Of a stretch of DNA of 64,000 bases, positions 1 to 64,000 are shown in pieces; position 1 is the stretch's first letter; each line of letters starts with the position of its first letter. The DNA is from Desulfovirgula sp. (lineage in GTDB: Bacteria > Bacillota > Desulfotomaculia > Desulfotomaculales > Nap2-2B): contig DYES01000028.1 of the NCBI GenBank assembly GCA_020725585.1, positions 1-64,000 of the forward strand, in the 5' to 3' direction. The notes below the pieces were generated by a model that was not told the DNA's origin, ran no database searches, and saw only the letters and a program-made list of their open reading frames with translations. The position numbers and the translations under genes are program-made.

Positions 1-229
1 AAGCAAAACACCTTTCCTTTCTGTAAATGGAATGGTTTGCGCCAGTCCCATTATACCAGAAAGAGGGTGTTTTGCCTATTATTTAAGAAAACTTTATCTT
101 ATCACGGTACATGAAAAAGATCAACTGCGAAAGTTGAGTTAATGAATAACTGACAAAAAGCGCAAAAGGGTGAAAAACTCCAGAAAATTAAACCGTTTGA
201 GTAGGAAAATTCAAATGGGAGGTTTAATA

Positions 230-520
230 ATGTACGATAAAGACGTAAAAAGTGTTTTGCACGAAGTGAAGAGCGTTTACCCGATCTACGACTATCATCT
301 CATTTTGGAATTTGACGAGGGAGAGTATAGAGTTGCCGATTTGCGCCCGTTTTTAAAGGGGCCCGTATTCGAACCCTTAAAGGATCGCAAATTTTTCAAA
401 CTGGTCAAAGTAGATCCAGAGGCGGGCACAATAGTGTGGCCTAACGAAGCGGATCTTGACCCCGACGTGTTGTACGCTCAAAGTGTACCTCTTGTGCTTC
501 CCAACGTTTCCGGGCATTAG
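230..520 (+). CDS. DUF2442-type small protein
   Basis: ORF 170-520; ATG at 230 preceded by GGGAGG; YDYHLILEFDEGEYRVADLRPFL and later FEPLKDRKFFKLVKVDPEAGTIVWPNEADLDPDVLY are typical of DUF2442. Confidence 0.85.
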   Translation: MYDKDVKSVLHEVKSVYPIYDYHLILEFDEGEYRVADLRPFLKGPVFEPLKDRKFFKLVKVDPEAGTIVWPNEADLDPDVLYAQSVPLVLPNVSGH

Positions 521-580
521 CCGGATAAAAAGCAGATAGGCCGGATGAAAAGGTGATTCCAGTTAACCGGTGCTTCCGGA

Positions 581-642
581 ACAAAAATGAGGCCCCGTCA
601 CCCGTCAACCCAAAAGCTTATGGTTGAGGGGACGGGGCCTCG
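581..642 (-). terminator. Rho-independent terminator downstream of the korC-like gene
   Basis: GAGGCCCCGTC ... GACGGGGCCTC long stem, followed on the - strand by ATTTTTGTT. Confidence 0.75.
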
Positions 643-651
643 GGCCAGCCT

Positions 652-1221
652 TCATTCTAACTGATTAATGGGCGATCCCGCCAGCGCAAGCCCCCGGTGG
701 TAAGCCTGGAGGTTTAGCTCCGCCGCGCGGCCGGAGAAGCGGTGCCGGATGGTTTTTTCCAGGGATTCTGCCCCGACGATGCCGGTGATGGCCACAATTG
801 CCCCCAAGGCAACCAGGTTGGTCACCTCTGCCCGGCCCAGTTCCCGGGCCGTCTCCGTAAACGGAAAGCCGTAAGCGCGCGCGGCAATTTTTTCTTTCGG
901 CAAAGGCTCAACCAGGCTGCTGTCGTAAACCAGGAAGGCCTGCGCCGGCAGGGAAGGGACGTAAATCTCGTAAGCTTTTTGCGTCAGGGCCAAAACAAGA
1001 TCGGGTTCTTCTACGCCCGGGTAGATGATTTCCCGCGTGCTGATGACCACTTCCGACTTGGTGAAGCCGCCCCGCGAAGCGATTCCGTAAGATTGCGTCT
1101 GGGCTGCGTTTTTTTCTTCCCAAAGGGATGCCGCCTGGGCCAGCAGGATGCCGGCGACAATCAAGCCCTGCCCGCCTTCCCCGGCCAGCACCACCTGCCA
1201 GGTTTCTTTCAAAACAAAAAC
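652..1221 (-). CDS. korC: 2-oxoacid:ferredoxin oxidoreductase, gamma subunit
   Basis: GEGGQGLIVAGILLAQAA ... TQSYGIASRGGFTKSEVVIS motifs of POR/KOR gamma; start chosen at GTG (VFVLKETWQ). Confidence 0.88.
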   Translation of the reverse strand, partial: VFVLKETWQVVLAGEGGQGLIVAGILLAQAASLWEEKNAAQTQSYGIASRGGFTKSEVVISTREIIYPGVEEPDLVLALTQKAYEIYVPSLPAQAFLVYDSSLVEPLPKEKIAARAYGFPFTETARELGRAEVTNLVALGAIVAITGIVGAESLEKTIRHRFSGRAAELNLQAYHRGLALAGSPINQLE

Positions 1222-1258
1222 CCCCTTTGCGAATATTCCTTCGGCCCGTCTGTCTCTT

Positions 1259-2098
1259 TTAAGAAGACTCCGTCCCTTTCGCCAGCGCCTTTTTGCGCAT
1301 TTTTTCGTAGCTCGTATTGAAATCGGGGTCGTCGCGCTCGGCAAGTTTGCCAATGAAAAAAGATCCTTCCGGCAGTTCGCCGCCCTTTGCCGCCGCCGAA
1401 CCGACGTGCACCGCCCGCTCCTTGAGCAATTTCATCATCTGCACGGCCGGCCCCAATCTGTTGCGCCTTCCAAAGTGGGTGGGGCAGGGGCTCACCACCT
1501 CGATGAAAGAAAAGCCTTTTTTCGCGATGCCGTCGCGGATCAGGCGGTCCAGCTGGGGAACGTGGTACACCGTTCCCCGCGCCACGTAGTTGGCACCGGC
1601 CGCCTCCACCAGGCGGCAGAGGTCGAAATCCCGCTCGGGGTTGCCGTACCTGGTGGTGCTGGTAATCGCCCCGGCCGGCGTGGTGGCTGAAACCTGCCCT
1701 CCCGTCATGCCGTAATTGTAATTATTTACAACCACTGCGGTCAGGTCGATGTTGCGCCGGGCGGCGTGGATGAGGTGGTTGCCGCCGATGGTCGCCCCGT
1801 CGCCGTCGCCCATGAGCACCACCACGGTAAGCTCGGGCCGGGCTGCCTTTACCCCCGTCGCAAAAGCCAGCGCCCGCCCGTGGGTCCCGTGCAGGGCGTT
1901 GGTGGACAGGTAGTCATCCGCTTTGCCCCAGCAGCCGATGCCGGTGACCACGACCACCTTGTGGCGGGGCAATTTTAGTTCCGCCAGGGCGCGGGTTAGC
2001 GCTCCCAGGGCGATGCCGTTGCCGCACCCCGGGCACCACATGTGCGGGAGCATGCTTTCCTCCAAGTACTCTTTCCAGGCGGTCTTTAACCCAGGCAC
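1259..2098 (-). CDS. korB: 2-oxoacid:ferredoxin oxidoreductase, beta subunit (TPP-binding)
   Basis: WCPGCGNGIALGAL, GIGCWGK, GDGDGATIGGNHLIHAARRN, NNYNYGMTGGQ motifs. Confidence 0.93.
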   Translation of the reverse strand: MPGLKTAWKEYLEESMLPHMWCPGCGNGIALGALTRALAELKLPRHKVVVVTGIGCWGKADDYLSTNALHGTHGRALAFATGVKAARPELTVVVLMGDGDGATIGGNHLIHAARRNIDLTAVVVNNYNYGMTGGQVSATTPAGAITSTTRYGNPERDFDLCRLVEAAGANYVARGTVYHVPQLDRLIRDGIAKKGFSFIEVVSPCPTHFGRRNRLGPAVQMMKLLKERAVHVGSAAAKGGELPEGSFFIGKLAERDDPDFNTSYEKMRKKALAKGTESS

Positions 2099-3297
2099 GC
2101 GAACACCTCCTCTATCCGGGCGCTGATTTCGCCCGGCGTAAAACCTTCGCCGTTTGATTTAGGCAGGCCAAAGACTGGTTTTGCCTTGCCCACCACCCGC
2201 TCGACTTCGCGCCCTACCTGCCCCATGTTGAGCTCCGGGACCAGCAGCGCGCGGGCGCGGGCGGCGGCTTGCGCGACGAGCGCGTCGGGAAAGGGCCACA
2301 GGGTGATCAGCTGCAGGACGCCCACTTTCCGGCCGAAAGCGCGCAGGGCCGCCGCCCGGGCGGGCCTTACGGTGCAGCCAAACGCAACGATCAATAAATC
2401 CAGTTCTTCTTCCCGGTTATAGTGGTGTTTAACCAGCAGGATTTCGTCCAAATGATTTTCCAGCTTGGTGAAGAGGCGCCTGATCTTGGCCTGGGCGTTG
2501 GCAGGGTCGTTCTGGCTGTAGCCCCTTTCCCCGTGCATGGAGCTGGTCACGTGAAAAACGTACGCGCTGCCAAAATCGGCCAGGGGCGGGACGCCGTCGG
2601 GGTCCGGCTTGAAGGGCAGGTACTCTTCCGGCGGGCAGGTGGGCTTTTTGCGGTTGACGATCTTGATCTGGGCCGGGTCGGGGAGCGCAACGTTTTCCCG
2701 CATGTGGGCCACAATTTCGTCGGCCAAGAGGACCACCGGCACGCGGAAGCGCTCCGCCAGGTTAAAGGCCGTCACGGTCAGTTCAAAACATTCCTGCACC
2801 GTCGCCGGGGAAAGAACAATGAGGTGTTGGTCGCCGTGGCGGCCCCAGCGGGCCTGCATGACGTCGGCCTGGGCGGGCCTGGTGGCCAGCCCGGTGCTGG
2901 GGCCGCTGCGCTGCACGTTGACCACCACGCAGGGGACTTCGCCTAAGATGGCGACTCCCAGGTTCTCCTGCATAAGCGAAAAGCCGGGGCCGGAAGTGGC
3001 GGTGAAGGCCTTTACTCCCGTTAAGGAGGCGCCGATGACGGCGGCGATGCTGCCCAGTTCGTCCTCCATTTGAATGTAAACTCCGCCCGCCTCCAGGAGT
3101 TTTTCCGAACATACTTCTGCTATTTCCGAGGAAGGCGTGATGGGGTACCCCGCGTAAAAGCGGGCGCCGGCCGCGACGGCCCCTTCGGCGATGGCTTCGT
3201 TCCCCTGGAGGAAGAGCCTTCGGGTCTCCTTGCTTCCCCTGCCAACAGTGCTTTCGTTTTTATCTTTGATTTTACTTCCGTTGGCCGGTTCGTTCAT
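2086..3297 (-). CDS. korA: 2-oxoacid:ferredoxin oxidoreductase, alpha subunit
   Basis: GNEAIAEGAVAAGARFYAGYPITPSSEIAE and MQMEDELGSIAAVIGASLTG-type KorA signature. Confidence 0.93.
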   Translation of the reverse strand: MNEPANGSKIKDKNESTVGRGSKETRRLFLQGNEAIAEGAVAAGARFYAGYPITPSSEIAEVCSEKLLEAGGVYIQMEDELGSIAAVIGASLTGVKAFTATSGPGFSLMQENLGVAILGEVPCVVVNVQRSGPSTGLATRPAQADVMQARWGRHGDQHLIVLSPATVQECFELTVTAFNLAERFRVPVVLLADEIVAHMRENVALPDPAQIKIVNRKKPTCPPEEYLPFKPDPDGVPPLADFGSAYVFHVTSSMHGERGYSQNDPANAQAKIRRLFTKLENHLDEILLVKHHYNREEELDLLIVAFGCTVRPARAAALRAFGRKVGVLQLITLWPFPDALVAQAAARARALLVPELNMGQVGREVERVVGKAKPVFGLPKSNGEGFTPGEISARIEEVFACLG

Positions 3298-3488
3298 TTC
3301 CCTTTCTCACCTACCTCCAGGGCAAAATCCGGGCACCGCATGACGCACAGGCCGCAGGCCGTGCACTTCTCGGCGCGCTCGACTACGGGGGCGCCCCGGC
3401 AGTCGGCGCCGAAAACCTCCTGCGGGCAAAAGGCGATGCAGATGCCGCAGTGTTTGCAGCGCTTTGGATCGATCTTTATTTGGCACAT
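3294..3488 (-). CDS. korD: 2-oxoacid:ferredoxin oxidoreductase, delta subunit (2[4Fe-4S] ferredoxin)
   Basis: CKHCGICIAFCP and CTACGLCVMRCP motifs; first gene of the kor operon. Confidence 0.9.
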   Translation of the reverse strand: MCQIKIDPKRCKHCGICIAFCPQEVFGADCRGAPVVERAEKCTACGLCVMRCPDFALEVGEKGK

Positions 3489-3559
3489 ATCAGCTATTCC
3501 CCCACATAATCAGACTGCACTTGAAAAAAACTTAAACAGCAATAGCCGGCGCCATTTAG

Positions 3560-4768
3560 TCAGCCATTCAGCGCCTGTTCCAGGTCCTCTTTAATTTCTT
3601 CGACATCTTCCAACCCGATGAACAAACGGACCTGCGAAGGGCTTAGTTCGTGTTCCCGCAACCATTCCGGAGCGGGGCTGTGTACTCCCGTCAGGGGATA
3701 CCAGACCAGGCTTTCAAAGCCGCCCCAGCTGGCGGCAATCCTGAAATGCCTGAGCCTGTTGACAAAGGAGTTGACTTTGGCGGGCCCATCCTTTAATTCA
3801 AGCGCAAGAAGCGAGCCCGCCCCGCGCATCTGGCGGGCGGCTAATGCGTGCTGGGGATGCGACGCAAGCATCGGGTAATATACTCGGGCGACTTTCGGGT
3901 GGTTCTCCAAAAAAGCGGCGATCTCCAGGCCCACCCGATTGTGATATTCCATGCGCAGGGCAAACGTCCGCAGGCCCCGCAACGCCAGCCAAGCTTCAAA
4001 AGGCCCCAAAATATTCCCCCGCAAGTAGTGCTCGCGCTCGGCAATTTGCTTAAGGATTTCTTCATCCGCACAGACCGCCCCAAGAAGGACGTCGCCGTGT
4101 CCATTGAGGTACTTGCTCCCGGAATGAATAACAATATCAATGCCAAAGTCGCGGGGATTCTGGTTATAAGGCGTGGCAATGGTATTGTCAATCATCGTGA
4201 CGACGCCGCGGCTTTTGGCCAGGTCGGCAACAGCAGCCAAATCCTGCAGCGAATACCGGGAACTGGACGGACTTTCCAGGAAAAACAAAGTCGTATTGGG
4301 GCGAAGCGCTTTCTCAAAATCTTCCACCCGGTGCCCGCCCACGAAGGTAACCGATATCCCGTACCTCTGGGTTATCTCGTTTAAAATCCGGTAGGTATTC
4401 TTGTAAACCGTGCGCACGGCGACAATATGGTCTTTTGCCTTTACCGTCCCCAGGATGGCTGCCCCAATCGCGCCCATTCCGGAAGCAAAACACTTGCATG
4501 ACGGGGCTTTTTCCAGCGCCGCGAGCTTTTTCTCCAGAATTTGCGTGGTCGGGTTGGCCATCCGGGTATAATAAAACCGCTCCTTGTTCTCTTGCGCAAA
4601 AAAGGCAACGGCTTCCTCCAGGCGGTGAAAATAAAAATTCACCGTTTCAAAGAGAGGAGGAATTATCGAATCGCTAAACGCCCCCTTGGCTTCCCCGAGG
4701 TGGGTGCAAATCTGCGCTATTCGGCCCGCACCGTCGAACTGCCCGCCTTTTTCTGTTCCGCTCATCAA
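3560..4768 (-). CDS. PLP-dependent Cys/Met metabolism enzyme (methionine gamma-lyase / cystathionine gamma-synthase family)
   Basis: YYTRMANPTTQILEKKLAALE; FLESPSS; VMIDNTIATPYNQNP; HSGSKYLNGHGDVLLGAV PLP-lysine motif. Confidence 0.88.
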   Translation of the reverse strand: MMSGTEKGGQFDGAGRIAQICTHLGEAKGAFSDSIIPPLFETVNFYFHRLEEAVAFFAQENKERFYYTRMANPTTQILEKKLAALEKAPSCKCFASGMGAIGAAILGTVKAKDHIVAVRTVYKNTYRILNEITQRYGISVTFVGGHRVEDFEKALRPNTTLFFLESPSSSRYSLQDLAAVADLAKSRGVVTMIDNTIATPYNQNPRDFGIDIVIHSGSKYLNGHGDVLLGAVCADEEILKQIAEREHYLRGNILGPFEAWLALRGLRTFALRMEYHNRVGLEIAAFLENHPKVARVYYPMLASHPQHALAARQMRGAGSLLALELKDGPAKVNSFVNRLRHFRIAASWGGFESLVWYPLTGVHSPAPEWLREHELSPSQVRLFIGLEDVEEIKEDLEQALNG

Positions 4769-4819
4769 ATCCTCTCCATCCCGGGAATTTTCTTTAAAAA
4801 ATTAATTAATAATTAATAA

Positions 4820-4934
4820 ATAGAAGAGCTTTTCGAAGTTCGCGGCCTGTGGTTCGCGGCCACCTTAATTCTTGAACGCGGCTTCGTCAATTTTTTCTTC
4901 TCACTCCGGATTCGAACATCGAAAGCTCTTCTAT
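4820..4934. repeat. Inverted repeat pair (16/17 nt arms) bounding about 80 bp
   Basis: ATAGAAGAGCTTTTCGA (4820-4836) versus TCGAAAGCTCTTCTAT (4919-4934), complementary with a 1-nt bulge. Confidence 0.7.
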
Positions 4935-4982
4935 CGAATATTCTTCTCTCCAGGCTTACCCCTTTAGCCTAGGCCAGACAGC

Positions 4983-6002
4983 CTACTTAAGCACTCCCTT
5001 TTCCTTGTAATATTTTTCCGCTCCCGGGTGCAGGGGAATGGAAATGCCGTTTGTGGCGGTGTCTAAATTAATGCTTTTGCCTTTTTCGTGCACCTTAGCA
5101 ATTTCATCTTTTTTCTCAAAAATGGTCTTCGTGATGTTGTAGACAAGGTCTTCCGGCAGGTCGGCCCGCACGCACAGCGTGGCCAGGGAGCCGGTGGTGA
5201 CAACATCTTCGTCAACGCCTTTGTAAGTTCCCTTCGGGATGGTCACGGGCTGCGAAAAATAGGGGTATTTTTCCCTGATCTTGTTGATGTTTTCGGGGTC
5301 GATCGAAAGAATCCTGATCTCGTGCTGGGTGCTGATATCAATGATCGCCGAGTTGGGCGCGCCGGCGTCTACCATCACGGCATCCACCTGATCGTCTTTA
5401 AGTAATTCCATAGACGGCCCAAAAGCGAGATACTGGGGCTTGATATCGCTCATGGACATGCCGTAAGACTCCAGCACGGCCTGCATGGCGAGAGGGCTCG
5501 AGCTGCCCTGGATGCCTACGGCTACTTTCTTTCCTTTCAAGTCCCGGTAAGTTTTAATCCCGGACTTGGCCTTGACTACCGTTTGAATGGTATTCGGATA
5601 AAGGGACATCAACCCGCGAATATTCTCCACTTTTTGGTCCTTGAACATTTCCTTTCCGTTGTAGGCCCAGTCGGCGATCAGCGACTCGACAAAACCGATC
5701 TCCGTCTGTTTCTGAGCAATGAGGCGCGCATTCTCAATTGATCCCCCGGTAGATTCCGCGGCCACATTCAGGCCGAGCCCCGCGTTGGTCAACACGTTGG
5801 CGATGGCGGTGCCCAGGGGATAATAAGTCCCGCTCGTCGCGCCCGTGGAAATAGACATTCTCTGCACTTTCGCCGGCGCGGCCTGCTGGTCCTGCTGCCC
5901 GCCGGCCTGCTCCTTGCTCCCGCCGCAGCCGGCAGCCAGGAAAGCAACCAGAGCAAGAACGACAACCAGGGTTAAGCTTTTTGCTCTCCTTAACGTGAAC
6001 AT
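4983..6002 (-). CDS. TAXI family TRAP transporter solute-binding protein (lipoprotein)
   Basis: Lipobox AFLAAGCGG; SISTGATSGTYYPLGTAIANVL TAXI signature. Confidence 0.92.
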   Translation of the reverse strand: MFTLRRAKSLTLVVVLALVAFLAAGCGGSKEQAGGQQDQQAAPAKVQRMSISTGATSGTYYPLGTAIANVLTNAGLGLNVAAESTGGSIENARLIAQKQTEIGFVESLIADWAYNGKEMFKDQKVENIRGLMSLYPNTIQTVVKAKSGIKTYRDLKGKKVAVGIQGSSSPLAMQAVLESYGMSMSDIKPQYLAFGPSMELLKDDQVDAVMVDAGAPNSAIIDISTQHEIRILSIDPENINKIREKYPYFSQPVTIPKGTYKGVDEDVVTTGSLATLCVRADLPEDLVYNITKTIFEKKDEIAKVHEKGKSINLDTATNGISIPLHPGAEKYYKEKGVLK

Positions 6003-6088
6003 TTCGTTAAAGATACCTCCTTCTTCTTTAGAAAATAATGTCTGTTTTTTAGTAACTGTATTGCTCCTGGCGCTTATTCTTCCTTCTC

Positions 6089-7957
6089 TTAAACTTTCCC
6101 CGTCACCTCCCCGGGCAGGTCTTTTTTATTTTTAAGCCCTTGCCAAATGAACAAGGCAATTAAAACAGAGAGGCCAAGCGCGCCGGTTAGATATTCCGGG
6201 TAGATCAGCAGCCCGGCCGCCCCCAGCAAAAGGAACCTTTCCAAAGCGTTGCAGCGGCGCTGGAAATACCCCGAAAACGCGGCGCTCAAGGCCACTACGC
6301 CAAGCAGTGCGGCGGCCGTGACGAGGATTATATCCCCCAGCGGGGCCTTGCCCATGAGGGCAGGGTAATAAACAAAGAGGAAAGGAACCAGGTAAGCGAC
6401 AAGCACGTTTTTGGAGGCGATCAAGCCGCTGACCATCGGGTTGGCCTGGGCAATCCCGGCGGTTGCGTACGCAGCCAGGGCCACCGGCGGAGTGATGTCA
6501 GCAAAAACGCCGAAGTAAAAAACAAATAAATGGGCCGTCAGGACCGGGATGCCCAGGGCCACCAGGGCCGGCGCGGCAATGGAAGCCTGCACGATATAGT
6601 TCGCCGTCGTGGGCAGGGCCATGCCGAGGATCAGGGAAGCGAACATGGTCAGCAGCAGGGCGAGAATTTGCTTATCGCCGGCCAGGCTGCCGATCACGTT
6701 CGAAAACTTGAGGCCCAACCCGGTCATGCTTACCGAGCCCACGATCATGCCGGCGCAGGCGCAGGCGGCGACCACGGCAATCGCCGTCATGCCGGCGTCT
6801 CTTAACGCATTCCAGAAATCAACCGGCTTCATTCTGGTGGAAGCGCGGACCATGCTGGCCGCAATCAGCAGGGCGATGCTGATATAGGCCGCCCTGGCCG
6901 GGCTGTAGCCCAGAACCAAAATGGTGACCAGGGCCAGGATGGGGACAATGTAGACCCACCCATCCGCAAAAACTTTCTTCATGCGCGGAACTTCTTCGGG
7001 GGGCAGACCCTTTAAGCCGGTGCGGCAGGCTTCAAAGTGCACGTTCATGTAAAGGCAGAAGTAATATAAAATCGCCGGAATGGCCGCCGCGGCAATAATT
7101 TTCAAGTAAGGGATCTGCGTAAACTCCGACATGATAAAGGCCCCGGCGCCCATTACCGGAGGCATAATCTGCCCCCCGGTGGACGCTCCGGCCTCTACTG
7201 CGGCGGCAAACTCCGGCCGGTAACCAATCCGTTTCATGAGCGGAATGGTGAAACTCCCTACCGTCATGGCGTTGGCGATGCTGCTGCCGGAAATGGTCCC
7301 CATCAGACCGCTGCCGATCACGGCGATTTTCGCCGGCCCGCCCCTGGCCCGCCCGGCCAGGGCGACGGCAAAATTGATAAAGAAATTTCCCCCGCCGCTT
7401 TTCTCCAAAAAGGCTCCGAACAATACAAAAAGGTAAACGATGCTGACGATCACGCCCAGGGGTACGCCGAAAATTCCTTCCGTGGTCAGATACATTTGAT
7501 TGATGATTCTGCCCAAGTCGTACCCCCGGTGGCCAAAGGTCCCCGGAATGTACTCGCCGAAGTAGTTATAGAGCAAGAACAGGCCCGTTACCACCGGCAA
7601 AGGCCAGCCCAGGGCTCGGCGGGTCCCCTCCAAAACCAAAAGAACAGCTATCCCGCCCATGATCAGGTCGGTTGTGTTGGGCATCCCCATCCGGTTAACC
7701 AGTTCATCGAAGAAGAACAAAACGTAGGCGCCCACGGCCAGCCCGGCAAGGGCCAGAAAGGCGTCAAAAAAGCCGGTTCTCGCGCCTTTTTTCTTACTCC
7801 ACGGGCAGGTTAGAAAAATAATAAACAGGCTCAACATTAAAACGATGGCCCGCTGGCACATGGCCACCAGAGGCAAACTGATGGAGGTAACCAGAATAAA
7901 CGCCGACATGCTTACCGCGGCGAGGGTAGCCGAGATCTGAAAAATTTTCTCCTTCAT
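6089..7957 (-). CDS. TRAP transporter permease, 4TM/12TM fusion
   Basis: Many TM segments; GSGLMGTISGSSIANAMTVGSFTIPLMKRIGY, GGQIMPPVMGAGAFIM, FADITPPVALAAYA motifs. Confidence 0.92.
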   Translation of the reverse strand: MKEKIFQISATLAAVSMSAFILVTSISLPLVAMCQRAIVLMLSLFIIFLTCPWSKKKGARTGFFDAFLALAGLAVGAYVLFFFDELVNRMGMPNTTDLIMGGIAVLLVLEGTRRALGWPLPVVTGLFLLYNYFGEYIPGTFGHRGYDLGRIINQMYLTTEGIFGVPLGVIVSIVYLFVLFGAFLEKSGGGNFFINFAVALAGRARGGPAKIAVIGSGLMGTISGSSIANAMTVGSFTIPLMKRIGYRPEFAAAVEAGASTGGQIMPPVMGAGAFIMSEFTQIPYLKIIAAAAIPAILYYFCLYMNVHFEACRTGLKGLPPEEVPRMKKVFADGWVYIVPILALVTILVLGYSPARAAYISIALLIAASMVRASTRMKPVDFWNALRDAGMTAIAVVAACACAGMIVGSVSMTGLGLKFSNVIGSLAGDKQILALLLTMFASLILGMALPTTANYIVQASIAAPALVALGIPVLTAHLFVFYFGVFADITPPVALAAYATAGIAQANPMVSGLIASKNVLVAYLVPFLFVYYPALMGKAPLGDIILVTAAALLGVVALSAAFSGYFQRRCNALERFLLLGAAGLLIYPEYLTGALGLSVLIALFIWQGLKNKKDLPGEVTGKV

Positions 7958-8014
7958 CTTCTCCTCCTCTAATCCCTCTTCTAACGTGTTAAAGAACTTT
8001 TCCGGCCGCGCCGT

Positions 8015-8863
8015 TCAAATATCCGAAACAGCCTTCTTCATTTGTTTGCTTAAAAAATCATTAATAATTTTTTCCAGGGAATGATCGTTTCGCATTTGAC
8101 CCTTGTATCCCAGTGCCGCGGAAATATCCTGAGCCGCCCGGCGAACGGCCCGGGCGTAATTCAAAAGGGTATCTTTATTTGCCCGGGAATCCGGAAAAGA
8201 AACCGACAGCGCCGCGATCACCCGGGTGGAATAATCCCGGATGGGCGCGGAAACGCAGGCGCTGCCCTGGTGAAATTCGTTCATGCTCATGGCCGTTTCC
8301 AAGAGGCGGCAGGAGTTTATTTCTTCCCAGAGCCTTTTCCTGTCCGTAATTGTGTTGGAGGCATAAACTTTCAGCTCTACCCGTTCCAGGTAAGATTCAA
8401 TTTCGTCGTCCTCCAAAAAAGCCAGGAGGGTACGCGAATCGGCCCCGGCATAGAGAGGGGAACGCTGCCCGACGGGAACCACGGTACTGACCGGATGCAG
8501 TCCCGGCAGGGAAAGGAAGCAAACTCTTTCGTCGCCATCGAGCACATCAATATAAACGGTCTCTTTTAACTTATTCCTGAGCCTGCTCAAAACCGGCAAG
8601 GAAACTTTGTACAGGTCCCTTTCCGCGTGAATTACGGCAACCAGATCGAGAAACTTAAAACTTAAGCGGTATTTTTTATTCGCCCGGTTCTGGACGAGGT
8701 AACCCCGCGCCACCAACGTTTGGACAAGCCGGCTGACCGTCGGCGGGGACAAATTTACCCGCTGGCTCAACTCGGTGATCCCCAGTTCATACTGCCGGGG
8801 AGAAAAGGCTTCCAAAATATCGAGGGCCCTCTCCAGAGCCTGAACGGAGGGCATGGGCGCCAT
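8015..8863 (-). CDS. IclR family transcriptional regulator
   Basis: N-terminal wHTH VQALERALDILEAF...LSQRVNLSPPTVSRLVQTLVARGYL; IclR effector domain. Confidence 0.92.
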   Translation of the reverse strand: MAPMPSVQALERALDILEAFSPRQYELGITELSQRVNLSPPTVSRLVQTLVARGYLVQNRANKKYRLSFKFLDLVAVIHAERDLYKVSLPVLSRLRNKLKETVYIDVLDGDERVCFLSLPGLHPVSTVVPVGQRSPLYAGADSRTLLAFLEDDEIESYLERVELKVYASNTITDRKRLWEEINSCRLLETAMSMNEFHQGSACVSAPIRDYSTRVIAALSVSFPDSRANKDTLLNYARAVRRAAQDISAALGYKGQMRNDHSLEKIINDFLSKQMKKAVSDI

Positions 8864-8866
8864 CGC

Positions 8867-10117
8867 TTAGACCCACCCTCTGGCCTTGACGGCCTCTTCG
8901 ATCCGCCGCAAAGCTTTCACCCAGGCAGCCATGCGCATGCTGATCTCTTTCTCCCGGGCAATCCGGTAAACTTGCCCGTAAACCTGCTTAAAGATAATGT
9001 CATACCGCTTCTGCACTTCTTCTTCGGTCCAGTAGTGATCGTACAGACCCTGCACCCTCTCCAGGTGCGCGATGGCAGCTCCCCCGCCGTTAGCCAGAAT
9101 ATCCGGCACCAAAAAGACGCCTTTGGAAAGAAGGATCTGCTCGCCTTCGGGAGTGGTGGGGCCGTTTGCCGCTTCCACCACGATCCGCGCCCTGACCCGG
9201 GAAGCATTTTCTTCAGTGAGGACGCTTTGCACGGCGGCCGGGATCAGGACGTCGCAATCAAGCTCGAGCAGTTCTTCGTTGGTTATTGCGGCCGCCCCGG
9301 AAAAACCCTGCACTTTTCCAGATTCTCTTACATGATCAAATACCTCGTCGGGATTTAAACCTTCGGGACGGAAAATTGCACCATAAACATCGCTGACAGC
9401 AATAATTTTCGCCCCCTGCTCAAAAAGCAGGCGGGCCGCCCAGGAGCCGACCTTGCCGAAACCCTGGACGGCCACCCGCAAGCCTTTCATCTCCATCCCC
9501 AAAACCCTGCAGGTCTCGCGAACGGAAAACATGACACCCAGGCCGGTAGCCGAGGGGCGGCCCTCCGACCCGCCCAGCACGAGAGCTTTTCCGCTGATGG
9601 CCGCCGGATCGTGCCTTAAACCGTGCATCTGCTCCCACTCGTCGAGCATCCAGCTCATGGTCCGCTCGTCAGTGCCAAGATCGGCCCCGGGAAAGTCCTG
9701 CCAGCTGCCCACCAGGGGGGCGATGGCCCTGATGTAGGCGCGGCAGAGCCTTTCCAGTTCAGCGGTCGAAAGGCTTGCCGGATTACAGATTACGCCGCCC
9801 TTGCCCCCACCTGCGGGAAGACCGTTGAGGGAATTTTTCACGGTCATCCAGAGAGCGAGTGCCTTCACATCGTCAAGGGTTTCTTCCGGGTGGAATCTGG
9901 TGCCGCCGCGGATTGGTCCCAGGGCATGGCAGTGGTGAACCCGGAAACCGGTAAAAATTTTTACGGAACCGTCATCCATTCGAACGGGAAAAGTAACAAT
10001 AAAAACGCGTTGGGGCTCTTTGAGCAGGGCCAGCACGGCAGGATCCAGTCCGGCTATTTTGGACGCTTCTTCCAGCTGTTCAATTGCCGTCTCCCAAGCC
10101 GAAGAATATCGGGCCAT
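8867..10117 (-). CDS. gdhA: Glu/Leu/Phe/Val dehydrogenase (glutamate dehydrogenase)
   Basis: FRVHHCHALGPIRGGTRFHPEETLDDVKALALWMTVKNSLNGLPAGGGKGGV; VQGFGKVGSWAA. Confidence 0.93.
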   Translation of the reverse strand: MARYSSAWETAIEQLEEASKIAGLDPAVLALLKEPQRVFIVTFPVRMDDGSVKIFTGFRVHHCHALGPIRGGTRFHPEETLDDVKALALWMTVKNSLNGLPAGGGKGGVICNPASLSTAELERLCRAYIRAIAPLVGSWQDFPGADLGTDERTMSWMLDEWEQMHGLRHDPAAISGKALVLGGSEGRPSATGLGVMFSVRETCRVLGMEMKGLRVAVQGFGKVGSWAARLLFEQGAKIIAVSDVYGAIFRPEGLNPDEVFDHVRESGKVQGFSGAAAITNEELLELDCDVLIPAAVQSVLTEENASRVRARIVVEAANGPTTPEGEQILLSKGVFLVPDILANGGGAAIAHLERVQGLYDHYWTEEEVQKRYDIIFKQVYGQVYRIAREKEISMRMAAWVKALRRIEEAVKARGWV

Positions 10118-10479
10118 TTTTCCGTCCCTTTCGAGTTAATCAAAAAAGTCAGTTTTTCATATCGTGAAATGAATTTTCATAACTCAAATTTTATAGAAAG
10201 TAATTCTCTCAAGGGAAGCCTGTCAAACACGAAAAAGCTTTAAAATAACCAAATAAATAAATTGGCCGTTCATTTATCTCCGCCAGGCTTTCTCTTTTGC
10301 ATCCTCACTCCGGAATATAGAGGACGAAATAGATGCCAGATCCGCCGGGCATCAGGCCCAAAAGGTGAAGGCCAAAAGCAAAAATTCTTGACAGCCTTCC
10401 GCCTTTCGATTAAGCTAAAAAATAGAAAAAAGAGCTACTTTAAATAAAATTAAAAGCAATCCTGAGGGAGAGACCAGCA

Positions 10480-10722
10480 ATGCCAATTTACGAATTCAGA
10501 TGCGCTGTCTGCGGCCAGCTTTTTGAAAAATTGTGCCCGATGGGTGAAACGGGTGAAAACATTGCCTGCCCGAACTGTGGAAAGCCGGGGCCGCGCCGGG
10601 TGATGAGCAGCTTTTGCGCCCACGGCAAAAAAAGCGATAACGGGGGCTCGGATCTCGGCGGGGGCGGAGGAGGCGGCTGCGCCGGCTGCAGCTCGACAAG
10701 CTGCGCCACCTGCGGTCATTAA
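10480..10722 (+). CDS. FmdB family zinc ribbon protein
   Basis: MPIYEFRCAVCGQLFEKLCPMGETGENIACPNCGKPGPRRVMSSF; RBS GGGAG upstream. Confidence 0.9.
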   Translation: MPIYEFRCAVCGQLFEKLCPMGETGENIACPNCGKPGPRRVMSSFCAHGKKSDNGGSDLGGGGGGGCAGCSSTSCATCGH

Positions 10723-10790
10723 AAGTTAATCCCGCCGTCCAGCGGCAATTTTTTAGAAATGGCGCAGGCTACCTGAAAGGCTAAAAATAA

Positions 10791-10825
10791 AAAACGTGGG
10801 GAATGCGTAACAGCACCCACGTTTT
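10791..10825. terminator. Bidirectional intrinsic terminator between convergent genes
   Basis: AAAACGTGGG (10791-10800) / CCCACGTTTT (10816-10825). Confidence 0.75.
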
Positions 10826-10868
10826 AATTATTTTGACGGCTCGCAACAGAACCGGCGCGAAAACAAAG

Positions 10869-11987
10869 TTAAATGCACCGGAAATCCACATCATCGAGGG
10901 CCACCGTGTTGTTGTTGTCCGGCGCCGGGGTAAAGACGAAGCGCACCTCCGCCCGGGCCGTCCCCACGGGGCTTAAGCCGGTAGTTAAACTGTATAAAGT
11001 GTATCTTTCCGGGATGACCGTTTGGGTAAAAACAGGGTCGGCGCGGCTGATAAACCGGCCGGCGGCGTCGTAGAAAAAGATGGTGGCGCTCAAAGTAAAA
11101 TTCCCGCGCGGTGGAGTTTGCGGTATTTCCCGCGCCCAGAACCGCAACTGGTAGAGCCGACCCGGCAGGCCTACTACCGATTGGCTAAGCGTGGCCTGCT
11201 CCGTGTGCGCCGCCCCCATTTCGGCGGCAAAGCTTCCCGATTTGGCTATCCGGGTGCGGAATAAATTCGTCCCGTTCCAGTAGACGAGAGTGTTCTGATT
11301 CCGCCACTGTTCAAAGCCGGGATCGGCCAAAAGGTTTCCGGGAGGACAAAAATCCGGCGACGGGGTGGAAACGGGTGCAGGCGGCGGCGTCGGCACGGCG
11401 GCCGGCCGAATGCGAACAACAATGGGAACCGACCGGTTGCGCAATTCTTCGGCCACGTTGTAGCCGCGGATGGTGACCAGCCCCGGATCGATCAAACGAC
11501 CCGCGTTATCGCGCTGGTCCCAGGCAACGCTAAAACTTTGTGCTTCCCCCGGCTGAAGGGTAACCCGGCCGGTTACCTGCGGAAAAGCCTGGGTTGCCGA
11601 CCAGCGCCAGATTTCCCGCCCTTCCCGGAAGGCGGCGAAGTCAAAGCGCTGGCCCGTCCGGTAAGTAAGGGTGACCGGCGCGGAGGAAATATTTGCCTTG
11701 ACCAGCGAAAGCCGGATCGTTTCCCCGCGTAAATACCGGGGTCTATCCGTTCCAATAATATGTAAGATGCTGTTAAAAAGGCGGGCGGCAAAAGGGTCCG
11801 CCCCTTCGCTGACGCCCGGGGCGGCGATGTTCAGCTTCATCCCCACCGTAAGCAGATTCGGGTCCGGGATATCGTTTAGTTCCAGTATCCTCTCGACCGT
11901 CGTATTGTAGCGCCGGGCAATTTCGTAAAGCGTATCCCCCGGTTGAACAGTGTGTACAAGCAAAAAACCCACTCTCCTTCTCTTCAA
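10869..11987 (-). CDS. LysM domain + BsuPI-like domain + C-terminal carbohydrate-binding-like domain protein
   Basis: [28 protein letters not shown] (LysM); RYLRGETIRLSLVKANISSAPVTLTYRTGQRFDFA (BsuPI-like); NLLADPGFEQWRNQ...W (CBM-like). Confidence 0.75.
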   Translation of the reverse strand: MKRRRVGFLLVHTVQPGDTLYEIARRYNTTVERILELNDIPDPNLLTVGMKLNIAAPGVSEGADPFAARLFNSILHIIGTDRPRYLRGETIRLSLVKANISSAPVTLTYRTGQRFDFAAFREGREIWRWSATQAFPQVTGRVTLQPGEAQSFSVAWDQRDNAGRLIDPGLVTIRGYNVAEELRNRSVPIVVRIRPAAVPTPPPAPVSTPSPDFCPPGNLLADPGFEQWRNQNTLVYWNGTNLFRTRIAKSGSFAAEMGAAHTEQATLSQSVVGLPGRLYQLRFWAREIPQTPPRGNFTLSATIFFYDAAGRFISRADPVFTQTVIPERYTLYSLTTGLSPVGTARAEVRFVFTPAPDNNNTVALDDVDFRCI

Positions 11988-12102
11988 AATCGTTCTAAGT
12001 TATAATATCCTATGTTTACAGAGCAAGAAGAGTGAGTTTTGGTCACACTTTGGAGCAAGGCCCCATCTCCTGGTTCCCCGAGAATAACCGGCGTACGACG
12101 CT

Positions 12103-12714
12103 CTATCCCCAACCGGCCAGGACGGCTTCGCCGGCCGCTAAAGACGCCTGCACGTCAATGATCCGCTGGTTGCGCGAGCCGCGGAAAGGAAGCGCCAGGT
12201 CCCGCTGGGCCGCCACGTAAGGGCCGTCAACGAGATAATTTGACTCCTCGACGAGCCGCCTGATTTCCAAATCGGTTTTGGCCAGTTCCAATAACTTTTC
12301 CCAGGTATAGCCGGTATAGGTGACCACATCCATCCCCCGCTCCCGAACCGCCCCGGCCAGGAGGGCCAGCGGCCCGGCCTGCAGAAAGGGCTCCCCCCCG
12401 GAAAGGGTGACGCCTTTGAGCAGCGGGTTGGCTTTTATTTGTTCCAACAGTTCATCCACTGTCATCTCCGTTCCGCCGGCGGGGTCCCATGTCTGGGGGT
12501 TCTGGCAGCCCGGGCAGCGGTGGGGACACCCCTGGGCAAAAATAACAAAGCGCAGCCCCGGTCCGTCCACCACGCTTTCTTTTACGATGCCGGCTACTTT
12601 AATAACCGCTGCGTGACACACAATTCGTTCCTCCAGCAGCCGCACAACTGCACGGCAAAACTCGACAAGGGGAGGATAGCCGTTCCTGCCCCTTTCCTGT
12701 TGGCTGTGCCTCAC
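12103..12714 (-). CDS. nrdG: Anaerobic ribonucleoside-triphosphate reductase activating protein
   Basis: VDGPGLRFVIFAQGCPHRCPGCQNPQTWD radical-SAM motif; directly downstream of nrdD. Confidence 0.92.
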   Translation of the reverse strand: MRHSQQERGRNGYPPLVEFCRAVVRLLEERIVCHAAVIKVAGIVKESVVDGPGLRFVIFAQGCPHRCPGCQNPQTWDPAGGTEMTVDELLEQIKANPLLKGVTLSGGEPFLQAGPLALLAGAVRERGMDVVTYTGYTWEKLLELAKTDLEIRRLVEESNYLVDGPYVAAQRDLALPFRGSRNQRIIDVQASLAAGEAVLAGWG

Positions 12715-12727
12715 CGGCTCAATTTGC

Positions 12728-14740
12728 CTACCTGTGCACCAGCCGGTCGTTTAATTCCCGCACCTTGCTGTCGTTAAAGCGGTCCACCGTGCTTAAGTAG
12801 CCGGTGATCCGGCGGACCCGGCGGATATCGGGAGAGCCGCAGCGCGGGCAGGTCGCCTCGCTGATCACGCCCAGCAGGCTGCACCCGCAGCAAAAATCGA
12901 CGGGATAGTTGACGCCGGCGTAGCCCATGTCGCAGGCCGCCATGTGCCGGACAATGGTAAGCAGCGCCTCCGGGTTATGCTCGGGCGGGGAGGCCATCTC
13001 CACGTAGCTGATGTGGCCGGCGTTGCAGTATTTGTGGTAAGGCCCCTCCAGCCGGATCTTATCAAAGCTGCTGATGGGGTAGTAAACCGGGATGTGGAAC
13101 GAATTGGTGTAGTAGTCCCGGTTGGTCACTCCGGGGATAATCCCGAACTCTTTGCGGTCCAGCTTGACGAAGCGGCCGGACAACCCTTCCGCCGGCGTAC
13201 CCAGCAAGGTGTAGTTCAGATTAAAGCGTTCAGCGGCTTCGTCCACCTTTTTGCGCAGGAAGTCAACGATCTCCTGGCCCAGGGCCTGGGCGTCAGCGCT
13301 TTGTCCGTGGTGGTAGCCCGTCAGCGCCACCAGCGCCTCGGCCAGGCCGATGAAACCGACCGCCAGTGTCCCGTTGACGATGGCCGGCTCTATGGAATCC
13401 TCCGGCTTGAGCCCTTCCGAGCCCAGGTAAAGCCCCTGCCCCATGACGAAGGGGAGGTCCTTTACCTTTAGTTTACACTGCACCTTAAAACGGTGGTACA
13501 GCTGGTTGACGACCAGTTCCACAGTCTCCTCCAACAGCCGGTAAAACATCGGCAGATTACGCTCGGCCCTGATCCCCAGCCGGGGCAAATTGATGGTGGT
13601 GAAGGACAGGTTCCCCCGCCCGGTGGTCACCTCCGGCCCCCGCCGGTTGGCCATTACCCGGGAGCGGCAGCCCATGTAGGCCACCTGGTCGCCGTAAGGG
13701 CGGTTAAACGAAGAATCCATAAAGCTGAAAGTCGGGTTTAAGCGCTTGCTGGCCACCCGGACGGCCAGTTTAAACAGGTCGTAATTGGGATCGCCGGGAT
13801 CAAAATTGACCCCTTTCTGCAGGCGGAAGATAATGTTGGGAAAAATGGGGTTTTCCCCGCGCCCTAAACCCGCCTCGTAGGCCAGCAGCAGGTTGCGGGT
13901 GACCTTTCGCCCGGCCTCCGAGGTGTCGGTCCCCAGGTTGATGGAAGAAAAAGGCACCTGGCTGCCCGCCCGAGAATGCATGCTATTGAGATTATATACC
14001 AGAGCTTCCATTGCCTGGAAGACCTCGTTTTCATCGGCGCTTTCCATGAAAGGCGCCATCTGCCGATCAAAGAAAGGAAAGGACTGGCCGCCGAACATGT
14101 CGTTTTGCGAGCTCTGCAGGATGATGGCCGCTAAGGCGGTGGCCGAGTTGGGCCTTTTCGGGGGCCGGATGTACCCGTGGCCGTTGTTGAACCCCTCGGA
14201 GAGCAGCCTGTCCAACGGCAGTTGGAGGCAGTTTAAGGTTTTTCCGTACCAGCTCAGGTCGTGAATGTGAATGTCCCCCCGGCTATGCGCAGCTGAAAAA
14301 TTATCGTCCAGAAGGCGGGTGAGGTAGTACCGGCTGCTGGCCGCGCTGGCGATCTGGAGCATTTTGGCCGAAGGGGAGTTGCCCACGTTGGCGTTTTCCC
14401 GGTCGGTTTCTTTAATGATTTCCTCCACCACGTCCATCAGTTCGCCTTTGGCCTCGCGGATGCGGGTGCGCCTGTCCCGGTACAGAATGTAGGCTTTGGC
14501 CGTCCGGGCGTGGCCGGCCTCGATCAGGACTTTTTCGACAATGTCCTGCACGTCTTCTACGCCGAAGACTTGCCCGTTGTAGCGTGTTTTCAGCATTTTC
14601 AGCACTTCGATGGTCAATTCCAGGGCCGTCTGGCGGTCCTCGCCGCCCACGGCGCGGGCCGCCTTGAAAATGGCGTCGGTGATTTTCGTTTCGTCAAAGG
14701 GCACTTCCCGGCCGTCCCGTTTACGAATTACTTTAAACAA
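12728..14740 (-). CDS. nrdD: Anaerobic ribonucleoside-triphosphate reductase
   Basis: N-terminal ATP-cone (VIRKRDGREVPFDETKI); C-terminal zinc site FCCGCSLLGVISEATCPRCGS; RRITGYLSTVDRFNDSK. Confidence 0.95.
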   Translation of the reverse strand: MFKVIRKRDGREVPFDETKITDAIFKAARAVGGEDRQTALELTIEVLKMLKTRYNGQVFGVEDVQDIVEKVLIEAGHARTAKAYILYRDRRTRIREAKGELMDVVEEIIKETDRENANVGNSPSAKMLQIASAASSRYYLTRLLDDNFSAAHSRGDIHIHDLSWYGKTLNCLQLPLDRLLSEGFNNGHGYIRPPKRPNSATALAAIILQSSQNDMFGGQSFPFFDRQMAPFMESADENEVFQAMEALVYNLNSMHSRAGSQVPFSSINLGTDTSEAGRKVTRNLLLAYEAGLGRGENPIFPNIIFRLQKGVNFDPGDPNYDLFKLAVRVASKRLNPTFSFMDSSFNRPYGDQVAYMGCRSRVMANRRGPEVTTGRGNLSFTTINLPRLGIRAERNLPMFYRLLEETVELVVNQLYHRFKVQCKLKVKDLPFVMGQGLYLGSEGLKPEDSIEPAIVNGTLAVGFIGLAEALVALTGYHHGQSADAQALGQEIVDFLRKKVDEAAERFNLNYTLLGTPAEGLSGRFVKLDRKEFGIIPGVTNRDYYTNSFHIPVYYPISSFDKIRLEGPYHKYCNAGHISYVEMASPPEHNPEALLTIVRHMAACDMGYAGVNYPVDFCCGCSLLGVISEATCPRCGSPDIRRVRRITGYLSTVDRFNDSKVRELNDRLVHR

Positions 14741-14868
14741 AGTCAGTTCCTCCTTAAAAACAGGGATTGGAGATTAGGGATTAGGGATAATGAATAGTGA
14801 TTGAATAACCGTCCCAGTCATTAAACCCCTGGGCCAGGTATTGGTACTGTGATTAGGGGGGTTACAGT

Positions 14869-15339
14869 TTACTGATTGCCGACAACCTGGTGGTTGAGCA
14901 GCTTTTCGATCTCCCGCACGAAGCCGTGGACGTCCTTAAACTCGCGGTAAACCGAGGCAAAGCGCACGTAGGCCACCTCATCCAGGGCGCGCAGCCTTTC
15001 CATCACCAGCTCGCCGATCTCCCGACTGGCCACCTCCAGCTCCGCCCGGACGCGCAGTTCTTTCTCCAGCTCGTCCGCCAGTTCGTGAATGCGGGCGGCG
15101 GCGACGGGCCGCTTCCGGCAGGCCAGAGTTAAGCCGGCCAGGAGCTTGCCGCGGTCAAAGGGCTCGCGGCGGCCGTCCTTTTTCACCACCATCAGCGGGA
15201 CTTCGTCAATCCGTTCGTAGGTGGTAAAACGCCGTCCGCACCGGGTACATTCCCGCCGGCGGCGAATCACGCAACCGTCTTCGGCCGGGCGGGAATCGAG
15301 CACTTTCGTTTCCTCGTTTTTGCAAAACGGACAGCGCAT
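14869..15339 (-). CDS. nrdR: Transcriptional repressor NrdR
   Basis: MRCPFCKNEETKVLDSRPAEDGCVIRRRRECTRCGRRFTTYERIDEVPLMVVKKDG. Confidence 0.96.
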   Translation of the reverse strand: MRCPFCKNEETKVLDSRPAEDGCVIRRRRECTRCGRRFTTYERIDEVPLMVVKKDGRREPFDRGKLLAGLTLACRKRPVAAARIHELADELEKELRVRAELEVASREIGELVMERLRALDEVAYVRFASVYREFKDVHGFVREIEKLLNHQVVGNQ

Positions 15340-15488
15340 AGACAACCAGCCCTTCTTTAAAGCCGCTGAAAACAAACCTGCCGGCCTTTTGCCAAAGGGT
15401 CCCCGCAAGGCCCTCTCAAGAACCCGGCCGCAAAAACCGCCCCCGTTATTTTTTCGGCGGGAACAGCGGCAGAGTAATTTTTAATAAA

Positions 15489-15530
15489 ACATATAGTATA
15501 ACCCTCTTTGCCATTATACTATATATTGTT
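15489..15530 (-). promoter_or_regulatory. Paired NrdR-box-like operator upstream of nrdR-nrdD-nrdG
   Basis: ATATAGTATAA (15491-15501) and TTATACTATAT (15514-15524), perfect inverted repeat; AACAATATATAGTATAA on the - strand resembles the NrdR box. Confidence 0.65.
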
Positions 15531-15578
15531 ATTCAGAGAAAAGCAGGGAATTGCGCCAAAACTCGCTGCCGACAAAAG

Positions 15579-15599
15579 AAGGAAGACATAGTCTTCCTT
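15579..15599. terminator. Hairpin terminator downstream of the EamA gene
   Basis: AAGGAAGAC ATA GTCTTCCTT followed by T-rich sequence on both sides. Confidence 0.6.
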
Positions 15600-15639
15600 T
15601 TGCTTTAAATAACGTTTTATTCTTACGTTTTATTCTTGT

Positions 15640-16548
15640 TTATTCTTTCCGGGAGGCAACCATAAAAAGGTAGACGCCGCAAATGATCATTACCCCGCCG
15701 GCCACCTGCAAAAGCGCCGGCACCTCCCCTAAAAAAACCAGGGCCAGGATGGTGGCTCCAACCGGCTCCCCCAAAAAGGCCACCGAAACAACGGCGGCTT
15801 TTAAGTAGCCCAGAACCCAGTTGAAAAGAGTGTGGCCGAAAATTGTGGGAACCACCGCCAGGGCCAGAAAACAAAGCCAGGTGGCCGCCGGGTAGGGGTA
15901 AAGGGGCGAACCCAGCGCCAGGGCCATCACCAATAGGGCCAGCGCGCTTACCCCGTAAACCAGAAAGATGTAGGGAAAAAGGGAAAGGCGCTGGCGCAGG
16001 CGGCGCCCGATAAGCATGTAGCCGGCGATAAACATGGCCCCGGCGAGGGCCAGAAAATCCCCCCACAGAGCCTGGCCGCCGACGCGAAAGTCGCTAAACC
16101 CGATGACCACGCTCCCCAATATGGCCAGAAGGCCGTAGAGCAAAGATTTCGCCGGCACCCTCTCCTTCAGGAAAATCCAGGATCCGGCCACTACGAAAAG
16201 TGGCTGCATGGTCACCAGCACCGTGGAACTGGCCACCGAAGTGTAGCTGAGCGAATAAATCCAGGTAAAAAAGTGCAGGGCGAGAAAAAGGCCGCTGCCC
16301 GCGGCCACGATCATTTCACGCCGGCCCAGCGCGGCCAGTTCCGCCCGCCCCTCCCGGGAAAGGGCCAGGGGGGCCAGCAAGACGGTGGTCAGGCCCATCC
16401 GGTAAAAGGCAATCACCAGCGGCGGCGCCGCGGCCAGCTTGGTAAACAGGGAGCCAAAGGAAATCCCCACAATGCCCAGTACGATCACCAGGTAGGGATT
16501 TACCGCCGGCCGCGGCGGCGCCGCGAGGCTTGCCGGACTCTTCATCAT
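15640..16548 (-). CDS. DMT superfamily (EamA) transporter
   Basis: 10-TM pattern; duplicated EamA repeats. Confidence 0.88.
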   Translation of the reverse strand: MMKSPASLAAPPRPAVNPYLVIVLGIVGISFGSLFTKLAAAPPLVIAFYRMGLTTVLLAPLALSREGRAELAALGRREMIVAAGSGLFLALHFFTWIYSLSYTSVASSTVLVTMQPLFVVAGSWIFLKERVPAKSLLYGLLAILGSVVIGFSDFRVGGQALWGDFLALAGAMFIAGYMLIGRRLRQRLSLFPYIFLVYGVSALALLVMALALGSPLYPYPAATWLCFLALAVVPTIFGHTLFNWVLGYLKAAVVSVAFLGEPVGATILALVFLGEVPALLQVAGGVMIICGVYLFMVASRKE

Positions 16549-16603
16549 ACCGTGTCCTCCGTGTCCTCTTCAATAAGTAATACGTAATGTTATTGACGCA
16601 ATG

Positions 16604-17761
16604 TCATACGCACGCCGGTTCGGGAATCAAGTTCCCCGTTTTAAAACGTTCGACGTTGAACGCCGACACGTCGATGCTCGGTTGCTGCCCGGTGATGATC
16701 TCCGCCATAATCTTGCCCACAATGGGCCCCAGCATGAAGCCGTGCCCGCTCCAGCCGATATCCAGGTAAAATCCTTCGATCCCGGGCACGCCGCCCAAAA
16801 TTGCCTGGGAGTCCGGGGTCATGTCGTAAAGGCCGGCCCACTGCCTGATGACCCGCGCTTCTTTTAAGACGGGCAGGTGAAAGGTAATCTTTTTGGAAAC
16901 GTCTTCTAAAAACTGCCATGTGGAGCGCTGGTTAAAGTCCTTCACCTCGTGCTGCGGGTCGCCTACGCCCATGAGAACGCTGCCGTGCGGCGTCTGCTTA
17001 AAATAGGTGCCGTGTTGGAAGGAAATCACCATGCAAGGGATGAACATCTCCAGCGGTTCGGTTACCAGGATCTGGTGCCGTTCAGGATAAAGGGGAACGT
17101 CCAGGCCCACCATTTTCGCCACTATTCCCCCGTGGGGCCCGGCGGCATTCACCACCACTGGTGTTTCGATCACTTCCCCCTTGCTGGTTCTTACGCCCCG
17201 CACCTTGTCTCTTGCGAGCAGGATGTCCACTGCCTCCGTGCCGGTCTGGATTTCCACCCCCAGCCTCTGGGCGGCCCGCGCATAGGCGTACGTAACCTGC
17301 CAGGGGTTGGCGTGCCCGTCCCGTTTGTTGAACGAGCCCCCCAAAACGCCCTCCAAAGATAAGGAGGGGACAATTTCCCGGATTTCCTCCGGGCTTAAAA
17401 TTTGCGTCCCGGCTCCCGCCAGCTCCTCCTGCAAACGGGCGTTTTTAGCGAGCTGTTCCAGCTGGGAGGGGGAGTAGGCCAGCATCAAATAACCCCCCTG
17501 AAACAGCTCAAGGTCGTGGGGGTAGGCAAGCTCTTCGGCCAGCTCTTCGAACATGCGGATGCTGGCGGCGGCCAGGCGAATGTTTACCGCGGTGCCGAAC
17601 TGGTGGCGAAAACCCGCGGCGGACCGCCCGGTGCCGCCGCTGGCGAGGTATTCCTTCTCCAGCAGGACGGTGCGCGGGCAGCCGTATTTCGCCAGGTGAT
17701 AGGCGATGGAGCAGCCGTGGATTCCTCCCCCGATGATCACCGCGTCCGCTGTCTTGCGAAT
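16604..17761 (-). CDS. FAD-dependent amino-acid/sarcosine oxidase-type dehydrogenase (DadA/HcnC-like)
   Basis: ADAVIIGGGIHGCSIAYHLAKYG FAD motif; C-terminal GIEGFYLDIGWSGHGFMLGPIVGKIMAEII; the Rossmann beta-strand needs a start upstream of the annotated ATG. Confidence 0.85.
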   Translation of the reverse strand: MRKTADAVIIGGGIHGCSIAYHLAKYGCPRTVLLEKEYLASGGTGRSAAGFRHQFGTAVNIRLAAASIRMFEELAEELAYPHDLELFQGGYLMLAYSPSQLEQLAKNARLQEELAGAGTQILSPEEIREIVPSLSLEGVLGGSFNKRDGHANPWQVTYAYARAAQRLGVEIQTGTEAVDILLARDKVRGVRTSKGEVIETPVVVNAAGPHGGIVAKMVGLDVPLYPERHQILVTEPLEMFIPCMVISFQHGTYFKQTPHGSVLMGVGDPQHEVKDFNQRSTWQFLEDVSKKITFHLPVLKEARVIRQWAGLYDMTPDSQAILGGVPGIEGFYLDIGWSGHGFMLGPIVGKIMAEIITGQQPSIDVSAFNVERFKTGNLIPEPACV

Positions 17762-17794
17762 GTTAAATCACCTCTTCTTTGTAAAATTATCACG

Positions 17795-18775
17795 TTACAG
17801 CGGCAACTTCGTGCCGATCCCCTTTTCGAGGGCCCGGCGGTAGATCCGGATCCCCGTGGCAATGTCCATGATGGCCAGGCCCAGGTTCATCCCGATGATC
17901 CTTTCCTTTTCGCTCTCCCGGCCGGGAACGCGCCCGGTGAGGAGCTGGCCCATGTCGGCAAAGGCTTTGGGTGCACCCTTGAAATAGCCGACCGTCCGGT
18001 AGTACTCAAACTGGTTCTCGTCATCCACGTAGAATTTGTCGCACCCCTGCATCGCCTCCGGCTTCCAGTAGGAATCGAAGTCGATGGGCAGGCCCAGCAC
18101 CCCTTCCTTCAGCCAGGAAAGCTCAATGGGCGGGTTGGGCTCTTTTAAAATGGGGCCGGCGGTGACCACGATGTCGGAATCCACTACCGCCTCTTGCGCG
18201 CTACCCACGGCAACAAACTCCAGGTGGGGCAGTTTGGCCTGCATTTCCTGGATGTAGAGATCCACCTGCCGCGGGTTGATGTCGTAACACTTGACCACCT
18301 TCAGGCCGCGGGCCAGCGCCAGTGCCGCCAGCTGCGTCCTGGCCTGCACGCCGCAGCCGATGATGGCGGCAACGGCGCTGTCTTTTCGGGCCAGGTACTT
18401 TGCCGTCACCCCGCTGACCGCGCCGGTGCGCTGCGCCGTAACCCAGACGCAATCCATTACAGCCAGCGGCACCCCCGTTTCCGGGCAGTTGAGGATCAAT
18501 AGACCGTTAATATAGGGCAGGCCGTAACGGACGTTTTCCGGGTAGCCGCTCACCCACTTCAGGCCCGCCACCTTTACTTCCGGCAGGTAGGCGGGCATCG
18601 CGTGGATGAAGGCGTCGTCCCTGGTGTAAAGGCCCGGTTTGGGCGGCATCTGAAACCTCCCGTGGCCCTTCTCGACAAACGCCTGCTCCACCGCTTCCAT
18701 GGTCTCTTCCATCGACAGATTAACGGCCTTCACATCTGTAAACGATAAGTACAAAATCTCTTTGCCCTTTTGCAC
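17795..18775 (-). CDS. Ornithine cyclodeaminase / mu-crystallin family protein
   Basis: LKWVSGYPENV; VTAKYLARKDSAVAAIIGCGVQARTQLAAL; CYDINPRQ. Confidence 0.9.
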   Translation of the reverse strand: MQKGKEILYLSFTDVKAVNLSMEETMEAVEQAFVEKGHGRFQMPPKPGLYTRDDAFIHAMPAYLPEVKVAGLKWVSGYPENVRYGLPYINGLLILNCPETGVPLAVMDCVWVTAQRTGAVSGVTAKYLARKDSAVAAIIGCGVQARTQLAALALARGLKVVKCYDINPRQVDLYIQEMQAKLPHLEFVAVGSAQEAVVDSDIVVTAGPILKEPNPPIELSWLKEGVLGLPIDFDSYWKPEAMQGCDKFYVDDENQFEYYRTVGYFKGAPKAFADMGQLLTGRVPGRESEKERIIGMNLGLAIMDIATGIRIYRRALEKGIGTKLPL

Positions 18776-18821
18776 GTTTAACCCCCCTGTTCAGATAAAA
18801 CCTCTTCACGGTAATAGCTCA

Positions 18822-19058
18822 TCAGCCCCCGCCCAGCGGAGAAACCAGGATGACTTCTTCTCCGTCGGCAGGAACGTAGTCTCTGCTTTTGTACTGCCCG
18901 TCAACTACAACCGCCGCCAGCCCCTCTGTGCCGATGCCCAGCTTTTCGGTGAGGATTTCTTTTACCGGCAGCGGGCGCTCCAGCCGGACGACAACCCTGT
19001 CCTGCCCCTGGGGGAAGCGCTCCCGAAACGTTCCCGTCGCCCGGATAATAACTTTCAT
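18822..19058 (-). CDS. MoaD/ThiS family sulfur-carrier-like protein
   Basis: Beta-grasp pattern with C-terminal PADGEEVILVSPLGGG (GG terminus). Confidence 0.85.
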   Translation of the reverse strand: MKVIIRATGTFRERFPQGQDRVVVRLERPLPVKEILTEKLGIGTEGLAAVVVDGQYKSRDYVPADGEEVILVSPLGGG

Positions 19059-19095
19059 TGCGAAACCCCTCTTTATGCCAGAATAAACAGCGGCC

Positions 19096-21258
19096 TTATT
19101 GCCGGGGCAAGTGCTTTTCGACCAGTGCGACGACGTCGGGAAAGTCGATTTTGAGCCTTTTAAGCGTTTCCAGGGTGGGGACGCCGTTGGCGGCCCAGCC
19201 CCGCCGGGCGTAAACCGCGTCGATCAGCCGCTGGTACTGGTCCTCCCGGTATTTGCGCAGCGCCCGGAGCTTTTCTTCCGTAGACTTGCCTTCCGGATCG
19301 AAGCCCGCCAGTTCTTTGAGCTGCCGGTCGTAGCGATCTGCGCGGGATTCGTATTCCTCCACCGTCGCCGGGCCGAGCGAGCGGTAAGGAACGGCGTCGT
19401 GCTCCCGGGTGCCGAAGCCCATTTTCAGGTTGAAAACCCGCTGGAAATTGTACACCGCTTCGGACATGGTGATGAGGTCTTCCTTCGTGATGTTCCTGCC
19501 GGTAACCCCGGAAAAAAGATTAACGTAATTCTCTACGTGCTCCGGCACTTTCGCCGGCTCGTCGGTATCGGCGTTATCGGCGGGGACGATGTCGTTCCAG
19601 GGCAGCTTGCACAGGCCGTTTAGGCTGAACCAGGTGCGGAACATGGGGAAGTAATACAGGGCCTCGGCCTTGTCCTCGAAAGTGGGAATCTGGTTTAAGA
19701 CCATATCCATAAAGATCAGCCACGCTTCGTCGTGCTGCGGCCCCTTATTGGTCAGCCCGTACCCGCCCTGCTGGGCCAAAGATTCTTTGGATACGTACAG
19801 GGAATATTCCAGACCCTTGGCCTCCATCCCAATGTCCTGCAGGAAGGCGGCGTCCGCCCCGTATTGTTCTGCCAGGATTCTCTTTAAGCGCCGCACCCCC
19901 TGGCCCGCCAGCCGGCCGAAGCCTTCCCCCCGGGCCATTTGGTGGAGCAGCTCCAGGGCTGCTTCGGCGTTGCCGAAGGTAAGCTTTAAGCCGCCGGTAA
20001 TTTTTTCGTTAATGATCCCCTTTTCGAAACATTCCATAAGAAAAGCGGTTATGTTGCCAAAGGAGATGGTATCGATGCCGTAAGTGTCGCAGTAAAAATT
20101 TAACTCCAGGACGGAGTCGGGATCGAAAATGCCGCAGTTTGACCCCACCCCGGCGATCGTTTCGTATTCCGGACCGTCCACGGCCACCACCTGCCCTTTG
20201 TAGGGGCCGGTTTTCAACCTGTGCTCCATGGCCACGTGGGCGCAGGCGAGCGTGCAGCCGTACCAGCAGCCGTCGGCCTTTCCAGGGGAAAAGCGCGTGC
20301 GCCAGTAGCGGTCATTTAACCTGTGGGCGTCGGGATGCGACCCAAATTTAAAATTATGGACCGGCAAAATGTCGTGGTCGTTCATGATCTGGACAAGATA
20401 CGTGGTTCCCGTGCGGCGCATCCGGCACTGCCGGTCGTCGAGGGCGGCGATTTCCCTGTGCAGCCGGATCCCCGCCGCGTTAATTTTTTTCTTATCCGCC
20501 GGCCCGTTGGAATCGCCCTTTACTCCGGCGTACTTTACCACCAGCGCGCGGATCTTTTTCGCGCGGAAAACTGTCCCCGTCCCGCCGCGGCCGGCCTGTT
20601 TCACCCGGACGATCTTTCTGTGCAGGTCGTAAAAGGAAAAATTGAGCATGCCGATCAGGGTGTGCTCTGCGCCGGTGCCGGTGGTAACCACGGAGACGTG
20701 CCGCTTGTCTTCCTCGGTAGGCGCGTAAATGTCCATGAGCTGCTCGATAATCAGGTGGCTGTCGCCGGGGCCCGGCCCGGCCTCTTCGATCGTCACCCGG
20801 CCCGCGTTGCCGTCGATGAAAATGATCACGTCTTTTTCCGCCTGGCCCTGGATCTCCAGGGCATCCCACCCGGAAAATTTCAACAGCGGGCCGAAATGGC
20901 CTCCGACGTTGCTGTCGATGACCGTGCCGGTAGTGGGCGAAAGGGTGACCACGATGGACTTGCCGGCTCCCGGATACTGCGTGATCCCGCCGATGGGCCC
21001 GGCGGAGATGACGATTTCGTTTTCCGGGTCATCCCACTTCGTTTTTTCAGTTACGGCGTTCCAGAGGTACCACAGGCCGAAGCCCCGCCCCCCGATGAAA
21101 ATTTCCTTCATCTCATCCGTCACCGGCTTGCTCAGGATGGCCCGGTCGGTGAGGTTGACGTACAAAGAACGGTTGGCGTACCCCTTTTCCACCGGGCGAA
21201 GCGGGTAGTCAAGAGAAGCCAGGATTTTACGCCCTTTAGCTGCCGCTTGCTCCCTCAT
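19096..21258 (-). CDS. Aldehyde ferredoxin oxidoreductase family protein
   Basis: FIGGRGFGLWYLWN; GPIGGITQYPGAGKSIVVTLSPTTGTVIDSNVGGHFGPLLKFSGWDALEIQGQ; RAGRGGTGTVFRAKKIRALVVK. Confidence 0.93.
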   Translation of the reverse strand: MREQAAAKGRKILASLDYPLRPVEKGYANRSLYVNLTDRAILSKPVTDEMKEIFIGGRGFGLWYLWNAVTEKTKWDDPENEIVISAGPIGGITQYPGAGKSIVVTLSPTTGTVIDSNVGGHFGPLLKFSGWDALEIQGQAEKDVIIFIDGNAGRVTIEEAGPGPGDSHLIIEQLMDIYAPTEEDKRHVSVVTTGTGAEHTLIGMLNFSFYDLHRKIVRVKQAGRGGTGTVFRAKKIRALVVKYAGVKGDSNGPADKKKINAAGIRLHREIAALDDRQCRMRRTGTTYLVQIMNDHDILPVHNFKFGSHPDAHRLNDRYWRTRFSPGKADGCWYGCTLACAHVAMEHRLKTGPYKGQVVAVDGPEYETIAGVGSNCGIFDPDSVLELNFYCDTYGIDTISFGNITAFLMECFEKGIINEKITGGLKLTFGNAEAALELLHQMARGEGFGRLAGQGVRRLKRILAEQYGADAAFLQDIGMEAKGLEYSLYVSKESLAQQGGYGLTNKGPQHDEAWLIFMDMVLNQIPTFEDKAEALYYFPMFRTWFSLNGLCKLPWNDIVPADNADTDEPAKVPEHVENYVNLFSGVTGRNITKEDLITMSEAVYNFQRVFNLKMGFGTREHDAVPYRSLGPATVEEYESRADRYDRQLKELAGFDPEGKSTEEKLRALRKYREDQYQRLIDAVYARRGWAANGVPTLETLKRLKIDFPDVVALVEKHLPRQ

Positions 21259-21280
21259 CTCCGATTCCTCCTAAATTTAG

Positions 21281-21682
21281 TTAATTTTTATTGACCTCTT
21301 CCAGATAGAGGGCGCCCGTGGGGCACTCCCGCACACACTTGCCGCAGGAGATGCACTTAAACGGCTCATTTAAGTCGTCCTGCATAAACATCGCCCCGCG
21401 CGGGCAAAAAGCAACGCAGGAATAGCAGCCCACACAGCGGTCGCGATCGATCCGCACCACCCCGCTTTTGGCCCGGCAAATGGCCTGGACCGGGCAGTAA
21501 TCGATGCACTCCCCGCACTGGTTACAGGTAATAAACGAAACTAGGCCGGTTGCGGGGTCGCGCGGCGCGATCCGCAGCGCCGCCTTTTCCCGCTCGGCAG
21601 CCTTAAAGCGGGCCCGCGCGCAGGCGTCCAGGCAGGCGTAACATTCGTTGCAAGCCTCGGGCCTAGCTTTTAAGATTTTCAT
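21281..21682 (-). CDS. Multi-cluster 4Fe-4S ferredoxin-like electron transfer protein
   Basis: CNQCGECIDYCP, CVGCYSCVAFCP, CISCGKCVRECP. Confidence 0.9.
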   Translation of the reverse strand: MKILKARPEACNECYACLDACARARFKAAEREKAALRIAPRDPATGLVSFITCNQCGECIDYCPVQAICRAKSGVVRIDRDRCVGCYSCVAFCPRGAMFMQDDLNEPFKCISCGKCVRECPTGALYLEEVNKN

Positions 21683-22023
21683 GAGCCCTCACCCCGGTCT
21701 GCCCGTTCCTGGCAATTTTCTTCCCGGCCCGCTTGCCCCAAAAGGATGCCCAGTTTAATGGGCTTGGTCGGCGGGCGAAAGGCGGGCATTTTCATCTCGC
21801 GCACATCCTGGCCGGTCGCCCTGGCCAGCTCGTTCATCAGCAAAGGGCGGCAGTTCCTGCCCTGGCAGGGCCCCATCCCGCAGCGGCTGAGCCGTTTGAT
21901 CTCGTCGATGGTGGTCAGCCCTTCGGCGATTAAATTTTGAATCTCTTCCAGAGTTACGTCCTCGCAGCGGCATATAATAGTCTGGTTGCTCATCCGGTTG
22001 CTCATCTGGTTGCTCATTGGCAA
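21679..22023 (-). CDS. BFD-like [2Fe-2S]-binding protein
   Basis: IICRCEDVTLEEIQNLIAEGLTTIDEIKRLSRCGMGPCQGRNCRPLL. Confidence 0.88.
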   Translation of the reverse strand: MPMSNQMSNRMSNQTIICRCEDVTLEEIQNLIAEGLTTIDEIKRLSRCGMGPCQGRNCRPLLMNELARATGQDVREMKMPAFRPPTKPIKLGILLGQAGREENCQERADRGEGS

Positions 22024-22508
22024 TCCCCCACTTTAATGTTTCTTACCTCCATGGAAAGTTCCTTTGGCACCGCCACCCAGATGATCAGTGTGCGGTCCTG
22101 CACCTTGGCGTTTTGCACCCTTTCCACGCGCCCCCGGCCGACCACTCTTCCTTCCCTGTTCAGCAGATCCACTTCCTGCCCCCTGGCGGGCACCGGCAAA
22201 AACTCATAAGGCAGCTTAACCAGCGCGCGGTCCGCCGAATAAGTTTCGTCCACGACAAAAATAGCCAGCCCGGGGCACTTGCTCACGCAGAGCGCGCAGC
22301 CGTTGCACCGGTCAAAATCAATCACCGGCGGATCGTTAATGTCGGCAAATTCACGGATGGCGCCCTGCTTGCAGGCCGTGTAGCAAGGGTTGCACGGGAT
22401 GCGCTGGAAGCATTCGATGACCGCCACCGGACCTCTCGCCAGCCGCTCCCGGGGAGGAATAACCCCGGCCAGGTCCTGCTCGGTAGGCACCCCTGTCTTC
22501 TCCAGCAT
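22014..22508 (-). CDS. 4Fe-4S dicluster domain protein
   Basis: CFQRIPCNPCYTACKQGAI and CNGCALCVSKCPGLAIFV. Confidence 0.88.
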   Translation of the reverse strand: MLEKTGVPTEQDLAGVIPPRERLARGPVAVIECFQRIPCNPCYTACKQGAIREFADINDPPVIDFDRCNGCALCVSKCPGLAIFVVDETYSADRALVKLPYEFLPVPARGQEVDLLNREGRVVGRGRVERVQNAKVQDRTLIIWVAVPKELSMEVRNIKVGDCQ

Positions 22509-22620
22509 TGAAAAACCTCCTTAAAGTATCCCTCATAGTAGCCTACTACCATAATCTAAAACCGGCCTGAAACTGGTCCGGCCCCCTCCGAGCCAAACAT
22601 GAGTCCCCTGCGTAAACCTT

Positions 22621-23709
22621 TTACCTGCCCACCTGGGCCAGCCCCCTGCGGATCTTTTCGCCGACAGGCCCGCAGCGCAGGCTCTCAAGCTGCCTTTGTG
22701 CTTCTTCGATTAGCCCCGCTGCGTCCGTAAGGCCGTACCCCAGGCTTTGCGCCGCCGCCAGCCCGGCCAGCCGCCCTTCCACCATGGCGCTGGAAGCCTC
22801 CTCGACCCCGGCAACGTCCCCGGCCACGTAGATCCCCGGCACGGTGGTTTCCATCAGTTCGCTGCGCACCGGCACGTGCCCGCCCAGCTCGGGAACGTAT
22901 TTCATGGCGCAGCCCGCCTGCCAGAGCAGTTCTGCCAGCGGGGAGAGCCCCACGGCAATGCAGATCACGTCCACCTCCAGTTCCCTCTCCGTACCAGGCA
23001 CCGGCTGCCACTTCTCGTCCAGCTGCCAGATGGTGGCTCCTTCGACGGCGTCCTGGCCGTGCGCCATTTTAATCGTCCAGGAGGTTAGGATGGGCACCCC
23101 CATGCGCCGCACCTTTGCCGCGTGCACCAGGTAGCCGCCGATTTTCGGCGCGGCTTCGATAATCGCCGCCACTTCCACGCCGGCCTGGAGGAGCTGGTAG
23201 CTGACGATCAGGCCGATGTTTCCCGCTCCGACCATGAGCACCCGGCGGCCGGGGACGACCCCGTAGACGTTCATAAGCGTTTGCACTGCGCCGGCTCCGT
23301 AAATGCCGGGGAGATCGTTGTTGGGAAACGCCAGCGTCCGTTCGCTCGCGCCGGTGGCGATAATCAGGCGCTCGGGCTTAATTTTCTGAAAGCGGTCATC
23401 CTTTTCAAAGGCAAGGACGCCGTCGTCCTGGTAATAGCCTAAAACCGTGGCTTCGTTTAAAATTTCCACGTTGGGCAAAGCGCGCACCTGTTCGGTGAGC
23501 AGGCGGGCGATGTCGATCCCCCGCACGGAGGCGTACTGTTTTTCGGAGCCGAAAAAAGCGTGCGTTTGTTTGATCAGCTGGCCGCCGCACTGCTCCTGGC
23601 GGTCCAGGAGCGTCACCGCCGCGCCCGCGGAAGCGGCGCTCGCCGCCGCCGACAGGCCCGCCGGCCCGGCGCCGACGATGGCGATTTCAGTCCTTTGCAC
23701 GCAGATCAC
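22621..23709 (-). CDS. NAD(P)/FAD-dependent oxidoreductase (HcnB / dye-linked dehydrogenase alpha-like)
   Basis: IAIVGAGPAGLSAAASAASAGAAVTLLDRQEQCGGQL; VLMVGAGNIGLIVSYQLLQAG. Confidence 0.9.
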   Translation of the reverse strand: MICVQRTEIAIVGAGPAGLSAAASAASAGAAVTLLDRQEQCGGQLIKQTHAFFGSEKQYASVRGIDIARLLTEQVRALPNVEILNEATVLGYYQDDGVLAFEKDDRFQKIKPERLIIATGASERTLAFPNNDLPGIYGAGAVQTLMNVYGVVPGRRVLMVGAGNIGLIVSYQLLQAGVEVAAIIEAAPKIGGYLVHAAKVRRMGVPILTSWTIKMAHGQDAVEGATIWQLDEKWQPVPGTERELEVDVICIAVGLSPLAELLWQAGCAMKYVPELGGHVPVRSELMETTVPGIYVAGDVAGVEEASSAMVEGRLAGLAAAQSLGYGLTDAAGLIEEAQRQLESLRCGPVGEKIRRGLAQVGR

Positions 23710-24079
23710 CTTTTCCCTTCTGGGTTTCCACCCGCATCCCGGCTTTTAGCTTCTCCACACACACCCGCACGTTGGGCATCCCGTCGACCACCATCAGACA
23801 GGAGGAACAGTTGCCGATGGCGCAGTAAAAACCGCGCGGGCGGTTAAGCCGCGGGCTGTGCCGCAAAACCCGCACGCCGGCAGCGTGGAGGGCGGCGGCG
23901 ATGGGTTCGCCTTCGTATCCTTCCAGCTCTTTTCCGTCAAAGGTGAATTTCACTCTTTTCCTTTCTGGAAAGGTGAGAATTGGGTGTTCTTTGATCCTCA
24001 AAACCGTATTCTCCCTCCTGTGCGTAATCCCATTTTTGCCTGGGGGCTCTTTGACCTGCTGTTCGTCCAAACGGAGCAT
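23687..24079 (-). CDS. (2Fe-2S)-binding protein (HcnA-like)
   Basis: VKFTFDGKELEGYEGEPIAAALHAAGVRVLRHSPRLNRPRGFYCAIGNCSSCLMVVDGMPNVRVC. Confidence 0.9.
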   Translation of the reverse strand: MLRLDEQQVKEPPGKNGITHRRENTVLRIKEHPILTFPERKRVKFTFDGKELEGYEGEPIAAALHAAGVRVLRHSPRLNRPRGFYCAIGNCSSCLMVVDGMPNVRVCVEKLKAGMRVETQKGKGDLRAKD

Positions 24080-24108
24080 TTGAAGCGACGTTGGACGAAC
24101 AGCAGGTC
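24053..24108. repeat. Perfect 18-bp inverted repeat with 20-nt loop; right arm starts dispersed-repeat copy A
   Basis: GACCTGCTGTTCGTCCAA (24053-24070) / TTGGACGAACAGCAGGTC (24091-24108). Confidence 0.9.
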
Positions 24109-24190
24109 TGTTGATCTAAAGCAAGAGTCATATAGAACATAGCCGTATAAGTTTCCGCTCGCGTTCACCGGCCCGCCTCATCTGCGCGTT

Positions 24191-24952
24191 TTAAGAGATC
24201 CTCAGAATTTTTTTCAGCTCTCTTTGCACCGTCTGAAGGTGCTCGCGGATGGCCGCCTCCGCCGCGTCCGGGTCCTTTTTGCAGATGGCCTCGTACACCC
24301 GGTAGTGCTGCTCGTTGTAGCAGTCCACCATCGCCCTGTCGGCCAGCAGCAGGGCGCGGCTGGGCCCGTACGCCTCGCGCATAAGGCCCGCCAGCATGCG
24401 CATAAAGCTGATCAGCAGCGGGTTGCCGGTGGCCTCGGAAATGCTCACGTGAAAAGCAGTGTCCGACTCGTCGGCCTGCCCGAAGGGCATGTCTCTTTCC
24501 GCCTGCAGCGCCCTTTCCCGGATGCGGATTAAGTCTCCCTGGGTGGCCCGCTCGCAGGCCAGGCGCACGATCTGGGACTCCAGCGCCAGGCGCGCCTCGA
24601 TGAGGTGAAAAACGTGCTCCCGCTCGTTAAACATAACCGTGGCCAGGGGTTCCACCAGGCCGTCAAAATTGATTCGCCGCACATACGCCCCGCCCCCCGG
24701 GCGGATTTCAATCAGACCCAGGGAAGCCAGCGACACCAGCGCCTCTCGCACAGCCGGCCGGCTCACCCCCAGGATCTTGGCCAGCTGCCTTTCGGGCAGG
24801 AGCTGGTCCCCCGGCGACAGCTGCCCTTCCTTGATCAACTGTAGAATCTTGGTGGTAATATTCTTATAAACCGGCTTTCTTTGTTCTCTGCTCAGCTTCA
24901 TCTGGCTCCCTCGCCTCGCTTTTTGGCGTTGGTCGTTTTCCTTTGGCTCCAT
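24191..24952 (-). CDS. GntR family regulator, FadR subfamily (FCD domain)
   Basis: LSPGDQLLPERQLAKILGVSRPAVREALVSLASLGLIEIRPGGGAYV. Confidence 0.93.
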   Translation of the reverse strand: MEPKENDQRQKARRGSQMKLSREQRKPVYKNITTKILQLIKEGQLSPGDQLLPERQLAKILGVSRPAVREALVSLASLGLIEIRPGGGAYVRRINFDGLVEPLATVMFNEREHVFHLIEARLALESQIVRLACERATQGDLIRIRERALQAERDMPFGQADESDTAFHVSISEATGNPLLISFMRMLAGLMREAYGPSRALLLADRAMVDCYNEQHYRVYEAICKKDPDAAEAAIREHLQTVQRELKKILRIS

Positions 24953-25004
24953 TGCCCCGCCCTTTCCGCTTCAAGCCTGCTTTAAGCTTTCTCTTTAAAC
25001 CTTC

Positions 25005-25721
25005 CTACTTTTCGCCCAGGTAGGCTTTCTTCACCCGCTCGTCATTTAAAAGCTCCCGGGCCGTCCCCGCCAGGACCAGGTTGCCCGTCTCCAGAACCAC
25101 CCCGCGGTGCGCCAGTTTAAGGGCCACCCGGGCATTTTGCTCTACCAGGAGGATGGTCACACCGCGCTTGTTAATCTCCCTGATCGTCTGGAAAATGTCT
25201 TTGACCAGAAGGGGCGCCAGCCCCAGGGAAGGTTCGTCCAGCAACAAAAGTTTGGGATCGGCCATCAGCGCCCGGCCGATGCTGAGCATCTGCTGCTCGC
25301 CGCCAGAAAGGGTTCCCGCCAGCTGGCGGCGGCGCTCCCGCAGGCGGGGGAAAAGCTGAAAAACCTGTTTTTTGGACTCCTCCAGCCCCTTCTTATCGCG
25401 CCCCCTGGTATAGCCGCCCAGGTCCAGGTTCTCTTCCACTGTGAGCGTGGCAAAGACCCTTCTTCCCTCCGGAGCGTGCGCCACCCCCAGCCGGACGATA
25501 TCGTGGGCCATCATCCCCCGGATGTCTTTTCCTTTCATGACGATCCGCCCGGTCCGCGGGGGCACCAGCCCCGAAACGGCCCTTAACGTGGTCGTTTTTC
25601 CGGCGCCGTTGGCGCCCAGCAGAGCCAGGATTTCCCCCTCCTGGACGGCCAGCGAAATTCCCTTCAAGGCGTGTACGTGGCCGTAAAAAATGTGCAAATT
25701 CTCAATTACTAACAGCGCCAT
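25005..25721 (-). CDS. livF: Branched-chain amino acid ABC transporter ATP-binding protein
   Basis: GANGAGKTT, LSGGEQQMLSIGRALMADPKLLLLDEPSLGLAP. Confidence 0.93.
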   Translation of the reverse strand: MALLVIENLHIFYGHVHALKGISLAVQEGEILALLGANGAGKTTTLRAVSGLVPPRTGRIVMKGKDIRGMMAHDIVRLGVAHAPEGRRVFATLTVEENLDLGGYTRGRDKKGLEESKKQVFQLFPRLRERRRQLAGTLSGGEQQMLSIGRALMADPKLLLLDEPSLGLAPLLVKDIFQTIREINKRGVTILLVEQNARVALKLAHRGVVLETGNLVLAGTARELLNDERVKKAYLGEK

Positions 25722-26491
25722 TAAAAGTCATCCTCTTCTCTTCCGAGATACGCTTCAATCACTCGCGGGTCGGCCTGAACCTCCCGCGGGGTTCCCTCGG
25801 CAATCTTCTCCCCGTTGTCCAGGACAACCACCCGGTCGGAAATTTGCATCACCACGTTCATGTCGTGCTCGATCAACAAAACAGTGATGCCGGAAGCCCG
25901 GATTTGGCCGATGAGCGCCATCAGATCCTGAGTTTCTTTCTCGTTCAGGCCTCCCGCCGGTTCGTCCAGAATCAAAAGCCTGGGCCCGGTCGCCAGGGCG
26001 CGCGCAATCTCCAGGCGCCGCTGGTCTCCGTAAGGGAGATTTTTGGCCAGTTCGTTGCGCACTGCCGAAAGGCCCATCATGGCCAAGTACTTACCGGCTT
26101 CCTGGCGGATCTTCTCTTCTTCTCTTTTCTGCGCGGGCGTGCGCAGAACGGCCCCCCATATTCCTGCGGAGGACCGGCAATGCTGCCCGGACATTACGTT
26201 TTCCAGGCAGGTCATATTTTTAAAGAGGCGCAGATTCTGAAAAGTGCGCGCGATCCCCAGCTGGGTGATCTTGTGGGGCGCCAGGCCGTTCAGCTTTTTT
26301 CCGGCAAGGAAAATTTCCCCTTCGTCGGGGGGATAAATGCCCGTGATGAGATTGAACACGGTAGTCTTGCCTGCTCCGTTGGGACCGATCAGGCTCACGA
26401 TTTCGCCTTCGTCCACGTGAAAAGTTACCGCTTTAACCGCCGTCAGCCCGCCAAAACTTTTGGTCAGGTTCTTAATCTGCAAGAGGCTCAT
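25721..26491 (-). CDS. livG: Branched-chain amino acid ABC transporter ATP-binding protein
   Basis: LTKSFGGLTAVKAVTFHVDEGEIVSLIGPNGAGKTTVFNLITGIYPPDEG; IARTFQNLRLF. Confidence 0.93.
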   Translation of the reverse strand: MSLLQIKNLTKSFGGLTAVKAVTFHVDEGEIVSLIGPNGAGKTTVFNLITGIYPPDEGEIFLAGKKLNGLAPHKITQLGIARTFQNLRLFKNMTCLENVMSGQHCRSSAGIWGAVLRTPAQKREEEKIRQEAGKYLAMMGLSAVRNELAKNLPYGDQRRLEIARALATGPRLLILDEPAGGLNEKETQDLMALIGQIRASGITVLLIEHDMNVVMQISDRVVVLDNGEKIAEGTPREVQADPRVIEAYLGREEDDF

Positions 26492-26498
26492 GTCTGTC

Positions 26499-27527
26499 TC
26501 AACCTTTCAAGCCGCCGGAAGTTGTTTTGAGCTCCTGGTCGGCCGGCAATCTCTTATCCTCTTCTTCCCGGACCGCCTCCCGGTACCGCTGGGCCGGCCA
26601 GAGCCCCGCGGGCCGGAAAATCATCATCAGGATCATGGCCAGGCCGAAAACCAGCATCCTGGCTTTCACAAAACCGCGGAAAAGCTCGGGCAAAACGAAC
26701 ATGCCCAGGGCGCCTACCATGATGCCCGGAATCGAGCCGGGGCCGCCGAGGACGACGATGCAAAACATTACCACCGATTCCCAGAAGCTAAAGCTTTCCG
26801 GGGCGATGACCGTCATCTTGCTGGCGTAGATGTTTCCGGCCACGCCCGCCAGGCCGGCGCCCAGCATAAAGGCCAAAAGCTTTAAGCGGTTGACGTCGAT
26901 ACCCATGGCGGCAGCAGCCAGCTCATCTTCGCGGATATAGTTCCAGGCCCGCCCAATCCGGGAGTTTTCCAGTCTCTTCAGGGCAAAGATGGTAAGCAGC
27001 ACTAAAAACCAGATTAAAAAGTAGTAATGCAGGGGCTGGTAAACGCGGAATCCAAAGAGCTCCGGGCGGGCGATGCCCATGATCCCGTTGGGCCCCCCGG
27101 TGAGCCCGAAGGGGTCGTTGTTGAGCGTAATGCGTACGATTTCCCCAAAACCGATGGTAACGATGCACAGGTAATCGCCGCGCAGGTGCAAAATGGGCCT
27201 GCTCACCACGTACCCCACAAAAGCCGCCAGAATGGCGCTGACCGGCAGCAGCAAAAGGACGGGCACGTGGAACCTGGTGCTCAGGATGGCCGTGGTATAG
27301 GCGCCCACGGCGTAAAAAGCGGCGTGCCCCAGGTTAAACAGGCCGACGTAACCCACAATGATGTTCAGGCTCAACCCCAACAGAACGTAAATGCCGAAAA
27401 AATTGGCCACGTCCAGCCAGTAGGCGTTGGCCACCAGCGGGTAAATCAGCGCCCCCGCCCCCAGGGCCAGGTAAAGGTACCATAACTTGTTCGGTTTGCG
27501 TGGATTGGCAAGCAATTTAACCTTCAC
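26499..27527 (-). CDS. livM: Branched-chain amino acid ABC transporter permease
   Basis: GLSLNIIVGYVGLFNLGHAAFYAVGAY; LRGDYLCIVTIGFGEIVRI. Confidence 0.93.
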   Translation of the reverse strand: MKVKLLANPRKPNKLWYLYLALGAGALIYPLVANAYWLDVANFFGIYVLLGLSLNIIVGYVGLFNLGHAAFYAVGAYTTAILSTRFHVPVLLLLPVSAILAAFVGYVVSRPILHLRGDYLCIVTIGFGEIVRITLNNDPFGLTGGPNGIMGIARPELFGFRVYQPLHYYFLIWFLVLLTIFALKRLENSRIGRAWNYIREDELAAAAMGIDVNRLKLLAFMLGAGLAGVAGNIYASKMTVIAPESFSFWESVVMFCIVVLGGPGSIPGIMVGALGMFVLPELFRGFVKARMLVFGLAMILMMIFRPAGLWPAQRYREAVREEEDKRLPADQELKTTSGGLKG

Positions 27528-27559
27528 TCCTTCGGCCGGAAGATGATGTCTTTGCCCTC

Positions 27560-28468
27560 TTAAACCTTCTCCGCCACCCGCTCACCCAGAAGGCCCGTGG
27601 GTCGCAGGATCAGGATGAGGATGAGGATTAAAAAGGAGATGGCATCCTTCCAGGCCGCCGAAACGTACCCGGCCCCGATGGTTTCAAAAACGCCCAGCAA
27701 AAGCCCCCCGACCATGGCCCCGGGGATGTTTCCGATGCCCCCCAGGATGGCCGCCGTAAAGGCCCGCAAACCGTAGGCCCAACCCATGGTGAAGTTGATC
27801 TGCCGGTAGTAAAGGCCCACCATGATCCCGGCGATGGCGCCCAAAGCGGGGCCGATGATGAAAACCAGGGCGATAATGCGGTCCACGTTGATGCCCATCA
27901 GCCGGGCAGTGTCATGATCAAGGGAGCAGGCGCGCATGGCGGCGCCCAGCCTGGTTTTTTGCACCAGCAGGTAAAGGGCGGCCATTAAGGAAAGGGAAAG
28001 AAAGAGAATCAGCACGCGCATCAAACCAATGTTAACCCCGCCGATGTTCCAGTTGATATTGGGGACCAGGTTCTCGGGAAAGACCAGGTAGCCGCCGCCG
28101 TAAATGAGCATAATGGCGTTTTGCAGGAAAATGGATGCACCCAGGGCGGAAACGAGCGGCGCCAGCCGGGTGGACCGCCTTAAGGGGCGATAAGCGGTCC
28201 TCTCTAAAAGCACGCCCAGGATGGCCACCAGGCAGGCAACGAAAAGAAAAACGATCAGCAGGCCCACCATTGGGCTGGGGATGATATTCATCAGGCCAAC
28301 CGAAACAATCAGGGTGAAGGCAAGAAAAGAGCCGATCATGAAAAGCTCGCCGTGCGCGAAGTTAATCATCTTGAGGATGCCGTAGACCATGGTGTAACCC
28401 AGGGCCACCAGGGCGTAAATGGAACCGATGGTGAGGCCGTTGACCAACTGCTGAAAAAACTGCTGCAC
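27560..28468 (-). CDS. livH: Branched-chain amino acid ABC transporter permease
   Basis: VNGLTIGSIYALVALGYTMVYGILKMINFAHGELFMIGSF; start set at GTG (VQQFFQQ). Confidence 0.93.
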   Translation of the reverse strand: MQQFFQQLVNGLTIGSIYALVALGYTMVYGILKMINFAHGELFMIGSFLAFTLIVSVGLMNIIPSPMVGLLIVFLFVACLVAILGVLLERTAYRPLRRSTRLAPLVSALGASIFLQNAIMLIYGGGYLVFPENLVPNINWNIGGVNIGLMRVLILFLSLSLMAALYLLVQKTRLGAAMRACSLDHDTARLMGINVDRIIALVFIIGPALGAIAGIMVGLYYRQINFTMGWAYGLRAFTAAILGGIGNIPGAMVGGLLLGVFETIGAGYVSAAWKDAISFLILILILILRPTGLLGERVAEKV

Positions 28469-28620
28469 GAAAAAACCTCCTATCGGAAGATTCTTTTTCC
28501 AGGCACACCGCTCAAAACGCCGGACGGAAGGGAGCCCTTTTTTCAAAAAGGCTCCCCCCTTCTCCTTCCGGCGGCTTAAAGCCTTTTAAGTCCGGGTCGC
28601 GAAGGCTGCTTTTTTTAAAG

Positions 28621-29778
28621 CTATTTTTTGTAGAGGACGAATTCTCCCTTTTCGTCAATCACGTATGCGGTGTGCCCGGCGCCCTTGCGGTCGCCCTTCT
28701 CGTCGTAGTTAATGGGACCGGTGATCCCCGGAAAATCTTTCAACTGGGTATGCAGGTATTCTGCCAGCTTAACCGGGTCGGTGGACTTGGTTTTTTCGAT
28801 TGCCTCCACCACCAGGCGGAAGGCGTCGGCCTCGGTAAGCGTCCAGATGCTCTCCGGATCTTTGCCGTACTTGGCTTTGTAGTCCGCGATAAACTGCTTT
28901 GCCTCATTGTAGGGGAGGTCCTTAGGCATCGGGAGCGTGGTGATGATGGCGCCCTTGGCCGCCTGCACGCCGGCGTTCTTCACAAAGTCGGGGTTGTTGT
29001 TGGCGTCGCCGGCCATGAAGATGGCCTTGATGCCCAGCTCCCGGGCCTGGCGAACCAGCAGGCCGCCTTCCGAGAAGTAGCCGGTGAAGTAGATGACCTC
29101 GGGATCGAGGCTTTTTACTTTGGTGAGCGTGGAGGTGAAGTCTTTTTCCTTGGGGGTGATGGCGTCGTTAAAGACCACCGTCGCACCCTTTTCCTCCAGG
29201 TACTTCTTGGTCCAGTCGGCCAGGCCTTTCGCGTAGGTGGTGTTATCGTGAATCAAAGCCACTTTTTTCTTCCCCAGGGTGCCGGTGATGAAATCCGCGG
29301 CAAAAAGACCCTGGCGGTCATCCAAAAAGCAGGTGCGGAAGAACAGCTTATACCCTTTTTCGGTCAGCTTGGTGGCCGTGGAGGAAGGAGTGATGTGGAG
29401 AATCTTGGCTTCGTTGTAGATGCCGGAGGCCGGCTCCGTAGCCGATGAATTGTAGGCCCCGAGAACGGCAATCACTTTGCTGGAAACCATTTTTTGGGCG
29501 ACCAGCGAAGCTTCCTTGGGATCACCCTTGTCGTCACCCTGGATGATTTCGATCTTTTTCCCCAGGAGTCCGCCCTTGGCGTTGACCTGCTCGGCCAAGA
29601 GGGTGACGGCGTTCACAAAGCCCTGCCCCTCCAGGGCCCAGTCGCCGGAAATGGGCCCTTGCACGCCGATTTTGATGGTCTCTTCAGCTTTCGGAGCCTG
29701 CTGCTGGCTCTGGCCGCAGCTGGCCACCAACAGGGCCAGGACAAGGACCAAACCGATGGTCAATAATTTTTTCATCAT
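28621..29778 (-). CDS. livK: Branched-chain amino acid ABC transporter substrate-binding protein (lipoprotein)
   Basis: Lipobox LLVASCGQ; IKIGVQGPISGDWALEGQGFVNAVTLLAEQVNAKGGLLGKKIEIIQGDDKGDPKEA. Confidence 0.93.
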   Translation of the reverse strand: MMKKLLTIGLVLVLALLVASCGQSQQQAPKAEETIKIGVQGPISGDWALEGQGFVNAVTLLAEQVNAKGGLLGKKIEIIQGDDKGDPKEASLVAQKMVSSKVIAVLGAYNSSATEPASGIYNEAKILHITPSSTATKLTEKGYKLFFRTCFLDDRQGLFAADFITGTLGKKKVALIHDNTTYAKGLADWTKKYLEEKGATVVFNDAITPKEKDFTSTLTKVKSLDPEVIYFTGYFSEGGLLVRQARELGIKAIFMAGDANNNPDFVKNAGVQAAKGAIITTLPMPKDLPYNEAKQFIADYKAKYGKDPESIWTLTEADAFRLVVEAIEKTKSTDPVKLAEYLHTQLKDFPGITGPINYDEKGDRKGAGHTAYVIDEKGEFVLYKK

Positions 29779-29920
29779 CCAACCCTTTCCCCTTTCTTTT
29801 TGTTTTCTTCAGAAAAGCCTTAGAAATCTCTTTTGTCCTCCCTTTCAGGCTAAAAACAACAATGCTCTTTTTGAATGAAAATCACCAGTAATGAGCGTAC
29901 ATTGCGCACCTGCCTTGTTC

Positions 29921-30010
29921 GCTCCGAAACCCACCCCCCCCCTTGACGATAAAGTTTTCTTTTCCCGGCCTGCCCTTTCCCGAACCTTACGAACTTACCT
30001 GTTTCGGAGC
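29921..30010 (-). promoter_or_regulatory. Possible structured 5' leader of the liv operon (10-bp closing stem)
   Basis: GCTCCGAAAC (29921-29930) / GTTTCGGAGC (30001-30010) perfect pairing upstream of livK. Confidence 0.4.
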
Positions 30011-30182
30011 CGTGGCGAAACGTTTGGTCTGACCATGGAAAGGACATGGTTTGACACCATTCACCTGATTAAGATTCTATATTTTTACGTTTTTTCCTGC
30101 CGGCTTTCCAAAATTATTTTTAAAAATATTTCTTCTGTCTATAAATCCCGTATAAATCTCGTTTTTTCGATACTCAAAAGAA

Positions 30183-30216
30183 AAAAGCAACCTCCTCCCG
30201 ATGGATGGGGCTGCCT
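30183..30216 (-). terminator. Probable terminator downstream of the PRC-barrel gene
   Basis: GGCAGCCCC...GGAGGTTGC hairpin with TTTTTT on the - strand. Confidence 0.5.
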
Positions 30217-30281
30217 TCTTTGCGAAGAGCGGCCGCAAAGGCTTTCGCTGCCGGGCCGGGCTTAAAGACACTTGCAGCAGA

Positions 30282-30320
30282 CTGGGCGAACAGCAGGTAA
30301 GGTTTGACTTAAGGCAAGGC
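30282..30320. repeat. Dispersed repeat copy B
   Basis: CTGGGCGAACAGCAGGTAAGGTTTGACTTAAGGCAAGGC, similar to copies near 24091, 44647 and 50280. Confidence 0.7.
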
Positions 30321-30333
30321 GGTCACCAAAAAA

Positions 30334-30588
30334 TTACCGGTTGATCTCGGTAACGTCCCGGAGGTCAATAAGAATAACGTCCACGCCGATTTTTTTAATT
30401 TTTTCCCAGGGCACGACGATTTCCTCTTCGCGGCCAAAAAGGGATAAAAACTTCCCCGCTCCGGGTAAAATAATGGCGCTGATCCGCCCCTGTTCCAAAT
30501 CGATATCGATGTCCTTAATGGGCCCCAACCTGCGCCCATCGGCAATATTGACCACTTCCCGCATGCGCAGGTCCGATATTTTCACCAC
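30334..30588 (-). CDS. YlmC/YmxH family PRC-barrel sporulation protein
   Basis: MVKISDLRMREVVNIADGRRLGPIKDIDIDLEQGRISAIILPG...VPWEKIKKIGVDVILID. Confidence 0.9.
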   Translation of the reverse strand: MVKISDLRMREVVNIADGRRLGPIKDIDIDLEQGRISAIILPGAGKFLSLFGREEEIVVPWEKIKKIGVDVILIDLRDVTEINR

Positions 30589-30794
30589 ATTCCCCGCCCC
30601 CCTGTTTTTACCCGCCAGATCAGGCAGGCGCCGAAACCATTTTAAAAATAATTGGGCAAGCGCTTAGATCAGGAACTTGCGCTGCTTATAAAGAAATATA
30701 TGTGGGCAAGAGGAATAAAAATGCCGGGTTTTTAAAAGGGAAAATTCTTTCCCCAACGAAGTAAATTTATAATAAAGAGGAGGCGGAAATATTC

Positions 30795-31712
30795 TTGCCT
30801 AAGCAATGGAAGGGTTTTCTTTGCGTTGTGGGGGCCGCTTTTTTATGGGCGCTGGCCGGAAATGTGGCCAAATACCTGTTCAACCAGCGGGTCAACCCCG
30901 TCGATCTGGCCCAGGTGCGCCTTTTTCTTTCTTTTTTGACTCTGGCCCTTTACCTGGCTTTTTTCCGGCGCTCCCTGCTCAAGGTCGCCCGCAAGCATTA
31001 CCTTTCTTTGACCATCTTCGGGGTTTTTGGCGTGACCGCCGTCCAGATCACGTACCTGGTGGCGATCAGCCAAACCAACGTCGCCACCGCCATTTTCCTG
31101 CAATACCTGGCGCCCGTGCTGGTGATGTGCTATGGCCTTTTCGGAAAAGTAGAAAAATTAACCGCCATGAACACTCTGGCGCTGTTCTGCTCCGTCCTCG
31201 GCGGATTTTTAATGGTCAAGGGGGCCCCCGGGGGCGGCCTGGCGGTGAGCCCGGGGGGCCTGCTGGCCGGCCTTTTTTCCGCGCTGGCCCTTGCCTTTTA
31301 TACCGTTTACAGCAAAAAATGGCTGGCCGTCTATTCCTCCTGGACGCTCTTGCTCTGGGGTTTCGGGACCGGGAGCGCTCTTTTTTGCCTGTACCGCCTG
31401 CCCTGGGTAACTTTTTTTAGCTACGGCCCGCAGGAATGGCTTTTCTTTCTTTATATAGCTATTTTCTCTTCGGTCATTCCCTTTGGCCTGTACATCAAAG
31501 GACTGGGATACTTGAGCGCGGTCAAGGCCAACCTCACCAGTACCTTAGAGCCGATGCTGGCCAGCCTTTTAGCCTACCTTTTGCTGGCGGAAACGCTCAC
31601 CGCCTGGCAGCTAGCCGGAGGCGCCCTGATTTTAGGCGGCGTGATCCTCATTCAGCTGGCCGGCGCCCCCAAAGTCGACCCGGCAGGCGCGGCCGTAAAA
31701 TTGAAAAGTTAA
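30795..31712 (+). CDS. DMT superfamily (EamA) transporter
   Basis: GAGG RBS region; EamA repeats, 10 TM. Confidence 0.88.
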   Translation: MPKQWKGFLCVVGAAFLWALAGNVAKYLFNQRVNPVDLAQVRLFLSFLTLALYLAFFRRSLLKVARKHYLSLTIFGVFGVTAVQITYLVAISQTNVATAIFLQYLAPVLVMCYGLFGKVEKLTAMNTLALFCSVLGGFLMVKGAPGGGLAVSPGGLLAGLFSALALAFYTVYSKKWLAVYSSWTLLLWGFGTGSALFCLYRLPWVTFFSYGPQEWLFFLYIAIFSSVIPFGLYIKGLGYLSAVKANLTSTLEPMLASLLAYLLLAETLTAWQLAGGALILGGVILIQLAGAPKVDPAGAAVKLKS

Positions 31713-32500
31713 AGCTCCGCAGGCAAAACAACGCGGTTGACCAGCCTGCCGACGCCCGAGACGGCCACCTCCACCACGTCCCCCGGCTGCACGGGGCCCA
31801 CGCCGGCCGGTGTGCCGGTGAGAATCACGTCTTTGGGCAAAAGGGTCATCACCCGGGAAATAAAGGCAACCAGCCGGGGCACCGGAAAGATCAGCCGGGC
31901 GGTGGAGGAATGCTGTTTACGCTCGCCGTTTAAGTACAGGGAAACCTCCCGGTCGCCCGGGTCGAGACCGGTCACGATATAGGGGCCCAGAGGAAGGAAG
32001 GTATCAAACGATTTGGCCCGGGTCCACTGCCCGTCCTTGCGCTGCAGGTCCCGGGCGGTAACGTCGTTGGCGCAGGTGTAGCCCAGAATATAGTCGAACA
32101 CTTCCTCCTCCCGCACGCACCGGGCCTTCTTTTTGATCACCACGGCCAGCTCGGCCTCGTAATCCACCTGACGGCTCATCTCCGGGTAAACGATCGGTTC
32201 CCCGGGGCCGATCACCGCAGTGGACGGCTTTAAAAACAGGACCGGCTCCTCTGGCAGGGGCAACCCCAGTTCCCGGGCGTGGTCCCTGTAGTTGAGACCC
32301 ACACATACCACCTTGCCCGGCAGGCAGGGAGCCAGGATTTCCAGCTCCGCCAGCGCCAGCCCTCCCCCGGGAGCAGAATCCGCAGGGCAAAGCTCTAAAG
32401 ACCCAAAAGGATCGCCGCAGGGGAAAACCCGGTCTCCCTCCACCACCCCGTAAAAAGTTTCTCCCTGGTAACGAAAACGACCAATCCGCACCTTAAACAC
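31709..32500 (-). CDS. Fumarylacetoacetate hydrolase family protein
   Basis: VVCVGLNYRDHARELG; FLKPSTAVIGPGEPI; VDYEAELAVVIKKKAR; GYTCANDVTARDLQ. Confidence 0.92.
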   Translation of the reverse strand: MFKVRIGRFRYQGETFYGVVEGDRVFPCGDPFGSLELCPADSAPGGGLALAELEILAPCLPGKVVCVGLNYRDHARELGLPLPEEPVLFLKPSTAVIGPGEPIVYPEMSRQVDYEAELAVVIKKKARCVREEEVFDYILGYTCANDVTARDLQRKDGQWTRAKSFDTFLPLGPYIVTGLDPGDREVSLYLNGERKQHSSTARLIFPVPRLVAFISRVMTLLPKDVILTGTPAGVGPVQPGDVVEVAVSGVGRLVNRVVLPAEL

Positions 32501-32534
32501 GCCTCCTGACAAAATAATCTTTTTTCCAGGCTTT

Positions 32535-33476
32535 TTAAGCACCACTCGCCCTGGCCCCCGGCGTTTGAGCCTTGTCTTGTTCTCGCGTTAAGACAACCAA
32601 AACAGAACCCGACAAAACAGCGAGGCCGCCGACTGCTTGCAGCCAGGTTAAGCGTTCCGAAAAAAGCAAAGCGGAAAAAACAATGGTGACCAGGGGCTCC
32701 ATCATGCTCAAGACGGATGCCCTGGTAGAACCGATTATTTCCAGGCCCCGGAAGAAAGTAAGCACGGAAATAACCGTGGAAAAGAAAGCGAGCCCCCCGA
32801 TCGGCAGCCACGCACGCGCTTGAAAATCAAAGGCGATGTTCCCCGTGAACAGGCTGATAAAAAACAGGGATACCGACGCAAACAAAATCACAAAAGCGCT
32901 GGTGATGACCGGCGTCAGCTGCTTTACCACCCTGTTTCCAAGGGTGATATAGCAGGCATAGGTAACGGCCGTGGTAAAGGCCAAAAATGCCCCCAAAAAA
33001 TTTAACGCGCGAAAGGAGGCGCCCAACACCAGCGTCAGGCCGAAAAAGGAAAGCGCGACGGAGAAAAGGATTTGCCTGGTTAATAATTCTTTATCCAGGA
33101 AAACAGAGAGAAGGGCCACGAAAACAGGGTAAGTGTAAAGCAATAAAACGGCCAGGGAGGCCGGAATGTATTTCACCGACGAAAAGTAAGCGGTGGAAAG
33201 AAGGGGATAAAATACACCGCCGAGAAGAAACAGAGGAAATAAATAGGTCCGGGCGAGCTTAATCTTTTTTAACTTAAGAAAAAGATAGAGAAAGAGAAGC
33301 AAAGCGGCTAGGGCAAAACGCAGAAAAAGAAGGGTGGCTACACTCACCCCGTCCTGGTAGGCATACAAAGCAAAGACGGGCATCACCCCAAAACCCGCGG
33401 CAGACAAAACCACTAAAAATGCGCCCAGATAAAACCGGTTCAACTGGTTCGCCCCCTGTAAAAAATAAAAAAACAA
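32535..33476 (-). CDS. DMT superfamily (EamA) transporter
   Basis: 10 TM EamA pattern. Confidence 0.87.
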   Translation of the reverse strand: MFFYFLQGANQLNRFYLGAFLVVLSAAGFGVMPVFALYAYQDGVSVATLLFLRFALAALLLFLYLFLKLKKIKLARTYLFPLFLLGGVFYPLLSTAYFSSVKYIPASLAVLLLYTYPVFVALLSVFLDKELLTRQILFSVALSFFGLTLVLGASFRALNFLGAFLAFTTAVTYACYITLGNRVVKQLTPVITSAFVILFASVSLFFISLFTGNIAFDFQARAWLPIGGLAFFSTVISVLTFFRGLEIIGSTRASVLSMMEPLVTIVFSALLFSERLTWLQAVGGLAVLSGSVLVVLTREQDKAQTPGARASGA

Positions 33477-33687
33477 GACTTTTTTATCTGCTTACTAAAA
33501 AAAGATTTTATAAAAAACCCAATTATTCCTGTTTTCTAAAACAACAATGCCCTCCGCAAGCGGCAGCAACAGCGACGGCGCCGCCTTCTTCGGGCATTGC
33601 ACGATAGCCCTCCTTCGGGTGTCTTCCTTCCGGCAAATTCAAAAAAGCTAAACCGGCTCCGGCCTCCCAGCCGCTTTTAAGGCCGGC

Positions 33688-34008
33688 TTAACCTAAAAGG
33701 CTCTGCAGTTTCATGGCCAGCATCATGTCGCCTTTGATCTTTAATTTCCCGCTCATAAAAGCAGACATGGCATTTAAATTTCCGGCCACAAGGTCCTTAA
33801 AGTCGGATGACGCCATGGTGATGGTAATGCTGGGGTTTTCCGCCGTACCTTCTTTAATCTCCCCGGCCCCGTTAGAAAAAGCGATGTAGTAGTTGCCGCC
33901 GTCTTCACCCTCCAGGACAAACTGGTAGACGGCGCTGATTCCCTGCATTTCCGGGGGTTGAGCCACCTTTTCTTTCATTCCTTCGAAAACTTCTTTTAAG
34001 GTTGCCAC
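33688..34008 (-). CDS. SCP2 sterol-binding domain protein
   Basis: YYIAFSNGAGEIKEGTAENPSITITMASSDFKDLVAGNLNAMSAFMSGKLKIKGDMMLAMKLQSLL. Confidence 0.9.
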   Translation of the reverse strand: MATLKEVFEGMKEKVAQPPEMQGISAVYQFVLEGEDGGNYYIAFSNGAGEIKEGTAENPSITITMASSDFKDLVAGNLNAMSAFMSGKLKIKGDMMLAMKLQSLLG

Positions 34009-34060
34009 TTAGAATTCCTCCTTATTTTAAAAAATTTCGTTTTTAAATAATTTGTTTTAA

Positions 34061-34078
34061 TGAATGACCACTCATTCA
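34061..34078. promoter_or_regulatory. FadR(YsiA)-like TetR-family operator upstream of the SCP2 gene
   Basis: TGAATGACCACTCATTCA perfect 7-bp arms, embedded in AATGAATGA...TCATTCATT. Confidence 0.6.
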
Positions 34079-34390
34079 TTAAGCTATGCACTTATTCCTC
34101 TTTTTCTTCCTTCAGGAGCAACTAACTGCCCGGTTAAAACTTAACTAGATTATAACAATTGCGCCGCCTTCACGTCAATTATTTCTAACCTTTCTTTTTT
34201 GCTTTATTTTAGAGGACTCAAAGCAGGCGGTGAACCCCCGGCAGTGTTTTGGCGGGCCGTAAACTTTGGAGGTGGATGATATAGGCGCGGCGAAATAAAT
34301 ATAATACCACCAGGAAGAAAGGGGGAAAGATAAATAAGAAGAGCGCTTTTCTTTACCTCCCTTTTTTTCTTTTTCGCCCTCGCGCTGGGT

Positions 34391-34921
34391 GTGCAAACCA
34401 AAGCGGTGCAGGAACTGGACACATGGGCAGTAATAACCGCCGCGCAATTGCACTCGCCTGCCCTGACCGTGTTTTTCCTAACGGTCAGCTTTTTCGGGAC
34501 AAAAACTTTTCTTGTTCCTGCCTGTGCCGTGGTTACTGGCTTCCTTTTTCTCAGCCGCAACCGGCACTTTCTTGCCTTTCCCTTAACCATGCTGCTGGCC
34601 TGGTTTACTATGGAGGCTTTAAAACTTTTCTTTGCCCGCCCGCGGCCTGATTTTTGCCCCCTGCTGGCGGAAAACGGCTATAGCTTTCCCAGCGGCCACG
34701 CCTTTATGGGCACGGTCTTCTTTGGTTTTTTGGCGGGCCTGCTGCTCAGCCATGCCCCCCGCCAGCGCGTAAAACACTTCCTATTGCCCGCCACCTTCCT
34801 CTTTGTTTTTCTGCTGGGCGCAAGCCGGATTTACCTGGGCGTCCACTACCCCACGGACGTGCTGGCCGGCTGCGCAGGCGGCCTCTTCTTCCTCAGCCTG
34901 ACCAGGGCAAAGCGCAATTAA
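34391..34921 (+). CDS. PAP2 family phosphatase
   Basis: KLFFARPRPD, YSFPSGHAFMGT, ASRIYLGVHYPTDVLAG; start uncertain, frame open upstream to 34334. Confidence 0.87.
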   Translation: MQTKAVQELDTWAVITAAQLHSPALTVFFLTVSFFGTKTFLVPACAVVTGFLFLSRNRHFLAFPLTMLLAWFTMEALKLFFARPRPDFCPLLAENGYSFPSGHAFMGTVFFGFLAGLLLSHAPRQRVKHFLLPATFLFVFLLGASRIYLGVHYPTDVLAGCAGGLFFLSLTRAKRN

Positions 34922-34934
34922 AAAATAAATTCCT

Positions 34935-35765
34935 CTAATACGTAAAAGTAAAGCTGTCCAAAACCACGCTCCGCGGGCGCGATTGCAAAAATTGATTGGG
35001 CACCCAGGATTCAAAGAAAAACAAGGCGCCATTGGTGGGGTCCGCGCCGTTTAAGGCCACCTGTGCGGCGCGCCGGGCCTCCTCGCTGGGGGGGACGTTA
35101 ATCCAGCCGTTTAAAACCGGCTCAAACTGATAGGCCCCCACTTCGTCTACCTGATAAATTACTTCCCGGATGGTGTTGGGAAACAGAGGGCTCAAAACGC
35201 GGTTTAAAACCACGGCCCCCACCGCCACCTTCGTTAAAAAGGACTCCGAATCTGCCTCCGCCGTGATCAGCCTCGCCAACAAATCAAAATCCGACCTGAC
35301 GTAAGGAACGCGCCCGGCCAGCACGCCGCCCTGGCCCGCCTGGGCAGGGCCTGTCCCACCCGGGCCCGAACGGAAAGCAGGAATCGCCAGTACCTGACCG
35401 GGGTAAATAAGCGTTGAGTTTAGCCGGTTAGCCAGCATGATATCTGAATAACTGACCCCAAAAGAACGCCCGATTAAAAAGAGCGTGTCCCCCGGTTGGA
35501 CGGTATAAGAGGTATAGTGCCCCAGTTCCTGTCCTTGCGGGATATACAATTTCTGACCGGGATAAATAAGATCGCCGGCGAGGCCGTTTGTCCTCTTGAT
35601 GGCTTCCACGGAAGAGCCGTACCACTGGCTGAGCAGGTAGAGGGATTCACCGGAACTGACCGTGTGGATGGCGGCAAAAGCGCGGTACGGTAGGAAAAAA
35701 ATGAGGAATAGGCAAGAAATACCAAAGAACAAAAAACGCACAGACAACCTGCCAGATAAACGCAT
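34935..35765 (-). CDS. Spore cortex-lytic/cell wall hydrolase (SleB-type) with two LysM domains
   Basis: Two LysM repeats; DFDLLARLITAEADSESFLTKVAVGAVVLNRV (hydrolase_2); start at ATG 35765 preceded by AAGGAGG. Confidence 0.9.
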   Translation of the reverse strand: MRLSGRLSVRFLFFGISCLFLIFFLPYRAFAAIHTVSSGESLYLLSQWYGSSVEAIKRTNGLAGDLIYPGQKLYIPQGQELGHYTSYTVQPGDTLFLIGRSFGVSYSDIMLANRLNSTLIYPGQVLAIPAFRSGPGGTGPAQAGQGGVLAGRVPYVRSDFDLLARLITAEADSESFLTKVAVGAVVLNRVLSPLFPNTIREVIYQVDEVGAYQFEPVLNGWINVPPSEEARRAAQVALNGADPTNGALFFFESWVPNQFLQSRPRSVVLDSFTFTY

Positions 35766-35989
35766 TTTTCCCCTCCTTGCGGCCTCCGGGGTTAGTTGAC
35801 GGGTTCGGGATGAGGGTTCCCTACCAGGATGCGGCAACACCTGGATTCACCCCAGCGCACACCTTTCCCCCGTACCTGATTTTTTCATCAGGGATTCGGC
35901 CTTTTTTAATTACGTAACAATTATACAACTTTACCGTTTACAGAGACAAGCGGTAATATATACCATTTAAATTGCTGAATATAATAAAC

Positions 35990-36450
35990 TGCGCTGGTTA
36001 AACTATGGATGCAGGGTCCGTAATGGCCGAGCCAAGACTGCTGCAGGGTCGAAAGGCTCTGCAGCAGTCGGCCAAAGGCTGATACCGGGTCGGAAGGGCT
36101 CGGTATCAGCCGGCGGGCAGATCCGTAGATGTTCCGGCAGGCTCTGCAGCAATCCGAAGGATTGCTGCAGGGTCACAAGGGACATCTGCGGGTCGAGCTA
36201 AGATCAGTGCTGGTGCCGGAACGACAACTGGGTTTTGTCTTGGGTCCGCCGTAGTCGAGAGATTACGGCGGGCTCACAAGGTATCTGCACTGGTCGAGCA
36301 CAAGGTCATTATGGGTTTCGTAATGGTCTACGGCAGCCGAAAGGTTGTCGTAGGCTGCGCAGAAATCCGTAATGGCCGGAGCGAAGGTCATTACGGGCTC
36401 CTAACATAGTCCGGCACTCAGATCTTGATTTGAGTGCCGGACTTTGTTTT
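35990..36450 (+). ncRNA. Candidate large structured noncoding RNA (about 460 nt)
   Basis: No supported ORF; dense compensating helices: 36036-36050/36055-36069, 36077-36091/36097-36111, 36123-36135/36179-36191, 36144-36155/36159-36170, 36202-36217/36280-36295, 36246-36256/36261-36271, 36328-36338/36343-36353, 36367-36377/36386-36396; TATAAT at 35980-35985; terminator at the 3' end. Confidence 0.8.
36408..36450 (+). terminator. Intrinsic terminator of the candidate ncRNA
   Basis: AGTCCGGCACTCAGAT CTTG ATTTGAGTGCCGGACT + TTGTTTT; U-tract only on the + strand. Confidence 0.9.
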
Positions 36451-36474
36451 CATGATGCTTTGTATTTTAACTCT

Positions 36475-37377
36475 TTAGACCGTCTCCAGCGCCCTGGCTC
36501 CGACGGGGCTGATATTCAAAACCATAGTGCGGGCGCGGATGCCGCTTTGCTGGAAGGTGTCCCGCATCACGCGGGCGATCAGCTCAAAGTTGCCGTCCGC
36601 AAACGCGAGCAGGCTGGGCCCTGCCCCGCTCAAACAAACGCCGCGGGCCCCGGCCAGGCGGGCGGCGGCGAGCACCTTTTTCATCCCCGGCACCAGCGAA
36701 GCCCGGTAAGGCTGGTGGATCCGGTCTTCCATGGCCGTCGGCAAAAGGCTCAAGTCGCCCTGGTGGAAGGCGGTGATTAAAAGAGCCAGTCGCCCCAGGT
36801 TAAATACCGTATCCTGCAGGCTCACCAGTTGGGGCAAGACGTCCCGGGCAGTTTTTGTCAACACGGAAAAATCGGGAACGGCCAGGACTGCTTTTAAGCC
36901 CCGCGGGGGGGGAATCTTGACGTATTTTATCTCGCCGTCCACAGCTACCGAAACGACGATCCCTCCCAACAGGGCCGGGGCCACATTGTCGGGGTGGCCC
37001 TCCATGGCGGTCGCCAGGGCCAACAGCTCTTTTTGCGACAGCTTATTACCCGCCAGGATATTGGCCGCAATTAATCCGCCCACAATGGCCGCCGCGCTGC
37101 TGCCCAGGCCCCTGGCCACGGGAATCTGGTTGAGCAATTTAATTTTTAAACCTTGAGGGACGCTTTCCGTGTGTTTAAAAACACGCATGGCGGCCCGGTA
37201 AACGATGTTGCTTTCGTCCCGGGCAATATCGGCGGCGCCCTCTCCCTGAACTTCGATCAAAAGCCCGGCATTGGCGCGCGCCATTTCCACCGTGTTGTAC
37301 AGCTGGAGGGCCATGCCGAGGCAGTCGAAACCCGGCCCCAGGTTGGCCGCGGTGGCCGGCACCTGCACACGAACCAT
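36475..37377 (-). CDS. thrB: Homoserine kinase
   Basis: VRVQVPATAANLGPGFDCLGMAL; PVARGLGSSAAAIVGGL. Confidence 0.95.
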   Translation of the reverse strand: MVRVQVPATAANLGPGFDCLGMALQLYNTVEMARANAGLLIEVQGEGAADIARDESNIVYRAAMRVFKHTESVPQGLKIKLLNQIPVARGLGSSAAAIVGGLIAANILAGNKLSQKELLALATAMEGHPDNVAPALLGGIVVSVAVDGEIKYVKIPPPRGLKAVLAVPDFSVLTKTARDVLPQLVSLQDTVFNLGRLALLITAFHQGDLSLLPTAMEDRIHQPYRASLVPGMKKVLAAARLAGARGVCLSGAGPSLLAFADGNFELIARVMRDTFQQSGIRARTMVLNISPVGARALETV

Positions 37378-37409
37378 GAAAACATTCTCCTTCTCCGCCA
37401 GGAAAGGGG

Positions 37410-38720
37410 CTATAACGCGCCTTCCTGCAGATCCTCTTCCTCCACCCGGATCACAGCACACACTTCGTCCACTGCGGACAGTCTTTCCACAATGTTCAGG
37501 GCGTCCCTTAAATTTTGCTCGCTCACTTTGTGGGTAACCATCACTATTTCTGCGCGGCGGCCGTCCGTATGCTTCTGAATTACGGAAGCCAGGCTCACCT
37601 CTTTATCGCCAAAAGCATAAGCAATGGAGGCGAGCACCCCCGGGCGGTCCGCCACCACCAAACGCAGGTAGTATTTGCTTTGCATTTGCCCGATGGGAAG
37701 GATGGGCTTTTGCTCAAAACAGGTGCAGCCGTTTCGCCCGGAAACCCTGTTTAAGCGGTTGCGGGCGGCTTCCACGATATCGGCGGCTACCGCGCTTCCC
37801 GTGGGCAGCTCTCCGGCTCCCCGCCCGTAAAACATGGTGTTTCCCACGGCGTCTCCCTGAACGTAGATGGCGTTGAAAACACCGCTCACCGAGGCCAGCG
37901 GATGGAGCCTGGGAATGAGCGTGGGGTGCACCCTTACCTCGATCCCCTCTTTTGTCTCTTTGGCGATCCCCAAGAGTTTGATCACGTAGTTTAATTCACC
38001 CGCGTAGGCAATATCGCGATCGCTGATCCGGCTGATTCCCTCGACGTAAATATGCTCCGTTTCCACCCGGCTGTTAAAAGCGATGGAGGCCAAAATCGCC
38101 AGCTTGCGGGCGGCGTCTAAACCCTCAATATCCGCGCTGGGATCGGCTTCCGCGTAGCCTTTTTCCCGCGCCTGGGCAAGGGCTTCTGCAAAACTTGTCC
38201 CTTCGGCAGTCATTTTGGAAAGTATATAATTAGTTGTGCCGTTAATAATCCCCATGATTTTAGTAATCCGGTTGGCCGCCAGGCAGTGTTTTAAGGGCCT
38301 GATGATCGGTATGCCGCCGCCGACGCTCCCCTCGAAAAGCAGGTCCACTCCGCTCACCGCCGCCGCCTCGAATAGCTCCCGGCCGTGGGCGGCAATCATA
38401 TCCTTATTGGCGGTGACTACGCTTTTCCCGTTTTGCAGGGCCTGCAGAGCGTAATCGAGGGCAGGGCGAATCCCCCCCATGACTTCCACCACGATCTCTA
38501 TTTCGGGGTCGTCGACCACTTCCCGATAATCGGCAGTCAAAATTTCCGGTTTTAGTTCGAGCCCCCGGTCTTTATTCAGTTCGCGGACCAGGATGCGGGC
38601 AATTTCCAGCCGGGCGCCGGTTCTTTGCGCGATTTTTTCCGCGTTCCCGACAAGAATCCGGTACACCCCCCTGCCCACCGTGCCCAGGCCGAGCAAGCCT
38701 ACCTTGATTACCTTTTCCAA
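37410..38720 (-). CDS. hom: Homoserine dehydrogenase with ACT domain
   Basis: VGLLGLGTVGRGVYRIL; VTANKDMIAAHG; FEGSVGGGIPII; C-terminal ACT. Confidence 0.95.
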   Translation of the reverse strand: MEKVIKVGLLGLGTVGRGVYRILVGNAEKIAQRTGARLEIARILVRELNKDRGLELKPEILTADYREVVDDPEIEIVVEVMGGIRPALDYALQALQNGKSVVTANKDMIAAHGRELFEAAAVSGVDLLFEGSVGGGIPIIRPLKHCLAANRITKIMGIINGTTNYILSKMTAEGTSFAEALAQAREKGYAEADPSADIEGLDAARKLAILASIAFNSRVETEHIYVEGISRISDRDIAYAGELNYVIKLLGIAKETKEGIEVRVHPTLIPRLHPLASVSGVFNAIYVQGDAVGNTMFYGRGAGELPTGSAVAADIVEAARNRLNRVSGRNGCTCFEQKPILPIGQMQSKYYLRLVVADRPGVLASIAYAFGDKEVSLASVIQKHTDGRRAEIVMVTHKVSEQNLRDALNIVERLSAVDEVCAVIRVEEEDLQEGAL

Positions 38721-38843
38721 GCCGAATCGTCTCCTTCACTAAAAATGTGCTAAAGATGATGCCTTTTTGCCCATGTTCTTCTTTGCCCATGTTCTTATTC
38801 TTTTTATATCATCAGAGTAAAAAATAAGCAATAATAAAAAAAC

Positions 38844-38870
38844 CAATAAAAAACCGGTCCTTGACCGGTT
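38844..38870 (-). terminator. Terminator downstream of spoIVA
   Basis: AACCGGTC CTT GACCGGTT with TTTTTTATT on the - strand. Confidence 0.75.
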
Positions 38871-38877
38871 AGATGAT

Positions 38878-40386
38878 TTAGATGATGATGCAGATAAGCC
38901 CTCCGCTTCCTTCGTTCACAATTCTCTGTACCGTTTCCTGCAGCTTGGCCTGGGCGTTCTCCGGCATGCGCTGCAGCTTGTTCTGGATGCTTTCCCGGAC
39001 CAGGTCGTTTACCGACTTCCCGAATATTTCTGACTGCCAGATCTTCTGCGGGTTCTCCTCGAACCCCGAAAGCATGTAGCGGACCAGCTCCTCGCACTGC
39101 TTTTCGGTGCCGATGATGGGGGTAATCTCGGCGGTGATGTCGGCCCTGATCATGTGCACTGACGGCGCGCTGGCCTTTAATTTTACTCCGAACCGGCTGC
39201 CCTGGCGGATCAACTGCGGTTCCTCCAGAGTCATTTCGTCCAGGCTGGGCATAACCACGCCGTAACCGGTTTCCTTTACTTCCCTTAAGGCGGTGGCCAC
39301 TTTATCGTATTCCCGCTTGGCCACGGCAAGTTCCCTCATCAGGCGCAAAAGCTCGTTTTCTGCCTCGACGGCAAAGCCTGTCTCCTCGCTCAACACCCTG
39401 TAGAACAACCCCGGCGGCGCCGTGATTTCGATGGCCGCCACACCGGTGCCCATATCCATTTTGTCCAACCGGACGGTTTCTATAAAATCATAATCGGCGA
39501 GGCGTTCCACCGCGCCCTGCACGTCACGCAGCCGCCGCACATTTTGGATGGTTTGGTGAACCGCGTCTTCGTAGCTTTTTCGCAGCCAGTGCGCGGTCTC
39601 CAGCTCCTCCACCCAGGAAGGCAAAGAAATATTCACTTCGTTGACGGGGAATTCCATGAGCATTTTTTCCAGGATATACAAAACGTCCTGCTGCGTCATT
39701 TGCAGGCAATCAACCGGCAGCACCGGCACGTCGTACTTCTCGCTCAGTTCCTCGGCCAGCTGCACGGTTTCCGGGTCCCGCGCCCGGGCGCTGTTTAAAA
39801 GCACGATAAAGGGGCGGTTGATTTCTTTTAACTCCGCAATTACCCTTTCTTCCCCTTCGATGTAATTTTCCCGCGGAATATCGGTAATGGTCCCGTCGGT
39901 GGTCACCACGATGCCGATTGTCGAATGTTCGGCAATCACTTTCCGGGTGCCGATTTCCGCCGCCTCCTGGAAGGGAATGGGCTCTTCAAACCAGGGAGTG
40001 GAAACCATCCGCGGGCCGTCTTCTTCCTCGTACCCCAGCGCACCCTCCACCCGGTAACCTACGCAATCGACCAGGCGCACCTTTACCTGCAGGCCCTGGT
40101 TGATGTTAATTTCCACCGCTTCGTTGGGAACAAATTTAGGCTCGGTGGTCATCACCGTCTTTCCGGCGCTGCCCTGGGGGAGTTCGTCCTTGGCCCGTTC
40201 CTTGTCGTAAGGATTTTTAATATTGGGAATCACCAGCAATTCCATGAACCGCCTGATAAAGGTGGACTTGCCCGTGCGCACGCATCCGCAGACCCCGATA
40301 TAGATATCCCCACCGGTGCGTTCAGCAATATCGCGGAAAATATCATACTTTTCCATGGGCGTAAATAAGCGCCTCCCTTCTTCCAA
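38878..40386 (-). CDS. spoIVA: Stage IV sporulation protein A
   Basis: YDIFRDIAERTGGDIYIGVCGCVRTGKSTFIRRFMELLVIPNI; ends GSGGLICIII. Confidence 0.97.
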   Translation of the reverse strand: MEEGRRLFTPMEKYDIFRDIAERTGGDIYIGVCGCVRTGKSTFIRRFMELLVIPNIKNPYDKERAKDELPQGSAGKTVMTTEPKFVPNEAVEININQGLQVKVRLVDCVGYRVEGALGYEEEDGPRMVSTPWFEEPIPFQEAAEIGTRKVIAEHSTIGIVVTTDGTITDIPRENYIEGEERVIAELKEINRPFIVLLNSARARDPETVQLAEELSEKYDVPVLPVDCLQMTQQDVLYILEKMLMEFPVNEVNISLPSWVEELETAHWLRKSYEDAVHQTIQNVRRLRDVQGAVERLADYDFIETVRLDKMDMGTGVAAIEITAPPGLFYRVLSEETGFAVEAENELLRLMRELAVAKREYDKVATALREVKETGYGVVMPSLDEMTLEEPQLIRQGSRFGVKLKASAPSVHMIRADITAEITPIIGTEKQCEELVRYMLSGFEENPQKIWQSEIFGKSVNDLVRESIQNKLQRMPENAQAKLQETVQRIVNEGSGGLICIII

Positions 40387-40640
40387 AATTTCCGGGCTGA
40401 TTAATTATCGGAATGTAATGAGGCATCCCCCCTACCGCGCCCCAGCTACCCGCAAAGAGAAGACCCCTTTATTGGCATACTTTAACAATATATATATGAT
40501 AGGTGGCTAAGGTTATATAACCAGGTCGAAAATTTTTCAGGAAATTTCTTGATAAAATTTTATCTTTCCCGGAAGGATTTTTCATAAAATATGTCGAAAA
40601 ACTTTTTTAGCAAGTCTAAGTTGCCGGGGGGCCTGTTTAA

Positions 40641-41597
40641 TTGAAACGGTTGATAATATTTATGACCGCCCCAAAAAAAATAACACTGAAAACCTTTCTG
40701 CCGGGAGCTTTTATTTTGTTTTTTCTCTTTCCTTTCGCGGCCCGTGCCGCCACTTACAGCGTCCAGCCGGGGGACACCCTGTACGGAATCAGCCTGCGCC
40801 ACGGCGTAAGCGTGCAGGCCTTGCAAGAGGCCAACGGCATTACGGGCCACCTCATTTACCCGGGTCAAAAACTAACCATCCCGGATGCAAATCCGGATAC
40901 CTGCCGGAACAAAGCAAGCGAAGAGGTTCTTCAAAGGCTAGAAAATTCAAGGGAAAATCCAAAGCAGCCCCAAGTTTCGTATACAGTGCAGGCCGGCGAC
41001 TGCCTTTACGCCATCGCCGGCCGGTACGGGATAAGTGTGGAAGCCTTAAAACAGGCCAATAACCTTTCTTCTGAACTTATTTACCCGGGACAGGCGCTGG
41101 TCATCCCCGCCCCTACCATCCCCGCCCCGTCCATCCCTGCCCCGCAGGCAGCAAAGCCAGACGCAAGCAAGATCCGGCCGGGAGCAGGCGACCTGCCCTC
41201 GCGCAGCGGTGCAGCATCCCCCCAGCTGGCTAAAAAAGTATTAGGCCTGGCTGCTTCTCTTTTGGGAAGCAGGTACGTTTACGGGGGGTCGGGTCCGCAC
41301 GTTTTTGACTGTTCCGGCTTCGTCGCTTACGTTTTCCGGTCCGTCGGGATCGAACTGCCGCACAGCGCCGCCGCGCAGGCAAAATTCGGCACGCCGGTGG
41401 AAAGGTCCTCTCTTTTGCCGGGCGACCTGGTGTTTTTCAGCTATTACGGCAGCGGGGGAATTGACCACGTGGGGATCTATGTGGGGAACGACGACTTCAT
41501 CCACGCTTCCTCAAAGGGAGGCGTTAAATATTCTTCTTTAAACCAGCCGTATTACCGGCAAAACTACCGCGGGGCAAGACGGTTAATTGCCGGATAA
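40641..41597 (+). CDS. Two LysM domains + NlpC/P60 peptidoglycan endopeptidase
   Basis: [78 protein letters not shown]. Confidence 0.93.
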
Positions 41598-42602
41598 GTT
41601 TTGCTCCAGCTCGCAGCGGGGGTCCCTGGTCATTAAATTGACTACCGCTGACCGGGGTGAAAGGCCGGCAAATAAAACCTGGTAAATCTGCTCCGTGATC
41701 GGCATCTCCACCTTGTAGCGCAGGGCCAGCCGGCGCGCCGCGCGCGCCGTCCGTACACCCTCCACCACCATTTTCACTGCCGCCAGGGCCTCTTCCAAAG
41801 ACCTGCCTTTTCCAATTTCGATCCCGGCGCGCCGGTTCCGGCTGTGCATGCTGGTGCAGGTAACAATTAAATCGCCCACTCCGGCCAGGCCGGCAAACGT
41901 GCCGGGGTTGGCGCCCATGACGCTGCCCAGGCGGGCAATCTCCGCCAGGCCGCGGGTCATCAGGGCCGCCTTGGTGTTGTCGCCAAACCCCAATCCGTCG
42001 GCAATGCCCGTGCCCAGCGCAATGACGTTTTTGAGCGCCCCGCCCAGTTCCACGCCTTTAACGTCCGGGCTGGTATACACGCGGAAACTTTCCGTCAGAA
42101 AAAGATTTTGGGCGTCCCGGGCGGCTTCCGGGGAAAAACCTGCGCAAACCACCGCCGTAGGCATGCCCCGCCCGACTTCTTCCGCGTGGCTGGGACCGGA
42201 CAGAACGACGTAAAACCGAGCCCGCTCGGGGCCTGCCTCCTCAAGAAAAACCTCCGACAGGCGAAACAGAGTGTCTTCTTCCAGGCCTTTGGCCACGTTT
42301 ACCACCAGGGCGCGGCGCGGCAAACAGGGAAGCGCCCGGCGCAAGACCTCCCGGAAGGCGTGGGAAGGCACCGCGAAGATAACCGCCTGGGCGTCAGCCA
42401 AGATGGTTTCGAGATCTCTTTTTGCCGCTACATTTTCAGGGAGAATCACTCCCGGCAGGTAACGCGCGTTTTCCCCGCTGTTAATCTCTTCGGCGAGCTC
42501 CTGCCTTCTCGCCCAAAGCTCCACTTGCCGTACTTTTTTGCTTAAAAGCACGGCCAGCGCCGTCGCCCAGCTGCCGGCTCCTAACACGGCTATTTTTTCC
42601 AT
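41583..42602 (-). CDS. gpsA: Glycerol-3-phosphate dehydrogenase [NAD(P)+]
   Basis: [49 protein letters not shown]. Confidence 0.96.
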
Positions 42603-42624
42603 GAATCACCCATCCCTTGTTGTT

Positions 42625-43206
42625 TTACGGCCTCCCAATCCTGGGCTCCGTGCCCGCCAAAAGGCGCCGGATATTGGGCAGATGTTTGTAGACGGCGATA
42701 GCCGCTACGGCCAGCGCAAAGAGAGTATAAGTCCAGGGCCGCGCCAGGACCAGCATGAGAACTGGCAGGGAGCCGGCGGCCACAATTGAGCCCAGGGACA
42801 CATAGCGGAAAACGCCCACCACCGCCAGCCAGAGCGCAAGCCCGATCACCATGACGAGCGGGTCCAAAAGGATAAAAACGCCCAGGGTAGCAGCGATGAT
42901 CTTGCCCCCCTGAAAACCCAAAAAAACCGACCAGGCGTGCCCGGCCAGCGCCGCCAGGGCGGTCAGCAACTGGGCGTCCCCGCCCACCAGCCAGCGGCCC
43001 AGCAGAACGGCAAGCACTCCTTTGCCTACATCCCCGGCCAAAACCAGCAAACCCGCCGCGGGGCCCAGGCTGCGCCAAACGTTGGTGGTCCCGATATTAC
43101 CGCTGCCGCGAAGCCGGATGTCGATTCCTTTTGACCGGGCCACCAGGTAGCCGATGGGAACCGCTCCAATCAAATAGCTAATGACGAGGATGAAAATAAG
43201 TTTCAT
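42625..43206 (-). CDS. plsY: Glycerol-3-phosphate acyltransferase
   Basis: SYLIGAVPIGYLVARSKGIDIRLRGSGNIGTTNVWRSLG; GHAWSVFLGFQGGK. Confidence 0.95.
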   Translation of the reverse strand: MKLIFILVISYLIGAVPIGYLVARSKGIDIRLRGSGNIGTTNVWRSLGPAAGLLVLAGDVGKGVLAVLLGRWLVGGDAQLLTALAALAGHAWSVFLGFQGGKIIAATLGVFILLDPLVMVIGLALWLAVVGVFRYVSLGSIVAAGSLPVLMLVLARPWTYTLFALAVAAIAVYKHLPNIRRLLAGTEPRIGRP

Positions 43207-43258
43207 CGCAAACCCCCTCTTCGTTGCTATTTCGCAAATAACGTTTTTTTGACAATGC

Positions 43259-44569
43259 TTATTCCCGGCGCCGGCGAAGGTGAAAACGCAGCGGGGTGCC
43301 CGTGAAACCGTAAGCCTCCCGGAGCCGGTTTTCCAGGTAGCGTTGATAAGAAAAATGCATCAGCTCCGGGTCGTTGACAAAAAGCACAAAGGTCGGCGGC
43401 CTGGATTTAATTTGCGTGCCGTAAAAAATTTTGAGCCTTTTTCCTTTCTGGGCCGGGGGCGGAAACCGGAACTGCAGGTCGAATAAAAGATCGTTTAGGG
43501 AGCCCGTGCCGATTTTTCTGCTGAACTCTTCCCAAACGAGTGTCACCAGGTCAAGCAGCTGGCGCACCCCTTTGCCGGTGAGCGCGGAGGTGAAGACGAC
43601 CGGGGCGTAAGTTAAAAAGAGCAGTTCCTGGTAAATCTCTTCCCGGTAGCGGTCGGCCGTCCGCCCGTCTTTTTTGACCAGGTCCCACTTGTTGACTACC
43701 AGAATGCTGGCCTTCCCTTTTTCATGCACGTAACCGGCGATCCGCTTATCCTGCTCGGTGACCCCTTTTAATGCGTCCAGCATGACCAGCGACACATCGC
43801 AAACGTCAATTGCCCTCAAGGCGCGGATCACGCTGTACCTTTCCGTGGCTTCGTTTATTTTGCTCTTGCGCCGGATGCCGGCGGTATCGACCAGCGAGAA
43901 CTGGCGCCCGCCATGTTCAAACAGGGTATCGACGGCGTCGCGGGTGGTGCCCGGCTGCTCGCTCACGATTACCCGCTCCGCTCCCAAAATCCTGTTCACC
44001 AGGGAAGACTTGCCCACGTTGGGCCTGCCCACGACGGCCACCCTGATCAGGCCGTCCAAACGGGTCTCCTCTTCTTGTTCGGGCAGGGCCTGGATAATTT
44101 TATCCAGCAGGTCACCGGTATTTAACCCCTGCTCGGCAGAAACGGGAATAGGCTCCCCCAGGCCCAGACGAAAGAAGTCGTAGTGCTCTCCGGAAAATTT
44201 TTCCGCCTTGTTGGCCACCAGCAAAACGGGCTTTTCAGAACGCCGCAGGGCCCTGGCGATCTCTTCGTCCCCCGAGGCAAGCCCGGCGCGAACGTCCACG
44301 ACGAACAAAAGGACGTCGGCTTCCGCAATGGCCAGCTCCACCTGGCGGCGGGTCTTCTCGGAAATCTCGTCCGTCTCCTGAAAGTCAAGGCCGCCGGTAT
44401 CCACCAGGGTAAATACGCGCCCGCACCACTCCACGTCCTTGTAAAGGCGGTCCCGCGTCACTCCCGGCCTTTCTTCAACAATAGCCACGCGCCCTCCCAC
44501 CAGGCGGTTAAACAAAGTCGATTTACCCACATTCGGCCGTCCCACGATGGCGACAATCGGCTTGGGCAT
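43259..44569 (-). CDS. der: Ribosome biogenesis GTPase Der
   Basis: Two G domains: GRPNVGKSTLFNRLVG and GRPNVGKSSLVNRILG; KH-like C-terminus. Confidence 0.97.
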   Translation of the reverse strand: MPKPIVAIVGRPNVGKSTLFNRLVGGRVAIVEERPGVTRDRLYKDVEWCGRVFTLVDTGGLDFQETDEISEKTRRQVELAIAEADVLLFVVDVRAGLASGDEEIARALRRSEKPVLLVANKAEKFSGEHYDFFRLGLGEPIPVSAEQGLNTGDLLDKIIQALPEQEEETRLDGLIRVAVVGRPNVGKSSLVNRILGAERVIVSEQPGTTRDAVDTLFEHGGRQFSLVDTAGIRRKSKINEATERYSVIRALRAIDVCDVSLVMLDALKGVTEQDKRIAGYVHEKGKASILVVNKWDLVKKDGRTADRYREEIYQELLFLTYAPVVFTSALTGKGVRQLLDLVTLVWEEFSRKIGTGSLNDLLFDLQFRFPPPAQKGKRLKIFYGTQIKSRPPTFVLFVNDPELMHFSYQRYLENRLREAYGFTGTPLRFHLRRRRE

Positions 44570-44609
44570 AAAAAGCTCACATCCTAATTAAATCAGCATG
44601 AGCAGTTTC

Positions 44610-44685
44610 ACCTGGCGTTCGTCCAGCGCGCATAAAGATGTTCCTTTCGGACAAACGCCAGGTTTCGCTGATCGAAAGCAAAGGT
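44610..44685. repeat. Imperfect inverted repeat plus dispersed-repeat copy D
   Basis: ACCTGGCGTTCGTCC (44610-) / GGACAAACGCCAGGT (44649-44663), then TTCGCTGATCGAAAGCAAAGG. Confidence 0.65.
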
Positions 44686-44687
44686 TA

Positions 44688-45989
44688 TCAAAAGACCCGG
44701 CAAAGATCCCGCGCCCTTTTTGCTTTAGCCACCGGCACCCCCAGGCGGCGCGCAAACTCGGCTAAAGGCACGTCGTCCAAAAAAAGATCGTCTTCTTCGC
44801 GCAGCATGACGGAAGGAATCACCAACAACTCCCCCAGGTCCTTGCCCGCCAGGGCGGACAATAAATCCTTCGCCGTCAATAAACCGGCGACAGTCACTTT
44901 TTCTCCAAAAAAACTATTTTCTATTCCGACCAGCTGCACGTGCAGGTTCTCCACCTGGTTTAGCCGCTCGACCACCGGCTTTAATACCCGCTCCCCCAGC
45001 CTGCCCGTAGCCAGCGTCACTTTCCGTGGAGCGGCCAGCCTGGGCGGCAGCTTTCTGGCCGCCCTCGCCCATTCATCTAAAAAAAGCCTGGTCAGCCCCA
45101 CGCCATTTTCCACCTGCGGAAAGCCGGCGTAGTCTTTCCTCGCCGGAACGGCCTCCCCGGCCAAGAAATAAAATTCGTCGGCGGCAAAAACGAAGGGGTG
45201 GCCCGCGCGCTTTTTGCAGGCGCGCTGCCATTTTTCGACCACGGCGAGCACTTGCCGGGCCTCTTCTTTATTGTATGGGCGCAGGGGATAAAGATTATCC
45301 CGGTAGCGGGTAAGACCGACGGGAACAACCGCCAGGGAGCGCACCGCGGGCCAGAGCCCAAAAAGCTCGCCGATCGTGCGCGCCAGCTCCGGGCCGTCAT
45401 TTATCCCCGGGCAGAGCACGGCCTGGGCGTGCACCTGGATGCCCGCGCGGGCCAGGTAGCCGAGCTGCTCCATAATTTTTCCCGCGCGCGGGTTGTTGAG
45501 CATTTTGACGCGCAGGGCGGGGTTGGCGGCGTGCACCGAAACGTACAGCGGGCTTAAGCGCTGCTCAGCGATGCGCAAAAAGTCGCGCCGGCCCACGTTG
45601 GTCAGGGTGACGAAATTGCCCTGGGTAAAGGAGAGACGGTAGTCGTCGTCGTTAAAATAAAGGGTGCTGCGCAGCCCCTTGGGCATCTGGTCCAGAAAGC
45701 AAAAAATACACCTGTTCCGGCAGCGCATGATCCGCCCCAGTTCCCCGGGGCCGAACTCCACTCCCAGCCTGTCTTCGTAATTCTTTTCGATGTCCAGCAG
45801 CCAGTTTTCGCCGCCCGGCTTAACCACCAGAATATTCAGCTTTTCATTGTCGCACAGGTACCGGTAATCGATTATATCCCGTACGGGCCGCCCGTTGATC
45901 CGCACTATCCTGTCCCCTGGCGCAACCCCCAGCTGGTGGGCTATGCTGCCGGGGAAAACTTTTGCGATGGTAAGGCCTACGTCAACCAT
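44688..45989 (-). CDS. DUF512/PDZ radical SAM-like protein
   Basis: IAHQLGVAPGDRIVRINGRPVRDIIDYRYL; GRIMRCRNRCIFCFLDQMPKGLRSTLYFNDDDYRLSFTQGNFVTLTN. Confidence 0.93.
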   Translation of the reverse strand: MVDVGLTIAKVFPGSIAHQLGVAPGDRIVRINGRPVRDIIDYRYLCDNEKLNILVVKPGGENWLLDIEKNYEDRLGVEFGPGELGRIMRCRNRCIFCFLDQMPKGLRSTLYFNDDDYRLSFTQGNFVTLTNVGRRDFLRIAEQRLSPLYVSVHAANPALRVKMLNNPRAGKIMEQLGYLARAGIQVHAQAVLCPGINDGPELARTIGELFGLWPAVRSLAVVPVGLTRYRDNLYPLRPYNKEEARQVLAVVEKWQRACKKRAGHPFVFAADEFYFLAGEAVPARKDYAGFPQVENGVGLTRLFLDEWARAARKLPPRLAAPRKVTLATGRLGERVLKPVVERLNQVENLHVQLVGIENSFFGEKVTVAGLLTAKDLLSALAGKDLGELLVIPSVMLREEDDLFLDDVPLAEFARRLGVPVAKAKRARDLCRVF

Positions 45990-46393
45990 AAATATACACA
46001 GCTTCTCCCTTAAAAACGGCAGGTCGCCCCATTTCAATTTGAGTATAAAGAATAAATTCGCCAGCGTCAACCTTTGGTCTTTTTTAAGGATAAGCCCTAA
46101 ACATGAGCCCTGCAACCACTTTAGCCATCTCGAAGGGGAACTTCTTCAAACCCATTCCAGGCGGGATTATATCTGAGGCGGGCGTTACCCAATTGAATAA
46201 GCCGGACCTTTTCTCTTCCGCGATAGGGAGTGTATAGGAAAATGACCCTCTCCTCGGATGTATTTGCAGAAAGGGTAGACAAGAGATAGTAGCTATGAAT
46301 AGAATTGGAACAAGAAAGATCTCTTTCCGAGTCATTTCCTTTTTTCATTTGTACATTTACGGGAGAAACACTTCTTGGGGGAGGCGTTTCCAA

Positions 46394-46954
46394 ATGAAAA
46401 AACTTAAAGAAAGCATCTTCATTCTTTTTTTTACTGCCGCTGCACTCGCACTAGTTTTATCCGGGTGCAACCAGGGAGCAACCAACAGCCAAGCTGAGAA
46501 AAGAAGAGCTGAAGAACAGCCAACCCTAAAGAATAACTACCAAAATGAGAAAACCATTTTAAAACAGTTAAGATCCGCATCGCCAGAAGAAGTTATCCGG
46601 GCTTTCTTTTGGGGACATAGTAATCACAGCAAAGAAGTAATCAACGCTACGGTCTATTACGACTACCAAAGGACTAACAGCAATTACCCAGAAGTTAAGC
46701 AATGGGAAGTCTTAGAAATAACTAGGTTGGTTAATCCACCAAAGTGGTATCCACCAGAACGGTTGAAGAATTATCAAAACAAATTTGACGAGATGAGTTA
46801 TTTTAAGGTAAAGCATCGTTTAACCCTCAATCCAGGATATGATTATTCTAATACGCAGCTGGTTGAAATAGCAGAGCGAGGAGAGATTGAATGGTACTTT
46901 GTTCTAGCCAAGGATCGGGGATCCAGATGGTTAATAGTATCTTATGGAAATTAG
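46394..46954 (+). CDS. Hypothetical lipoprotein
   Basis: MKKLKESIFILFFTAAALALVLSGCNQ signal peptide with lipobox. Confidence 0.75.
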   Translation: MKKLKESIFILFFTAAALALVLSGCNQGATNSQAEKRRAEEQPTLKNNYQNEKTILKQLRSASPEEVIRAFFWGHSNHSKEVINATVYYDYQRTNSNYPEVKQWEVLEITRLVNPPKWYPPERLKNYQNKFDEMSYFKVKHRLTLNPGYDYSNTQLVEIAERGEIEWYFVLAKDRGSRWLIVSYGN

Positions 46955-46991
46955 TATCTTATGGAAATTAGAAGTACGTGGAACAGGTAGA

Positions 46992-47201
46992 TTAGTGGCG
47001 AACGATAATGTAAGTGCCGTTCTCCAGGTCGTGCACCATGGCGTCCAGCGTCTTGGCTATGTACAGGGCGATGCGCTCCCTTTCCTCCTCGTTTTGAGCA
47101 AAAAAAATGGGAGCGCCCCCCGCCACCCGCTCCATATTTAAAGTAACCACGGCAAGGATGCGCTTGCCTTCCCGTTCCGCCAGAAAAACCACTTCCCTCA
47201 C
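46992..47201 (-). CDS. Capping complex subunit for YIEGIA-like protein
   Basis: ILAVVTLNMERVAGGAPIFFAQNEEERERIALYIAKTLDAMVHDLENGTYIIVRH; next to YIEGIA gene. Confidence 0.8.
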   Translation of the reverse strand: MREVVFLAEREGKRILAVVTLNMERVAGGAPIFFAQNEEERERIALYIAKTLDAMVHDLENGTYIIVRH

Positions 47202-47365
47202 TTAAAAAGATCTGCCGTTATTTTTTCTGTTAAACCGGTATATATTTTTTAACCTTTTTAATTTAGTCCATTAACACAGATGCAGGGCAAAAAATGTTAA
47301 ACTAAAATGTTAAAATTCAAAATCATGACCTAATAAAGTCTCTAATAAATAAACTTAGAGCCTGG

Positions 47366-48268
47366 TCACCGCCGCCCCCTTCTGGCGGCCAGGCGCCCGG
47401 CCTGGGTGCGCAGGGGCTTGCTGCGCGCACTCTCCAGCACGGGCGTACGCTTCACGGCCAAAATGAGTGCTTCCAGGTCCTTTTCCTCCGGCACGATGTA
47501 CAGCCCCACTTCGCCGGTATCCGGGTCTTTGCGCGCCATGGGGGTGAACTCAGGAATGTCCACATCCTTTTTCGTCCCCATGATGACCGCGGCGGTGTGC
47601 GCGATGGCCGTGCGTTGGCCCAGGTCGTGAATGATTGCCCGGGCATTGGGATCTTTAGGGATAATCATTACCGCCAGGCCTTCTCTTAAAATCTTTTCCC
47701 GCATCTCTTTTAAGCCCACCGTCATCATGCTGATGCCGTTCACCATAAGCACGGTATTTTTAAACCACAGCCTGGCGGGCACCACTTCGCAGATGTCCCC
47801 GATGGTCTCGCCGGCCATCAAACTGCGAGCAAAGGCGATGGTAAGAAAAGCGATCAGCAAAGCGGCCGGGCCCCTCCCCAGCTGAAAAGCGATGCTGGTT
47901 AAAAGCGAGGTGAGCATCACCAGGTAGTTTCTGGCCTCAAAGGTCCTCGCGATTCCTTCAATGTAGTCGCTGCCCCTCTTCACCAGCTCTTTTTCATCCA
48001 GATGCTCGAGGGTTTTTCGCTCGATGCTGCGCACTTCCCGAAACTGGGTGGCAGCCAATGCCAGAAAAGTGACTGCCGTGTAGTCGGGCTTCAAAATGGC
48101 GGGAACGGCCACCGCCCCCAGCGCCGCCGCAATGAAACCCAGGGAGAGGTGAGTCACGTAGCCGTGCGGGTACCCCGGGTACTGGCGATAGTCCACGCGC
48201 AGCATGACCAGCCTGGCCACGGTGCCGGCGAGCGTCCCGGAAACAATCGTCGGGATGTGCTCGTTCAT
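47366..48268 (-). CDS. YIEGIA family membrane protein
   Basis: Contains GSDYIEGIARTFEARNYLVML; several TM segments. Confidence 0.9.
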   Translation of the reverse strand: MNEHIPTIVSGTLAGTVARLVMLRVDYRQYPGYPHGYVTHLSLGFIAAALGAVAVPAILKPDYTAVTFLALAATQFREVRSIERKTLEHLDEKELVKRGSDYIEGIARTFEARNYLVMLTSLLTSIAFQLGRGPAALLIAFLTIAFARSLMAGETIGDICEVVPARLWFKNTVLMVNGISMMTVGLKEMREKILREGLAVMIIPKDPNARAIIHDLGQRTAIAHTAAVIMGTKKDVDIPEFTPMARKDPDTGEVGLYIVPEEKDLEALILAVKRTPVLESARSKPLRTQAGRLAARRGRR

Positions 48269-49491
48269 TTTAAGCGCCTGCGCAGGCCTATTTTTTTGAG
48301 GCGGGGGCCCAGGAAATTGGCGAATTCCCGGCCAAAGAAGTACCGCAGGCGCTCTTTGGCCTTGCTCCAGCCTCCGGAACTGATCACCAGAAACGCGCCT
48401 CCTCCAATGATGGTGAGGAGAACAATCCAGGCCAGCGCGGCCCAGCCGCCGCTCTGCCTGGCCGTGGGGTCGGTCACGGGCTTGCCGAATTCCGGCGCCC
48501 CCGGCCGGCTGGAGGGCCCGGTAATGCCGAGCACCACCGGAACCGCTTCGGCCAGCTGAGCGATCCCGCGCATCGCCTCTTCTTTTCTGTTTGTGTAGGT
48601 GCCCGCTTCAATTAAAAGGGCGGTGGGCAAGAGATCCTGGTTATAGTTTCCCTGAGCGATGAAGATCTCTTTCGCGATCGGCCAGTGCATTTTATTGGCG
48701 TAAGCCATCAGCCGCCGGGCAAAGTCCAGGTTGGCGGACATGCGGGGGTTTTCCCTGCCCACCACCAGGCGCACCTGCGCGACGTTCTGGTTGGAAACGA
48801 TGCGCCGGTAGAAGGCGGCGTCGTCGATCCCGTCGCGGTGCACGTCAAAAACGGCGATGGGGTTGTTTTTGAGCAGCTGCGCAACCGTCCGGCGCGACCG
48901 GTAGTAGGCGTTGTCGTCGTGGGGGTCGTGCGGGGTCTTGTCGTGTAGAACCCTCGTTCCGCTGCGCGCCAGCTGGCTTTTATAAGAATCACCTACCTGA
49001 AAGATCCCGCCCCGGAAAGGAATGGATTCCCGGCCGTCCGAAGGCAGGTAGGATTCGTCGCTGTGCGTGTGGTAAATGGCCACCGGGCGGGTGCTCCAGG
49101 CCACCTTAGACGCCGGCGCGGTCATTTTGGAAAAGAGCTCGCCGTAGGCCAACAGATCCCGGTCCATCCCCATAAAACGGGCCACGGCCTCCTCGCCGGC
49201 CGCCTTTTGCACGCGGTAGTGCTTCCCTTCCGCGGTAATTACCTCGTCCCCCGGCCGCACCCGGCGGGAGAGCATGGTCACCACAGCGCCTTTTTCGTCT
49301 TTAATGGTACAAGCTTTGCCGATTTCCAGTTCGTCCACCATATTTTTCCACGGGGAGAGGCTTAAAACCGGCAAAGAACCCTTCCCTGCACCCCAAAAGA
49401 CCAGCAGAGAGATGCCGACGGCCACCAGCCCCAACCCGATTAAAATCTTATTTCTCGCCTTCTTCATCCTGAGCACCCTCCTGTGTTTCAA
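48265..49491 (-). CDS. spoIIP: Stage II sporulation protein P
   Basis: VAIYHTHSDESYLPSDGRES; VHRDGIDDAAFYR; AQGNYNQDLLPTALLIEAGTYTNRKEEA. Confidence 0.93.
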   Translation of the reverse strand: MKHRRVLRMKKARNKILIGLGLVAVGISLLVFWGAGKGSLPVLSLSPWKNMVDELEIGKACTIKDEKGAVVTMLSRRVRPGDEVITAEGKHYRVQKAAGEEAVARFMGMDRDLLAYGELFSKMTAPASKVAWSTRPVAIYHTHSDESYLPSDGRESIPFRGGIFQVGDSYKSQLARSGTRVLHDKTPHDPHDDNAYYRSRRTVAQLLKNNPIAVFDVHRDGIDDAAFYRRIVSNQNVAQVRLVVGRENPRMSANLDFARRLMAYANKMHWPIAKEIFIAQGNYNQDLLPTALLIEAGTYTNRKEEAMRGIAQLAEAVPVVLGITGPSSRPGAPEFGKPVTDPTARQSGGWAALAWIVLLTIIGGGAFLVISSGGWSKAKERLRYFFGREFANFLGPRLKKIGLRRRLK

Positions 49492-50203
49492 CCACTTTGC
49501 GCATTTCGCGGTCGCGGGAAAGAAGCGGCTTGCGCAGGCCTTCCAGGAGTTCTTCCGGTCTCCCCTTCGAGCGCGGACCTCCCTGCAGGCGCTCGCGCAC
49601 CTCGCCCACCACCTCGGCTATGAAAACGGCCAGAATCCCCGCCATGACAATGGCGTCAAAGGCGCCCGCGCCTCCGATGAAAACGCGCCCGGCGGGAGCA
49701 CCGCTGCCGACCAGCCAGAAGTAATAGCCGATGTCCAGGAAAAGCACTCCCAGCGTAGCCGCAATAAAAGCAGAGCGGCGGGAGCGGCCGGCCAGGTAGG
49801 CCACGACACCGGCCACCAGCGGATAAAGCCAAAGGGCGTCCAGAAATTCAAACCTGCTCCGCGGATCCCCCGTCTTCAACAGGGAGCCAACGACAAAAAC
49901 AGAAAGGGCAGTAACCAACGAAGCCCCCAGCGCCCGCACCCACTCCCGGGTGGTCCCGGCCTTCACCAGCAGGTAAATGGCCAGGCCTACGGGAACGAGT
50001 GCTCCCCCCACATTGACGCTGACCGGATAGCGCCCGCCCGGAACAGGGATATCGATAAAACTGCCGATAATCAGAGCGGCGATCACGACCAGCGCGGCGC
50101 GGTCGGTCAAACGCATGCGGTCGAGGGCACGCTGGGCAAAACCAAAAAAGATCAGGATGGTAACAATCACCAGAATAATCAAGCCAATGGGAAAGCGCGT
50201 CAT
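49448..50203 (-). CDS. DUF1614 family membrane protein
   Basis: RLTDRAALVVIAALIIGSFIDIPV...VNVGGALVPV; multi-TM. Confidence 0.8.
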   Translation of the reverse strand: MTRFPIGLIILVIVTILIFFGFAQRALDRMRLTDRAALVVIAALIIGSFIDIPVPGGRYPVSVNVGGALVPVGLAIYLLVKAGTTREWVRALGASLVTALSVFVVGSLLKTGDPRSRFEFLDALWLYPLVAGVVAYLAGRSRRSAFIAATLGVLFLDIGYYFWLVGSGAPAGRVFIGGAGAFDAIVMAGILAVFIAEVVGEVRERLQGGPRSKGRPEELLEGLRKPLLSRDREMRKVVETQEGAQDEEGEK

Positions 50204-50279
50204 TTTTGCCCTCCTAGCCGCCAATAATTTTGATTTTAGACTGCCCTTTTACCCGAAAAATATACTAAAAGGCAGCGCG

Positions 50280-50318
50280 TTGGACGAACAGCAGGTGAGG
50301 TTTTGCGAAAGGCAAGTT
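50280..50318. repeat. Dispersed repeat copy C
   Basis: TTGGACGAACAGCAGGTGAGGTTTTGCGAAAGGCAAGTT. Confidence 0.7.
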
Positions 50319-50400
50319 GAATAACCCATAGAAAAAATAAAGCGGCCGCTCGGCCGCGAAATCAGCTTCCTTCCCCCTTTTTGCCTTTGTGCCTGGATAA

Positions 50401-52563
50401 CTATAAATTGCTCTTTGTCTCCTCTAGTATGTCCCCCACTACCTCGCCAATGGTCACGTTGCCGTTGTTCTCTTTGGGCCTGGATTTTTGGTTCCTGGCC
50501 TTGCGGGCTTCGTAGTTGGCCTCCCGGTGAGACAGGCGGATGCGCTTTTCCACAGGATCCACATTTAAAACCTTGACCTTGATCTCTTCCCCTTCCTGAA
50601 CGACCTCGTCGGGGGTGCCCACGTGATAGTCGGCCAGGTGCGAAATATGCACCAGCCCTTCCACGCCGGGCTCCAGCTCCACAAAGGCGCCAAAGGAAGC
50701 CAGCCGGACGACTTTGGCCCCAACGATACTGCCCACGGGGTACTTTTCTTCCACCTTATCCCACGGGTTGGGCAAGACCTGCTTTAAGCCCAAAGAGATC
50801 TTTTCATTTTCGGGGTCTACCCGCAAAACCATTACTTCGATTTCATCGCCGACTTTCAATACGTCGGAGGGATGATTGATGCGGTACCAGGCCATCTCAG
50901 AAATATGCAACAGGCCGTCCACCCCGCCGATATCCACGAAAGCCCCGAAACTGGTCAGCCTCCGGACTACTCCTTTAACCACCTGACCCTCCTGCAGACC
51001 GGCAAAAATCTCTTTGCGCCGCCTGACCAGCTCCTCTTCCAGGAGGGCCTTGCGGGAAAGAATGGCCTTCCTTTTGTTTCGGTTCAGCTCGATCACCTTG
51101 GCTCTGACGGTCTTCCCCAAATAAGCGCTTAAATCCTCCACATAGCTCCTTTCCACCAGCGAGGCCGGCAGAAAAGCCCGCAGGCCTACATCCACCAGCA
51201 GGCCGCCTTTCACCACTTCCCGCACGACGCCTTCCACAGGCTCGCCGTTTTCCATGCGCTCCTGGAGCTCCACCCACGCTCTGCGGATATCCGCCCTCGC
51301 CTTGGAAAGAAGCAGCCTGCCTTCGTTATCTTCCACCTTGACGACAACAACCTCTATTTCATCTCCCACCCTCACGACATCCTGGGGAGAAGTAACTTCA
51401 AAAACCGAAAGCTCTTTTAAGGGAATAACCCCTTCTGATTTCGCGCCCACATCGACCAGCACTTCATCGTTGTTTACCTGCACCACTACTCCTCGGACGA
51501 CCTGGCCGGGACGTAAGGCGCGCACTTCTACGGCCTCTTTCATTTCTTCTAAAGAAGTTTGCGGGCGGCCCTCTTCCTTCTCCTCCTCGCCCTCGGGGGC
51601 CGGCTGCTCCGCATCGGCCGGAAGGTTTTCCTCTGGGCCTTCCAGGCTCCCCACGGTCCTTTCTTCAATGCCGTTTGCTGCCGCTTCTTTTTCTTCCGTC
51701 AAAGTTTCTTGCGCTTCTGTCACTTCACCCAACTCCTTCATCCGTCTTTGAACCTCCTCTACAATCCAGTGCGGCGTTGATGCTCCCGCAGTTAGACCGG
51801 CCACCCTCACCCCGGCAAACCAGCTGGGGTTCAGCTCACCGGCAGTTTCCACCTGGTAGGTGGGCGTTCCGGCGGCCTTGCTTAATTCCGCCAGCCTCCT
51901 CGTATTGGCGCTGTTCGCGCCCCCCACGACCACCATGGCTTCCACTTCCCGGGCCAGTTTTAAAGTAGCCTCCTGCCGCAAACCGGTAGCGTGGCAGATT
52001 GTATTGTATACTTCCAGGTGCTCTGCCTTCTTTTGGAGAACACCCACCACCGCCTGGAAGTTGGCCAAGGGCTGCGTAGTTTGAGCTAAGACGGCCGCTT
52101 TCGACATTGAAGGGAGGGATTCAGCCTCACCTGGCCCTTCCACCACCAAGGCCTGCCCATTAGTACAGCCCATTATACCCTTTACTTCTGGGTGCCCTTT
52201 ATCGCCGACGATGACCACCTGAAATCCCCTGGCGGTTAACTCCCCGGCAATATCCTGGGCTTTCCGCACAAAAGGACAGGTCGCGTCTACCATCGCCAAG
52301 CCCTTTTCCTTAATCCGGGCCAAAATATCAGGCCCCACGCCGTGAGCAGGAATGATCACCACCGCTCCTGGCGGAGCTTCCTCTACGCTCCCGATTTCTT
52401 TGACCCCTTCATTTTCCAGTTCCCTCACCGCTTGCGGATTGTGAATAAGCGGGCCCAAAGTATAAACTTCCTGCTCTTTTGCACTTTGCTTGGCCAGCTC
52501 CACGGCGCGGGTAACGCCGAAGCAAAAACCTGCGCCCCTGGCCAGGATAACTTTCAACGCCAA
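50401..52563 (-). CDS. ispH-rpsA: Fused IspH (HMBPP reductase) and ribosomal protein S1 (S1 repeats)
   Basis: N-terminal RGAGFCFGVTRAVELA...VDATCPFVRKAQ; acidic linker; four S1 repeats at the C-terminus. Confidence 0.95.
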   Translation of the reverse strand: MALKVILARGAGFCFGVTRAVELAKQSAKEQEVYTLGPLIHNPQAVRELENEGVKEIGSVEEAPPGAVVIIPAHGVGPDILARIKEKGLAMVDATCPFVRKAQDIAGELTARGFQVVIVGDKGHPEVKGIMGCTNGQALVVEGPGEAESLPSMSKAAVLAQTTQPLANFQAVVGVLQKKAEHLEVYNTICHATGLRQEATLKLAREVEAMVVVGGANSANTRRLAELSKAAGTPTYQVETAGELNPSWFAGVRVAGLTAGASTPHWIVEEVQRRMKELGEVTEAQETLTEEKEAAANGIEERTVGSLEGPEENLPADAEQPAPEGEEEKEEGRPQTSLEEMKEAVEVRALRPGQVVRGVVVQVNNDEVLVDVGAKSEGVIPLKELSVFEVTSPQDVVRVGDEIEVVVVKVEDNEGRLLLSKARADIRRAWVELQERMENGEPVEGVVREVVKGGLLVDVGLRAFLPASLVERSYVEDLSAYLGKTVRAKVIELNRNKRKAILSRKALLEEELVRRRKEIFAGLQEGQVVKGVVRRLTSFGAFVDIGGVDGLLHISEMAWYRINHPSDVLKVGDEIEVMVLRVDPENEKISLGLKQVLPNPWDKVEEKYPVGSIVGAKVVRLASFGAFVELEPGVEGLVHISHLADYHVGTPDEVVQEGEEIKVKVLNVDPVEKRIRLSHREANYEARKARNQKSRPKENNGNVTIGEVVGDILEETKSNL

Positions 52564-53142
52564 TCACCGCTCTTTTTCAATCAAACTGGCAATTTCCCGC
52601 ATCACGGCCGCGGCGGCCGTTTGGTACTCTTCCTTGCTTCTTTTCAGGCCGGAAAAGTCTAAAGGCTTGCCGATAACCACCTTCACCCGGCCGAAAACCC
52701 CCCTGGTGCCGGTTAAAGCCACCGGCAGCACGGGAACTCTCCCGTGCAGAGCCAGCATGGCCACCCCGATATGCGGGGGCAGCAGCTTTCCGGTATGGCT
52801 TCTGGTTCCCTCCGGAAAGATCCCGACCGCCTGGCCCTGGCGAAGAAGCTTAAGCGCCTGTTTAACGGACCTGGCGTCAGAACCCGCCCGGGACACCGGG
52901 AAGGCGCCGAGGGCGGTAATGATCGCCCCCAGAACAGGTATCGAAAAAAGCTCCGCCTTGGCCATAAAAAATACTTTCCGCGGCAGCGCGCAGCCCACCA
53001 CCACGGGATCCCAGTAGCTCACGTGATTGCTTGCCACAATCAAGCCGCCGCGGGGCGGGACTTGCTCTAGTCCAAAAACCTGCCAGCGCCGCAGGAGGAA
53101 TAACACAATCCGGCAAAAAGCCCTGGCGAAGCAATAAAACAT
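52564..53142 (-). CDS. plsC: 1-acyl-sn-glycerol-3-phosphate acyltransferase
   Basis: VASNHVSYWDPVVVG; GIFPEGTRSHTGKL. Confidence 0.93.
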   Translation of the reverse strand: MFYCFARAFCRIVLFLLRRWQVFGLEQVPPRGGLIVASNHVSYWDPVVVGCALPRKVFFMAKAELFSIPVLGAIITALGAFPVSRAGSDARSVKQALKLLRQGQAVGIFPEGTRSHTGKLLPPHIGVAMLALHGRVPVLPVALTGTRGVFGRVKVVIGKPLDFSGLKRSKEEYQTAAAAVMREIASLIEKER

Positions 53143-53820
53143 CTAACCCGTTTTCCTCCTGACCTGGCTTATAATGAACTCCACCACTTCTTCGGCGCGC
53201 ATATGGGAACAATCAATTACTTGCGCTTCATGGGCCGGCCGTAAAGGGGCGACCTCACGGGAGCTATCCAGGAAATCGCGCTCTTTTATTTCTTCTTTCA
53301 GCCGGGCCAGCGGCACTTCTTCACCCGCGGCCTTTAAATCCGCCTGGCGCCGCCTGGCGCGCTCTTCCTCGGAAGCGGTAAGAAAAAATTTAAATTGCGC
53401 CTCGGGCAGGATCACCGTTCCGGCATCCCTGCCCTCCATCACCACGCCGGCGCCCCTGGCCATTTCCCTTTGCCGGCGCACCAGTTCGCTTCTCACGCCG
53501 GCAGCGCGGGCCACCAGGGAAACATGTTGGGATACGCGGGGAGACCTGATCTCCCGCGTTACGTCCTCCCCGTCTAAAAACACCCGCGTAACTTCCCGGG
53601 GATCGGTAGTCAGCACAATATTTACGGAAGCCGCCAGTTCCGCCAGAGCCGCCGCGTCGTTTAAGTCAATTCCCGCGCGCAAGGCTTTTAAGGCAACGGC
53701 CCGGTACATGGCCCCCGTATCTACATACAAATACCCCAAACGCCGGGCCAGCATCCTGGCCACCGTACTCTTTCCGGCCCCGGCGGGCCCGTCAATGGTA
53801 ATGCAAACTCTTTTCGACAT
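53143..53820 (-). CDS. cmk: Cytidylate kinase
   Basis: ITIDGPAGAGKSTVARMLARRLGYLYVDTGAMYRAVAL; VVMEGRDAGTVILPEA. Confidence 0.96.
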   Translation of the reverse strand: MSKRVCITIDGPAGAGKSTVARMLARRLGYLYVDTGAMYRAVALKALRAGIDLNDAAALAELAASVNIVLTTDPREVTRVFLDGEDVTREIRSPRVSQHVSLVARAAGVRSELVRRQREMARGAGVVMEGRDAGTVILPEAQFKFFLTASEEERARRRQADLKAAGEEVPLARLKEEIKERDFLDSSREVAPLRPAHEAQVIDCSHMRAEEVVEFIISQVRRKTG

Positions 53821-53905
53821 TACTGCACCGTTTTCCTTTTTAACCTCATTTATTTTACCGCAAATCCGCCCTGCTGTCATCCCTTTTGGGCCACTTTTTA
53901 AAGTA

Positions 53906-55198
53906 TTATTTTTCCCGCAGGGAATTTAATACGTCAAAAAATCCGGGGAAGGAAACCGCCACGCACTCCGCATCTTTAATCACCGTCTTCCCCCGGGCGA
54001 CCAGACCGGCCACCGCCATCGCCATGGCGATGCGGTGGTCCCCGTGACTGGCGCAAACCGCCCCCCGCAGAGGGCGCCCGCCTCTAATGACCAGGCCGTC
54101 GGGGAGTTCCTCAACAGCCGCGTTAAATTTGCGCAGCTCTTCGGTTAAAACAGCAAGGCGGTTGCTTTCTTTTACCTTTAATTCCGCCGCGTCCCTGATC
54201 ACGGTTTCGCCGCTGGCCACAGCGCCCGCCACGGCAAGCGCAGGGACCTCGTCAAGCAGGCGGGGGATCATGTCTCCAGCGACAACCACCCCTTTGAGCG
54301 GCGAACTCTTGACGCGGATGTCGGCCACGGGCTCCCCGCTCATCTCCCTTTCGTTGAGCAGCTCCAGTTCGGCCCCCATCTTCCTTAAGACATCTATAAT
54401 TCCAGAACGGGTGGGATTGATCCCCACCCCCCTAATGATCAGGTCGGAATCCGGCGTACAGGCCCCGGCCACTATGAAAAAAGCGGCCGAAGAGATGTCG
54501 CCGGGAATTTTCAGCGACCGCCCGGAAAGCTGCTGCCCGCCTTCGAGAGAAATTGTGTTCCCGGCAATCTCAAGCCGGGCGCCAAAATATTTTAAAAGGC
54601 GCTCCGTATGGTCCCGGGAGGCCATTGGCTCCGTAACCGTAGTACGCCCCCGGGCGAGCAGGCCCGCCAGCAGGATGGCAGATTTTACCTGGGCGCTGGC
54701 CACCGGCAGCGTATAGCAGATACCGTGGAGGCCGCCTCCGCAAACGGCCAGGGGGGCGTATTCCCCGCCCTGGCGCCCCCAGATGCGGGCGCCCATTTCC
54801 CTTAAAGGCCCGGTAACCCTGCGCATGGGCCGGCGCCTTAAAGAAGGGTCCCCGGTAAGGACGCTAAAAAAAGGCAGGCCGGCCAGAATCCCGGCCAAAA
54901 GACGCATGGTGGTGCCAGAATTGGCCGCGTCGAGCACGTCGGCCGGTTCCCGCAAGGCGTCCGGGCCGCGTCCGCGAACAAAAAGAGTGTTTTCCCCGGT
55001 GGGACCGGCAATTTCCACCCCCAGCTCCCGGAAGCAACGGACAGTGGCGAGGCAATCTTCTCCGGCAAGAAAATTCTCGATGCAGGTATCCCCGCTGGCC
55101 AGCGCGCCCAGCATCACGGCGCGGTGGGAAATGGACTTGTCGCCGGGGACGCGTACCGCGCCGCGCAAAGATTGAACGGGCTCCACTACAAAATCCAT
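53906..55198 (-). CDS. aroA: 3-phosphoshikimate 1-carboxyvinyltransferase
   Basis: VPGDKSISHRAVMLGALASG; ANSGTTMRLLAGIL. Confidence 0.97.
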   Translation of the reverse strand: MDFVVEPVQSLRGAVRVPGDKSISHRAVMLGALASGDTCIENFLAGEDCLATVRCFRELGVEIAGPTGENTLFVRGRGPDALREPADVLDAANSGTTMRLLAGILAGLPFFSVLTGDPSLRRRPMRRVTGPLREMGARIWGRQGGEYAPLAVCGGGLHGICYTLPVASAQVKSAILLAGLLARGRTTVTEPMASRDHTERLLKYFGARLEIAGNTISLEGGQQLSGRSLKIPGDISSAAFFIVAGACTPDSDLIIRGVGINPTRSGIIDVLRKMGAELELLNEREMSGEPVADIRVKSSPLKGVVVAGDMIPRLLDEVPALAVAGAVASGETVIRDAAELKVKESNRLAVLTEELRKFNAAVEELPDGLVIRGGRPLRGAVCASHGDHRIAMAMAVAGLVARGKTVIKDAECVAVSFPGFFDVLNSLREK

Positions 55199-55463
55199 AA
55201 ACTCACCAGCTTGAATTCACCCGAAAACCATTTACAGTTACTTCGACGTTCTCGCCCGCTTTCCTCCTTGTCTTTATTCTTTCTTTATTTTTTCTTTATT
55301 CTTATTCTGATTCTTTTCTTCCGTCTTTTTCATCTTCACGTCCAAAAAAGTTTTTTACCTTCCCATGTTGCTTTCGACCATTTTTTGCCGTTTTTTGAAT
55401 TTGCTGCTCCCCTGCAAAATAAAAAAGGAGCGCCTTGCGCGCCCCCTTCTTAAAAAAATTATT

Positions 55464-57641
55464 TTAAGTCTCAATGACCACGCGGACGTCCCCGGTCGTT
55501 TTTAAGACGCCGCAGTAGGTCTTGCCCTGCTTCCGGGTGAACTCCAGATCTACCCTGCCGGACCCCACCCTTAAATTCTGCACCACCATTTCCTGTATCC
55601 ACGAAGGAAGAAAAGGTTTGCAGATATGCACTTCCTGATGACGGCAAGAAATGCCCAGCATGATCTGGACCAAAAGGGGAATCGTTCCCACCGCCCAGGC
55701 CTGGGGATTGCAGGCGGTAGGATAAAGCACCGGGCCGCCTTCGGCCCGCCGGGTAAAACCGCAGAACACTTCCGGCAGCCGGTGGTAGGGAAAGTACATG
55801 GCCGCTTCAAAGAGGTTCGTGATCACCTGTTCGAGCAAATTAAATAAATTTAAGGTCCTTAAACCGTAGGCGACAATCGCGTTATCGTGGGGCCAGACGG
55901 AGCCGTTGTGATAGCTCATCGGGTTGTAGGGCTTGACTGACTTGCTCATCGTGCGGATGCCCCACCCCGAATACATATCGGGTTTAAACAACCGCCTGGC
56001 GACGGCCCTGGCCTTTTCGGCAGGCAGAATGCCCGTAAACAGGCAGTGCCCGGCGTTGGAAACGGGAGTTTTGATTGGTTTTTTGTCGCCGTCGAGGGCA
56101 AAGGCCACGAATTCCTCTTCATCCAGCCAAAAGGCCTTTAAAAACTTTTCCTGCAGTTTCCTCGCTTTAGCTTCCGCTTCCTCGGCCGCCCGCTCCTCCC
56201 CCAGGGCGCGGAACATTTCGGCCGCTCTTGAGAGGGCCAGGTAATAATAGGCCTGCACTTCGACCAGGGCGATCGGCCCCCGGGGGATATTCCCTTCCAG
56301 ATCAATGACGCCGTCCCAGGAATCTTTCCAGCCCTGGTTCACCAGGCCCCGGGCCGAGCGGCAGGAATATTCGATGAAACCATCGCCGTCAGCGTCCCCG
56401 TAGTCCCGGCACCACTGCAAAGCCCTGGCCAGGTTCCCGGCCAGCCTTTCCAGGAAGGGGCGGTCGCCCGTCCAGCGGTAAGTTTCCGACAGCAAAATTA
56501 TAAACCAGAGGGTGGCGTCCACGCTCCCGTAATAAGGAGTATGGGGGATCTCCCCGCAGGAAGCCAGCTCCCCTCTTCTTAACTCGTGCAAAATTTTCCC
56601 GGGCTCTTCGTCCCGCCAGGGGTTATCCTCCTTTCCCTGGAGGGCGGCCAAAAAAGACAAGGTTTCTTTGGCGATCACCGGGTTGATCAGCAGCGTTTGC
56701 CAGCCCACGATGAGGGCGTCCCGTCCGAAAGGGGCCGCGTACCACGGCACCCCGGCCTGGACGATGGTGCCCAGGTCGGGATAGGTGGTGCGCAGCGAAT
56801 AAAGGTCCGTGATGGTGCGCTGCAACATCTGGGCGATGTACAAATTATCGCTGGAAAAAGAAGCGCATTCCTCTTTCCACTGCTGGTAGCCAAGGTACTT
56901 TCTTTTCACCGCGCTTCGGAAAACGGCGCTGACCACATGCTTGTCCTTGCCGAAGGAGGACTTCGGCCTGCTGTTGACCATCGGCCTGGCCTGCATGTAA
57001 AGATAAACTTTTTTGCCCGGCGGCAGGCTCAAAGAAAACCTGGCCCGGGCCAAAAAACCATCTACTGAAATTTCCTCCGGGAAGGGGGAAAAGGAAACGC
57101 GGGTGTACCGCCCGACGCCGTCGAGCCCCCGGTAACCGAAAAGAACGCCGTCTGAAGCCGGTGCGGGGGCAAACAACTCCCCCCGCCGCGCCCTTTCAAA
57201 CCCCCGGATTTCAAAGATGTCTAAAAAATCCGCGCCCAGCTCCAGCTCCAGGTTGACATCCACGCGCACCGGGTTGAAATTAATCAGCCGCAGCCTTTGC
57301 AAAAGCGCGCCGTCGAGCACGCGCAGCACCCTGATGTGCAGGGTCTGCGGGGGGATGGCCGCGCCGCTCCTCGGCAAAGCGGGGTTAGTTAGCTCAAATT
57401 GCGCGAAGTGGCTCTCTCTGATGGAGGAAGAAAGAAAAACAGTTGACTGGTTATCCAAAAAAATTCTTAAACAGCTGAGAAACCTCGTGTCCTGATAATA
57501 GAGCCCCAGCCCGGAATGAGCGGTGGCGGATATTTCGCCGTTGGGCTGGGAGGTGACAAACAGCTCGCCGTCTTTTAAAACCTCTACCGACAGTGGTGTG
57601 TTCACCGACTCGCCAAAATAAGTTATGTCTAACACCAACAT
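55464..57641 (-). CDS. Amylo-alpha-1,6-glucosidase/glycogen debranching-type enzyme
   Basis: GLYYQDTRFLS N-terminal domain; GVPWYAAPFGRDALIVGWQTLLI; NPMSYHNGSVWPHDNAIVAYGL. Confidence 0.92.
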   Translation of the reverse strand: MLVLDITYFGESVNTPLSVEVLKDGELFVTSQPNGEISATAHSGLGLYYQDTRFLSCLRIFLDNQSTVFLSSSIRESHFAQFELTNPALPRSGAAIPPQTLHIRVLRVLDGALLQRLRLINFNPVRVDVNLELELGADFLDIFEIRGFERARRGELFAPAPASDGVLFGYRGLDGVGRYTRVSFSPFPEEISVDGFLARARFSLSLPPGKKVYLYMQARPMVNSRPKSSFGKDKHVVSAVFRSAVKRKYLGYQQWKEECASFSSDNLYIAQMLQRTITDLYSLRTTYPDLGTIVQAGVPWYAAPFGRDALIVGWQTLLINPVIAKETLSFLAALQGKEDNPWRDEEPGKILHELRRGELASCGEIPHTPYYGSVDATLWFIILLSETYRWTGDRPFLERLAGNLARALQWCRDYGDADGDGFIEYSCRSARGLVNQGWKDSWDGVIDLEGNIPRGPIALVEVQAYYYLALSRAAEMFRALGEERAAEEAEAKARKLQEKFLKAFWLDEEEFVAFALDGDKKPIKTPVSNAGHCLFTGILPAEKARAVARRLFKPDMYSGWGIRTMSKSVKPYNPMSYHNGSVWPHDNAIVAYGLRTLNLFNLLEQVITNLFEAAMYFPYHRLPEVFCGFTRRAEGGPVLYPTACNPQAWAVGTIPLLVQIMLGISCRHQEVHICKPFLPSWIQEMVVQNLRVGSGRVDLEFTRKQGKTYCGVLKTTGDVRVVIET

Positions 57642-57669
57642 CCCCTGTTCTTTGGCAAGATAAGATAAT

Positions 57670-58887
57670 TTAAGCTATGTGTTTTTGTCTGGCGCGCAGG
57701 CCGTTGTTGCGCCAGTAAGAGGACAAGACATCCCCGTAAACGTGCAGGGTACGGGCGGCCATCAGTTCCTTCGTGAAATATTTTTGCGCCATCTTCCGCC
57801 CACTTTGTCCCATCTGGCGGGCCAGAACCGGCTCGGCCAGCAGCTGGCAGCAGCGCTCGGCCAGCATCCGGGGATCGTTCATGGGCACGATAAACCCGTT
57901 GACCCGGTCCTTCACCACTTCCGGCATGCCCCCCGCGCGGCTGACCACAATGGGTCTGGCCGTAGCCATGGATTCCAGCATCACCAGCCCGAAGGGCTCT
58001 TCAAAGCAGGAAGGATAAATACATACTTCCGCCCCCCGGTAAACCAGAGGCATTTTCTCCCACGGGAAAAACTCGATATAAACATGGTCCCGCAGCCCCA
58101 GTTCGGCAATCAGATCTTTTATCTGGGCCACTTCTTTGCTCTGGTAACTCCCCCAGTCCACGGTTTTCTCCGTGCCGGCCATCACCAGCAGCGCGTCCGG
58201 AAAGCGCTCTTTGATGTAAGCCAGCGCCTGGACGCTGACGTGGGAACCCTTCGCCAGGCTCATGCGCGCGGGGTGGAAAATCACCCGCCGGTTCAAAAAG
58301 CGCCCGAACGCCTCTTTGACTTCCGCATAATCTCCATCCGGTCTAAAGAGCTCCAGATCGATGCCGTGATGGATAACGGTAATCTTCTCGCCATCATACC
58401 CCGATTTAATCAATTCTTTCTTAATATACCGGCTGACCGCAATCACGGCATCCCAGTATGAGGCCCGGAAGTTGAACGCCTCCCACAGGTCATCCGCCCA
58501 CACGTTGTGGGCGGTAAGCACCAGGGGAATCCCCTGGCTGTCCTTGACCGCAAACAGGGCATCGGCGTGCTCCGGGCTAAAGTAATGCATGTTGTGCGCA
58601 TGGATCACGTCAGGTTTTTCTTCTTTAATAAAACGATCAATTTCATCAAAAATCTCTTTATTCTTTTGCCTGAGCAAAGCGGGATTAAGCGAGTTGAGAT
58701 CAAACAAGTCGCTCCGGTAAATCTTCATCCCTCGCCATGTAGATTCCTTTTCTGCACCGTTTACAGAACCTGTCAAAAGGCTCACCCGGCAGCCGAACCG
58801 CACCAGTTCGGGACCCAGCATGGCCAGGTGACTTTCCACTCCTCCAATGATGGGAGGAAACGCCCAATGCAGCATGGCAACTTTCAT
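57670..58887 (-). CDS. Glycosyltransferase family 4 protein
   Basis: PPIIGGVESHLAMLGPEL; IYPSCFEEPFGLVMLESMATARPIVVSRAGGMPEVV. Confidence 0.93.
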   Translation of the reverse strand: MKVAMLHWAFPPIIGGVESHLAMLGPELVRFGCRVSLLTGSVNGAEKESTWRGMKIYRSDLFDLNSLNPALLRQKNKEIFDEIDRFIKEEKPDVIHAHNMHYFSPEHADALFAVKDSQGIPLVLTAHNVWADDLWEAFNFRASYWDAVIAVSRYIKKELIKSGYDGEKITVIHHGIDLELFRPDGDYAEVKEAFGRFLNRRVIFHPARMSLAKGSHVSVQALAYIKERFPDALLVMAGTEKTVDWGSYQSKEVAQIKDLIAELGLRDHVYIEFFPWEKMPLVYRGAEVCIYPSCFEEPFGLVMLESMATARPIVVSRAGGMPEVVKDRVNGFIVPMNDPRMLAERCCQLLAEPVLARQMGQSGRKMAQKYFTKELMAARTLHVYGDVLSSYWRNNGLRARQKHIA

Positions 58888-59279
58888 GTTTACCACCTCC
58901 ATAAAATTTGACGGCCACGTTATCTAAAATATTCTCGCCGGGCCCGTTCTATGAGTTGCCATACTCCACTTGCGGACAGGATGCAGTTCAGAACCCTGGA
59001 ATTTTTTTACCACTGAACCTGAAGGTAAAAACCAGCCAGGAATGAGATTACCAAAAAAAGTGACGATCGCTAATAATTATAAATAACATCCCTGGATAAT
59101 GTCAATTCCAAAATATTTATATTATGGTTTACATTACCATACAATACTAACTTAATTCTAACGCCTTTTCTAACTTATCCTTTCTTCCTTATTCCTTATT
59201 CCTTCCTTCCCTCCCGCGTGTATTTTTCTGCTTTCCGGCCATACTAAAACAAACGCACGTTTTGACGGGAGAGAAAGAT

Positions 59280-60116
59280 ATGTTTTTTGAGCATCCGCAA
59301 AATCAGGGGGAATATCCCAATTTCCCCGGCCCTGGCCCCGATCCTGAACTCGATCCCGCTCCGCCACCGGGAGAAAAACCGAAAAGGCCCGACTTGCCGA
59401 ATCCCGGCGAACCCCAGGCGCCCAGGCGGGTGCAGGGGCAGCGCAAAGAAAACATGCAGGCCCTCAAGGAATTGGGGACAAGTGCGCTGCCGGAGATAAA
59501 AAGCAATATCCACTGCCTGACCATCGTCGGCCAGATTGAGGGGCATCTGGTCCTCCCTCCCCAGAACAAAACGACGAAATATGAACATCTTCTTCCCCAG
59601 CTGGTGGCCCTGGAACAAAGCCCCGAAATCGAAGGGGTTTTGGTGGTGTTAAATACGGTGGGCGGGGATGTGGAGGCCGGCCTGGCCATCGCGGAAATGA
59701 TCGCCGGGCTATCCAAACCCACCGTCTCCATCGTGCTGGGCGGGGGGCACAGCATAGGCGTGCCGGTGGCAGTTTCAGCTAGATATTCCTTTATTACCCA
59801 AACTGCCAGCATGACTATTCATCCGATAAGGTTAAATGGTCTAATCATTGGCGTGCCACAGACATGGGAATATTTAGAGAAAATGCAGGACAGGGTGGTG
59901 CGTTTTGTCGTTCAGCATTCAAGAATCAGCGAAGCCGCTTTCCGGGAGATGATGTTCAGAAGCGGCGAACTGGCCCGGGACATCGGCACGGTGCTCATCG
60001 GCAAAGAAGCGGTGGAATGCGGCCTGATCGACGAGGTGGGCAGCGTGGGGCAGGCGGTGAAAAAACTGCAAGAGATGATCGCCGGGCGCAAGCAAAACAG
60101 CGGGCAGCCGGCATAG
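59280..60116 (+). CDS. tepA: ClpP-family serine protease, TepA-like (translocation-enhancing protein)
   Basis: [62 protein letters not shown]. Confidence 0.92.
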
Positions 60117-60160
60117 AAGGGCGCAAAAAACAAAAATATGCAAAAAGGGGTTTTGAGCTT

Positions 60161-60379
60161 ATGCTTTTATATACGCCTTTGCCTATAGAGCTGGTAATTG
60201 AGGGAATAGAAGAGTTGCCGGCCGCCGCAACGCGCTCGGTGGAGATAGAAGGCGTTCCGGTGGTGGTAGAAGATGTCGGCCAGGGCAAATACAGGATCCT
60301 GAAGCTGTTGAGCACCAACCCTTACGATTACCTGCGCCCCAACCTTTACCCGGGCGCCGTAATTAAATACCAGGGCTGA
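60161..60379 (+). CDS. ylzJ: YlzJ-like protein
   Basis: MLLYTPLPIELVIEG...SVEIEGVPVVVEDVGQGKYRILKLLSTNPYDYLRPNLYPGAVI; directly downstream of tepA. Confidence 0.85.
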   Translation: MLLYTPLPIELVIEGIEELPAAATRSVEIEGVPVVVEDVGQGKYRILKLLSTNPYDYLRPNLYPGAVIKYQG

Positions 60380-60424
60380 GCTGGGGAAAAATAATAATTT
60401 ATGGAGTAGCTAAACGAGCGTTCT

Positions 60425-60642
60425 TTAGAGGCGGAAAGAAACGCTTTTGGCTGCTTTAAGCGCCAAGTAGCGGCAGGAGTCTACGCAGCGCAGGCAAAGG
60501 ATACATTCGGCGGCATCGATTTGCGGCCGGTGGCTATTTAGGCGGCGGCGGCGAGCGCGCCCGTGGGGCAGTTTTTGGCGCACGCGCCGCACTCCACGCA
60601 AGAATCTTCTACGTAACAAAGGGGTAATCGTAAAAATGCCAT
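60425..60642 (-). pseudogene. Frameshifted 2[4Fe-4S] ferredoxin
   Basis: CVECGACAKNCPTGALAAAA* from ATG 60642; second cluster AAECILCLRCVDSCRYLALKAA lies in another frame. Confidence 0.75.
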
Positions 60643-60700
60643 AAAAATGCCTGTATAAACTGGAAAGGAGGTGTTCTCCCCAGGTATAATATACCTGGGG

Positions 60701-60994
60701 GTGAACAAAGTGAAGCAAGTATCGGTTGCCGTACCCGAAGAGGTTTTTTCTCTTCTCGGTTTCAGGGAAAAGGATTTGCAAAGGGAACTTTTGGTTAGAT
60801 TTGCCGTTACTCTATACGGAGAAGGAAGAATTAGTTTAGGTAAAGCGGTTCAAATATCAGGATTGTCCTATGCGGATTTCATGGAGGTTCTTAGCGCTTG
60901 CGGCCTGGGTGTGAGTTACGGAACTGCTCAGCTAGAAGAAGACCTCCAGGCAATGAAGGAGTTGGACCAGTCTGGAAATGATTGTAGTAAGTAA
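60701..60994 (+). CDS. UPF0175 family protein (antitoxin-like)
   Basis: VAVPEEVFSLLGFREKDLQRELLVRFAVTLYGEGRISLGKAVQISGLSYADFMEVLSACGLGVSYG; upstream GGTATAATATACC. Confidence 0.85.
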   Translation: MNKVKQVSVAVPEEVFSLLGFREKDLQRELLVRFAVTLYGEGRISLGKAVQISGLSYADFMEVLSACGLGVSYGTAQLEEDLQAMKELDQSGNDCSK

Positions 60995-61471
60995 TACGTC
61001 TCCGTTGATCGCCTTATCCAGGCTGGGATTAATTCATTTGCCGAAAAAGCTATGGAATAGACTATACGTGCCGGAAGCTGTCCTAAGAGAAATTTTGAAA
61101 AAAGAGCCCGGGCGTAGCGAAGCGGAAACTGCTATAAAGGAAGGTTGGTTGGTTATAAAAATGTTCAAAACCCTGTTATTGTAGAAGTCCTTGGTGAAGT
61201 ATTTGGCCCTGGAGAAGCCGAATGTATTGTATTAGCAAAGGAAATAGGAGCGCATTTGTTGATTGTTGATGACCTGCGCGCCCGTAAGACGGCATCTAAG
61301 CTTGGCCTCCGAATAATGGGAACTGTTGGTGTACTTTTAGCGGCGGCTGAAAAGAAAATATTAAGACCGGAAGAATTAAAAACCTGTTGTGATCTATTGC
61401 AAAAATCTGGCTTTAGGTTAAGCCGTCAGCTGGTGGTGTGGGTGGAAAAATGGAAATCGTCGAGAAGCTAA
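60978..61471 (+). pseudogene. DUF3368/PIN-like (VapC-type) toxin gene split by a -1 frameshift at an A5 run near 61157-61161
   Basis: MIVVSNTSPLIALSRLGLIHLP...AIKEGWLVIK in one frame; KNVQNPVIVEVLGEVFGPGEAECIVLAKEIGAHLLIVDDLRARKTASKLGLRIMGTVGVLLAA in the next. Confidence 0.85.
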
Positions 61472-61488
61472 AGTCGTCTGAGAAGGGC

Positions 61489-61524
61489 TTTATCACGCAA
61501 ACCGCCAGCATGACCATTCACCCC
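61489..61524 (+). pseudogene. Remnant of a second tepA-like gene ([12 protein letters not shown])
   Basis: 12-aa identity with tepA (59790-59825); 30/36 nt identical, all six differences synonymous. Confidence 0.7.
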
Positions 61525-61665
61525 ACCCGGTCCAAGACCTACAGCACCGGCGTGTACCAGGATGAAGATATGGCAAAAAGAAAAGTGAACAATAGAGTCC
61601 ACTTTAAAATTATGATATAAAAATTTTTTTAAGGGTTTTTTATGATAATGATAAGGCAACCGGCG

Positions 61666-62451
61666 TTATCTATTTTTTGCTATATTAAAGGCGTCTTCCA
61701 GCTGGTGGTATTTTTTAGGATACTGGGGCCTGGCCCGCAGGCCCTGGTAGGGGGTCGGGTAGCGCATGGCGCCCAGCTGGTGGGTTGTTTTCAAGCCGAA
61801 AAGGACGTCTTCGAGGCGTCCCCGGGGAATGGCGAAACACATCTCGTGATCTTGCGTCAAGGCGAAGATGCGCTCCCCTGAGCCCGGAACGATTACCTGG
61901 CACTGCCCGGTCAATAAGGGCGCGACCAGTTCGGCGGCACAAGAGTTGCGGCCGATAAAAGCGGAGGTAATTGCCCCGCCCTGGCGGTACAGGGCGCTGT
62001 GAATAAGCCGGGCGATCTGAGCGGGATTGCCGTAAAAAAGAATAATGTCCGGATCGAAATCGGCCCGTTCCAAAGGACTGACAATGATGCTTTTGATTTT
62101 TCCCGCCGGCAGGGTGTGCATATGTTCGTGGGTGCGCGCGCACGCCTCGGGCGTTTCCCCGTACAGAGGATAAACGACCTCACTTAGCTTCACTTCCGCC
62201 GGCTCTTCCGCCAGGCCCAAAACGATAAACGAAGGGGCGCAGGCGTGGTCTTCGCGCAGAAATCCGATCGCCCAGCCCATGTTACGGGCCATGGAAATTC
62301 CCTGGCAAACTGCTACAGGATGGCCCAAAAAATCCACTGGCCGCCTGACTTTTTCCGGCAGGCTTTCCTGGGCGGACATTTTTACAGCCACCGGAAAAGT
62401 GGCCGGGCGCAGGTATTCCTGAAGAACTGCCGCCGCCTCTTTTGTTTGCAT
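61666..62451 (-). CDS. DUF169 family protein
   Basis: FPVAVKMS...VCQGISMARNMGWAIGFLREDHACAPSFIVLGL; VPGSGERIFALTQDHEMCFAIP. Confidence 0.88.
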   Translation of the reverse strand: MQTKEAAAVLQEYLRPATFPVAVKMSAQESLPEKVRRPVDFLGHPVAVCQGISMARNMGWAIGFLREDHACAPSFIVLGLAEEPAEVKLSEVVYPLYGETPEACARTHEHMHTLPAGKIKSIIVSPLERADFDPDIILFYGNPAQIARLIHSALYRQGGAITSAFIGRNSCAAELVAPLLTGQCQVIVPGSGERIFALTQDHEMCFAIPRGRLEDVLFGLKTTHQLGAMRYPTPYQGLRARPQYPKKYHQLEDAFNIAKNR

Positions 62452-62546
62452 TCGCTCCCCCTCCTTAAAATTTAAAGTTCACAATTACGGATTCCGTTAC
62501 GGATTCCGTTATTTCCAATTATTCCTCCGGCGCCCGCCCGGATCGT

Positions 62547-62918
62547 TTAAAGGCGATCCCGTTTTTTGCGCCTGATTTCTACGGCCGCGTAGTCGAGGCG
62601 CCCCCGCAAGGGCGCCGCGGGCTTTTTAACCCTCACCAGCACCTCTTCCACCGGAAAACGCTCCAAAACCGCCGCGGCGATATCCTCGGCAAGCCTTTCT
62701 AAAAGCTGCCGCGCAGGGCCGGTGACCAGCTCTTCCACCAGCGCAAAAACTTTTGCGTAGTCAACCGTCGCCGACAGGTCATCACGGCGCCCTGCTTCGG
62801 CCAGGTCGAGAAAAAGCTCCAGATCCACCGCAAAGCGCTGGCCCAATTCCCTCTCCGGCGGCAAAGTCCCGTGGTAGCCGTAAAATTCCATTCCCTGCAG
62901 AATAATCTTATCCGCCAT
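62547..62918 (-). CDS. folB: Dihydroneopterin aldolase
   Basis: DKIILQGMEFYGYHGTLPPERELGQRFAVDLEL; VRVKKPAAPL. Confidence 0.95.
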   Translation of the reverse strand: MADKIILQGMEFYGYHGTLPPERELGQRFAVDLELFLDLAEAGRRDDLSATVDYAKVFALVEELVTGPARQLLERLAEDIAAAVLERFPVEEVLVRVKKPAAPLRGRLDYAAVEIRRKKRDRL

Positions 62919-62960
62919 AACTTCCCCTGCGTCTTTAGTCTTGGAATCCATCATCTTTCC

Positions 62961-63995
62961 TTAACGCCGCACCACGGCATCGGTCATCCTGGCCACGCGG
63001 ACCATCTCCTTGACGTCGTGCACGCGGATAATGTCCGCGCCGCCGGCGATGGCCAGGGCGACGGTGGCGGCGGTGCCTTCGACCCGCTGGTTGACGGGGA
63101 GATTCAATGTTTTCCCGATCATTGATTTCCGCGAGGTACCCACTAAAACCGGCAGGCCAAGGCAGGCCAGCTCACCCAGCCGGCGCAAAACCTCCAGGTT
63201 CTGCGCCACGGTCTTCCCGAACCCGAAACCGGGGTCAACGATCATTTTTTCCCTTTTCAGGCCGGCCCGCTCGCCGATTTCCATGCTTTCGCGAAAATAC
63301 TGAATGATCTCCCCCAGCATATCCCGGTACTCTGTGCCGCGCTGATTGTGCATCAAAACCACGGGCGCGCCGTACTCCGCGGCGACGCCGGCCATTTCCG
63401 GGTCGGCGCGCAGGGCCGTCTGGTCGTTGACGATGTGCGCGCCTGCTTCCAGGGCCCGGCGGGCCACGACGGCTTTTGTAGTATCGATAGAGATCGGCAC
63501 CGGGAGTTTTTGCAAAATCAACTTTTCCAAAACGGGCATGATGCGCCGCAGTTCTTCCTGCGGCGCAACGGGATCGTAGCCAGGTGTCGGCGGCACCACC
63601 CCCGGACGGGTCGATTCCCCGCCCAAATCAATGATGTCGGCCCCCTCTTCCACCATCTGCCAGGCACGCGCGCAGGCCCTTTCCGGATCATAATACAATC
63701 CGCCGTCGGAAAAAGAGTCCGGCGTCACGTTTAAAATTCCCATCACCAGCGTGCGCTCGCCAATGGTCAGTTCCTTGTCCCGGCACGGCAGGCGAAAAAC
63801 AGGGCGCCCCTCCAGGTTGCGCAGCACCTCCCGGATTTTTTCCCCCAGCCGCGCCAGCCCGAAAGGCTGCATCTTCAATTTGGCCAGCAGGGCATCGTAC
63901 TGTTTCAGCGTCCCCATCAACAGGACATCACTGGTCTCTGCGCTCCCGTCGATCACCCCCCTGGCCACCGCCGCCTCCCCTCCTTTGGCCAGCAT
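62961..63995 (-). CDS. folP: Dihydropteroate synthase (5' end at window edge)
   Basis: VMGILNVTPDSFSDGG; DLGGESTRPG; VDPGFGFGKTVAQNLEVLRRL; start uncertain near window end. Confidence 0.94.
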   Translation of the reverse strand: MLAKGGEAAVARGVIDGSAETSDVLLMGTLKQYDALLAKLKMQPFGLARLGEKIREVLRNLEGRPVFRLPCRDKELTIGERTLVMGILNVTPDSFSDGGLYYDPERACARAWQMVEEGADIIDLGGESTRPGVVPPTPGYDPVAPQEELRRIMPVLEKLILQKLPVPISIDTTKAVVARRALEAGAHIVNDQTALRADPEMAGVAAEYGAPVVLMHNQRGTEYRDMLGEIIQYFRESMEIGERAGLKREKMIVDPGFGFGKTVAQNLEVLRRLGELACLGLPVLVGTSRKSMIGKTLNLPVNQRVEGTAATVALAIAGGADIIRVHDVKEMVRVARMTDAVVRR

Positions 63996-64000
63996 CTCCT

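Follow-up and report, generated by a model that had tools for sequence, protein, structure and literature searches.

Several structured RNAs of bacteria offer points of comparison for the RNA that we describe here. CsfG is under the control of sigma-F and sigma-G in the forespore of Bacillus (PMC9147052); it was recovered as a 136-nt RNA in an Hfq study of B. subtilis, it has CU-rich terminal loops, and it is called conserved in the Bacillaceae in a figure legend (PMC3574147). Other RNAs form defined assemblies. That is, OLE RNA forms a defined homodimer and a membrane ribonucleoprotein (PMC12286853, PMC9723947), while ROOL and GOLLD assemble into RNA-only cages (PMC12286853). Throughout this paper, the window denotes the whole stretch of DNA that we analysed, namely 64,000 nt of a contig from Desulfovirgula sp. 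(DYES01000028.1).

We find that positions 36010-36402 of the + strand of the window form a structured RNA of about 393 nt, with five arms and a closing stem, and that this RNA belongs to a class of large structured non-coding RNAs of endospore formers that has not been described before. The + strand folds with an energy of -293.4 kcal/mol (z = -18.8), and none of 100 dinucleotide shuffles is equally good. The - strand folds with -187.4 kcal/mol (z = -8.9); this fold is weaker because many of the G.U pairs become A.C on the - strand. No open reading frame of 60 or more amino acids is present on the + strand inside the RNA, in agreement with a sequence-only reading of the same DNA, which had seen no supportable ORF there. 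That reading had proposed an undescribed, ornate and standalone non-coding RNA on the + strand, a proposal that now gains support from the lack of an Rfam match and from strong covariation. For the discrete transcript of about 450 nt that it had named as a further sign, the support is indirect and comes from the conserved promoter at one end and the terminator at the other. The length of about 460 nt that it had assigned requires correction: the structured RNA is real, but its body is about 390 nt, and the remainder is a terminator (Table 1).

The sequence-only reading had suggested an Rfam scan as a check, and the scan with Rfam 15 gives no match at or above a gathering score across the interval. 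In a permissive search of Rfam 15, the best matches over the interval are eukaryotic miRNAs and an intron, all at chance level (E of 2-3). In particular, the RNA falls below the gathering cut-offs of the OLE, ROOL, GOLLD, raiA, 6S, RNase P, tmRNA, SRP and riboswitch families, and in 26 distant loci scanned with Rfam no family covers the RNA. The sole Rfam match in the window is the neighbouring c-di-AMP riboswitch (Table 1). Large ornate non-coding RNAs have precedents in bacteria as a broad kind; for the present class, we found no relative among described RNA families, the literature searched being open-access papers.

Copies of the RNA are widespread. Using 36010-36402 as a BLASTN query against 60 related genomes, we find full-length copies of similar length in many families of the same order, and two to three copies per genome in several relatives. 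From these relatives 48 copies, located with nhmmer, were retrieved. A covariance model of the 3' domain of the RNA (R1) matches 44 of the 60 relatives and, across the phylum, 165 of 399 sampled genomes, which represent 120 of 268 genera. The phylum-wide count is probably a lower bound, since that search used R1 with stricter filters and not the broader model R2. Most of the 59 loci around distant or diverged matches contain a full-length RNA, usually of 390-430 nt. What the sequence-only reading had presented as a candidate at one locus is indeed an RNA, but its membership of a phylum-wide class, as well as its link to sporulation, had been missed. Neither R1 nor R2 detects the RNA in the sibling genera g2-g4 of the same family (genomes G002-G010), which do carry SASP genes; the absence appears to be a loss.

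Some genomes carry copies close to one another, as on contig C9 of G133 (1332 and 3945), contig C41 of G071 (39776 and 55772) and contig C2 of G041 (610 kb and 625 kb; L113 and L118), and copies inside one genome differ in sequence in several cases. A shortened copy (L133:7172-7390), whose genome contains a full-length one as well, keeps positions 72-197 and 282-390 of the query; it seems to be a mini-version or a remnant of the RNA.

The fold itself was learned on order-level copies. RNAalifold applied to 43 of these yields 143 pairs, 101 of which show compensatory changes. The fold was then scored on 51 full-length copies, nearly all of them from other families, which were aligned by sequence only and whose mean pairwise identity is 58%. 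For the same 143 pairs, 95.3% of base-pair cells are canonical in these distant copies, compared with 32-42% when the 3' partner is slid by 1-4 positions and 74% when the 3' letters are shuffled among sequences. Compensatory changes occur at 121 of the 143 pairs in the distant copies, and this is the covariation that the sequence-only reading had proposed to look for.

All of the hairpins listed by that reading are present in the sequence. Two of its helices, when held against the consensus, are rejected as elements of the main fold: the proposed closing helix 36018-36028/36304-36314, which is canonical in 89% of near and 81% of distant cases, far below P1 (Table 1), and the hairpin 36367-36377/36386-36396, at 88% and 77%, respectively. 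Both of these alternative helices arise because the sequences of P1 and P6 resemble each other. Two copies, L137 and L138, lack the P4a hairpin and keep the remainder, which suggests that the P4a strut is dispensable. The window's linker J5/6 (36296-36303) measures 8 nt, one base more than the 7 nt found in almost all other copies.

Table 1. Features of the RNA and its surroundings in the window (near, order-level copies; distant, copies nearly all from other families).
Feature	Position	Strand	Remarks
c-di-AMP (ydaO/yuaA) riboswitch	35766-35911	-	Neighbour, separate from the RNA; Rfam RF00379, 87.1 bits
-35-like element GAATA	35977-35981	+	Putative sigma-F/sigma-G type; position kept in the alignments of 44 near and 47 distant copies
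-10-like element GGTTAAACTA (consensus GGNNANANTA)	35996-36005	+	A few nt upstream of the RNA
P1, closing stem	36014-36028/36386-36400	+	15 bp; canonical in 99.8% (near) and 99.3% (distant)
Arm P2	36036-36050/36055-36069	+	Single 15-bp strut; canonical in 98.1% (near) and 97.1% (distant)
Arm P3	36077-36091/36097-36111	+	Single 15-bp strut; canonical in 97.2% (near) and 96.1% (distant)
Arm P4/P4a	36120-36194	+	P4, 16-bp strut 36120-36135/36179-36194, followed by a 4x4 internal loop
P4a	36140-36154/36160-36174	+	15-bp strut inside arm P4
Arm P5/P5b	36202-36295	+	P5, 16-bp strut 36202-36217/36280-36295
Variable P5 insert	36218-36241	+	Length conserved least of all regions; near 10-50 nt, distant 4-69 nt
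P5b GAGA tetraloop	36257-36260	+	Conserved; from covariation and length analysis
Arm P6/P6a	36304-36377	+	Lower strut 36304-36319/36362-36377
P6a	36324-36338/36343-36357	+	GAAA tetraloop 36339-36342
Intrinsic terminator hairpin and U-rich tail	36403-36448	+	Inverted repeat I2
spoIVA	38881-40386	-	Neighbour, separate from the RNA, three genes away; TIGR02836, E 1e-255

Nine struts of 15-16 bp each, the closing stem included, build the five arms. Per strand, a strut measures 15 or 16 nt in 91-100% of near copies; among distant copies the share is 80-98% for most struts and lowest for P4a (76%). P4 and P6 each have a 4-by-4 internal loop, P5b and P6a each end in a tetraloop that keeps its 4 nt, and the linkers between struts are conserved and GAGCNAAG-type. 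Length varies in loops L2 and L3, less so in L4, and in the P5 insert; despite the divergence of the distant copies, the region 36242-36384 is 142 nt in most of them.

The wobble pairs follow a comparable order. Wobbles (G.U or U.G) are conserved at 60-97% in 22 positions, and these occupy equivalent places in most struts. They fall at pairs 2, 4 and 13 of P1, P4a and P6a, and also of P3 when it is read from the loop side; P2 retains the first two of these wobbles and P5b the last two. In the lower struts P4, P5 and P6, wobbles stand at pairs 3 and 12. By this pattern we ourselves distinguish two types of strut. Since the covariance models match several arms within one RNA, the arms look like diverged copies of a single module.

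Near-identical motifs repeated in most struts would provide many binding sites, and several genomes hold two to three copies of the RNA. Both features could suit a decoy of the CsrB or 6S kind, which would titrate RNA polymerase or an RNA-binding protein of the forespore. In CsrB-type decoys, however, the repeated sites are short loop motifs, whereas the repeat here is a rigid helix of exact length, and the 6S family is not matched; we regard a decoy as unlikely. We consider it reasonably probable that the RNA is a multivalent scaffold, made in the forespore and acting in trans, either as a docking platform for protein or as an RNA-only oligomer. Scaffolding is suggested because what is conserved is the length of the struts and the placing of the wobbles, not the open loops. 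The conserved wobbles and lengths could instead serve packing within the molecule.

The sequences upstream of the RNA resemble a promoter of the forespore type. We scored the 60 nt upstream of each copy against sigma consensus sequences of Bacillus subtilis. In the 44 near copies, sigF scores z = 16.3 and sigG 13.7, whereas sigma-A and sigma-E reach 3.4 and 3.5, respectively, and sigma-K and sigma-H stay between about -1 and 1. The 47 distant copies give z = 18.6 for sigF, 15.6 for sigG and 1.8 for sigA, and the distance from promoter to RNA is nearly fixed in near and distant copies alike. The window's own -35 and -10 elements match the sigma-F/sigma-G type imperfectly. SASP genes are expected targets of sigma-G, and 29 such genes of the same order are preceded by [AG]CATA-N17/18-CATAMTA. 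Judged by its sequence, the promoter of the RNA belongs to the same class as these SASP promoters, and the promoter sequences appear to fit sigma-F and sigma-G control of the CsfG type. A sigma-A TATAAT at 35980-35985, which the sequence-only reading had taken for the promoter, is rejected as the -10, since the aligned copies place the conserved -10 further downstream (Table 1). At the other end, an intrinsic terminator lies downstream of 41 of the 48 near copies and 20 of the 59 distant ones, as against 1% of shuffles.

Long inverted repeats, as well as the several copies in some genomes, might also be expected of a DNA element, such as a cruciform, the end of a mobile element, or a repeat. 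The wobbles argue otherwise, as the sequence-only reading had already held of the G-U pairs: they are specific to one strand, where they are kept as G.U, and on the other strand they would be A.C mismatches. The promoter and terminator are also fixed. Moreover, neither plasmids nor phages match the RNA, and an exact pattern search of viral contigs is negative; a mobile, phage or plasmid origin is rejected on the lack of a match. A DNA element is extremely improbable and effectively excluded.

The two genes that flank the RNA in the window lie on the strand opposite to it. Among relatives the neighbours vary and are often on the opposite strand (spoIVA, ileS, thrB and many unrelated genes): spoIVA adjoins the RNA in seven or eight loci and ileS is a neighbour in several, while among relatives of thrB outside the genus (searched in L017-L029) there is no RNA near thrB. 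A Pfam tally of the neighbourhoods yields no coherent partner gene. The RNA stands alone, with its own promoter-like sequence and terminator in a varied context, the terminators being weaker in distant copies. Since the neighbouring genes vary, the RNA should act in trans. The recurrence of spoIVA nearby in part of the order would be consistent with a cis-acting leader or 3' element for thrB, the cell-wall hydrolase or spoIVA; the opposite orientation of the window's flanking genes, the RNA's own promoter and terminator, and the differing neighbours all speak against it. Given that gene context varies, we reject cis regulation of these genes as very improbable, and effectively excluded.

Several smaller observations concern the same surroundings. 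The riboswitch in the window precedes a LysM/cell-wall-hydrolase gene (34935-35840) and is transcribed away from the RNA. In one relative (G026), a weak match to the RNA lies 10 bp from spoIVA. The first upstream ORF on the same strand encodes 108 aa in L103, L108 and L115, and 92 aa in L110 and L117; representatives of these small upstream proteins match no Pfam or NCBIfam family.

The distribution of the RNA ties it to sporulation. The gene spoIVA is present in 339 of the 399 sampled genomes and in 162 of the 165 carriers of the RNA, and the three exceptions are genomes that are 61-80% complete; the association is significant when phylogeny is ignored (Fisher p = 1.5e-11). Within the window's phylum, which is the only phylum sampled, the RNA is restricted to endospore formers. 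The sole relative that lacks SASP genes (G055) is without the RNA as well. No match is seen in about half of the genomes that have spoIVA, nor in g2-g4, so that the RNA is not essential for sporulation in general.

An apparent sigma-F/sigma-G control, as for CsfG (PMC9147052), together with a location in trans, might also point to a forespore regulatory RNA that pairs with mRNAs, as has been proposed for CsfG, only larger and more structured. Such an RNA would be expected to expose a seed; there is no obvious conserved open seed here except in the junction linkers, and it is strut geometry that is conserved. The conserved hairpin loops, GAGA in P5b and GAAA in P6a, are GNRA loops, the remaining loops differ among copies in both length and sequence, and the CU-rich loop motif described for CsfG is absent (PMC3574147). 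The RNA is not, that is, a short sRNA with CU-rich terminal loops, and we find mRNA pairing decidedly unlikely as its role.

We return to the scaffold, for which the following course of events may be envisaged. In the developing spore, RNA polymerase with sigma-F, sigma-G or both would begin to transcribe the RNA no more than a few nt from P1 and would stop at the terminator that closes at 36448. The transcript would fold into five arms of rigid 15-16 bp struts, two of the arms being capped by GNRA loops, and would act in trans in the forespore or the spore core. The repeated strut motif would then offer the surface on which a protein, in several copies, or further molecules of the RNA could dock. 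As a tentative possibility, the RNA might itself be a natural frame structure: with struts of equal length, and with wobbles that offer docking sites at intervals of about one turn of the helix, copies might join, by themselves or on a protein of the spore, to form a closed RNA particle. Such a particle would be taken into the forespore and would remain there through dormancy.

So much covariation, across 120 genera of one sampled phylum and with no Rfam entry, is rare for a structured RNA. The apparent forespore promoter and the near-exclusive presence in sporulators tie the RNA to a classical developmental programme, for which, to our knowledge, a large RNA component has not been described; dormant spores might rely on a previously unlisted RNA machine. 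In addition, struts that hardly vary in length point to a geometry that would be unusual for an RNA.

It remains to compare the RNA with the systems considered at the outset. Like CsfG, it is standalone, apparently under sigma-F/sigma-G control in the forespore, and found in endospore formers only; CsfG, however, is small and has CU-rich loops, whereas the present RNA has five arms, a length of about 390 nt, and GNRA or variable loops. With OLE it shares a large and ornate form and an occurrence in anaerobic or extremophilic Bacillota, but OLE is about 600 nt and the present RNA has no Rfam match. Its gene neighbourhood, too, differs from that of OLE. The raiA-motif RNA (ModT) is likewise a large structured non-coding RNA that is widespread in Bacillota (PMC11706538). 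Its Rfam family is, however, not matched by the present RNA. The raiA-motif RNA does have an Rfam entry. ROOL and GOLLD resemble our RNA in being large and ornate, with one variable linker in an otherwise conserved architecture (PMC12286853). They differ from it in the layout of their arms, and the present RNA has no Rfam match. ROOL and GOLLD are also larger, and often linked to phages. CsfG, OLE, ROOL, GOLLD and the raiA-motif RNA are thus comparable to the present RNA and not the same, and it is OLE, ROOL and GOLLD that are nearest to it in style.
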